From Oscillospiraceae bacterium (GTDB taxonomy: Bacteria; Bacillota; Clostridia; Monoglobales; WRAG01), in the NCBI GenBank assembly GCA_009780345.1, contig WRAG01000022.1, forward strand, positions 1-39,416: 39,416 bases of DNA, in the 5' to 3' direction. Positions 1 through 39,416 of the stretch are shown piece after piece (the stretch's first letter is position 1; every line of letters starts with the position of its first letter). Under the pieces are notes generated by a model that searched no databases, was not told where the DNA came from, and saw only the letters and a program-made list of their open reading frames with translations. A program made the translations under genes and the position numbers.

Positions 1-268
1 TAATATCTCGCGCTTTTAGGCGCGGGTCGCTCTCGAACGAGCGCGGCGTTATATCTCGCTAGTCTTTCCGCGAACGCGGTTCGCTAACCCAGCTTTTCTG
101 TCGCCGACTTTGGCGCAAATCGCCGCCTTTTGGCGTTTGCGACCATAGGCGACCGGGATTATTAAGGGCAGAGCCCTTAATGCCCGACCGGCAGGTCATA
201 TGCTCTCGGGACGGTCCCGAATAAAGGGTTTTAGGGCAAAGCCCTAAAAGCCCGCACCCGCAGGGCGC
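1..268. repeat. Intergenic composite element copy A (cut by window start)
   Basis: This block is the right-hand part of the modular intergenic element described in the findings. It carries the module with AATATCTCGCGC, a GCGCGG/CCGCG stem region at about 74-84 and the GGTTCGCTAAC end at about 79-90. Several small palindromes follow, for example TTAAGGGC..GCCCTTAA near 163-181 and TCGGGAC..GTCCCGA near 206-221. It finishes with the typical terminal end GGGTTTTAGGGC...AAGCCCGCACCCGCAGGGCGC. It abuts the polC stop codon at 271. No gene is visible in it. Confidence 0.8.
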
Positions 269-270
269 AC

Positions 271-3200
271 TTACATATCAAAGAACCCAATTTGACTACT
301 TTCGGGAAGATCGCTTAGGCAACCGCATTTCACCAGCATTTCCATGATTGTTTTGTTCAGTTTCGCGCGGGATTGCAGCTCTTCTTGCGATAGGAACGGG
401 CCGTCTTCCCGCGCTTTCGCAAGGGAGAGCGCGGCGTTGGTTCCAAGCCCCGCGAACGAGTTTAGCGGCGGTAGAATTTTTTCATCCACTTCCAAAAATT
501 CGGTCGGATGCGATTTGTAGATGTCCACCGGCAGGAATTCCAATCCACGTTTGTACATTTCGAGGCAAAGTTCGAGTATTGTGTAGACTTTTTCGTCTTT
601 GTCGGTGGATTCCTTATTGCTGATTTTGGTTTGGATTTCTTTCATCGATTGCGTTACTCGCGCGACGCCGTTTGTCATGATTTCAGCGTCGAAATCGTCG
701 GCGCGAACGGTGAAATAGGTCAAATAATATTCCAACGGATAGTTTATTTTATAATAAGCGACCCTGAACGCCATGGTTACATACGCCGCCGCGTGGGCTT
801 TTGGAAACATGTACTTTATTTTTTTGCATGATTCGATATACCACGCCGGGACATTGGCGTCTTTCATCGATTGCTCCCAATCGGGCATCAAACCTTTGCC
901 TTTTCGCACCGATTCCATTATGGAAAACGAAATGTCCGAGTCTACGCCACAAAGGTTGAGGTAAAGCATGATGTCGTCGCGGACGCAGATAACTTCGGAC
1001 AGCGTCGCGATTTTGTTTCTTATCAACTCTTGCGCGTTGTTGAGCCAAACGTCGGTTCCGTGAGATAGTCCCGAAATTAGGACAAGTTCGGAAAATGTGG
1101 TCGGCTTGGTGTCCACCAGCATTTGGCGGACGAATCGGGTGCCGAATTCGGGGACGCCGAACGTTCCTACGTCGCTATTGATATCCGACGGTTTTATGCC
1201 GAGCGCGGTCGTGCCCGAAAATAGGCTTAGTGTCGCTTCGTCGTCAAGCGGGACTTCGCGCGGGTCGTAGTCGGTTAAATCGTGCAGCATTTTCAGCATT
1301 GTCGGGTCGTCGTGCCCGAGAAGGTCGAGTTTTAGCAGATTGTCTTCCACCGCGCCGTAGTCGAAATGTAGTGTTATAATTCCCGATTCGCGGTCGTCTG
1401 CCGGATGCTGAATCGGGCAGAAATCGTAAACTTCCTTATCGTCGGGGACGATGATAATTCCGCCGGGGTGCTGTCCTGTCGTGCGTTTTGTGCCGACGCT
1501 TCCGAAGGCGACACGGCGGACTTCGGCGTTGTGCGGTGTGCTGTTCCGGGTTTCGAAGTATTTCCGCGCGAAGCCCATTGCGGTTTTTTCGGCGATTGTT
1601 CCGATTGTTCCGGCGCGGAAGACGTATTCGCTTCCAAACAGTTCTTCGATAAACTTATGCGCGGCACTTTGATAGTCGCCGGAGAAGTTGAGATCGATAT
1701 CGGGGATTTTCTTGCCCGACAGGTCCAAAAACGTTTCGAACGGGATATTGTGTCCGTCTTTTTTCATTGTCATGCCGCAGGTTGGGCAATCTTTGTTCGG
1801 CATGTCCGCGCCGTTTCGGATTGATTCGTCGTTCGGGAACTCGGAAAGTTTGCAACTCGGGCAGATGTAGTGCGGCGCGAGGGCGTTGACCTCGGTTATG
1901 CCGGAGAGGTAGGCGACAAACGACGAGCCGACGCTTCCGCGGGAGCCGACTAAATAGCCGTCGTCGTTGGATTTTTTGACGACCTTTTGCGCGAGCATAT
2001 ACATGACGGCGAAGTTATTTTTGACGATACAGTCAAGCTCAGTTTTCATTCGAGTTTGGATTAATTTGGGCAAATCGTCGCCGTAGATTTGCTTTGCGGT
2101 TTGCTCGCATATTTCCACCAATTCTTTCTCGGCGTTCGGCACTTTCGGGGCGAAAAGCCCTTTCGGGACGGGCGAGATTTCTCCAATCATATCAGCGATT
2201 AAATTTGGGTTTTCGATTACGATTTTTCGTGCGACGTCTTCGCCGAGGTAGGCGAATTCTTCCAACATTTCGTCGGTTGTTCGGAAGTGGAGCGGTGCTT
2301 GCATATCCGCGTCGCGATAGCCTTGTCCGCCGAAGAGGACACGGCGATAGACTTCGTCGGTTTCGTCCAAAAAGTGGACGTCGCAGGTTGCGACGACGGG
2401 TTTTTGCAGTTGTTCGCCAATTTCGATGATTTTTCGGTTGATTTCGATTAATTTTTCTTGCCCGCTAACTTTGCCGTCGCGGACGAGGAATTCGTTGTTC
2501 GCGAGAGGTTGCAGTTCCAAATAATCATAGAATTTCGCGATTTCGACGATTGTTTCTTGCGGTTTATCCTCTAAAATTGCTTGGTAAAGCTCGCCCGCCT
2601 CGCACGCGGAACCTAAGATGAGTCCGTCGCGGTGTATGATTAGCTCGCTTTTGAGGATGAGCGGTTTTTTGTAAAAGTGCCGAATGTGCGAATCGGACAC
2701 AAGTTTGTAGAGGTTTTTCAGCCCTGTTTGGTTTTTCGCCAAAATTATGGCGTGTTGGTAACTTGAATAGGACTGCTTCTTTGTTTTGCCGAAGTTTTCG
2801 TCCTTTATCATTTCTATGCACTTTAGGAAAATTTCCGCCGTCGCGGCGCTGTCGTCTACCGCGCGATGATGGTTTAAAAGCTTTATTCCCAAGTGTTTCG
2901 CCACGGTGTTGAGTTTGTGGTTGTGAATATCGGGAAAGATTTCCCGCGCGAGCGCAAGGGTGTCGAAAACTTCGGGCGCGAACTTTGCGCCGATTTCTTT
3001 CGCGTTGTGCTTGATAAAACTGACGTCAAAGCCTGCGTTGTGCGCGACGACTGCACTGCTGCCTACAAATTCGATGAATCGCGGCAGAACTTTGTCGATT
3101 GTGTCAGCACTCTTTACCATTGCGTCGGTGATACCGGTCAGCTCGGTGATATTTGGCGGGATTGGGATTTGCGGGTTGATAAGTTCGCTGAATTCGGCAA

Positions 3201-4185
3201 TTTTTTCGCCGTTTACGATTTTTACGGCGCCGATTTCGGTGATTTTGTCGTTGACCGGCGAAAAGCCTGTGGTTTCTATGTCGAACACGACGTAGGATTG
3301 CTCTTTGTCGTTGTTAATTTTCTTAATTAGCGTGTTGCTCGCGCTGTGTTTGTCGTTGACTAAGTAGGCTTCGAGACCGAAGATCACTTTGATATCCTTG
3401 CCGCGCGCGGCGTTGTAGGCATCAGGGAACGCTTGCACTACACCGTGGTCGGTGATTGCGATTGCCTTGTGACCGAACTTCGCGGCGCGTTCGACGAGTT
3501 TCTTGACGTCGGTCATTGCGTCCATTGCGCTCATTTGGGTGTGGGCGTGGAGTTCGACGCGTTTTGTTTCCGCCGTGTCAACCTTTTCGGGCGGCGGCGG
3601 ATAGATTTCGATGTCGGACGGTTTTACGCAAAGTTCGCGGGAATAGATGTCGTAATAGGCGTCGCCCTTGACTTTCACGATTTGTCCGCGTTTTACTTTC
3701 GCAATTATTTTCGGAATTTTATCCTCGAATTCGCGGATTTTACACATTATGGTGGACGTTCCGTCGTAAACATCAAAAATAAAGGTCATTTGCCGCCCTT
3801 TGCCGTCACGAGCGTCGACGCGGACGACTTCGCCCATGATTGCGACGCGCCCTGTGTTTTCTTCAATCGTCAATATTTCTGTGGTTTTGCCGGTTACTTT
3901 TTTTCCAAAAATAACGGCGCCGCTTTCATGCGCGTGCAGGTTTGAACTACCCTCAACCCGCGGCGCGTCAACGAAAATGTCGAACTCTAAAAGGTTGTAC
4001 GCGACTCGGACGCGCTCGATATACTCGGCGAGGCGCACGTTTTCGATTGCGTTATCGGATTTTGCGGTGACTTTGACCGAACGTTGCTCTTTATTGACTT
4101 TAACCGCTGTTACGGCGAGGGATTTAAACGCCTCGAATCCGTTGTCGAGCGAGATTTTGTTGAATAAGTTTGATAGTGTGTGCAT
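271..4185 (-). CDS. polC: DNA polymerase III alpha subunit, PolC type
   Basis: Replicative DNA polymerase of low-GC Gram-positives with built-in 3'-5' proofreading. The ATG at 4185 follows AAGGAG by nine bases, giving 1304 residues (family about 1430, so slightly short). Order seen: an N-terminal and OB-fold region to about residue 205, the first PHP segment (VELHAHTQMSAMDA, about 210), and a DEDD exonuclease inserted in the PHP domain (FDIETTGF about 301, HNAGFD about 382, HRAVDD about 440). Then comes the polymerase core, with a zinc-type CPSC...CPTC pair, PDIDLNFSGDYQ and TTGQHPGG. The extreme C-terminus QIGFFDM resembles a sliding-clamp binding peptide. It is the last gene of the minus-strand run; ispG lies upstream across a repeat element. 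Longer in-frame starts up to 4308 run into repeat sequence and are not favoured. Confidence 0.97.
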   Translation of the reverse strand: MHTLSNLFNKISLDNGFEAFKSLAVTAVKVNKEQRSVKVTAKSDNAIENVRLAEYIERVRVAYNLLEFDIFVDAPRVEGSSNLHAHESGAVIFGKKVTGKTTEILTIEENTGRVAIMGEVVRVDARDGKGRQMTFIFDVYDGTSTIMCKIREFEDKIPKIIAKVKRGQIVKVKGDAYYDIYSRELCVKPSDIEIYPPPPEKVDTAETKRVELHAHTQMSAMDAMTDVKKLVERAAKFGHKAIAITDHGVVQAFPDAYNAARGKDIKVIFGLEAYLVNDKHSASNTLIKKINNDKEQSYVVFDIETTGFSPVNDKITEIGAVKIVNGEKIAEFSELINPQIPIPPNITELTGITDAMVKSADTIDKVLPRFIEFVGSSAVVAHNAGFDVSFIKHNAKEIGAKFAPEVFDTLALAREIFPDIHNHKLNTVAKHLGIKLLNHHRAVDDSAATAEIFLKCIEMIKDENFGKTKKQSYSSYQHAIILAKNQTGLKNLYKLVSDSHIRHFYKKPLILKSELIIHRDGLILGSACEAGELYQAILEDKPQETIVEIAKFYDYLELQPLANNEFLVRDGKVSGQEKLIEINRKIIEIGEQLQKPVVATCDVHFLDETDEVYRRVLFGGQGYRDADMQAPLHFRTTDEMLEEFAYLGEDVARKIVIENPNLIADMIGEISPVPKGLFAPKVPNAEKELVEICEQTAKQIYGDDLPKLIQTRMKTELDCIVKNNFAVMYMLAQKVVKKSNDDGYLVGSRGSVGSSFVAYLSGITEVNALAPHYICPSCKLSEFPNDESIRNGADMPNKDCPTCGMTMKKDGHNIPFETFLDLSGKKIPDIDLNFSGDYQSAAHKFIEELFGSEYVFRAGTIGTIAEKTAMGFARKYFETRNSTPHNAEVRRVAFGSVGTKRTTGQHPGGIIIVPDDKEVYDFCPIQHPADDRESGIITLHFDYGAVEDNLLKLDLLGHDDPTMLKMLHDLTDYDPREVPLDDEATLSLFSGTTALGIKPSDINSDVGTFGVPEFGTRFVRQMLVDTKPTTFSELVLISGLSHGTDVWLNNAQELIRNKIATLSEVICVRDDIMLYLNLCGVDSDISFSIMESVRKGKGLMPDWEQSMKDANVPAWYIESCKKIKYMFPKAHAAAYVTMAFRVAYYKINYPLEYYLTYFTVRADDFDAEIMTNGVARVTQSMKEIQTKISNKESTDKDEKVYTILELCLEMYKRGLEFLPVDIYKSHPTEFLEVDEKILPPLNSFAGLGTNAALSLAKAREDGPFLSQEELQSRAKLNKTIMEMLVKCGCLSDLPESSQIGFFDM

Positions 4186-4200
4186 TTTATATGGCTCCTT

Positions 4201-4580
4201 GTTTTTGCGCCTGCGGGCGCGGAATAGATAAATTTTTCGGGACTGTCCCGAGGGCATTTGCGCGGGCGCGCGCGGCGCGTCAAGGACCAGTCCTTGACAA
4301 TCCAGCATTTGAGACTTCGCTTGTGTGATTTTTCACAAGCGGTAGTCGAAAAGTGCAGGGGCGTAAGATTTTTGTGGTTTTTACAAAAATCCACAGCCAT
4401 CTGCCAAACTTTTGCGCGACAAAAGTTTGATCAAAACCGTCGCCCTCCCCGTTGCGACCCTCCCCGACAAAAAACGTCGGGCGGGTGCCCCGCTAACGGA
4501 GCCGCGGGCGAAAATTAGTGCAAACATAGCACATTCAACCAAACAATATCTCGCGCTTTTAGGCGCGGTACGAATTTCTA
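4201..4580. repeat. Intergenic composite element copy B
   Basis: It begins right after the polC ribosome binding site with the terminal hairpin GCGCCTGCGGGCGC. It then has TCGGGACTGTCCCGA (about 4237-4251) and the perfect stem GTCAAGGAC/GTCCTTGAC (4279-4298). A 99-base nested insertion follows, then the AAACTTTTG..CAAAAGTTT hairpin, the GTCGCCCTCCCC segment, a CGACG..CGTCG stem and the ATATCTCGCGC module. The right-hand terminal repeat is missing. The block ends 10-20 bases before the ispG stop codon. Confidence 0.8.
4307..4405. repeat. Nested insertion module in element B
   Basis: Copy E reads AATCCAGC directly followed by AAGTTTTTG. Copy B has about 99 extra bases at that junction. The extra segment has two hairpins, CTTGTG..CACAAG (about 4320-4339) and GATTTTTGT..ACAAAAATC (about 4366-4391). 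No second copy was seen in this window. Confidence 0.6.
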
Positions 4581-4590
4581 ATCGATACAT

Positions 4591-5676
4591 CTATACTATC
4601 TTCTCTACCTCGTTAAGCAGGGTTTCGACGATTTGGTCGGCGGGGATTTTGCCGACGACTTCTCCGTTTTTGAATAGCGCGGCGAATCCGTCGCCGCCTG
4701 CGATTCCGATATCGGCGTCACGCGCTTCACCGGGGCCGTTTACGACACAGCCCATAATTGCTACTTTGATCGATTTTATCGGCGGCGTTTTGCTTTCCCG
4801 TGTCAAAAGCGCGTCTTCAACGATGTTCGCAATAGATATGATATCGATATTGCACCGTCCGCAGGTTGGGCAGGCGATCACTTCAAAGCGGCGGGGAGAT
4901 AGTCCGAGCGACTGCAAAATCAAGCGCGCGGCGTATATTTCTTCCACAGGATCGGCGGTAAGTGAGACGCGAATTGTGTCGCCGATTCCGTCCGCCAGAA
5001 GCGCGCCGATTCCGATTGCGGATTTTACCAGTCCGAATCGCGGGGTTCCTGCTTCGGTCACTCCCAAATGGAACGGATAGTCGAATTTCTCCGCCATTAT
5101 TCGGTTTGCGGCAATTGTGTCGGTGACGTTTGACGCTTTGAGCGATACGGCGATTGAATGGAAATCGAGTTTTTCCAGTATTTCGATATGGCGGGTTGCG
5201 CTCATTACTAATTTTTCGGGCAATGTGATGTCCTGCCGTTCTAAAATATCACACTCTAACGAGCCGCCGTTTACGCCGATTCGGATTGGGATTTCCTTCG
5301 ATTTTGCCATTGTGACGACTTGACGGATTTTATTTTCGTCGCCGATGTTGCCGGGATTTATGCGAATTGCGTCGGCGCCGTGTTCCATGGACGCGAGAGC
5401 TAACTTGTGATCGAAATGAATGTCGGCGACAAGCGGAATTTCGATGTTTTCTTTGATTTTTTCGATTGCGGCCGCGCTTTCAATGTCCGGAACGGCGATG
5501 CGAACAATGTCGCAACCGGCGGTTTGCAGACGGCGGATTTGTTCGATGGTTGCAGGGATGTCGGACGTTTTGGTATTTGTCATTGACTGCACGCTGATTG
5601 GCGCGCCGCCGCCGACGGTGACGGTTTTTGAAAACGGGCTTCGTCCGCCGATTTTAATCTGACGAGTAGGTTGCAT
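4591..5676 (-). CDS. ispG: 4-hydroxy-3-methylbut-2-en-1-yl diphosphate synthase
   Basis: Iron-sulfur enzyme of the MEP isoprenoid pathway that reductively opens methylerythritol cyclodiphosphate to HMBPP. The 361-residue product has the TIM-barrel N-terminal region (PISVQSMTNTKT, AGCDIVRIAVPD, VADIHFD) and the C-terminal [4Fe-4S] ligands in CPTCGRC and MGCVVNGPGEA. The ATG at 5676 is preferred because AAGAGG lies eight bases upstream. A GTG at 5685 overlaps that ribosome binding site. Two other isoprenoid genes, dxs and ispA, are also in the window but far away. Repeat elements flank it on both sides. Confidence 0.97.
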   Translation of the reverse strand: MQPTRQIKIGGRSPFSKTVTVGGGAPISVQSMTNTKTSDIPATIEQIRRLQTAGCDIVRIAVPDIESAAAIEKIKENIEIPLVADIHFDHKLALASMEHGADAIRINPGNIGDENKIRQVVTMAKSKEIPIRIGVNGGSLECDILERQDITLPEKLVMSATRHIEILEKLDFHSIAVSLKASNVTDTIAANRIMAEKFDYPFHLGVTEAGTPRFGLVKSAIGIGALLADGIGDTIRVSLTADPVEEIYAARLILQSLGLSPRRFEVIACPTCGRCNIDIISIANIVEDALLTRESKTPPIKSIKVAIMGCVVNGPGEARDADIGIAGGDGFAALFKNGEVVGKIPADQIVETLLNEVEKIV

Positions 5677-5691
5677 AAAGTTCACCTCTTT

Positions 5692-6010
5692 TTGCCGCTA
5701 TGGCGGGGTAATATCGTTTTGCCGCTATGGCGGCGGAATTAAAATCGTTTTGCGCCCGGCACGGCGCGGGCTTAAAACCTTATTATGGTATGCCCTAGGG
5801 CATTAAGGTCGTCAAGGGTATTATCGAATACCCTCGACACACCCCGAAAAACTTTTGACGGCAAAAGTTTTATCAAAACCGTCGCCTACTATGTCCGCGA
5901 CCCACGCACAAACCGCGCGGGCACCCCGCTGGACATGAGGGCGACAAGAGTTAGCGAGCCGCATTCGCGGAAGACTAGTGAGATCAGCCACCGGGCTCGT
6001 TTGATAATTT
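5692..6010. repeat. Intergenic composite element copy C
   Basis: The left end has two tandem GTTTTGCCGCTATGGCGG hairpins (about 5690-5735) and the GCGCGGGCTTAAAACC end. Then come TATGCCCTAGGGCAT, the long stem GTCAAGGGTATT/AATACCCTCGAC (5811-5838), CCCCGAAAAACTTTT with its AAAACTTTT/AAAAGTTTT hairpin, the GTCGCC segment, and the GTTAGCGA..GCATTCGCGGAAGAC module. The right-hand terminal repeat is absent. It ends just before the tgt stop codon. This copy has the short, uninterrupted form of the two sites that carry insertions in copies D and F. Confidence 0.8.
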
Positions 6011-6013
6011 CCG

Positions 6014-7135
6014 CTACATATACGCCGCAAGCAACTCTTGCTTTAGTGCGGCAAACGCATTGTTTTCGATACTTTCGCGGATTCGGGACATTAGATTGTT
6101 GTAGTAATACAAGTTATGGATAACCGAGAGGCGCATGGCGAGCATTTCGTTCGCCTTGAAAAGGTGGCGAACGTATGCGCGGGAGTGGTTTCGGCAGGTT
6201 TCGCAACCGCAATTTTCGTCAATCGGAATGTCGGATTGCGCATGTTTTTCGTTTCGCATATTGATTTGCCCGTTTGAGGTTAAAAGTGTTCCGTGGCGGG
6301 CGTTTCGGCTTGGCAGAACGCAGTCGAAGAAGTCGATTCCGCGGGAGACGGCTTCGATTAGGTTTACCGGCGTTCCGACGCCCATTAGATAGCGCGGTTT
6401 GTCGGTCGGCATATGCGGCACCACCGTTTCGACGATTCGATACATCTCGGACGCCGCTTCGCCTACGGCGAGACCGCCGATTGCGTAGCCGTCGAGAGGA
6501 ATGTCCGCGATTTGCTTCATATTTTCGATTCGGATGTCTTCATATGTGCTTCCTTGATTGATTCCGAACAGCATTTGGCGTGGATTGATCGTATCTTCCC
6601 GGGCGTTTAGCCTGTCAAGCTCGTTGATACAGCGTTTGAGCCAGCGAACCGTCATTTCCGCCGATTGTTTCGCGTAATTTTTCTCGCACGGATTTTCGAC
6701 GCACTCGTCGAACGCCATTGCGATGTCGGAGCCGAGGTTTGACTGGATTTTCATGCTTTCTTCGGGACCCATAAAAATTTTCCGCCCGTCGATGTGGGAG
6801 GAAAAGTAGACGCCTTCTTCTTTGATTTTCCGCAAATTGGCGAGGGAAAAAACTTGGAAACCGCCGCTGTCGGTAAGGATTGGCGCGTTCCAGTTCATAA
6901 ATTTATGAAGCCCGCCTAACTTTTTCACGACTTCGTCGCCGGGGCGCAGGTGCAGATGGTATGTGTTGCACAGCGCGACTTGACAGCCGATGTTGCTTAA
7001 ATCAAGCGAAGATAAGCCGCCCTTGATTGCGGCGGCGGTTGCGACGTTCATAAAAACAGGAGTTTTTATGACACCGCGGGGTGTATGAAACTCGCCGAGG
7101 CGAGCGTTTCCGTCAGTTTTAAGTAGTTTGAACAT
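6014..7135 (-). CDS. tgt: Queuine/preQ1 tRNA-guanine transglycosylase
   Basis: Exchanges guanine-34 of GUN-anticodon tRNAs for the queuosine precursor preQ1. The 373-residue TIM-barrel enzyme shows TDSGGFQVFSL, the GGLAVGE segment, the DCVLPSRNARHG region, and the C-terminal zinc site CGCETC followed by a His in NHSRAYVRHLF. The start lies three bases after the stop of the upstream phosphatidyltransferase gene, so translational coupling is likely. queA, the next queuosine step, is two genes upstream on the same strand. Confidence 0.97.
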   Translation of the reverse strand: MFKLLKTDGNARLGEFHTPRGVIKTPVFMNVATAAAIKGGLSSLDLSNIGCQVALCNTYHLHLRPGDEVVKKLGGLHKFMNWNAPILTDSGGFQVFSLANLRKIKEEGVYFSSHIDGRKIFMGPEESMKIQSNLGSDIAMAFDECVENPCEKNYAKQSAEMTVRWLKRCINELDRLNAREDTINPRQMLFGINQGSTYEDIRIENMKQIADIPLDGYAIGGLAVGEAASEMYRIVETVVPHMPTDKPRYLMGVGTPVNLIEAVSRGIDFFDCVLPSRNARHGTLLTSNGQINMRNEKHAQSDIPIDENCGCETCRNHSRAYVRHLFKANEMLAMRLSVIHNLYYYNNLMSRIRESIENNAFAALKQELLAAYM

Positions 7136-7138
7136 AAA

Positions 7139-7696
7139 TTACCAGCCTTTTTTGTCGAATACGGTGGTTACATTTCGTTTCAGCTCTTTGGAAATAATTG
7201 TGATAATTAATTCTTCAAACGCCGATAGGAAAGCCGCGGCGAATACGATTAGAAACGCGGGCGTTAGACCTATTAATGCCCAGAAAATCGGGAAGGATGC
7301 CATGATCAGTCCTGCTCCCTTATTGGCGTATGTATGAAGTAAAGTCAACGTGCGATATTTCGCGAAGCCGATTGCCCATGTTAAAAGGCGGGTTACCACA
7401 ACTACGCCGACTAAGTAGAATATCCACAGTCCGAACGCCGGATCGCTTGGCAACAGGGGCAGGAATACAAACAACACCGCCGCGATGAAAGCGATATCCG
7501 CAATACTGTCGTAAAGCGCGCCGAAGTTGGTTGCGGAATTCGTTTTTCGGGCGATGGGGCCGTCTATTATATCGCTTACGATACACATAATGTATATCGC
7601 GAAAAAGACGGCAGACATTGGTTCTACGAACAAGAGAAAAATTGCGCCGATGATTCTGCACGTTGTGATTAAATTAACGATCGTTTTCATTTTCAT
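7139..7696 (-). CDS. CDP-alcohol phosphatidyltransferase family membrane enzyme
   Basis: Integral membrane protein of about 185 residues with the complete CDP-alcohol phosphotransferase signature at about residues 42-67: DIIDGPIAR, eight residues, then GALYDSIAD. That is D-x2-D-G-x2-A-R-x8-G-x3-D-x3-D with all acidic residues present. Several hydrophobic segments surround it. Such enzymes transfer a phosphatidyl group from CDP-diacylglycerol to a small alcohol; the acceptor (glycerol phosphate, serine or inositol) cannot be read from sequence. GTG and ATG starts compete within ten bases (7699, 7696, 7690). It is followed almost immediately by tgt. Confidence 0.88.
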   Translation of the reverse strand: MKMKTIVNLITTCRIIGAIFLLFVEPMSAVFFAIYIMCIVSDIIDGPIARKTNSATNFGALYDSIADIAFIAAVLFVFLPLLPSDPAFGLWIFYLVGVVVVTRLLTWAIGFAKYRTLTLLHTYANKGAGLIMASFPIFWALIGLTPAFLIVFAAAFLSAFEELIITIISKELKRNVTTVFDKKGW

Positions 7697-7720
7697 CACC
7701 CGGTTTCTATGTAGAATGGA

Positions 7721-7942
7721 TTACCATATAAATTCTGTTACGATTAAGAAAATTCCTGCAAGTATGCCGATTGGACCTATGATTCGCAAAATTTTTATTC
7801 GTTTCGCGATATTTTCGTCGGAGTAAACTTCGGTGCCTTTTTGCTGATTCGCATTTTTGAACATATTGATAAGCGTATCTTTTTTGACCAGCATACACGT
7901 CAAACCTACTAATATTCCTATGATTCCGATAGCTATAAACAT
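7721..7942 (-). CDS. Small two-span membrane protein of unknown function
   Basis: 73-residue protein with a hydrophobic N-terminal helix, a charged middle (KKDTLINMFKNANQQ...) and a second hydrophobic helix near the C-terminus (IIGPIGILAGIFLIVTEFIW). The ATG at 7942 has AAGGAG nine bases upstream; an ATG at 7951 touches that site and is not favoured. It lies between queA and the CDP-alcohol phosphatidyltransferase on the same strand with short gaps, so it is probably co-transcribed. I do not recognise the family. Confidence 0.75.
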   Translation of the reverse strand: MFIAIGIIGILVGLTCMLVKKDTLINMFKNANQQKGTEVYSDENIAKRIKILRIIGPIGILAGIFLIVTEFIW

Positions 7943-7978
7943 ACTAAACATCTCCTTTGTAGTTCTATATTTGAAGTT

Positions 7979-9019
7979 TTAAATTATTAACATCGCATCG
8001 CCGAATGAGAAGAATCGGTATTTCTCATTAACCGCTTCATTGTAGGCGTTGAGTATATTTTCCCGTCCGGCGAGGCAGGAGACCAGCATTACCAGCGTCG
8101 ATTCGGGCAAATGAAAGTTTGTGATAAGTCCGTCCACCGCGCGGAATTTGTACGGCGGGTAGAGGAATATGTCAGTTTCACCCGTGCGGGCGAACACTTT
8201 TCCGTCGTCGGTTACGCAACTTTCGAGGACGCGGACCGAAGTTGTGCCGATTGCGACGATTCGTCCGCCGTTGGCGCGGATTTCGTTGATTTCTTGCGCG
8301 ACTTCCTCGGTTATGGAGAATTCTTCCGCGTGCATGTGATGTTTTTCGATTTCTTCCGCCGTTACGGGGCGGAATGTTCCGAGCCCGACGTGGAGGGTTA
8401 AAAATAGGATTTTCACGCCCATATCTTCTACCTGTTTCATCAGTTCTTCGGTGAAATGTAATCCTGCCGTCGGGGCGGCGGCGGAGCCTTCAACTTTCGA
8501 GTAAACGGTTTGATACCGCTCGTTGTCGATTAGTTTTTCTTTGATATATGGCGGGAGCGGCATTTCGCCGAGTTCGTTTAAAACTTCTTCCCAAATTCCG
8601 TCGAATTCGAATTTTACGACGCGCTTGCCCTCTTCGACGATATCCAAAACTTCGGCGAACAGTTTGCCCTCGCCGAAGCTGAAGCGACTTCCGACTTTCG
8701 CGCGGCGCCCGGGTTTTAGGATAACTTCCCACGTGTTTACGTCTATGCGTTTGAGAAGCAGGAATTCAACTTCCGCGCCGTCTGCGTCATCGTCGTCGTT
8801 GATTTTTACGCCGTAGAGGCGCGCAGGGATAACGCGGCTGTCGTTCATTACAATGCAATCGCCTTTTTTCAGGTATTTTAAAATGTCGCGGAAGGTGTTA
8901 TGCTCCACTTCGCCGCTGTTTTTGTCGAGTTTAAGCAGGCGCGACGCGGCTCGATCTTCAAGCGGCGTTTGCGCGATTAACTCTTCGGGTAGTTCGTAGT
9001 AAAAGTCTTTTGTGTTCAT
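7979..9019 (-). CDS. queA: S-adenosylmethionine:tRNA ribosyltransferase-isomerase
   Basis: Forms epoxyqueuosine from preQ1-modified tRNA, using S-adenosylmethionine as ribosyl donor. The 346-residue product shows the family segments [16 protein letters not shown] at the N-terminus, [42 protein letters not shown], and [18 protein letters not shown] near the end. The start is supported by AAGGAG seven bases upstream. It pairs functionally with tgt, which lies downstream on the same strand with two membrane-protein genes between them. Confidence 0.97.
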
Positions 9020-9042
9020 GTATATGCTCCTTTATTTTTATG

Positions 9043-9864
9043 TTAAAAAAATCTTAAAGTCAGTTCCGCGATTCCTACAAAGTACGCGACACCAACTAAA
9101 ATCACAAAATGCAACGGATAGACTGCGTAAAACAGATATTTCATACTTCTGCCCCGCTCGCCGTTATATCGGCGTAACAACGGAATTACCGCAAGATTTC
9201 CTAGCGCGAAAACCATTGAAAGTATACCCATATTAAAGATGCCGTCAGCGCCGCCCGCAGTTTCTAATAGTTCCGCAGTTTCGTACGTTGCCGGAACCAT
9301 CATAAGTAAAGCCGCCGACGCCAAAACGAGCAGACCGCCCAAAAATCCGTAGGCTCCTGCGATTATGGACGGAATCGTGCGCCGTGTTTTTTCGGTTTGA
9401 ATTGTTTTGTATAAAATAACCATAATAGGGCCGATAATTCCCCAGTTAAATAGAACGCTTATTAACACTATAATTACGAATACGAACCAAAACAGTCCGC
9501 GAGATTTCATTTTATCGTACAACCAAAGAGTTACAAGCCCAAGCAAGAGGGTTGCGATAATATTAAGTTGAGGAATGTTAAGCCCCGAAGCGGCGTGCGC
9601 TTGCGCGAAAGCCGTCGCGAATGGGATTTGCGAAATTACTGCAAATATAAACATTCGCCCCATATATTTTTTCAGATTTGATGTGTGGTTGTATCCTTCC
9701 ACCAAAAAGAACGCCATGATAGGAAATGTCAGCCCGCCCGCGAACCACAGCGGAATTTCCAGCCAAAACGGCGTAATTTCGCTTAGTATAATGGCGGCGT
9801 GCTGCATTACCATTCCTATAATAGCGATCATTTTCAAAGTGTAGCCGTTGAATGTTTTTGTCAT
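9043..9864 (-). CDS. TraX-family polytopic membrane protein
   Basis: 273-residue, very hydrophobic protein with about eight predicted membrane segments. Its opening (GYTLKMIAIIGMVMQHAAI), the FPIMAFFLVEGYNHT segment and the ending AVYPLHFVILVGVAYFVGI match what I know of TraX proteins, which acetylate pilin in F plasmids. Chromosomal Firmicutes members are of unknown role and may be acyltransferases. The start is supported by AAAGGAG. It ends 23 bases before queA. No conjugation genes are nearby, so the plasmid role is unlikely here. Confidence 0.85.
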   Translation of the reverse strand: MTKTFNGYTLKMIAIIGMVMQHAAIILSEITPFWLEIPLWFAGGLTFPIMAFFLVEGYNHTSNLKKYMGRMFIFAVISQIPFATAFAQAHAASGLNIPQLNIIATLLLGLVTLWLYDKMKSRGLFWFVFVIIVLISVLFNWGIIGPIMVILYKTIQTEKTRRTIPSIIAGAYGFLGGLLVLASAALLMMVPATYETAELLETAGGADGIFNMGILSMVFALGNLAVIPLLRRYNGERGRSMKYLFYAVYPLHFVILVGVAYFVGIAELTLRFF

Positions 9865-9980
9865 GGTTGTATTCTCCTTTCGTTAGGGCTTTGCCCTAAA
9901 AATCCATTTTTGCCGCTGAGGCGGCGAGCTTTAAAACCTTATTAAGGTATGCCCTAGGGCAAAAGTTCGTCAAGGGTATT

Positions 9981-10050
9981 AGAACGGCAAAAAGCGCCGT
10001 TGAAACGGCATAATGTAATGCCACGCGCTAAAGCGCGGACTGCCGTTACC
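9981..10050 (+). repeat. Nested 70-base three-hairpin module, copy 1
   Basis: It sits exactly in the loop of the GTCAAGGGTATT/AATACCCTCGAC stem, which in copies C and F has only the four-base loop ATCG. It folds into AACGGC/GCCGTT, GGCAT/ATGCC and CGCGCT/AGCGCG hairpins and ends in GCCGTTACC. A diverged copy lies inverted at 39318-39389, inside a different module. Confidence 0.8.
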
Positions 10051-10091
10051 GAATACCCTCGACACACCCCGAAAAACTTTGACGGCAAAAG

Positions 10092-10165
10092 AAGCTGAAA
10101 CTCCTCGCACAAGACGCTTCGGAGGGCTAAATCTCTAAGCAGTAAACTGCTAAGAGCTTTATGCC
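10092..10165 (+). repeat. Nested 74-base module (AAGCTGAAACTCC type), copy 1
   Basis: It interrupts the GACGGCAAAAGTTTTATCAAAACCGTCGCC stretch seen intact in copy C. It contains CTCC..GGAG and AGCAGT/ACTGCT hairpins and ends in GCTTTATGCC. A nearly identical copy lies inverted at 19762-19836 at the matching position of copy F. Confidence 0.8.
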
Positions 10166-10534
10166 AACCGTCGCCACTATGCCGCCGACCCGCCCAAAAA
10201 GCAGGCGGGTACCCCGTCTGGCATGAGAGCGACAAAAGTTAGCGAACCGCATTCGCGGAAGACTAGCGAGATAATCCGCCGCTTACGTTCGAGCATGCGG
10301 CTTTTGCCGCCGTAGTTACTTAACTGATACGCAGATGTTTGCACATCTTTATAAGCGGCGCGCTTTTAATAGCGCCATAGCGCGTTTGCGCCGCAAGGTT
10401 TTGGTAAAACTTTTTTAAAAGTTTTTCGTGGATTGATAAGGACTTCGATAAGTCCTTATCGCTATGCGGCAGCCGCCGCACAGCCCACAGAGCCTCGCTC
10501 TGAAAAAGAATTTGCCCCGTCGCAGGCGGCAACC

Positions 10535-12241
10535 TTACCGACTCATATATGTCCCCGACAAGAAGTGCATCAAGATTTGGTCGTATGTGTAGCCCGCCTC
10601 CGCCATGCCGCGCGCGCCGAATTGGCTCATTCCGACGGGGTTTCCCCAACCTCTTCCGGAGAAATAGAACGTGTTCGGGTCGGACCCTTGCGCGACTATG
10701 GTTGCAATATAATTGCCGGACGGCTGGGACGGCGTAGTTTGCGGTCCACCGCGGGCTTGCAGGCCCATCGCCGTCATAACGGTAAGATTTTGGCTATTTA
10801 TCGCGCGGGCAACTCCCGTTCGGTCGATAATGTATATCGGAGCGGCGTTTCCTCCGCCTGTACCGCCCGTACCACCGCCGTCAAGATTAGGAACGTGCAG
10901 CACCGACGGGCCTGTTCCGCCGCGCGCGACGGCGAAACGCTGAGAAAGCGTGGTCGGGCCGAATATAATCCGCGCTTGCTCGCGCATAAAGTCGCGGTAT
11001 CCGTTTGTTCCGGTAACCCGCATGCGCAAAACGTTGCCGGAGCGCGTATATTCGAGAACTTCGATGTTTGTCACCGTTCCGATATCGTGTCCGCGCGCGC
11101 GCAGACGATCGGTTGCTTGCTGAACGGTAAGAGTGTTGCTCCAAACGCCGTTGTTGATGTTTTCGGTGTCCTCATAGTGGTTTGAAACGGGTATCAAGTA
11201 CGGAATCGGGCTTACCCAAACGTTTTGGGAGTAGTCGCTCGGGCCGCCGAATGACGATGAATAGAATACTCGCGCAGGTCTGCCGTCAAATAGTAGAACT
11301 CTTCCGCTTGTTTCACGCACCGCGCGAACCGCCGATTCGATTTCGGGCGTTGTTCCGAGGTATACTTGGCAATGTACGGTGTTGCAAAGGTTGAACGGTT
11401 GTCCGGGATGCCTGTCCCCTGCCGTTACGGCGAAATTCCGCGCGGCGACGGCTTGGGCTTTCAACGCCTCAATATGCCAGCTTGCCGGCATTTCGCGCGG
11501 CACAACGTGGTAGAGATAATGCTCAAGATGAACCACGTTCGTCACCGTTAAGTTCCCGCCGTCGAGACGGATAAAGTCCAATCCGCCGCGGTAGTTCAGG
11601 TCCGCCGCAGTGTGAATGTTAAATCGCTGATTGTGAATATCCTCCGAAACCGGACGAACACCGAGCCCCAGCGTCATATGTCCGAAAACCATCACCGTTT
11701 CCATGGTATTCGCGCACATTACGTTGATTCGCCTGTCCGACACTTGCGCGACGGTCGCGGGGACGGGAGATTGCGCCGCCGCTTGTTGCGCAGCCGCGTG
11801 AGATATGTGCGTTCCGCCCCAAATATGATAAACCATGCCGATTACGGCGAGGTAGGTGTTTACGCCCTGCGCTCGGAGGTTCGCAATCAATGCCGGCGCT
11901 TCTTCGAGCGTAACATCTGAATGATACTGAACGTGATACGGTCCCCACCGCGCCGCGCCACCGCCTACTTCGGCGATTCCGTTGATTCCGTTCGCGTCAA
12001 GCGCGAAGTGCGTATCTTTGCGGATTATAACGTCGCCGACCTGCCAAATCGGCGTGAAGTTGACACCTTGATAGTAGCCGAGCCACAATCCGTCGGGCGA
12101 TGTGATTTTCATATTTGTTCGCGCGTTGTCGCCAAAATATAAGCCAACCCGAAGAAACTCGGGCAGCGTAAACGCCGACGCGGTTATGCTTGCAGATATA
12201 ATCAATATTAAAATTAGGATGATCGCGATTAGTTTTTTCAT
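10535..12241 (-). CDS. Secreted SpoIID/LytB-domain protein
   Basis: 568 residues with an N-terminal signal peptide (MKKLIAIILILILI..., cleavage probably after ASA). A long N-terminal region of unclear fold follows, then a SpoIID-type domain from about residue 230 (VVHLEHYLYHVVPREMPASW, ALKAQAVAARNFAV, CQVYLG, FYSSSFGG). A Gly-rich linker (GGGTGGTGGGN) precedes the closing GRGWGNPVGMSQFGARGMAEAG segment. In SpoIID this fold is a lytic transglycosylase cutting glycan strands lacking stem peptides. The Glu in VPREMPASW matches its catalytic position. Start supported by AGGAGG. Because SpoIID domains also occur outside sporulation, I call it a cell-wall enzyme, not spoIID itself. Confidence 0.88.
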   Translation of the reverse strand: MKKLIAIILILILIISASITASAFTLPEFLRVGLYFGDNARTNMKITSPDGLWLGYYQGVNFTPIWQVGDVIIRKDTHFALDANGINGIAEVGGGAARWGPYHVQYHSDVTLEEAPALIANLRAQGVNTYLAVIGMVYHIWGGTHISHAAAQQAAAQSPVPATVAQVSDRRINVMCANTMETVMVFGHMTLGLGVRPVSEDIHNQRFNIHTAADLNYRGGLDFIRLDGGNLTVTNVVHLEHYLYHVVPREMPASWHIEALKAQAVAARNFAVTAGDRHPGQPFNLCNTVHCQVYLGTTPEIESAVRAVRETSGRVLLFDGRPARVFYSSSFGGPSDYSQNVWVSPIPYLIPVSNHYEDTENINNGVWSNTLTVQQATDRLRARGHDIGTVTNIEVLEYTRSGNVLRMRVTGTNGYRDFMREQARIIFGPTTLSQRFAVARGGTGPSVLHVPNLDGGGTGGTGGGNAAPIYIIDRTGVARAINSQNLTVMTAMGLQARGGPQTTPSQPSGNYIATIVAQGSDPNTFYFSGRGWGNPVGMSQFGARGMAEAGYTYDQILMHFLSGTYMSR

Positions 12242-12276
12242 TAGTTCCTCCTATTTCGTGCCTCGCGGCACAAAAT

Positions 12277-14007
12277 TCACATTGTATCAGCGTGCGGCGC
12301 GGGATTGGTGCAGGCTTGTCTGCTCTCCTCCGCCATTTTCAGCATTTCCTCCGCGTTTTGCAGGGTTAAATCGGTCACCGTTACGCCGCCGATAATTCGA
12401 GCGAGTTCGTATGTGCGCCCGGCTTTGTCGAGTTTTATGACCTGCGTCGATGTTCGCTCGTCGTTTATGTCTTTTTGGACGAGGTAGTGCCTGTCCGCCA
12501 TTGCGGCAAGCTGCGCCAGATGCGTTACGCAGATGATAAGTTTGTCTTTCGAGATTTTGCGGATTTTTTCGGCGATTTTTTGCGCCGCGCGACCCGAAAC
12601 TCCGGCGTCAATTTCGTCGAATATCAGCGTGTCGACTGTGTCGCTGCTTGCCAAAATCGACTTGATTGCAAGCATAATCCGCGACATTTCGCCGCCCGAC
12701 GCGATTTTCGAGAGCGGCTTTAAATCTTCGCCGACGTTGGCGGAAATCATAAATTCCACATTGTCTTGCCCGTTTGCGCCGTAGCGAATTGCGCCGTTTT
12801 CGTCGTATAAATCCTCGATTTTTACCGAAAATTGCACCCGCTTCATATCCAAATCTTCAAGTTCGGCGGTTATTTTTTCTTCCAGCGTTTTTGCGGCGTT
12901 GCGGCGTTTTATCGAAAGTTCTGCCGACAATTTTTGCATATTTTCGTTCGCGATATGCAAATCAAGCTTCAATTTTTCCAAAGTTTCGTCGCTGCTTTCG
13001 ATTTCTGCCGATTCTTGCGAAATTTTTTCGTAATATTCCAAAATATCCGAAATTTCCTCACCGTATTTGCGTTTGAGGTTGAAAATCAGGTTCGCGCGAG
13101 CCTGTGCTCGCTCTTGCTCATGAGGGTCAAACTCAATACTGTCAATGTATGACGCGATATCAATCGAAACTTCGCGAAGTTCGATTAATATCGAATTTAC
13201 GCTCTCGTAAAATGGCGTAATCCGCTTGTCGTACCGCGCGGCGATTTCAAGTTCGCGCGCCGCGTTGTCCAGCAAATCGTGCGCGGTTCTCTGCTCGCCG
13301 CCGTAAATGTCGTTGTGCGCCGCGTGGATTGCGTCGCTTATTTTTTCGATGTTGCTAAGAAATTCGCATCGCTCGGCAAGTTCGACATCCTCGCCGATAA
13401 TCAACTTTGCGTCTGCGATTTCATCGATTTGGAAGCGCAGAAAGTCAAGCCGCTGCGTCTTTTCCGCCTCGTTGGCGGTGATAGTTTCGATTTTCTGCGC
13501 GGTTTCCCGAGCCAATTTATAGGCGGCGGAATATTTTTGCAAAAGTTCGGCGGTTCCGCCGAATTTATCGACGAAATTGATGTGCGTTTTGGGGGTTAGC
13601 AGAGTTTGGTTGTCATGTTGCCCATGAATGTTAAGCAAAAATTTGCCGGCGTCGCGCACCATTGAAAGGGTGCTTGTCCGCCCGTTAATGCGGCAGCTTC
13701 CCTTGCCCTCCGCCGTTAAATCGCGGGAGAGAATGAGCAAATCGTCTTCAATTTCGATACCCATTTTGGCAAGTTCCTCAAGGATTTGCGGATTCGTGAC
13801 CGAGAAAACCGCGTTCACTTCGGCGCGGTCTGCGCCGCGGCGCACTAAATCGCGCGCGGTTCGCTCGCCAAGCACCATATTAATGCTGTCAATCAATATC
13901 GATTTACCTGCGCCCGTTTCGCCCGTAAGCGCGGCAAAACCGCGGTCAAACGTAAGTCTAACCTCGTCAATTACAGCGATATTTTTGATGTGAAGTTCTT
14001 TTAGCAT
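12277..14007 (-). CDS. recN: DNA repair ATPase RecN
   Basis: SMC-like protein that acts early at double-strand breaks. It has 576 residues from the ATG at 14007, which has AGAGGT seven bases upstream; longer in-frame starts run into repeat element E. Visible features are the N-terminal LHIKNIAVIDE strand, Walker A GETGAGKS, a central charged coiled-coil region (about residues 160-360), the ASGGEMSRIMLAIK signature and Walker B TLIFDEIDAGVSGR. It ends the OLE-containing cluster, although about 520 bases of repeat separate it from nadK. The argR gene often found just before recN in Firmicutes is not present here. Confidence 0.96.
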   Translation of the reverse strand: MLKELHIKNIAVIDEVRLTFDRGFAALTGETGAGKSILIDSINMVLGERTARDLVRRGADRAEVNAVFSVTNPQILEELAKMGIEIEDDLLILSRDLTAEGKGSCRINGRTSTLSMVRDAGKFLLNIHGQHDNQTLLTPKTHINFVDKFGGTAELLQKYSAAYKLARETAQKIETITANEAEKTQRLDFLRFQIDEIADAKLIIGEDVELAERCEFLSNIEKISDAIHAAHNDIYGGEQRTAHDLLDNAARELEIAARYDKRITPFYESVNSILIELREVSIDIASYIDSIEFDPHEQERAQARANLIFNLKRKYGEEISDILEYYEKISQESAEIESSDETLEKLKLDLHIANENMQKLSAELSIKRRNAAKTLEEKITAELEDLDMKRVQFSVKIEDLYDENGAIRYGANGQDNVEFMISANVGEDLKPLSKIASGGEMSRIMLAIKSILASSDTVDTLIFDEIDAGVSGRAAQKIAEKIRKISKDKLIICVTHLAQLAAMADRHYLVQKDINDERTSTQVIKLDKAGRTYELARIIGGVTVTDLTLQNAEEMLKMAEESRQACTNPAPHADTM

Positions 14008-14035
14008 AAGGGTTACCTCTGTGATGCAGCGGTTG

Positions 14036-14530
14036 CCGCGTGTTTTTTGCGCCTGCGGGCGCGGGCGTTCATGCCGCTGCTGCGGCAAGCATTGCGCGGT
14101 CGCACGCGGCGAGTTAAGGACCAGTCCTTAACAATCCAGCAAGTTTTTGTGCGTCAAAAACTTGACTAAAACCGTCGCCCTCCCCGACCACAACAAAAAC
14201 CGTTGTGGCGGAACCGCGGGCGAAAGTTACTGCAAACATAGCGCACTCAACCAAACAATATCTCGCGCTTTTAGGCGCGAATCGGTCTCGACTGAAACGG
14301 CATTATATCTCGCTAATCTTTCCGCGAATGCGGTTATCTTGCCCAAATAGCGGCGCGCTTTTAATAGCGCGAAAGCGCGTTTGCGCCGCTTGTTTTGATA
14401 AAACTTTTCAAAAAGTTTTTTGGGGATTGACAAGGGTGTCAATACACCCTTGTCGTCCTGCGCTGACAAGCGCATATGCTACAGCGACTTCGCTGAAAAG
14501 GTTTTAAGCCCGCGCCTGCAGGCGCAAAAA
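14036..14530. repeat. Intergenic composite element copy E (both ends present)
   Basis: About 495 bases with clear inverted ends. The left end has GCGCCTGCGGGCGC, the stem GTTAAGGAC/GTCCTTAAC (14113-14132) and AAGTTTTTG..CAAAAACTT. The right end has AAAACTTTT..AAAAGTTTT, GGGGATTGACAAGG with the perfect 11-base stem GACAAGGGTGT/ACACCCTTGTC (14429-14454), and AAGGTTTTAAGCCCGCG with GCGCCTGCAGGCGC. Between them lie the GTCGCC, ATATCTCGCGC, CGCGAATGCGGTT and GCGGCGCGCTTTTAATAGCGC modules in uninterrupted form. It separates recN from nadK. Confidence 0.85.
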
Positions 14531-14534
14531 TGCA

Positions 14535-15377
14535 CTACTTCATCTTATTCCGCAGTATCTCAAAAAAATTCTTATCCGACAGACGAATAAGGTTGGTTGT
14601 GTACGGTGATTTCGTGATTTCGACGAAATCCAAATCCTCCATACTATGCGCCTCGTTTCCGTCGGCGGCAACGGTTGCATCCATTTTCGTGCGGTAGGTT
14701 ACACGCACGGTAATGCGTCTATCGCTTGACACGACAAGACTTCGCGCACGAATTGTATGCGGGCAGATGGGGGTGATAATAATTCCGGCAACTTTCGGAT
14801 CTAAAATCGCGCCGCCGGCGGATAATGAATACGCCGTAGAGCCTGTCGGCGTTGAAATTATAATCCCGTCGGCGGGATAACTTTCCGCTAAAACTCCGTC
14901 AATTTCAACGCTTAGATTTATCATCCTCGAATATTCGCCGCGGAATACGACAACGTCGTTTAAAACGTGAAAACTCTTGAATTCAATGCCATTACGCATG
15001 ATTTTCGCTTCAAGCATCATGCGTTGGTCGATGGAGTACTTTCCGTCAACGATATCTTTGAAAATATGAATATCGCCGCGCTCGGCTTGGGAGAGGAAGC
15101 CCATGTTGCCGTAGTTTATACCGATAAGCGGCACGTTTGCAACCGCCGCGTCTGCCGCGATGTTCAAAATCGTTCCATCACCGCCGATAATAACGCAAAT
15201 ATCGGCGCGATTCAGCACTTCAGCGCGAGAGAAATATGAAACACCGCCAACTCTTCCGCAAAACTCTTCTTCCATAACAACAGAAACTCCCATATCCGTA
15301 AGGAATTTGGCAATTTCTTTCGTCGCTTTAAGTTCGACATCTCTCCCGTCGTTGGGGATAATTGCGAATGTTTTCAT
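14535..15377 (-). CDS. nadK: NAD kinase
   Basis: Makes NADP from NAD. The 280-residue protein has the GGDGT motif (IIGGDGTILNIA), GINYGNMGFLS, LNDVVVFRG, and the NAD-binding ADGIIISTPTGSTAYSLSAGG segment. The ATGA at 15377-15374 overlaps the tlyA stop codon, which indicates a coupled operon with tlyA, dxs and oapA upstream. Confidence 0.97.
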   Translation of the reverse strand: MKTFAIIPNDGRDVELKATKEIAKFLTDMGVSVVMEEEFCGRVGGVSYFSRAEVLNRADICVIIGGDGTILNIAADAAVANVPLIGINYGNMGFLSQAERGDIHIFKDIVDGKYSIDQRMMLEAKIMRNGIEFKSFHVLNDVVVFRGEYSRMINLSVEIDGVLAESYPADGIIISTPTGSTAYSLSAGGAILDPKVAGIIITPICPHTIRARSLVVSSDRRITVRVTYRTKMDATVAADGNEAHSMEDLDFVEITKSPYTTNLIRLSDKNFFEILRNKMK

Positions 15378-16180
15378 GGTTTTCCCTCCTCGTGCGACGC
15401 TTCGACGATCGCGTCAACGTCAATTTCGCATTCCTCGCGCATTGCGGACTTGGCAATCCATAGCAAATACTCGATATTTCCCTCCGGTCCGCGAATCGGC
15501 GAAAAGTTTAATCCCAGTATATCAAATCCCGCTGATTTTGTAAATAGAATTACGTTATTTATTACATCTTTATGTACTTTTTTGTCGCGGACGACGCCTT
15601 TTTTTCCAACATTTTCGGGGCCCGCCTCGAATTGCGGCTTAATTAGGCATACCGCTTGTCCAGTTTCAGCGAGCAACTCGAACACCACCGGCAACACAAG
15701 TTTCAGCGAGATAAACGACACGTCAATGCTTGCAAAGTCGATGGTTTCACCGATTTGGTCGGGTGTCACGTGGCGGATATTCGTGCGTTCCATATTAATC
15801 ACGCGTGAATCGGAACGCAGGCTCCAGGCAAGCTGTCCGTAGCCGACGTCCACCGCAAACACCTGCCGCGCGCCGTTTTTGAGCATACAATCGGTGAAAC
15901 CGCCGGTTGACGCGCCGATGTCCATGCAGATTTTGTCGTTCAGGTCGATATCGAAAACGTTTAATGCTTTTTCAAGCTTCAAACCGCCGCGGCTAACGTA
16001 TTTTTGCGACTTAGAGCGAACTTCGATTTGCTCGTCGCCGGTGACAAGTTGCCCCGCCTTGTCCGCTTTTTGGTCGTTTATATAAACTTCGCCCGCCATG
16101 ATAATTCCTTGCGCCGCAGAGCGGGAGAGCGCGTGACCATTTTCGGTTAGGTAGATATCAAGTCTGATTTTATTGCTCAT
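15374..16180 (-). CDS. tlyA: TlyA-family rRNA methyltransferase (S4 and FtsJ domains)
   Basis: 268 residues: an S4 RNA-binding domain (LDIYLTENGHALSRSAAQ, GEVYINDQKADKAGQLV) followed by a Rossmann methyltransferase (CMDIGASTGGFTDCMLKNGA, AVDVGYGQLAW, IDVSFISLKLVLP, LIKPQFEAG). The actinobacterial TlyA makes 2'-O-methylations in 16S and 23S rRNA; the Firmicutes orthologue (yqxC type) is assigned by homology. It overlaps the end of dxs by eleven bases and the start of nadK by four. Confidence 0.94.
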   Translation of the reverse strand: MSNKIRLDIYLTENGHALSRSAAQGIIMAGEVYINDQKADKAGQLVTGDEQIEVRSKSQKYVSRGGLKLEKALNVFDIDLNDKICMDIGASTGGFTDCMLKNGARQVFAVDVGYGQLAWSLRSDSRVINMERTNIRHVTPDQIGETIDFASIDVSFISLKLVLPVVFELLAETGQAVCLIKPQFEAGPENVGKKGVVRDKKVHKDVINNVILFTKSAGFDILGLNFSPIRGPEGNIEYLLWIAKSAMREECEIDVDAIVEASHEEGKP

Positions 16181-18098
16181 ATTGCTTCACCAACTTCTCT
16201 GCGATTGACTTCGCGTCCAATTCGTACTTCTCTAAAATTTCCAAAGTTTCGCCCTGCTCTATAAACTTGTCGGGGAAGGCAAATTTTTGCACATTTCGTT
16301 TGAGCTGCGCCTCGACATAGCTTCCGAAGCCGCCAATTTCGGTGTTATCTTCGAGAGTTGCGATAATTTTGCAGTCTTTCGCGCATTTCTCGATTAATTC
16401 AACATCAAGCGGCTTCGCAAATCGCGCGTTTATTACCGCCGCCGAAATTCCGCGCGATTGCAAGATTTCCGCAGTAACAAGCGCGGTTTGCAGCATTGTT
16501 CCGAGAGAAATTATCAGAATGTCAGCTCCGGTGCGGATTAAAGTACCTTTGCCGTATTCTAATGGCGCTTCTTTGCTATCTGCGCTTTGCTCTCTGCCAT
16601 CCGAGCGAGGATAGCGAATCGCGACCGGCGAATCCATTTTATCTATCGCGAAGTCGAGCATTTGGGCAAGTTCTTCCTTGCTCGCCGGGGCAAGAATCGT
16701 CATATCCGGGATATGCAAAAGGTAGGATAAATCGTACAACCCTTGGTGCGTCTCGCCGTCCTTGCCGACGCAGCCCGCGCGGTCGATGGCGAAAACAACA
16801 TGCTGATTAGAAAGCGCGACATCGTGCAAAATCTGGTCGTATGCGCGTTGCAGAAACGTCGAATACACCGCAACCACAGGAACCATCCCATTCGATGCCA
16901 TTCCTGCCGCCAAAGTAACCATATGTTGCTCGGCAATTCCGACATCGACAAATCGGTCGGGGAATTTCTTCGCGAACTTCGCAAGCCCTGTTCCGTCAGG
17001 CATTGCGGCAGTTATCGCGGCGACTTTTTCATTTGTTTCGGCGATGGTACATAGTGTGTCGCCGAAAGTGTCAGAAAAACTTTGTTCGGCGGGGAAAACT
17101 TCTCCTGTTTTGGCGTCAAACGCGCCGATTCCATGGAATTTGTCGGGATTTTCTTCCGCGAACTTATACCCTTTTCCCTTTGTCGTCAAAACATGTACCA
17201 ATACAGGTTTGTTAAGCCTTACGGCGCGGCGCAAAACTCGAATAAGCTTTTTTGTATTATGCCCGTCAATCGGCCCTAAATATTGCAAGCCAAAATTTTT
17301 AAACATACTTTTGTCGGTCAGCAATTTTTTCAAAAGCATCTTTACGTTGTGGATAAGGGTTTGCAGCGGTTTTCCGATCAACGGAATTTGGGTGAACAAA
17401 GATTTAACGTCGGCGTTAATATTACGATAGCGCGGATTTTTGCGGATTTTGTTCAAATACCGCGCGACACCCCCGACGTTTTGCGAAATGCTCATTCCGT
17501 TGTCGTTCAACACGACAATCATCGGGACATCGGCGTTTCCCGCGTGGTTTAACGCTTCAAATGCCATTCCGCCGGTAAGCGCGCCGTCGCCGATGATTCC
17601 AATTATATGACGTCCGTCATTAGGGTCCGCCCGGCGGGCGACCGGGACGTTTCCCGGACCCTCATTAAATTCAAATCCGCTGTGCGGATTTGCCGCTTGT
17701 TTCGATAGTTTTTCCGCCATTGCCATTCCGAGGGCGGCGGAGATTGAGGTTGAACTATGTCCGGTACTAAAACTGTCGTATTCACTTTCGGCGGGCTTGG
17801 GAAAGCCGCTTATTCCGCCGAATTTTCGAAGAGTTTGGAACTTGTCCCGTCTTCCTGTCAAAATCTTATGCACATATGATTGGTGCCCCACATCCCACAC
17901 GATTTTATCGGTCGGTAAATCGAACGCCAAATGAAGCGCAATCGTAAGTTCCACCACACCTAAGTTAGACGCCAAATGCCCGCCGGTTTTGGATACGTTC
18001 TCGATTAAGAATTCACGTATTTCGGCGGGTAATTTACGCAACTGCTCTTTATTCAGTTTTTTTAAATCCTGCGGATCGTTTATCTCATATAAACTCAT
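16170..18098 (-). CDS. dxs: 1-deoxy-D-xylulose-5-phosphate synthase
   Basis: Thiamine-diphosphate enzyme that condenses pyruvate and glyceraldehyde 3-phosphate at the entry of the MEP pathway. It has 642 residues. The N-terminal half has DVGHQSYVHKILTGR and IIGDGALTGGMAFEALNHAG (diphosphate and metal binding). The C-terminal half has the transketolase pyrimidine domain with DVGIAEQHMVTLAAGMA and GCVGKDGETHQGLYD. Oddity: between MAEKLS and IIGIIGDG the usual short loop is replaced by about 27 extra residues (PHSGFEFNEG..VARRADPNDG) encoded by three consecutive DNA palindromes. The reading frame stays open. ATGA overlap with oapA upstream and overlap with tlyA downstream indicate an operon. Confidence 0.97.
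   Translation of the reverse strand: MSLYEINDPQDLKKLNKEQLRKLPAEIREFLIENVSKTGGHLASNLGVVELTIALHLAFDLPTDKIVWDVGHQSYVHKILTGRRDKFQTLRKFGGISGFPKPAESEYDSFSTGHSSTSISAALGMAMAEKLSKQAANPHSGFEFNEGPGNVPVARRADPNDGRHIIGIIGDGALTGGMAFEALNHAGNADVPMIVVLNDNGMSISQNVGGVARYLNKIRKNPRYRNINADVKSLFTQIPLIGKPLQTLIHNVKMLLKKLLTDKSMFKNFGLQYLGPIDGHNTKKLIRVLRRAVRLNKPVLVHVLTTKGKGYKFAEENPDKFHGIGAFDAKTGEVFPAEQSFSDTFGDTLCTIAETNEKVAAITAAMPDGTGLAKFAKKFPDRFVDVGIAEQHMVTLAAGMASNGMVPVVAVYSTFLQRAYDQILHDVALSNQHVVFAIDRAGCVGKDGETHQGLYDLSYLLHIPDMTILAPASKEELAQMLDFAIDKMDSPVAIRYPRSDGREQSADSKEAPLEYGKGTLIRTGADILIISLGTMLQTALVTAEILQSRGISAAVINARFAKPLDVELIEKCAKDCKIIATLEDNTEIGGFGSYVEAQLKRNVQKFAFPDKFIEQGETLEILEKYELDAKSIAEKLVKQYEQ
17607..17691. repeat. 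Palindromic insertion inside the dxs reading frame
   Basis: Three adjacent palindromes lie in the coding sequence: ATGACG/CGTCAT (17607-17620), AGGGTCCG/CGGACCCT (17622-17662) and AAATCCGC/GCGGATTT (17673-17691). TCATTA occurs at 17617 and again at 17662, a 45-base (15-codon) spacing, as if it were a target duplication. The segment matches the extra loop in Dxs and keeps the frame. Confidence 0.75.
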
Positions 18099-18652
18099 CG
18101 TTTTTTCTTCCTTTTAAATACGCTAATCACTTTCGCGGTAAAGTATGTAATCTCGTTTGCGTAATCAACCGAATATTTGGTCGCCACCGCGTTGCTTCCA
18201 ACCGACAAAGCCGCAACCGTTCCCATTAAACCCAACGTTATCGCCATGGCATTTAGCGCGGGATACGCCGCCACAAGCCTAACTGACAGAAACGCCGCGC
18301 TTGATCCGCTTACGATTCCGCAAATTCCGCCGATAATGTCGCAGCAGAAGTTTGAAACTTTGTCACGATTTTTAAGTATTGCGAGCGCTTCTTTCGCGCC
18401 TTTTACTTTGCGCGCCGCCATCGAGTGAAACGGAACTTCGTCCGCCGCCATTGCCGCCATTCCTATCATTCCGACCAATACTCCGAAAAATATTATAAAT
18501 ATTAGGACGATAACCTTAATTATAATGCTGACGTCTTCTAACATAACCGACGAGCCCGCGTTAAATATAGTCGATAAAACAAAAGTGAACAGGACAGCCT
18601 GTATCACCCATTTGATATTGCTATTATTTGATTTTTTCTTATTTTTTTGCAT
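18095..18652 (-). CDS. oapA: OLE-associated membrane protein OapA
   Basis: 185-residue membrane protein with a basic N-terminus (QKNKKKSNN), four hydrophobic segments (about residues 15-38, 43-70, 105-130, 135-160), a charged conserved-looking stretch MAADEVPFHSMAARKVKGAKEA between the second and third, and a basic tail KRKKKR. OapA is the membrane partner of OLE RNA and is normally encoded directly 3' of it. Here the gene begins about 30 bases after the RNA and overlaps dxs by four bases. The ATG at 18652 follows GGAGG by five bases; the ATG at 18673 lies upstream of that site. The call rests on membrane topology, length and position next to the predicted RNA. Confidence 0.85.
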   Translation of the reverse strand: MQKNKKKSNNSNIKWVIQAVLFTFVLSTIFNAGSSVMLEDVSIIIKVIVLIFIIFFGVLVGMIGMAAMAADEVPFHSMAARKVKGAKEALAILKNRDKVSNFCCDIIGGICGIVSGSSAAFLSVRLVAAYPALNAMAITLGLMGTVAALSVGSNAVATKYSVDYANEITYFTAKVISVFKRKKKR

Positions 18653-18679
18653 ATGTTCCTCCGAAAAACACATTAAAAG

Positions 18680-19322
18680 GGGTAGTAATGAGAAGAAATC
18701 TTACGTCTTAGGTTCGGTTGGATTTCCCAAAGGCATACCCCGCGTCGCCGACAAGGGCAGTTTCCTTTTAAACGCCTTTAAGCCATGTCGCCAATGACTT
18801 GACCGAATTACCACTTAGTACGTACTGCAATCTTCTCAATACCTGCATTTTCATGCAACAGTCTAGGAAATTTCTTCATAAGTCACAGATAATTCTTAGT
18901 CTCTTTTGCAAATATGGTTTCAAACAGCAATGACAGCGAACTATAGGTACCGATAGTTTGCTGCCTGTCCGTTATCCTCCGATATCCACCTCAAGACAGG
19001 CTACGCTGCTCACAGCACTCAGCGGCAAAACGCCGCCTTAAAACGTACCGCAAAACAGGTTTCATCCCGCAACGTGCCGGTTTCCCTTTATAAGCGCTAA
19101 GTTCCTCACGGAACTACCTTCTTATAAGAGGTACTCCTGCACTAATACAGGTCTCCACGGAAAAGGGGTCAACGCCCGCATGCCATTGCGGATCGCCCCT
19201 AAACCTTAACCCCCAGCACGCACCCAAAGCTGGGCGCAATAAGCACGCACAAGGGACTTCATCGATATGCCCGACGACGGGTTTTTAGGCTCCGCCTTAG
19301 GATATTACTGTGACTGACTAGA
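18680..19322 (-). ncRNA. ole: OLE RNA (ornate large extremophilic RNA)
   Basis: About 640 bases with no plausible gene. They lie between ispA/DUF212 upstream and oapA-dxs-tlyA downstream on the same strand, which is the known neighbourhood of OLE, a roughly 600-base RNA of mainly anaerobic or extremophilic Firmicutes that joins OapA at the membrane. Local structure seen on the minus strand: CCCG/CGGG (19271-19282); CGCCCA..TGGGTGCG near 19220-19237; CCGCA..TGCGG near 19172-19191; AGTTCC-GTGA-GGAACT (19100-19115); CCTGTC..GACAGG (about 18963-19001); AACTAT..ATAGTT (about 18940-18959); TGCAT-GAAA-ATGCA (about 18843-18856); AAAGGC..GCCTTT; and GAAATC..GATTTC near the 3' end. Ends are approximate. 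No clear promoter was found between it and element F. Confidence 0.9.
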
Positions 19323-19603
19323 ATACTGCACCCCCGTTTTGCGCCTGTCGGCGCGGGTTTAAAAACTATTTCAAGGTATGCCCTGAGGGCATTAAGGTCG
19401 TCAAGGGTATTATCGAATACCCTCGACACACCCCGAAAAACTTTTAAAAAAGTTTTATCAAAACAGGCGACGCACACGCGCTATGGCGCTATTGTGACCG
19501 CGCCGCTATAAAGATGTGCAAACATCTACGTATCAGTTAAGTGCCTACGGCGGCAAAAGCCGCATACTCGACTGAAACAGTGCTATATCTCGCTAGTCTT
19601 TCC

Positions 19604-19670
19604 CGACTCCCGTTGGTCGCTGGATAATTCGACTACAGCTTACAAAATACGCAAGCTAAGTCTCATTTAC
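19604..19670 (+). repeat. Nested 66-base module (CGACTCCCGTTGG type), copy 1
   Basis: It splits the TCTTTCC-GCGAACGCGG junction that is continuous in copies A and E, adding about 66 bases that begin CGACTCCCGTTGGTCGC and end near CTCATTTAC. A copy of about 90 percent identity by eye is at 39203-39269, in the same orientation and at the same junction of copy H. Confidence 0.8.
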
Positions 19671-19761
19671 CGCGAACGCGGTTCGCTAACTTCTGTCGCC
19701 CTCATGCCAGACGGGGCACCCGCCCGTTCTTTGGGTGGGTCGGCGGCATAGTTGCGACGGT

Positions 19762-19836
19762 TGGCATAAAGCTCTTAGCAGTTTACTGCTTAGAGATTTA
19801 GACCTCCGAAGTGCTTTTTGCGAGGAGTTTCAGCTT
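19762..19836 (-). repeat. Nested 74-base module (AAGCTGAAACTCC type), copy 2
   Basis: Inverted near-identical copy of 10092-10165 at the corresponding position of element F, between the CAACCGTCGC segment and CTTTTGCCGTC. The differences are mostly in the CTCC..GGAG loop. Confidence 0.8.
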
Positions 19837-20047
19837 CTTTTGCCGTCAAAGTTTTTCGGGGTTTGTTAAGGGTGTTCGATAACACCCTTGACGACCTTTT
19901 GCCCTAGGGCATACCCTAAATAGGGTTTAAGCCCGCACCGCAAGTGCAAACACCCTAAAAATCATACCACAAACTCCTCAAAACCGCAACCGCATAATAA
20001 AAAATTTACAAAATTTGCAAAATATTTATCTTTTATCGCCATCTCTT

Positions 20048-20506
20048 CTAAATCGTCGTCATGGGCATAAGAACCGCGACGATTACTCCCAAAACCGCGC
20101 CGGCAAAAACCTCGACCGGCGTATGTCCAAGCAGCTCTTTCAGTTTAATTTGCTTTCTAAGTGGATCTTTTTCATTCCACGCTTCGACAATCGCGTTAAT
20201 CATTTCGGCTTGCTTGCCCGCTGCGCGGCGGATTCCCGACGCATCGTACATTACGATAAGCGAAAGCGCCGCGGTAATCGCGAACGCCGGTGAATCGAAG
20301 CCCGCAACGCGTCCGACCGACACGCTAAGCGCCGCAACTATCGCCGAGTGGGAAGACGGCATTCCGCCGGGGCCCATAAATCGCCCGATATTAAATTTTC
20401 GCTCGCGAATACACACGATCAACCCTTTTAGGATACAAGAAATTGCCCACGCCAAAAATGTGGCGATAAGCACGCTATTATTCGATATTTGTTCAAAAAA
20501 ATCCAT
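20048..20506 (-). CDS. Divergent PAP2 family (DUF212) membrane protein
   Basis: 152-residue membrane protein with motifs of the DUF212 branch of PAP2 phosphatases: GPGGMPSSHSAIVAAL, MYDASGIRRAAGKQAE and LLGHTPVEVFAGAVLG. The Ser-Ser-His and final His correspond to PAP2 catalytic positions, so it may dephosphorylate a lipid-linked phosphate; the substrate is unknown. Its ATG shares one base with the ispA stop. It is the last protein gene before the OLE RNA, which fits a lipid or isoprenoid connection, but that link is inference. Confidence 0.9.
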   Translation of the reverse strand: MDFFEQISNNSVLIATFLAWAISCILKGLIVCIRERKFNIGRFMGPGGMPSSHSAIVAALSVSVGRVAGFDSPAFAITAALSLIVMYDASGIRRAAGKQAEMINAIVEAWNEKDPLRKQIKLKELLGHTPVEVFAGAVLGVIVAVLMPMTTI

Positions 20507-21405
20507 CAGTTTTCTCGCTCCAATAGGTATTTTGTAAGTTCTATCAAAAATTCCGCCTTATCGCCGAAGTATGATACATAATCGATTGCTTCGGCGGTAA
20601 GTTTTTCAAGCATTTCAGCCGCGCCGTCAAGTCCAAGAACCGTGACGAACGTAGCTTTGCCGCGTTCGATGTCCATTCCGACGTTTTTGCCCAAACTCTC
20701 GGCGTCGCCGATAAGGTCGAGGATATCGTCTTTGATTTGGAAAGCGAGACCTAATTGTTGAGCAAAAATTATAATTTTGTCAATCTCTTCACTTTCACAA
20801 TCTGCGCCTGCTATAATCGCGCCAATCCTCGCCGATTCCTTGATTAAACACCCTGTTTTTAAATCAACCATATTTTCAAGGTCTTCTTGGGTAACACTAC
20901 CATCCCCGCCCTCGTATTTCATATCCAAAACTTGCCCGCCTATCATTCCCATTGGACCTATGGCACTTGACATGAAATAGATTATTTCGACTATATCTTT
21001 TGCAGGCACATTGTCGCAACTCGCCATAATTCCAAATGCCTCGGTCAACAATGCGTCACCCGCAAGCACCGCAATCGCCTCGCCGAACACCTTATGACAG
21101 GTCGGTTTCCCCCGCCGCATATCGTCGTTATCCATACACGGCAAATCGTCATGGATAAGCGAGTATGTATGTATCATCTCAATCGCCGTGGCGAAAGGAA
21201 GCGCCGCTTCAACGTCGCCGCCGAGCATATCGCAAACCGCAAGCGTCAATATTGGTCGAATTCGTTTGCCGCCGGCACTTAGGCTGTACGCCATTGCTTC
21301 GTTTATTACTTTTCCGTCGAATTCATCGGGAATAAAGCAATGGTTATCAAGTTCCGCTTCAATCATATTGCGATACCGGTTCATCTGTTTTATAAATTGT
21401 TCCAT
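20506..21405 (-). CDS. ispA: Polyprenyl (farnesyl) diphosphate synthase
   Basis: Condenses isopentenyl diphosphate with allylic diphosphates; the short-chain IspA type is expected from context. The 299-residue all-alpha protein has the first Asp-rich motif LIHDDLPCMDNDDMRRGKPT (about residues 80-99), GGKRIRP near residue 47, and the second Asp-rich motif FQIKDDILDLIGD (about 217-229). Two residues between the Asp of the first motif are typical of bacterial FPP synthases. Start supported by GAGGAG. It shares one base with the DUF212 gene and follows xseB by 72 bases. Confidence 0.95.
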   Translation of the reverse strand: MEQFIKQMNRYRNMIEAELDNHCFIPDEFDGKVINEAMAYSLSAGGKRIRPILTLAVCDMLGGDVEAALPFATAIEMIHTYSLIHDDLPCMDNDDMRRGKPTCHKVFGEAIAVLAGDALLTEAFGIMASCDNVPAKDIVEIIYFMSSAIGPMGMIGGQVLDMKYEGGDGSVTQEDLENMVDLKTGCLIKESARIGAIIAGADCESEEIDKIIIFAQQLGLAFQIKDDILDLIGDAESLGKNVGMDIERGKATFVTVLGLDGAAEMLEKLTAEAIDYVSYFGDKAEFLIELTKYLLEREN

Positions 21406-21477
21406 AAAATTACGCTCCTCGCGGGGTTTTGTTCGCGCTTATTTCAGCGCGGGAAGGGTGCAGGCTTGCCTGCTTTA

Positions 21478-21852
21478 TCATAATTCGTCAAATCCCATCA
21501 TCGATTGCTGCGGCACGTCCGGCTCCGGTGGAGCGTCGGCGTCTGATACAGGCGGTTCCGTGAATTCCGGCTCTTTCGCCTGAACTTTAGGCGGTTCCGG
21601 TTTAGCGGGTGCAGATTCCGCCTCTGCATCCGTCATTGGAACTTCTTCCATCACCCCGGTAGACTTGTTTTGTATCAGCATATTAATTTTCTGCTCGGCA
21701 TTGTCGAGTTGGGCGTTGCACGATTTAGCAAGTCCGACGCCCTTTTCGAATAGCACTAAAAGCTGATCGAGCGACACGTCGCCGCCCTCCAACTGCCGAA
21801 CCACATCTTCCAATTCCTTGATATTTTGCTCGAAATTTATCGTTTTATCCAT
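21478..21852 (-). CDS. xseB: Exodeoxyribonuclease VII small subunit with extended tail
   Basis: Partner of XseA in exonuclease VII. The first 70 residues are the standard helical subunit (INFEQNIKELEDVVRQLEGG, LDQLLVLFEKGVGLAKSCNAQLDNAEQKI). The remaining 50 or so are rich in Pro, Glu, Ala and Asp (PAKPEPPKVQAKEPE...), making 124 residues where about 75-85 is usual. The ATG at 21852 has GGAG nine bases upstream. Element G lies between xseA and xseB, which are normally adjacent. Confidence 0.92.
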   Translation of the reverse strand: MDKTINFEQNIKELEDVVRQLEGGDVSLDQLLVLFEKGVGLAKSCNAQLDNAEQKINMLIQNKSTGVMEEVPMTDAEAESAPAKPEPPKVQAKEPEFTEPPVSDADAPPEPDVPQQSMMGFDEL

Positions 21853-21889
21853 TTGTAGCAACTCCTGTTTTTAATTTCAAATTTTGTAT

Positions 21890-22110
21890 GAACACTGTTT
21901 CAGTCGAGAGCGACTATAGCTTACTTTCATTTCCGCCAAGCGGGGTACCCGCGCGTTTTTGGCGTGGGTCGCAGGCGGTCATCTACGTTTTTGGTAAAAC
22001 TTTTTCTGAAAAAGTTTTTTGGGGTTTGTTAAGGGTATTCAATAATACTCTTGACGGTCTTAATGCCCTCAGGGCATACCCTAATAAGGTTTTAAGTCCG
22101 CGCCGCAAGG
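21890..22110. repeat. Intergenic composite element copy G (right half)
   Basis: Half element: a GTTTCAGTCGAGAGCGAC start, the GCGGGGTACCCGCG segment, GTAAAACTTTTTC..GAAAAAGTTTTTTGGGG, the stem GTTAAGGGTATT/AATACTCTTGAC (22028-22055), TTAATGCCCTCAGGGCATA, and the AAGGTTTTAAGTCCGCGCCGC end. It sits inside the xseA-xseB operon and ends at the xseA stop codon. Confidence 0.8.
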
Positions 22111-22113
22111 CAT

Positions 22114-23316
22114 CTATATCACTTTTTTCACTTCGCAAATTGCGATTCCGTCTTTTAGCACAACGTCAAGTGTGTCGCCGGTTTTCAACTGCTTTGCCGA
22201 CTTGACAAGCTCACCGTTCGGCGATTTCACCGCCGCGTAACCGCGGGTCATAACGTTAAGCGGGCTTAGCGCGTCTAACTTTGACGTGTTAAGCAAAAAT
22301 TGCTGCCGCTTCTTTGTAATCAAACCTTGCGCCGCGTTTTCGAAGTGCTTTTGTATGTTATCAAGCAGCACTCGACGCTCGTCAATCTTTATCGCGGGAT
22401 TTCGCATAATCGGCTTGTCGGTGATACTTTCGATTCTTGTTCGCCGCGATTGCAACCACTGCCGCGCGCAGAACAGTATGCGCGAGTGGGTTGTTCCGAT
22501 TCGCTCGGACAGCTCGATTTGCGACGGCACAACTAATTCCGCCGCGGCGGACGGTGTCGGCGCGCGCATATCGGCGACAAAATCGGCGATTGTGAAGTCA
22601 ACTTCGTGACCCACCGCCGAAACGATTGGAATTTCACTTCCGAATATCGCGCGGGCGACGATTTCTTCGTTAAACGCCCATAAATCTTCAATCGAGCCTC
22701 CGCCTCGCCCGACAATTAAGACGTCTGCGGCGTTATTTTCATTAAACCAATGAATTGCCTCGGAAATTTGCGCCGATGCGCCTTCGCCCTGTACCAGCAC
22801 GGGGTAGAGCAACACGTCGGCGCACTTAAAGCGGCGCGATAGTATGTTTAAAACGTCACGAACCGCCGCGCCTGTTGACGCGGTAACGATTCCGACTTTT
22901 TTCGGATATTTCGGCAACGGCTTTTTGTGTCGTTCGTCAAACAAGCCCTCGTCAGCAAGTTTCGCCTTTAGCTGCTCATACGCCATATGAAGCGCGCCAA
23001 CGCCGTCAGGCTGCATACCGTCGATGTAAAGCTGATACTGCCCGTCCCGCTCGTACACCGCAACTCGTCCGTGGGCGATAATTTTCATTCCGTTTTGCGG
23101 CGTGAATTGCAATTTCCCTGCCGAACCTTTAAACATCACCGCCCGCAAAACGCCGGCGTCATCTTTCAGCGACATATACATATGCCCCGACGTGTGCAGC
23201 TTAAAGTTGGAAATCTCGCCTTTGACAATAATGTCACGGAGATGTTTGTCCGCTTCGAATATAGATTTTATGTAGGTGTTAACCTGACTGACGGTGAAAA
23301 AAACGCGCTCTTCCAT
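22114..23316 (-). CDS. xseA: Exodeoxyribonuclease VII large subunit
   Basis: Catalytic subunit of exonuclease VII, which degrades single-stranded DNA in either direction. The 400-residue protein has an N-terminal OB-fold (VSQVNTYIKSIFEADKHLRDIIVKGEISNFK, residues 1-100) and the catalytic domain with VGIVTASTGAAVRDVLNIL, RGGGSIEDLWAFNEE, PIVSAVGHEVDFTIADFVAD and RAPTPSAAAEL. A coiled-coil C-terminal part follows. The ATG shares its A with the nusB stop (TAATG), so the two are translationally coupled; GGAGG is just upstream. Confidence 0.96.
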   Translation of the reverse strand: MEERVFFTVSQVNTYIKSIFEADKHLRDIIVKGEISNFKLHTSGHMYMSLKDDAGVLRAVMFKGSAGKLQFTPQNGMKIIAHGRVAVYERDGQYQLYIDGMQPDGVGALHMAYEQLKAKLADEGLFDERHKKPLPKYPKKVGIVTASTGAAVRDVLNILSRRFKCADVLLYPVLVQGEGASAQISEAIHWFNENNAADVLIVGRGGGSIEDLWAFNEEIVARAIFGSEIPIVSAVGHEVDFTIADFVADMRAPTPSAAAELVVPSQIELSERIGTTHSRILFCARQWLQSRRTRIESITDKPIMRNPAIKIDERRVLLDNIQKHFENAAQGLITKKRQQFLLNTSKLDALSPLNVMTRGYAAVKSPNGELVKSAKQLKTGDTLDVVLKDGIAICEVKKVI

Positions 23317-23747
23317 TATGATTCACCTCCGAGGCTTGCCTCGTCCGGTTCGGCGCGAACGCCTTCCAAAATTCCGTTTATAAACGGAATCGCCTCTTCG
23401 CCCTCGAACTTTTTCGACACTTCCAGCGCTTCGGATATCGAAACCAAAACGGGGATATCGTCAAAATACAGCATCTCGCAAATAGCAAGCCGCAAAATTG
23501 CCAAACTTACCATTGAAATCCTGTCTTTCTTCCAATTTTTCGAATATTTTTCGATTGTTTCATCGATTTTTTCTTTATTCGAAATAAACCGCTCGCAAAT
23601 CCGGCGGATATATTCCTCTTGATCACCAATTTTTTCGCGGCTCGCAAAGAAATCGTCTAATATTTCATCTAAATTATCGCGGAATTCCTGCTGAAACAGT
23701 ATAATAAAAGTTTCTTCCCGCGCTTGTCTTCGGTTAATAAGTCTCAC
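23316..23747 (-). CDS. nusB: Transcription antitermination factor NusB
   Basis: Small helical RNA-binding factor for rRNA antitermination. Family features are the N-terminal RRQAREETFIILFQQEF, a middle helical stretch, and FINGILEGV near the C-terminus. The start is uncertain: GTG at 23747 gives 143 residues but overlaps the GAGGAG site. ATT at 23738 is spaced eight bases from that site and would place the first residue just before NRRQAREE, where the family normally begins. The gene overlaps the asp23 stop and the xseA start. Confidence 0.93.
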   Translation of the reverse strand: MRLINRRQAREETFIILFQQEFRDNLDEILDDFFASREKIGDQEEYIRRICERFISNKEKIDETIEKYSKNWKKDRISMVSLAILRLAICEMLYFDDIPVLVSISEALEVSKKFEGEEAIPFINGILEGVRAEPDEASLGGES

Positions 23748-24127
23748 TCCTCGGTTTCTGTAAGTTTCGCAACTTTCGGAACGCAAACGCCCTCAACGTG
23801 CACGTTTACAGCGGTGATATTTAGCCCGGTCATAGACTCAACTTCGCTTTTCACTTTGCTTTGCACGTTCCAAGCGACGTCGGGGATTTTCGCGCCATAT
23901 TCAACGATGATAAACAAGTCAATTTGCGCGTCGTTTTCTTTAACGTCAACTTTAACGCCTTTCGCAACGTTTTTCTTCCCCAAAAGTTCAGCGAACCCGC
24001 TGGATAGTGACGAGTTCATACCGGTTACACCCGCGATTCCATTTGCAGCCATAGACGCGATTATTGCCACAACTTCGTTGGAAATATTAACGTTTCCCGT
24101 TTCCTTATTTTGCAAATTATCACTCAT
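23744..24127 (-). CDS. Asp23/Gls24 family envelope stress response protein
   Basis: 127-residue member of the Asp23/Gls24 family, a membrane-associated or cytoplasmic envelope-stress protein. It shows VNISNEVVAIIASMAANGIAGV, a variable GVKVDV segment, IDLFIIVEYGAKIPDVAWNVQSKVKSEVESMTGL and VNVHVEGV. The ATG at 24127 has GGGAGG seven bases upstream. It opens the nusB-xseA-xseB-ispA cluster and is preceded by a good promoter. Confidence 0.93.
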   Translation of the reverse strand: MSDNLQNKETGNVNISNEVVAIIASMAANGIAGVTGMNSSLSSGFAELLGKKNVAKGVKVDVKENDAQIDLFIIVEYGAKIPDVAWNVQSKVKSEVESMTGLNITAVNVHVEGVCVPKVAKLTETEE

Positions 24128-24178
24128 TACAATTCCTCCCTTATACTGTTTGTACACATATATAAAGTATATAAAAAA

Positions 24179-24207
24179 ATTGTACCATATATTAAAGAAA
24201 AATACAA
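24179..24207 (-). promoter_or_regulatory. Sigma-A-type promoter for asp23-nusB operon
   Basis: Minus strand: TTGTAT (24202-24207), 17-base spacer, TACAAT (24179-24184), about 50 bases before the asp23 start. It lies between asp23 and the end of glnN. Confidence 0.65.
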
Positions 24208-24224
24208 GTTTTTTAAATTTTCAC

Positions 24225-26348
24225 CTACACGGTAAACAGCAAGTCCGAATATGTCGGAAGTTTCCAATATTCGGTCGGTGTAAATTCTTCCAAAGTGTCA
24301 ATTATCCCGCGCGTTTTATCCATGTGAGGCAGAATTTCGGCTTTGTAATACTTTGCTCGCTCTTCCATGTCCGCGATATTCTGTGCGGATATATTCGTCG
24401 CCTGCAAATCTTCGATTAAAGAGTACAACTCGTCGCACAGCTTGGAAGCCTTGCGCAACAGCGTTTTTTCCGCTTTGCACGAACCGAAAAATGTCCAAGC
24501 TTTGTAAAACATTCCGCGGGAGAGCGCGTTAGAAAACTCAATTACCGACGGAAGAATGTTCTTCCGAACCATATCAACCAACGTCAAAACCTCAATATTC
24601 AAAGTTTTCGCGTAATTTTCAAGCAATATCTCCATACGCGATTGAACTTCGACACGACTCAAAATTTTATGCCGCTCGAACAATTCGATATTCTTTTGCG
24701 CAACAAAGTGCGGCAAGCAATCAACGGTGGTTTGATAATTCGGCAAGCCGCGTGCCGCAGCCTCTTTTACCCATTCGTCAGAGTAGTTGTTTCCGTTGAA
24801 AATAACTCGTTTGTGCTTTTTATATACGTCCTTAATCAAAAGGTTTAACTCTTTCGTGAAATCGCTCGCCTTTTCAAGCCTGTCCGAGAATTGCCGCAAA
24901 CTTTCGGCGACGATTGTGTTTAGTATGTAATTCGTGCTCGCGATGGATTTCGGGCTGCCTAACATACGGAATTCGAATTTGTTGCCTGTAAAGGCAAACG
25001 GCGAAGTTCGGTTTCTGTCGGTTGTGTCCTGCGGAATTTTCGGAAGCGAATCAACGCCCAACTCAAGGGTTTTCGCCTTGTGTTGCGAGGCGTTTTCGCC
25101 GTTGCTGAGCGATTCCAAAATATCGGTCAGTTCGTCACCCAAGAATATCGAAATTATCGCCGGCGGCGCTTCTCCGCCGCCTAATCGGCGGTCGTTCCCC
25201 GCGCTTGCAACCGCGATTCGAAGCAAATCTGGATATTCGTCAACCGCTTTTATCACACTACACAAAAACAGCAAAAACTGCGCGTTATCCCGCGGCGAAT
25301 CGCCGGGATCAAGCAGGTTCGCGTTTTTTTCGCTTCCACTCATACAAGAGAGCGACCAGTTATTGTGCTTCCCGCTTCCGTTCACGTTCGCGAACGGCTT
25401 TTCGTGCAGCAGGCACACCAAATTATGGCGCGCCGCGACTTTTTTCATAATTTCCATAGTAAGCTGATTATGATCGGTCGCGATATTCGTTGTGGTGAAA
25501 ATCGGCGCGAGTTCATGCTGCGCCGGGGCGACTTCGTTGTGCTTCGTTTTGGAAAGCACACCGAACTTCCATAATTCCTCATCCAAATCTTTCATATACG
25601 CCGCCACACGAGGGTTTAACGAACCGAAATAGTGATCGTCCATCTCCTGCCCTTTCGGCGGTTTTGCGCCGAACAAAGTTCGGCCGGTGAACTTCAAGTC
25701 TTTGCGTTTTTTATACATTTTTTTGTCGATTAAGAAATATTCCTGCTCGGCGCCTGTGTTGGGAACAACGCGGCAAGGTTGCTTGCCGAACAGCGCGAGA
25801 ACGCGGTTTGCTTGGACGTTTAAAACTTCCATAGACCGCAAAAGCGGCGTTTTTTTGTCTAACACTTGTCCGGAATAGGAGTAAAAAACGGTAGGCAGAT
25901 AAAGCGTTCCGTCTTTAACGAACGCGTAGGACGTCGGATCCCACCCCGTGTAGCCGCGCGCCTCGAAAGTCACACGAAGTCCGCCTGACGGAAAACTTGA
26001 CGCGTCAGGTTCGCCGCGCACAAGGTCTTTGCCGGAAAATTTCATAATCACTTGACCGTCTGACGTCGGCGTTATAAAACTGTCGTGTTTTTCGGCTGTG
26101 ATTCCGGTCATGGGCTGAAACCAGTGCGTATAATGCGTCGCGCCCTTTTCAATCGCCCAATCCTTCATAACGTTCGCGACAACGTCCAAAATCGCAGGAT
26201 CAAGCGGCGTTCCCAGCGACATCGTGTTGGTAATCGCTTGATGTACGTCGCTTGGCAATCGGTCGCGCATAACCGCGTCTGAAAACACAAGCGAGCCGAA
26301 CATTTCGGGGACACAAGTGCCATTTTCGTTAACATTTTGGTTGTTCAT
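24225..26348 (-). CDS. glnN: Type III glutamine synthetase
   Basis: ATP-dependent ammonia assimilation to glutamine by the large dodecameric GSIII enzyme. It has 707 residues (GSIII about 700-730). The conserved region includes GAEQEYFLIDKKMYKKR, KTKHNEVAPAQHELAPIF, DHNQLTMEIMKKVAARH, and HEKPFANVNGSGKHNNWSL, with NRTSPFAFTGNKFEFR as the later substrate-binding block. The ATG at 26348 follows AAGGAG by nine bases. It is downstream of asnA and an aquaporin-family gene on the same strand. No second GS or PII gene is in the window. Confidence 0.96.
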   Translation of the reverse strand: MNNQNVNENGTCVPEMFGSLVFSDAVMRDRLPSDVHQAITNTMSLGTPLDPAILDVVANVMKDWAIEKGATHYTHWFQPMTGITAEKHDSFITPTSDGQVIMKFSGKDLVRGEPDASSFPSGGLRVTFEARGYTGWDPTSYAFVKDGTLYLPTVFYSYSGQVLDKKTPLLRSMEVLNVQANRVLALFGKQPCRVVPNTGAEQEYFLIDKKMYKKRKDLKFTGRTLFGAKPPKGQEMDDHYFGSLNPRVAAYMKDLDEELWKFGVLSKTKHNEVAPAQHELAPIFTTTNIATDHNQLTMEIMKKVAARHNLVCLLHEKPFANVNGSGKHNNWSLSCMSGSEKNANLLDPGDSPRDNAQFLLFLCSVIKAVDEYPDLLRIAVASAGNDRRLGGGEAPPAIISIFLGDELTDILESLSNGENASQHKAKTLELGVDSLPKIPQDTTDRNRTSPFAFTGNKFEFRMLGSPKSIASTNYILNTIVAESLRQFSDRLEKASDFTKELNLLIKDVYKKHKRVIFNGNNYSDEWVKEAAARGLPNYQTTVDCLPHFVAQKNIELFERHKILSRVEVQSRMEILLENYAKTLNIEVLTLVDMVRKNILPSVIEFSNALSRGMFYKAWTFFGSCKAEKTLLRKASKLCDELYSLIEDLQATNISAQNIADMEERAKYYKAEILPHMDKTRGIIDTLEEFTPTEYWKLPTYSDLLFTV

Positions 26349-26405
26349 GTGAATCAACTCCTTATCTTTAATCAGAAAACCGCTCGTTTAGTTTTTTGTA
26401 ATATC

Positions 26406-27083
26406 TCACAATGCTTTCTTTGAAAATGCAAGCCTGTAAACCACATACGCAAGCATTGCGCCTATAAATTGCATAGCAATAAATATCAATCCGTCAAGCG
26501 GCATTATTCCTGCAACGGAATTAGTAAACATTCGAGCAATTGTAACTTGCGGGTTTGCAAACATTGTAGAAGACGTAGCCAATATCTGACCGCCAACTAA
26601 AAATCCTATGACAATCGCAGTTTTATTAGACTTTGCTTTTGCAAGCAATAAAATCGCAAGCAAAAGAATAAATGTTCCGAATATTTCGCCGAAGAATACG
26701 AAGTCGTTTCTCGCAGTTTCGGAAACAGAAACCAAAACACCGACTTCTCGAAAAAACATTAGTTGGCTTAAAATTGTTCCTGCTATACCGCCAATAATTT
26801 GAAATATTATGAAAAGAGTGGCTTTCAATGCGCCGATTTTCTTTTCAAACGCCATTACTATTGTTACAACAGGATTGAAATGTGCTCCCGAAATTGAGCC
26901 AAACATTTCTATCAATGCAAAAAGCACAAAGGCAACCGCGATTGCATTCGCAACTAACGCAATACCATTTTGAGCTTCCAAAACCGAATAAAATAAAATC
27001 ATTGGCGAAATTGCCGCCATAACCAAAAACATTGAGCCTAAAAACTCGGCAAGCAACGCATCATACGCAATCTTCCTAATCAC
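26406..27083 (-). CDS. Aquaporin/MIP-family channel with altered NPA boxes
   Basis: 225 residues and about six membrane spans with the two half-helix boxes: SGAHFNPVVT (NPV instead of NPA, about residue 70) and FANPQVTIARMF (NPQ, about 177). The Arg of the selectivity filter is kept after the second box. The second box resembles, as I recall, aquaporins found in arsenic operons (AqpS-like), but no ars genes are here. Instead the gene overlaps asnA (GTGA) and is followed by glnN, so ammonia or another small neutral solute is a possible cargo. The GTG at 27083 is chosen; an ATG at 27110 lacks a ribosome binding site. Confidence 0.85.
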   Translation of the reverse strand: MIRKIAYDALLAEFLGSMFLVMAAISPMILFYSVLEAQNGIALVANAIAVAFVLFALIEMFGSISGAHFNPVVTIVMAFEKKIGALKATLFIIFQIIGGIAGTILSQLMFFREVGVLVSVSETARNDFVFFGEIFGTFILLLAILLLAKAKSNKTAIVIGFLVGGQILATSSTMFANPQVTIARMFTNSVAGIMPLDGLIFIAMQFIGAMLAYVVYRLAFSKKAL

Positions 27084-28087
27084 AGCAACACTACCCCCGC
27101 ATCGTCGCATATCTTTATCGTCTTATCATCCCAAACCGACGACTGCACCTCGCCGACGTGCGCCTTTCCTAAAAACAGCATACAAAGCCGAGATTGCCCG
27201 ATTCCGCCGCCCATTGTAAGCGGCAAATCATCGCTTAGCACCATTTTGTGAAACGGAAGTTCGCGCCGAGCGTCACAATTCGCGATCGAAAGCTGCGAAT
27301 CCATCGCCGCGGCGTCCACTCGAATTCCCATGCTTGAAAGTTCGAGCGCACGCCCTAAAATCGGGTTCCAAAATATAATATCGCCGTTCAGCGACCAGTC
27401 ATCATAGTCGGGCGCGCGACCGTCGTGCTTCTCGCCCGACTTTAAAACGCCGCCAATTTGCGAGATAAACACGGTTTTGTACTCTTTCGCAATAGCGTCT
27501 TCCCGCTCTTTGCCGGAAAGGTTCGGATATTTGTCCTCAAGCTCCTGCGCGGTGATGAAATGCACGTTTCGCGCAAGTTCGGTTGTAATTTGCGGAAATT
27601 GTGCCTTAATCTCGTCCAACGTGTCGCACATTGCGCCGACAATGGAATTTATCGTGTCGTATAGATATTCGATATTCCGATTCTCGCGAAGAATGATTTT
27701 TTCCCAATCCCACTGGTCAACGTAGACGGAATGGGTGTTGTCAAGCTCCTCGTCCCGCCGAATCGCGTTCATATCAGCGTACAACCCGACTCCGTCCGAG
27801 AATTTATAGTTATGCAAAGCCATGCGCTTCCATTTCGCGAGGGATTGCACGACCGCGACGATGTTTCCGGTTTCTTTTATGTCGAAAGTAACCGCACGCT
27901 CGACGCCGCTTAGATCGTCATTCAACCCTGTTTTAGGATCGACAAATAAAGGCGCGGAAACACGCTTTAAATTCAGCGCCGCCGATAAATTCGCGATAAA
28001 AATTCGCTTAATTTCGCCAATCGCGACCTGTGTTTCGAAAACATTAAGGTTCGAGCGATACCCCGCGGGAATATATGATTTACTAAT
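27080..28087 (-). CDS. asnA: Aspartate-ammonia ligase (AsnA)
   Basis: Makes asparagine from aspartate, ammonia and ATP in a class II tRNA-synthetase-like fold. The frame is open from 28087, giving 335 residues, the usual size. The N-terminal family segments YIPAGYRSNLNVFETQVAIG, NLKRVSAPLFVDPKTGLNDD and SGVERAVTFDIK are all present. Later ones include VYVDQWDWEK and GGGIGQSRLCMLFLGKAHVGEVQ. No ATG, GTG or TTG fits the N-terminus: ATT at 28087 lies nine bases after AAGGAG. A TTG at 27925 would remove 54 conserved residues. It follows the secreted DUF285 gene closely and overlaps the channel gene downstream. Confidence 0.95.
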   Translation of the reverse strand: MSKSYIPAGYRSNLNVFETQVAIGEIKRIFIANLSAALNLKRVSAPLFVDPKTGLNDDLSGVERAVTFDIKETGNIVAVVQSLAKWKRMALHNYKFSDGVGLYADMNAIRRDEELDNTHSVYVDQWDWEKIILRENRNIEYLYDTINSIVGAMCDTLDEIKAQFPQITTELARNVHFITAQELEDKYPNLSGKEREDAIAKEYKTVFISQIGGVLKSGEKHDGRAPDYDDWSLNGDIIFWNPILGRALELSSMGIRVDAAAMDSQLSIANCDARRELPFHKMVLSDDLPLTMGGGIGQSRLCMLFLGKAHVGEVQSSVWDDKTIKICDDAGVVLL

Positions 28088-28104
28088 TTTAATCAGCTCC
28101 TTGG

Positions 28105-29271
28105 TTAAGACATGCTCTGGTCTATTCGTTTAATCGGCGCCAATAAATCGCGCCGCCATAACATAATTTTCGCGCCGTCGAAGTTCCCCGGCGGCGGGGT
28201 GTAGTGCATTGCGCCGGACGAAGGATTAACCGAAACATCAATGTTGAAAGTTAAAGCATCAATCATTCGCCCATAATCGTCATACCACGCCGCGATAAAA
28301 AGCGCAGGAATGAGATCAATGCGCGGCTGCCAAACCCAAGTGTCGGCATGGATTGCGCCGTCATAATATAACATTAACTCCTCTGATGTAAATACAAACT
28401 CGCCTAACGGCATGTCAGCCGTTCCGTTACCAATATTTTGCCAATAGCCTGTAAAGTGGGCGTTATTTGGCTCTGGCGCTAACCCAGCCTCTCCCCAACC
28501 CCAAAAAGAATTAAATCTAAAATGTTCTCCTAATGTAAGTTGTCGCAAATGTAAAGCACCACCAAACATAAAGTGCATGCTAGTCGAATTATTTATATTC
28601 CAACCGGAAAAATCAATATTTCTTATACCTGCACTAAACATGCTGCCCATATCTACCACATTGCTAACATCCCAATTTGATAAGTTTAAATTAACAAAGC
28701 TTGTGGCGCCAAACATATCGTACATATACCTAACATTCCTTGTATCCAAACCAGATAAGTCTAAATCTGTTAACCTTCGAGCTGTGCCTGCAAACATACT
28801 AATCATATTCGTTACATTACGAGTATCCCAGTCGGAAAAATCCCAATTTGTCAAGTTCCACGCATCTCTAAACAGATCAGACATATTCGTTGTATTAACA
28901 GTATTGAAATAGTTTAGTCCCTCAATGGTAATTAAATTGTTTACACCGGCAAATAATCCTCTCAAAGATTCTCCGGCAGTAATTGGTCCAGCAAAGGTAA
29001 TTTTAGTAAGACTGAAAACGTCCCACATAATATACCAACACATCCACGGGCTTAACCAATCATTCCAATAGATAAATCCACTTTCCACTATTAGCGTGCC
29101 ATTATCATACGCCCGCCATTCGGCGCCGGATATTTCACCGCTTGGACAATCGTCAAACTGTCCATACCCGATTACCTCAGCAGGCGCGGCGGTTGCCGTC
29201 AGCGGCGCAAGCGCCAGCAACATCACGCATATTAGCGTCACACTAACGAATTTTATCATAAATTTCAGCAT
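28105..29271 (-). CDS. Secreted DUF285 (BspA-like) repeat protein
   Basis: 388 residues with a signal peptide (FVSVTLICVMLLALAPLTATAAPA). A block of roughly 25-residue DUF285 repeats spans about residues 115-245, with the pattern L-x2-W-D-x-R-N-V-x2-M-x2-MF (for example WDTRNVTNMISMF, LDTRNVRYMYDMF, WDVSNVVDMGSMF). The C-terminal 100 residues form a different beta-rich region. Such proteins are surface or secreted adhesion-type proteins. There is no sortase or cell-wall anchor. Start supported by AAGGAG. Only 17 bases separate its stop from the asnA start, so the two may be co-transcribed. Confidence 0.88.
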   Translation of the reverse strand: MLKFMIKFVSVTLICVMLLALAPLTATAAPAEVIGYGQFDDCPSGEISGAEWRAYDNGTLIVESGFIYWNDWLSPWMCWYIMWDVFSLTKITFAGPITAGESLRGLFAGVNNLITIEGLNYFNTVNTTNMSDLFRDAWNLTNWDFSDWDTRNVTNMISMFAGTARRLTDLDLSGLDTRNVRYMYDMFGATSFVNLNLSNWDVSNVVDMGSMFSAGIRNIDFSGWNINNSTSMHFMFGGALHLRQLTLGEHFRFNSFWGWGEAGLAPEPNNAHFTGYWQNIGNGTADMPLGEFVFTSEELMLYYDGAIHADTWVWQPRIDLIPALFIAAWYDDYGRMIDALTFNIDVSVNPSSGAMHYTPPPGNFDGAKIMLWRRDLLAPIKRIDQSMS

Positions 29272-29313
29272 GATTAATCTCCTTCTTCACGCAAGCATTC
29301 TAAACTAAAGTAA

Positions 29314-29342
29314 ATTTTATCACATTCGCTCGCAAATTGCAA
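29314..29342 (-). promoter_or_regulatory. Promoter of the DUF285-asnA-channel-glnN run
   Basis: Minus strand: TTGCAA (29337-29342), 17-base spacer, TGA-TAAAAT extended -10 (29314-29319), about 45 bases before the DUF285 gene. It lies just after the pheA terminator. Confidence 0.6.
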
Positions 29343-29360
29343 GATTTTTCGATTTTTTCA

Positions 29361-29388
29361 AAAAAAAAGAGCCTTTCGGCTCTTTTTC
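29361..29388 (-). terminator. Rho-independent terminator of pheA
   Basis: On the minus strand AAAAAGAGCC-GAAA-GGCTCTTTTTTTT forms a GC stem with a tetraloop and a U tract, ten bases after the pheA stop codon. Confidence 0.9.
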
Positions 29389-29397
29389 TATTTCCGT

Positions 29398-30534
29398 TTA
29401 TCCAATTTCGCTGTAATTCCCTAAAAACGTAAAACTGCTTCGTCCCTTTTCAAGCTGTCCTATAAGGTTTAGCACCTTTTCGTCTTTCACATTTCCGTCC
29501 ATGTCGAAATAGAACATAAACTCGAAATCGGTTCCCGCAATCGGGCGGGATTCAAGCTTTGTCAGATTCAGATTGGACACCGAAAACTTGGTCAATATTG
29601 AGTACAGCGCGCCCGGCTTGTTGTCCGACGACATCATCAAGCTAATCTTGTCGGCGTTTTCGTAAATTTCCAATTTTTTCGAGATGCAAATAAACCGCGT
29701 ATAATTATGATCGCTGTTTTGAATATTTTGCCCCGAAACTTTCAAATTATAAAGGTCGGCGCACGCGCTTGACGAAATCGCCGCAACGTCGTCTCTATCC
29801 GCGTTCGCCGTCATTTCCGCCGCAATCGCGGTGTTTTCGCATACCGTAACTTTGATATGCGGATTGTTTTTGAGGAACTCGCTACATTGATTTATCGCAT
29901 GCTCATGCGAGAACACTTCTTTGATATTTTTGATGTCAATGTTGTTCTTGGTCAGCAAAACGTGGTTGATTCGGTGCTTCACCGCTCTGACGATGTGGAA
30001 TTTATACTTTTTCATAAGCTCGTATACCGGCGTAACCGAGCCGGACATAGTGTTTTCAATCGGCAATACGCCGTACTCGCACAAGCCTTGCTCAACCGCA
30101 TTAAAAACGCCGTCAAACGTCCGCATATACATGATTTTCGCCGCGTCGAACAACTTCTCCGCTGCAATTTGCGAATACGCGCCCTCGACGCCTTGGCATG
30201 CAACCACCGGAGTTTGCGGGAAATCGGTTTTGATATTTTTCACCGCCGCGCGAATCTCGTCAACAAGTGCGGATTCAGGAGTTAGCAGGCTGTTCTGATG
30301 CGTGCGGCTAATATCGAAAATTGTGTTAAACAAAATTTTCGTATAGCCGACATTGTCGGACGCCGAGCAAACGCGGTGCAGTATATCCCGCTCGCGCGCG
30401 GCGTTAAGAACAGGCTGCGACGTGTTTTTCTTCGCTTCAAGCACGTCTTCGGCGATTTTCATGCGTTCTTGGAAAAGTTCTAAAATCTCGTCATCAATTT
30501 TGTCGATTTTACCGCGTAATTTTTCTAATTCCAT
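29398..30534 (-). CDS. pheA: Bifunctional chorismate mutase/prephenate dehydratase
   Basis: Converts chorismate to prephenate and then phenylpyruvate for phenylalanine. The 378 residues comprise an AroQ-type chorismate mutase (1-85, LRGKIDKIDDEILELFQERM), prephenate dehydratase (about 105-285, VACQGVEGAYSQIAAEKLF, YGVLPIENTMSGSV, and the NYTRFICISKK catalytic Thr-Arg-Phe motif), and a C-terminal ACT domain (about 295-370) with LTKLESRPI for phenylalanine feedback. The start has GAAGG upstream. aroF lies three genes upstream on the same strand, and a terminator follows. Confidence 0.96.
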   Translation of the reverse strand: MELEKLRGKIDKIDDEILELFQERMKIAEDVLEAKKNTSQPVLNAARERDILHRVCSASDNVGYTKILFNTIFDISRTHQNSLLTPESALVDEIRAAVKNIKTDFPQTPVVACQGVEGAYSQIAAEKLFDAAKIMYMRTFDGVFNAVEQGLCEYGVLPIENTMSGSVTPVYELMKKYKFHIVRAVKHRINHVLLTKNNIDIKNIKEVFSHEHAINQCSEFLKNNPHIKVTVCENTAIAAEMTANADRDDVAAISSSACADLYNLKVSGQNIQNSDHNYTRFICISKKLEIYENADKISLMMSSDNKPGALYSILTKFSVSNLNLTKLESRPIAGTDFEFMFYFDMDGNVKDEKVLNLIGQLEKGRSSFTFLGNYSEIG

Positions 30535-30597
30535 GTGTTTTACCTTCTTTCGTATGATAATTATAACTATAACTCTCGTGTTTTCGCTCGCGCGTAG

Positions 30598-31083
30598 CTA
30601 TTCTTCCGCTATTTCTTTCATTTGCTTTTTATCTTTTACAAACTGGTCGATAAATTTGTCAACGGCAACCAAAAGTATTAAGCCGTATTCTATCGAAAGC
30701 AAATAACTTCTAAAGCTATAATCCGCCAGAGCGTACCCAGAATCTAATAGCATCATCAATCGGGACGCGGTTAGAGCAAATATATAAAACAGGTAGAGCG
30801 AAGCCTTAAAAGACACAAAATACAACGCTTTATACCTTTTGTTTTCCGTTTTTCTTTTTTCGGCTTTCTTTTTCAACTTGGTAAGATATATCTTATCAAT
30901 TAACAACACAATTATTATCAAACCAAGATTCCATATATACATTCGCAAAGCGAATCCTTCCGTGCCACGCGCGAAAATACCAAAATAGGTAATCAATCCA
31001 TAAATTGCTGCCATAATAATTGCATAAACGCTGTAAGTAAAATAATTAACCGCAGCTTTCTTTGAGTATGGCATTTTTGGCAT
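30598..31083 (-). CDS. Four-span integral membrane protein, unknown
   Basis: 161 residues: four hydrophobic segments (about 13-34, 48-62, 88-110, 127-145) and a strongly basic cytoplasmic loop KLKKKAEKRKTENKR between the second and third. The ATG at 31083 has GAGGAG eight bases upstream, inside the preceding gene, which it overlaps by 38 bases. I do not recognise the family. The coupling suggests that it works with the DUF4405-like protein. Confidence 0.7.
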   Translation of the reverse strand: MPKMPYSKKAAVNYFTYSVYAIIMAAIYGLITYFGIFARGTEGFALRMYIWNLGLIIIVLLIDKIYLTKLKKKAEKRKTENKRYKALYFVSFKASLYLFYIFALTASRLMMLLDSGYALADYSFRSYLLSIEYGLILLVAVDKFIDQFVKDKKQMKEIAEE

Positions 31084-31540
31084 TTAGCTCGCTCCTCTCA
31101 TTATTCGACCGCTTTTTAATTCCGAGGTATGACTTGATTTGCGGCAAATGCTGGATAATATGGATAACGATAAGCGCCAAGCCGATTCGAGCAGTAATTC
31201 CGTGAAGTCTGCCCCAAGCAAATCCCATATAATTTTCTCTAAAAAACGGAATTATCGCTAAAAATCCGGTAACAATTGAAATTCCCCAAACCACTAACAG
31301 AATAATATTTACTATGTGTTTCCTTCTTAAATTCTTGTTTAGCTTCCCTGCAAAGCAAGATTTTGTGACCGCTTTTAGCCATTTTCTATGTATGAAAATA
31401 TGTGCCGTAAAAAACAGGGCGCAACCCATTCCCACAATGGCGTGGAAAGCAAAGTTGCTATCCTCCCACCTTACGAAAGACAAGATTAGAAAAATCGTCA
31501 TAAGTATGTCAACAACTATTTTTTTAGTTCTGCTATTCAT
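31046..31540 (-). CDS. DUF4405-like (cytochrome b-type) membrane protein
   Basis: 164 residues with four membrane segments and histidines placed as in small b-type haem membrane proteins: AFHAIVGMG, FFTAHIFIHRKWL, GRLHGITARIG and VIHIIQHLPQI. This fits DUF4405, a family thought to bind haem or act in redox partners; haem binding is inference. AGGAGG precedes the ATG. It is downstream of aroF by 22 bases. Confidence 0.75.
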   Translation of the reverse strand: MNSRTKKIVVDILMTIFLILSFVRWEDSNFAFHAIVGMGCALFFTAHIFIHRKWLKAVTKSCFAGKLNKNLRRKHIVNIILLVVWGISIVTGFLAIIPFFRENYMGFAWGRLHGITARIGLALIVIHIIQHLPQIKSYLGIKKRSNNERSELNAKNAILKESCG

Positions 31541-31562
31541 TAAAAATTCCTCCGTTCTTTCC

Positions 31563-32579
31563 TTACCCCACAGGCAGTTTTCCCACTGCTTTCAGCACAT
31601 CATTCACCGCCGAAACCACGTCCGCAAAAACGTCGGGAGTTAGGGATTGCGCGCCGTCGCACAATGCGTTTTTCGGGTCGTTGTGAACCTCGATAATCAA
31701 CGCGTCCGCGCCTGCGGCAACCGCCGCCATCGACATCGGCTTAACCAAACGCGAAATCCCGGTCGCGTGGCTCGGGTCGACAACAACAGGCAAGTGAGAT
31801 AATTCTTTCAACAACGGAATCGCCGCCAAATCAAGCGTGTTCCGCGTATACGTTTCAAACGTCCGAATTCCGCGCTCGCATAGGATTATATCCTCGTTTC
31901 CGCCCGCCATTATGTACTCGGCGCTCATAAGCAGTTCTTGAAGCGTGTTCGCAAGCCCGCGTTTGAGCAATATCGGCTTTTTTATCATTCCAAGTTCCCG
32001 TAAAAGCTCGAAATTTTGCATATTCCGCGCGCCGACCTGGATAATATCAACATCTTCGAAAAGTTCGATATGGTTCGCGTTCATTATCTCGGACACGATT
32101 GGAAGCCCCGTTTTCTCCCGCGCGAGGAACAGTAAATCCAAGCCTTCCGACTTCATTCCCTGGAAATCGTACGGCGAAGTTCGCGGCTTAAACGCGCCGC
32201 CGCGAAGAATTGTCGCGCCCGATTCTTTCACACTTTCGGCAATCGCGCAAATCTGCTCTTCCGACTCCACGGAACACGGCCCCGCCATAATATGAAAACT
32301 TCCGCCGCCGATTTTTCGACCGCGAACGTCGATTACAGTATCATCCGGATGATATTTGCGGTTCGCTTTTCTAAACGGCTCCTTTACACGCGACACACTT
32401 TCGACAATGTCAATCGCCTTTATAAGCTCGATATCCAACGCCGACGTATCGCCGACAAGCCCGATTACCGTAGTCTGCTCGCCCTCGTTAATCTGCACAC
32501 CAACATCCATTCCGTCAAACCAGTTAAGCAGACTTTCAAGCTGCCTCTCATCATATCCGTTTTTTAGTATAACTATCAT
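31563..32579 (-). CDS. aroF: 3-deoxy-7-phosphoheptulonate synthase (DAHP synthase, type I-beta)
   Basis: First step of the shikimate pathway. The 338 residues include a ferredoxin-like N-terminal regulatory domain (about 1-75, MIVILKNGYDERQLES...) followed by the TIM barrel with FHIMAGPCSVES, GGAFKPRTSPYDFQG, QVGARNMQNFELLRE, LLKRGLANTLQE, VVDPSHATG and LIIEVHNDPKNALCDGAQSL. The N-terminal domain is the fold that in relatives such as the Thermotoga enzyme binds aromatic end products. It heads the run leading to pheA. Confidence 0.96.
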   Translation of the reverse strand: MIVILKNGYDERQLESLLNWFDGMDVGVQINEGEQTTVIGLVGDTSALDIELIKAIDIVESVSRVKEPFRKANRKYHPDDTVIDVRGRKIGGGSFHIMAGPCSVESEEQICAIAESVKESGATILRGGAFKPRTSPYDFQGMKSEGLDLLFLAREKTGLPIVSEIMNANHIELFEDVDIIQVGARNMQNFELLRELGMIKKPILLKRGLANTLQELLMSAEYIMAGGNEDIILCERGIRTFETYTRNTLDLAAIPLLKELSHLPVVVDPSHATGISRLVKPMSMAAVAAGADALIIEVHNDPKNALCDGAQSLTPDVFADVVSAVNDVLKAVGKLPVG

Positions 32580-32615
32580 ATGCGTTCCTCTTTCCTATTT
32601 CTATATATTCCGAAC

Positions 32616-32644
32616 AGTTTAACACATTTGTCCCAAATTTGCAA
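32616..32644 (-). promoter_or_regulatory. Possible aroF promoter
   Basis: Minus strand: TTGCAA (32639-32644), 17-base spacer, TAAACT (32616-32621), about 40 bases before the aroF start. Confidence 0.45.
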
Positions 32645-32691
32645 GAAAAATATTCAATCGAACGAAAAATTTTATAATACTTTAAAAAACA

Positions 32692-32729
32692 ATATCACAC
32701 TTGAAATTTTTTAAGAACTGTGATATCCT
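32692..32729 (+). promoter_or_regulatory. mpg promoter with inverted-repeat operator
   Basis: TTGAAA (32701-32706), 17-base spacer, TGA-TATCCT extended -10 (32724-32729). An exact 8-base inverted repeat, ATATCACA (32692-32699) and TGTGATAT (32719-32726), brackets the -35 and overlaps the -10, the geometry of a repressor operator. Confidence 0.5.
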
Positions 32730-32750
32730 ATATTTGAGGTGTTAAATAAC

Positions 32751-33260
32751 TTGAAAATACAACAAAATTTCTACTTACAATCTGCCGAAACACTCGCGCC
32801 GCTTCTGCTCGGCAAACTCCTTTGCCGCAAATTAGATAGCGGCGAGATTTTGCGCCTGCGAATCACCGAGACCGAGGCATACGTCGGCGAATATGACACC
32901 GCGTGTCACGCTCATCGCGGCAAAACGCCGCGAAACAGCGTGATGTACGAGCAAGGCGGCGTTGCTTATATCTATCTTTGCTATGGAATTCACAATCTGT
33001 TAAACGTCGTAAGCGGCGAGGCTGACGCGCCGGAAGCGGTGCTGATTCGAGGCGTCAAGGGCTTTAACGGCCCCGGGAAACTGACGAAAGCTATGCAAAT
33101 CGACCGAACTTTAAACGGCAAAGATTTAACAACGTCTGACGAACTGTGGCTCGAAGACGACGGCACGCAGTTTGAATACACCACCACGCCGCGAATTGGA
33201 ATTGACTACGCAAGCGAGGAAGACAGAACGCGACTTTGGCGATTTGTGTCAAAAATATAG
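32751..33260 (+). CDS. mpg: 3-methyladenine DNA glycosylase (AAG/MPG family)
   Basis: Removes alkylated purines in base-excision repair. The 169 residues show the family core: LGKLLCRKL, RITETEAYVGEYDTACHAHRG (catalytic Glu and active-site Tyr/His), TPRNSVMYEQGGVAYIYLCYGIHNLLNVV (the intercalating-loop region) and GPGKLTKAMQID. Slightly shorter than typical members (about 190-200). The TTG at 32751 is chosen because TGAGGTG lies nine bases upstream; a GTG at 32739 overlaps that site. Confidence 0.93.
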   Translation: MKIQQNFYLQSAETLAPLLLGKLLCRKLDSGEILRLRITETEAYVGEYDTACHAHRGKTPRNSVMYEQGGVAYIYLCYGIHNLLNVVSGEADAPEAVLIRGVKGFNGPGKLTKAMQIDRTLNGKDLTTSDELWLEDDGTQFEYTTTPRIGIDYASEEDRTRLWRFVSKI

Positions 33261-33384
33261 ATTATTTGTAAGAAATATTCGAAAAAATGAAAAAATTTGC
33301 GAAAATTAGACAAAATTTTCCTTAATTATACATTAATTTCCTTATTTCGCCATAAATTTACACAAATTACAAATAATGGTTTTA

Positions 33385-33413
33385 GTGACTTTAGTTAATT
33401 TCTATTCTATAAT
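33385..33413 (+). promoter_or_regulatory. Promoter of the 71-residue orphan gene
   Basis: GTGACT (33385-33390), 17-base spacer, TATAAT (33408-33413), in a very AT-rich gap after mpg. The rest of 33261-33384 shows no gene and only a weak GAAAATT/AATTTTC hairpin. Confidence 0.5.
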
Positions 33414-33456
33414 TAAATTAGAGATACAAATTTTTTTATAGAGAGGAAAGATTAAA

Positions 33457-33672
33457 ATGACTAAAGAAAAGTTTGGAAAAGTTGGGGTAGAATATCCAAA
33501 TTCTAAATTTACGATTACACTGTATATTTTAGAAAGCATGGATTCATACGGTATTCAGGTTGACAGGCTAAATTCTGACGGAAGCCTAAAAAGCGAAAGC
33601 GCCTATGATATAGCAATTTCACGATCGGAAATCGAAAAAATGGCGCGAGATATGTTAGAAGGTTTATTTTAA
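33457..33672 (+). CDS. Small conserved-looking cytosolic protein, unknown
   Basis: 71 residues with no signal peptide or membrane span: a beta-rich first half (VGVEYPNSKFTITLYILESMDSYGIQVDRL) and an amphipathic C-terminal helix (SRSEIEKMARDMLEGL). It may be a member of the DUF6514-type small proteins of Clostridia, but I cannot confirm this. It has its own promoter, a GAGAGGAAAG ribosome binding site and an immediate terminator, so it is a monocistronic unit. Confidence 0.75.
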   Translation: MTKEKFGKVGVEYPNSKFTITLYILESMDSYGIQVDRLNSDGSLKSESAYDIAISRSEIEKMARDMLEGLF

Positions 33673-33697
33673 AAAGAGCCGCATCGCGGCTCTTTTT
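33671..33697. terminator. Bidirectional Rho-independent terminator
   Basis: AAAAAGAGCCGC-ATC-GCGGCTCTTTTTT (33671-33697), with a U tract on both strands. It starts at the stop codon of the plus-strand orphan and lies just past the minus-strand GLUG gene stop at 33709, so it can end both. Confidence 0.92.
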
Positions 33698-33708
33698 TGT
33701 TTGTGAAT

Positions 33709-35961
33709 TTATTGCAGCGTATGGTTCTGTTCGCCACGGATGTTGCGTAAAACCGGCAAGTTGGTTCGAGAATTCCATTCCCAAATATTGACGAAATCCC
33801 AGCCCATAGTAGTTTGCCAAAATGCTTGAGTGTGAATGTTTTCGATTGAAACATCTGCGCCGTGTTGATTTGTAGCCGTACCTATACCGTCGAACGGTTG
33901 GTCATTTATAAGCATGTCATTGCGTGCATGGTTGTTGTTATCGCCAGGATTGTCCGGTCTATAATTCGCCCATATTCGACCGTGAAAACCATCCGCCGCA
34001 CTTGTGTTAATTTCGAGGTTTAAGGCAACGCTATTTTTTATTCCGTATCCCATCCCATCAAGACCGGCGATTCCTCCCGTGCCACTTTCGCCGTTTACTG
34101 TGCCTGCCGCGTATGTGTTTGTTATTCTCCCCCAATTTCGTCCCGCAATACCGCCAATATCGAAAGTTCCTGTTACATCACCTATAAAATAACTGTTTGT
34201 TATCGTTCCGAAATTTACACCCACAATGCCACCGGCATGCCAAGTGCCAACGGAAGTTATACTCGCGACTACTGAAACATTTTCGATTAGCCCGCGATTG
34301 TCTCCGACTAACCCACCGACATCTCCCCAACCTGTTACATTTCCGGTGACTTTTAGGTTGCGGACAATGCCGCCGGAACCAATTAAGCCGAATAACCCTA
34401 CATCATTTCTCTCATCCAATTCAATATTTACCGTGATTGTATGTCCATTGCCATCAAATGTGCCGTTGAACAAACCGGTGTTTCCGATAACTAAATTCTG
34501 CGGCGCAACTATATCGTTCATAAGCACAAAATTTGCACTTAATCTTTCGACATCGCCGTTTATCCACGTCAAATGCTCGGGAGTTGAAAGCAAAAACGGA
34601 TCAGCTTCCGTTCCCGCACCTACCGGTATGTTTGAGGTGGCAAATTGCAGCGTATGGTTCTGTTCGCCACGAATGTTTCGCAGAATTGGCAGGTTTGTTT
34701 TAGGATTCCATATCCAGACTTCGTCGAAATCCCATTCCATCGTAGTTTGCCAAAATATTTGTGTGTGAATATCTTCTATCGAAACATCTGCGCCGTGTTG
34801 GTTTGTAAGCGTTCCTGTGCCTGTAAAAGGTTCATCGTTTATACGCATATCACTTCTGGCACGGTTGTTTACAGCAATGCCAAAAGTATAAGCAAATACG
34901 CGACCATACAGGTCGTATATACTGCTTATATTAGAGTTTAAAGCAACATTGTTTGATATATTTCCGTCGCTACCATATCCCGCAATTCCGCCAATCCCAA
35001 ATATTCCGGATAAATAGCCGATGAAATAAGTGTTTGATACAGTTCCGCTATTCCAACCAACAATTCCGCCGACATCGCCATGACCGGATATATCGCCTGT
35101 GACATAGCTGTTAAATATAACTCCGCTATTGTATCCCGCAATTCCTCCGGCAGGCCGAAGCTGAAAATTTGATATGTTGGCTGTAACATCTGCTGTAACG
35201 GCGACATTTTGTATTGTACCGGAATTAAAACCTGTTAAACCACCGGCGCCGAAACCGCCAGCAACATTTCCCGCGACAATCAAGTTGCTAACTTCGCCGT
35301 ATATGCCGATAACGTTAAACAATCCCGACCCCATTGTCCCAGGCAAGTTAGTATTTACGGTAATTTTATGTCCGCCACCGTCAAATATGCCGTTAAATCT
35401 ACGGTCAGAGTCGCCGACAAGAACACCGTAACCTATAACCAAATTATCCGGCGCAACTATATCGTTTACCACCAAATAATGCGCGTCTAACCTTTCAGGC
35501 GAGCCGTTTATCCACTCTAAATGCTCGGGTATCGAAAGTAGAAACGGAGCATTTGCAGTTCCCGAACCGCTTGGCGGCGGTGTAAAAGTATGACTAAAAT
35601 AACCATTTTGTATCGGTGTCATACGGTCGCCCCAAACGAATAATTTTAGTGTATATCCCGCCCGCTCGTTAGGTAAATTTGTTGTTACACGAGCGAAAAA
35701 CGAATTTTGCCGATTCGCCGGCGTGATTGTCACATCGGAGGATACAAATATGCCATCTCTGTATAGCGCGGCAATAAAAGTTACTTCGTCAAGAGTGCGC
35801 CCTTGGTCGTGCACCCTTGCAAAAAATTCAACCCGATTAGCACTCCAATAAAAGCTGTCCATAAAACCAATGAATGGGCGCGGTGTATCCCCGCTCGCCG
35901 TCGCGGGCAAAACGCCCAACATTAAGATGAAACTAAGCAAAACCGCTATGAATTTTTTCAT
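33709..35961 (-). CDS. Large secreted GLUG-repeat protein with internal duplication
   Basis: 750 residues: a signal peptide (MKKFIAVLLSFILMLGVLPATASG), an N-terminal beta domain (about 25-130), then two tandem units of about 300 residues. Each unit begins AxPFLLSxPEHLxWINGxxERL and ends WNxxTNLPxLRNIRGEQNHTLQ. Within each are GLUG-type repeats (for example GGLVGDNRGLIENVSV, GGIVGVNFGTITNSYFIGDVTG, GGIAGRNWGRITNTY), expected to form a beta-helix. The protein stops right at the end of the second unit without a visible cell-wall anchor. Function is probably adhesion or surface binding. It has its own promoter and shares a terminator. Confidence 0.88.
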   Translation of the reverse strand: MKKFIAVLLSFILMLGVLPATASGDTPRPFIGFMDSFYWSANRVEFFARVHDQGRTLDEVTFIAALYRDGIFVSSDVTITPANRQNSFFARVTTNLPNERAGYTLKLFVWGDRMTPIQNGYFSHTFTPPPSGSGTANAPFLLSIPEHLEWINGSPERLDAHYLVVNDIVAPDNLVIGYGVLVGDSDRRFNGIFDGGGHKITVNTNLPGTMGSGLFNVIGIYGEVSNLIVAGNVAGGFGAGGLTGFNSGTIQNVAVTADVTANISNFQLRPAGGIAGYNSGVIFNSYVTGDISGHGDVGGIVGWNSGTVSNTYFIGYLSGIFGIGGIAGYGSDGNISNNVALNSNISSIYDLYGRVFAYTFGIAVNNRARSDMRINDEPFTGTGTLTNQHGADVSIEDIHTQIFWQTTMEWDFDEVWIWNPKTNLPILRNIRGEQNHTLQFATSNIPVGAGTEADPFLLSTPEHLTWINGDVERLSANFVLMNDIVAPQNLVIGNTGLFNGTFDGNGHTITVNIELDERNDVGLFGLIGSGGIVRNLKVTGNVTGWGDVGGLVGDNRGLIENVSVVASITSVGTWHAGGIVGVNFGTITNSYFIGDVTGTFDIGGIAGRNWGRITNTYAAGTVNGESGTGGIAGLDGMGYGIKNSVALNLEINTSAADGFHGRIWANYRPDNPGDNNNHARNDMLINDQPFDGIGTATNQHGADVSIENIHTQAFWQTTMGWDFVNIWEWNSRTNLPVLRNIRGEQNHTLQ

Positions 35962-36002
35962 TTATCTCCAAACCTTTCTGCGTAGAACGGTATTTGCCCA
36001 CA

Positions 36003-36031
36003 ATTATACCACAATCGTCGAAAAAAGTCAA
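36003..36031 (-). promoter_or_regulatory. Promoter of the GLUG-repeat gene
   Basis: Minus strand: TTGACT (36026-36031), 17-base spacer, TATAAT (36003-36008), about 40 bases before the start. It is divergent to the MFS promoter 27 bases away. Confidence 0.75.
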
Positions 36032-36057
36032 TGTAGAAAGCCGTCGGCGAATTTTTA

Positions 36058-36086
36058 TTGACATTTTCTTCCGTATTTGGTATGAT
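36058..36086 (+). promoter_or_regulatory. Promoter of the OxlT-like MFS gene
   Basis: TTGACA (36058-36063), 17-base spacer, TATGAT (36081-36086), about 40 bases before the start codon. Confidence 0.75.
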
Positions 36087-36128
36087 AGTATGATAATGTG
36101 ATTTTAGCTTTCAAGGGAGATGGTCATA

Positions 36129-37460
36129 ATGGAAAAATCTATAACTCGAAAAGGCGTTTTCGCCGTAATCGCCGCAATTTCGATTCAGCTTATCGTCGGA
36201 ATCGCCTATATTTGGAGCGTGTTTCAAGACGACGTTACGCGAACTTTGTTTGGCGGCAATAATTATCAAGCCGCGCTTACGTTTTCGATATTACTGTCGA
36301 TTATCGCAATCGGCTCGGTTATCGGCGGGAAGTTGGCGGTGAAATTTTCCACCCGAATCGTCGTATTCGCGGGCGGAATCATACTTAGCGCGGGATTTTT
36401 CCTCGCCGCGTTTACAACGGCGAGACATCCGTGGGTTTTATGGCTGACTTACGGGCTTATGGGCGGCGTCGGCATGGGATTTACATACTCGACAACGATT
36501 GCGTGCGTGCAGAAATGGTATCCGCATAAGAAAGGACTGGTTACGGGCATAATCCTGTCCGCGCTTGGGATAGGATCGGTTGTTTTCGCGCCGTTTATCG
36601 AGTGGTTGGTGAGCGTGTTTCATCATAGAGCTATCATGAATTTAGGTTTTGTAAGTTGGCCATTTGATCCCGCAAATTCTTTCGAATATACCGGAATCCC
36701 TGAAACCTTTATGGTTCTCGCAGGAATCTTCCTTGTAATCTGCACGCTTGGAAGTATCTTCCTCAAAAATCCGCCCGACGGATATATGGCGGACGTCGCG
36801 GTTGCCGCGCGGCGGTTTAAGCCGAAGCGAGACGACCTAACTCCGCGGCAAATGTTGAAAACGCCGCAGTTTTACTTGGTAACCTTTTCGTTTCTCCTCG
36901 CCTGCGTCGGCGGAATGATGATTATCGCGTTCGCAATGCCAATCGCGGTTGCCCGCGGCGGCAGGCTTGCCGAAACCGCTGTTATAGGCGTTATGGCAAT
37001 CGGATTTTTCAACTCGTTCGGCAGACTGCTTTGGGGCAAAGTTTCGGATAAAATCGGGCGGAAAAATACGATCATGATTTTGCTGGCGGCGTCTGCCGTG
37101 CTTTTCCCGTTTGTTATCGCGATGTCTGGAACGGTGTTGCTTTACGCGTATCTTGCGGTAATCGGGCTGATGTACGGCGGACTTTTGGCAACTTTCCCCG
37201 CGATTACCGCCGATCTTTTTGGCGCAAAGCATATGGCGACGAACTACGGATTTGTGTTGCTTGGTTTCGGCGCGGCGTCGGTGATTGCGACGCAAATCGC
37301 GGGACATTTTCGGAATGTTTCCGCATATTACGGTGAGATCGAGCGAATGTGGCCGGCGTTTTTGATTGCCGCGCTTTGTTCGGCGGGCGGAATTGTGCTT
37401 ATGCTGATTTTGCGGGCAATTAATAAGAAAAGGGACGCAAAAGAGGCGGCGAATGGGTGA
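36129..37460 (+). CDS. OxlT-like major facilitator transporter
   Basis: 443-residue protein with about 12 membrane spans. The opening IQLIVGIAYIWSVFQDDV, the GGKLAVKFSTRIVV loop, GGVGMGFTYSTTIACVQKWYP, HKKGLVTGI and FGRLLWGKVSDKIGRKNT are typical of the oxalate:formate antiporter subfamily. Cargo cannot be assigned: monocarboxylates are likely from the family, but no oxalyl-CoA or formyl-CoA genes are nearby. The ATG at 36129 has AAGGGAG nine bases upstream. No clear terminator follows; the toxin-antitoxin locus begins within 30 bases. Confidence 0.9.
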   Translation: MEKSITRKGVFAVIAAISIQLIVGIAYIWSVFQDDVTRTLFGGNNYQAALTFSILLSIIAIGSVIGGKLAVKFSTRIVVFAGGIILSAGFFLAAFTTARHPWVLWLTYGLMGGVGMGFTYSTTIACVQKWYPHKKGLVTGIILSALGIGSVVFAPFIEWLVSVFHHRAIMNLGFVSWPFDPANSFEYTGIPETFMVLAGIFLVICTLGSIFLKNPPDGYMADVAVAARRFKPKRDDLTPRQMLKTPQFYLVTFSFLLACVGGMMIIAFAMPIAVARGGRLAETAVIGVMAIGFFNSFGRLLWGKVSDKIGRKNTIMILLAASAVLFPFVIAMSGTVLLYAYLAVIGLMYGGLLATFPAITADLFGAKHMATNYGFVLLGFGAASVIATQIAGHFRNVSAYYGEIERMWPAFLIAALCSAGGIVLMLILRAINKKRDAKEAANG

Positions 37461-37486
37461 AAAAACAAAAAAATGCCAATAATTAC

Positions 37487-37515
37487 TTGACATTTTTTTG
37501 ATTTCATTGTATAAT
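37487..37515 (+). promoter_or_regulatory. Consensus promoter of the putative antitoxin RNA
   Basis: TTGACA (37487-37492), 17-base spacer, TATAAT (37510-37515): a perfect sigma-A consensus in a gap with no plus-strand gene to drive before 37835. Confidence 0.85.
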
Positions 37516-37521
37516 ATTAGT

Positions 37522-37700
37522 GTAACAGAGGAAACCGTGTTAGGGACGGCGACCTCTAAAACTTAAATAAGATATGCAATAGCCGTCGCTTTTAGAGAGG
37601 AGACGGCTATTGCACTTCTATAGCGCAAAATACCAAGACTACTAAAATCACAATTATAACAACAATTATTTTGATAATCGTTTTGTATGTAATTTTCATG
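37522..37700 (+). ncRNA. Putative antisense antitoxin RNA of a type I system
   Basis: Expected transcript of the perfect promoter at 37487. It starts with the hairpin AGAGG-x3-CCGT..ACGG-x3-CCTCT (about 37526-37556). It then reads through a 12-base perfect stem GCAATAGCCGTC/GACGGCTATTGC (37576-37613) and runs antisense to the small hydrophobic peptide gene. The 3' end is not evident; it could stop near 37615 or run past 37700. Confidence 0.55.
37607..37699 (-). CDS. Putative type I toxin, 30-residue hydrophobic peptide
   Basis: The peptide begins MKITYKTIIKIIVVIIVI and continues LVVLVFCAIEVQ: a short basic N-terminus and one membrane span, as in Fst/TxpA/holin-like toxins. The very strong ribosome binding site GGGAGGTGAG is largely buried in a CCTCC/GGAGG hairpin (37703-37720). 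Its stop codon lies inside the 12-base stem shared with the antisense RNA. It has its own promoter at 37762-37790, converging on the antisense promoter. It is too short for usual gene finders, and family membership is inference. Confidence 0.65.
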   Translation of the reverse strand: MKITYKTIIKIIVVIIVILVVLVFCAIEVQ

Positions 37701-37761
37701 GCTCACCTCCCATCGGAGGCTATCCGTCCCCACAAAGTTTTACTCCCCTGTTACTTTTTTC

Positions 37762-37790
37762 ATTATACAACAAAATTTCGCGAAATTCAA
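37762..37790 (-). promoter_or_regulatory. Promoter of the putative toxin mRNA
   Basis: Minus strand: TTGAAT (37785-37790), 17-base spacer, TATAAT (37762-37767). It predicts a leader of about 55 bases before the peptide start. Confidence 0.75.
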
Positions 37791-37834
37791 TAAATTTATA
37801 AAAATTTGGGTACGATATATATTGGTGATATATC

Positions 37835-38677
37835 GTGTTCAAAAAATGGATTTTAAAACTTATATATATCGTGCTTGCGGTCGGATTGGTTGCGATTTGC
37901 GTAAATATGTTCCTCGCGCCGCACAACATTGCCGCCGGCGGAATTACTGGTCTTGCAGTAATTTTGGAATCGCTGCTTAACTTTAACCGTTCGCTGGTGG
38001 TGCTTATTTCAACCGCGGTAATTTTAGTTGTGACACTTATTTTTCTTGACAAGGAAACGTTTTTTAACACCGTAATCGGCGCGTTGCTATTACCGCTTTT
38101 TATCGGAATTGTGCCGAATATTACGTTGGTTTACGATCCTATGCTCTCAATGGCGGCGGGAAGCGTGATATTCGGAATCGCGGTTTCAATTTTATACGCC
38201 AATAAGGCGTCAAGCGGCGGAACCGCCATCCCTCCGTTGATTTTCAAAAAATATTGGAATCTTAACACGTCTGTCGGGCTGTTTATAACCGACGGAGTTA
38301 TCGTGCTTTTATCGTTGATAATTTTCAGCGTGGACGCGTTCTTTTATGCGGTGTTTTCGATTTTGATAACAAGCGCAACCATGGCGTATATCGAATCGGG
38401 CGTAAATAAAAAGAAAAAAGTATATATAATCAGCGATAAAAACATGCAAATCGCGCAAGAAATTATGCATGACATACAAAAAGGCGTGACCATTCTGCCG
38501 ATCATCGGCGGACACAGCGGAAAGGAACGGAAAATGCTTATGGTGACGCTTGATTTGAAAAAATATCGGCAATTGTTGACAATCGTGAATAGGCACGACA
38601 AGGAAGCATTTATGATTACCGATACGGTCTCCGACGTTCATGGACAAGGGTTTACGTATGAGTCGGGAACTGTGTAG
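37835..38677 (+). CDS. YitT-family membrane protein with DUF2179 domain
   Basis: 280 residues: five or six membrane spans (residues 1-185), with the family motif FLAPHNIAAGGITGLAVIL near residue 27 and ANKASSGGTAIPPLIFKKYW. A soluble C-terminal DUF2179 domain follows (about 200-280, VYIISDKNMQIAQEIMHDIQKGVTIL, GHSGKERKMLMVTL). The function of YitT proteins is not settled. The start is GTG at 37835 with GGTGAT just upstream. It is divergent from the toxin mRNA promoter. No terminator is visible before repeat element H. Confidence 0.92.
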   Translation: MFKKWILKLIYIVLAVGLVAICVNMFLAPHNIAAGGITGLAVILESLLNFNRSLVVLISTAVILVVTLIFLDKETFFNTVIGALLLPLFIGIVPNITLVYDPMLSMAAGSVIFGIAVSILYANKASSGGTAIPPLIFKKYWNLNTSVGLFITDGVIVLLSLIIFSVDAFFYAVFSILITSATMAYIESGVNKKKKVYIISDKNMQIAQEIMHDIQKGVTILPIIGGHSGKERKMLMVTLDLKKYRQLLTIVNRHDKEAFMITDTVSDVHGQGFTYESGTV

Positions 38678-38875
38678 AATAATTTACTAGAGCGATGCCC
38701 TAAAACCCCTTTTTTCGGGTCCGTCCCGAAGGCTTTGCGCGGGCGCGCGCAGCGCGACAAGGACCAGTCCTTGTCAATCCAGCAAGTTTTTGCGCGTCAA
38801 AAACTTGACGAGTGGTAGATTTCATCAAATCGAGCGTCGGCAACAAACGCCTTGCTCTCTTTGGAAATCTTCACA

Positions 38876-38914
38876 GGGGTGACATTAGCGGAAACAAGTT
38901 TCCGATGTCACTCC
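38876..38914. repeat. REP-like hairpin, copy 1
   Basis: GGGTGACAT..GGAAAC-AA-GTTTCC..ATGTCACTCC: a 39-base bulged palindrome. It lies in a segment (about 38810-38913) absent from copy E between CAAAAACTTGA and the CAAAACCGTCGCC segment. Confidence 0.7.
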
Positions 38915-39042
38915 CAAACCGTCGCCCTCCCCGCCGCGACCCTTCCCGACAAAAAGCGTCGGGCGGGTACCCCGCTGGCGGAACCACGGGCGAAAGTTAG
39001 TGCAATCAACGCACCCTAGACAAGTTAGATCTCGCGTTTTTA

Positions 39043-39089
39043 GGGAGTGGCATCCGGATTGGTTTTTTAATCCGGCTAATGCCACCCCT
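39043..39089. repeat. REP-like hairpin, copy 2
   Basis: GGGAGTGGCAT-CCGGATT..AATCCGG-CTAATGCCACCCC. It shares the outer GGAGTGrCAT / CTAATGyCACCCC arms with the hairpin at 38876-38914 in opposite orientation, with a different but self-complementary inner stem. It interrupts the ATCTCGCGTTTTTAGG module. Confidence 0.7.
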
Positions 39090-39202
39090 GCCAAAATCGT
39101 CCAAGAAAACGAGCAGTTTTGTGGCGAAGTTTGATTGGGTACGATTGACGGCTCGCGGGTCGCTCTCAAACGAAAGAAGCGTTATATCTCACTAATCTTT
39201 CC

Positions 39203-39269
39203 CGACTCCCGTTGGTCGCTGGATAACTCGACTACAGCTTGCACAATACGCAAACTAAGTCTCGTTTAC
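39203..39269 (+). repeat. Nested 66-base module (CGACTCCCGTTGG type), copy 2
   Basis: Same module and junction as 19604-19670, with a handful of substitutions (for example GATAACTCG against GATAATTCG). It is followed by the CGCGAATGCGGTTCGCTAAC end. Confidence 0.8.
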
Positions 39270-39317
39270 CGCGAATGCGGTTCGCTAACCCAAATAGCGG
39301 CACGTTTTTGATAGCGC

Positions 39318-39389
39318 AGGTAACGGCGGCCTTCGCCGCAGGCGAATGGCAATTACTTTACGCCGTTTTGACAGCGGTTTTTGCTGTCC
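39318..39389 (-). repeat. Nested 70-base three-hairpin module, copy 2
   Basis: Inverted, diverged copy of 9981-10050. On the minus strand it folds into GACAGC/GCTGTC, GGC..GCC and TTCGCC/GGCGAA hairpins and ends GCCGTTACC. It is inserted in the loop between TAGCGC and AAGCGCG, a different host stem from copy 1. Confidence 0.78.
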
Positions 39390-39416
39390 AAGCGCGTTTG
39401 TGCCGCAAAGTTTTGA

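Follow-up and report, generated by a model that had tools for sequence, protein, structure and literature searches.

A 68-nucleotide double-hairpin module probably gained repeatedly at one junction of an intergenic repeat family in a transposase-poor Oscillospiraceae genome

A 68-nt module, termed F1, occupies a single junction of a larger intergenic repeat family in about 42 places in one genome of an Oscillospiraceae bacterium. F1 is most plausibly a non-autonomous double-hairpin insertion unit, which would have entered this junction many times, mobilised in trans by an enzyme that has been lost, is absent from the assembly or has gone unrecognised (probability of roughly 0.58). The module was recognised in the window, that is, the whole 39,416-nt contig WRAG01000022.1 (C22), which belongs to a 2.05 Mb assembly of 59 contigs that is 96% complete. 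All genome comparisons are based on stretches fetched around the repeat copies.

F1 is present twice in the window, at 19604-19671 and 39203-39270, both on the plus strand and 93% identical to each other. A 24-nt probe taken from the start of F1 matches the window at these two copies only, even when 3 mismatches are tolerated, against 0 matches expected by chance from 100 dinucleotide shuffles of the window. The first-pass annotation had placed two highly similar modules of about 66 bases at 19604-19670 and 39203-39269; both places are correct, but comparison with the empty site gives an insert of 68 nt (69 nt in a second subtype) that ends one base further. The sequence is TCTTTCC|GCGAA at an empty junction and TCTTTCC-CGACTC...TTTACC-GCGAA at a filled one. 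Because CC is common to both ends, the placement is ambiguous by 2 nt, and the insert can be written as CGACTC...TTTACC at 19604-19671 or, equivalently, as CCCGACTC...TTTA at 19602-19669.

Both window modules belong to the 68-nt subtype (CCCGTTGG). They interrupt composite host repeats: copy F (19360-19990), which also contains a nested F5 module at about 19771-19835, and copy H (38716-39416), which is truncated by the contig end and carries a 104-nt F6 module from about 38810. A complete OLE RNA (RF01071, 431 bits; 18663-19350, minus strand) immediately adjoins copy F. Copies A (1-270, truncated by the contig start) and E (14085-14500) had been described as keeping the junction whole, and indeed the intact sequence CTARTCTTTCCGCGAAYGCGG is found in them at 59-79 and 14313-14333. 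Two host repeats in reverse orientation, at 5750-6010 and 9920-10530, are also empty, with one T fewer at the junction (near 5971 and 10258, respectively). The latter, which includes F7 (68 nt) near 9978 and F5 near 10086, aligns with copy F on both arms (91% identity over 214 nt and 94% over 65 nt) and lacks F1. It is therefore a clean empty-site partner for copy F, and the best one.

Throughout the genome, 107 empty junctions (at most 2 mismatches) and about 50 matches to the F1 core were detected, with no match in the backwards controls of either search. About 145 host copies were read and one spurious match was dropped; after removal of duplicates, 42 filled and 102 empty copies remained (~144 in total). 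The two occurrences first noted are all that the window holds, out of about 42 genome-wide. In 42 of 42 filled copies F1 lies at the identical base and in the identical orientation, always as a single insert of 68 or 69 nt and never in tandem. The two subtypes are equally frequent (21 copies each) and differ chiefly in hairpin 1 (CCCGTTGG or CGCTTACG). Nearly all host copies (138/144) lie outside open frames of at least 130 aa, in both orientations relative to genes, a placement more in keeping with mobile intergenic repeats than with a cis-regulator. The filled junctions are expected to be reliable in this fragmented assembly, because the 68-nt module is shorter than an ordinary read.

Because one genome offers 42 filled and about 100 empty examples of the same junction, independent movement can be tested statistically against hitchhiking. 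Without F1 itself, trees were built from three data sets: 93 right arms, 24 of them from filled copies; 69 left arms, 17 from filled copies; and the combined arms of 46 copies, of which 12 are filled. The grouping of all interrupted copies into one recent clade, which had been named as the outcome that would speak against repeated insertion, was rejected on all three (p-AU 2.4e-58, 0.003 and 3.9e-7, respectively). State changes numbered 23, 15 and 11 on these trees, the level obtained with shuffled labels; the trees are built on short, mosaic stretches, and they count changes of either kind, gain and loss being indistinguishable on them. Filled copies were not enriched among the flank neighbours of filled copies (nearest-neighbour tests, p 0.46-0.83), and none of 46 junction-adjacent host positions was linked to filled status at p < 0.02. 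Every main type of left arm and of right arm includes copies filled by F1. The left-arm types of filled and empty copies differ somewhat (chi-square p 0.018), because unclassified left flanks are commoner in filled copies. Similarity among F1 copies bears no relation to the left arm (p 0.82) and is weakly linked with the right one (r 0.15, p 0.004), while the two arms are themselves almost unlinked (r 0.08-0.11). The weak right-arm linkage shows some copying of interrupted elements as a unit, as a minor process. Since the single clade is rejected and filled status is random on the trees, by neighbours and by junction bases, recurrent gain, and not clonal spread, is favoured as the main process; a history of exchange among host copies, or of repeated precise loss, would look the same. 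Of the two options first raised, site-specific insertion and spread of an interrupted version, repeated gain accordingly stands as the main process, with the qualifications that exchange and precise loss fit the same pattern and that the F1 family is not confined to this junction.

Diverged relatives of F1, which share the core CTGGATAATTCGACTAC-[stem]-AAGTCTCATTTA, occur at other junctions. Five loci (L084, L095, L097, L098, L099) carry them at a second junction, J2 (CACAAACG|CAAAAAGCGCG), and two (L030, L092) at a third, J3 (GGTTT|TCACAGGGG), which lies within another module family. Two more are located in unrelated places (L100, L101), one of them adjoining an apparent tRNA gene. Empty counterparts of J1, the principal junction, and of J2 and J3 define a common insert, CCCGACTC...CATTTA, without target duplication. 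A longer relative, F2 (92-99 nt), occupies a further junction; its window copy (4305-4405, minus strand) has a GACTAC-stem-AAGTCTCA core at 4310-4350. These diverged relatives imply that F1 is mobile in its own right. In all, at least seven recurrent nested module families (F1 and F2 to F7; 64 to 110 nt, no target duplication) emerged from the comparison of all fetched copies (window 4255-39416 and L030-L169). Three of them, F3, F4 and F6 (103-110 nt; L099:538-641, L154:829 on the minus strand, and window 38809-38912), apparently have one architecture, with conserved linkers and with stems that differ by compensatory changes, as judged by eye. J2 is used by both F3 and F1 (L168 near 562; L098 near 680), so several modules can share a target site.

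The J1 copies share one type of hairpin 2, distinct from those of the J2 and J3 copies, and the donors of F1 at J1 seem, from this likeness, to have been other J1 copies for the most part. The same result would follow from exchange among host copies, and F1 could have entered J1 once or a few times and then been passed on by short-tract gene conversion or recombination, with no enzyme of its own. The conserved core around the junction would provide homology for such exchange, and the near absence of linkage between left arm, F1 and right arm indicates that the repeats are heavily shuffled anyway. However, co-conversion from a few founders should mark the flanking bases, none of which is associated with filled status, and the relatives at the non-homologous J2, J3, L100 and L101 would require insertion without that homology. 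Exchange is considered a less likely alternative to insertion.

Excision of IS200/IS605-type elements is precise. The host repeat could have carried F1 originally and most copies could have lost it precisely, a history that the trees, on which only changes are counted, would not tell from gain. This appears improbable, since filled copies are in the minority (42/144), empty sites bear no footprint, and the clean empty counterparts of the relatives at other junctions indicate that insertion does occur.

F1 folds as two hairpins on both strands. In copy F, hairpin 1 (CGAC...GTCG, 4-bp stem) spans 19604-19619, where other copies have CGCTTACGCTCA, and hairpin 2 (GACT(AC)AGCTT...AAGCT(A)AGTC) spans 19631-19662, preceded by the conserved CTGGATAATTC and followed by TCATTTA. 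Hairpin 2 covaries: among 45 distinct variants, counted with a strict pattern, 96.5% of stem cells are canonical, against a mean of 73% and a maximum of 79% in shuffles. The minus-strand RNA folds better than shuffles (z -2.7) and shows tandem G.A pairs next to hairpin 2. The resemblance of several junctions to hairpin loops of other modules prompted the idea that loops are targeted. Among 60 junctions, however, the unpaired probability was 0.273 against a background of 0.280 (p 0.31) and helix interruption 0.492 against 0.497 (p 0.94), and loop targeting was rejected. So was a hammerhead or k-turn-like RNA: by eye the hammerhead's conserved core residues are missing, and no Rfam family fits.

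Covariation and the minus-strand fold would both suit a host repeat that is a conserved structured RNA or regulatory element, with F1 as an optional functional domain under selection. This is very improbable: the elements have no Rfam match, they lie in both orientations in all kinds of gene neighbourhood, and their junctions neither avoid helices nor prefer loops. Moreover, the covariation of hairpin 2 may reflect either selection on structure or correction of imperfect palindromes by intra-strand template switching. Spread by copying from a single interrupted host element is scarcely credible as the main process, and clearly not the answer to how F1 moved, given the three trees and the randomness of filled status, even if a few pairs share flank and F1 (e.g., copy F with L073, for the right arm) and the right-arm linkage (p 0.004) leans that way.

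As an insertion unit, F1 would target TCTTT|CCGCGAAYGCGG in the host family, inserting there with precision, always in the same orientation and with no duplication of the target. It would have entered or re-entered J1 many separate times, on many combinations of host arms, and would presumably have moved as DNA by means of a trans-acting enzyme. A single-strand HUH (IS200/IS605-like) mechanism would fit F1 best, because there is no target duplication, there are no terminal inverted repeats (the ends are CCCGACTC and CTCATTTA) and the hairpins are close to the ends; a matching transposase was not found, and membership is not claimed. The only Y1 (IS200-type) transposase gene in the genome (L170:1411-1938, minus strand) contains an in-frame TAA. 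By eye, no F1-like ends surround it and it is not flanked by these repeats, in an assembly that is 96% complete. DDE_Tnp_1 and rve domains had no match in the genome, and the IS110 domain matched below the cut-off only. Bridge-RNA insertion of the IS110 type with a core dinucleotide was set aside, as CC is present at J1 and not at J2 and no IS110 gene exceeds the cut-off. A group II intron or reverse transcriptase origin was likewise discarded, since nothing evident ties the genome's one intron to the modules. That intron (RF02004) lies at L186:514-721 and 1186-2121, and its reverse transcriptase frame runs to the end of the stretch fetched around it.

Short nested bacterial repeats are usually put down to an insertion sequence transposase acting in trans; here transposases are almost lacking, and copy number and recurrent site occupancy are nevertheless very high. 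PATEs, the non-autonomous relatives of IS200/IS605, resemble F1 in their fixed orientation, end-proximal hairpins and lack of both target duplication and terminal inverted repeats (PMC7290912, PMC3119063). In contrast to PATEs, F1 has no intact Y1 transposase with matching ends and is very short at 68 nt. Insertion 3' of a fixed tetra- or pentanucleotide, another PATE trait, is not demonstrated; the bases 5' of the insertion are TTT| at J1, J3 and a fourth context but ACG| at J2. F1 also differs from REP/RAYT systems, as the sole Y1 gene is IS200-like, broken and, by eye, not flanked by these repeats, and from classical MITEs, in having neither terminal inverted repeats nor target duplication.

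Nesting of short repeats has been reported for the pneumococcal BOX, RUP and SPRITE elements, which are likewise high-copy intergenic stem-loop repeats with nested families and an optional internal module, boxB in BOX (PMC3049150). However, boxB forms tandem arrays, whereas F1 is single, never tandem and also present at unrelated junctions, and the host repeat has no fixed end modules, its left and right arms being variable. RUP targets TA and has IS630 as its proposed source (PMC2229807), while no source is visible for F1. The Correia/NEMIS elements of Neisseria also come in two size classes, distinguished by an internal segment of about 50 bp (PMC2229807); compared by description, they differ in being delimited by 26-bp inverted repeats (PMC3049150), of which there are none here.

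A further likeness is to mitochondrial double-hairpin elements and yeast GC clusters, tiny hairpin units that merge and shuffle into composite palindromic clusters (PMC4478555, citing Paquin et al., 2000). The yeast cluster GC42 is marked by an AG target signature (PMC4478555). As in these elements, F1 has two hairpins and conserved linkers and nests in elements like itself, which is an analogy only; they are organellar, whereas the present elements, which form seven or more module families, reside in a bacterial chromosome. Those families might, speculatively, be a bacterial counterpart of the mitochondrial elements: mutually nesting double-hairpin units, each with sites of its own in the others, where it would insert without target duplication through an unrecognised enzyme or process.

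F1 was absent from 59 relatives (one chance match with 2 mismatches), from 50 genomes of the order and 390 of the class, and from the viral contigs, plasmids and phages searched. An exact scan of GTDB contigs, which possibly did not include the genome itself, returned no record, and no description of this repeat family was found in the literature searched. PolC is at best about 54% identical to that of named Clostridiaceae/Eubacteriales assemblies, so the genome represents a deep uncultured lineage. An active strain or relative, if found, would be a good system for studying how double-hairpin repeats spread in a transposase-poor genome. Many contigs start or end in these repeats (C22, C13, C20, C23, C30, C31, C33, C36, C42, C46, C56, C57), which are probably what breaks the assembly.
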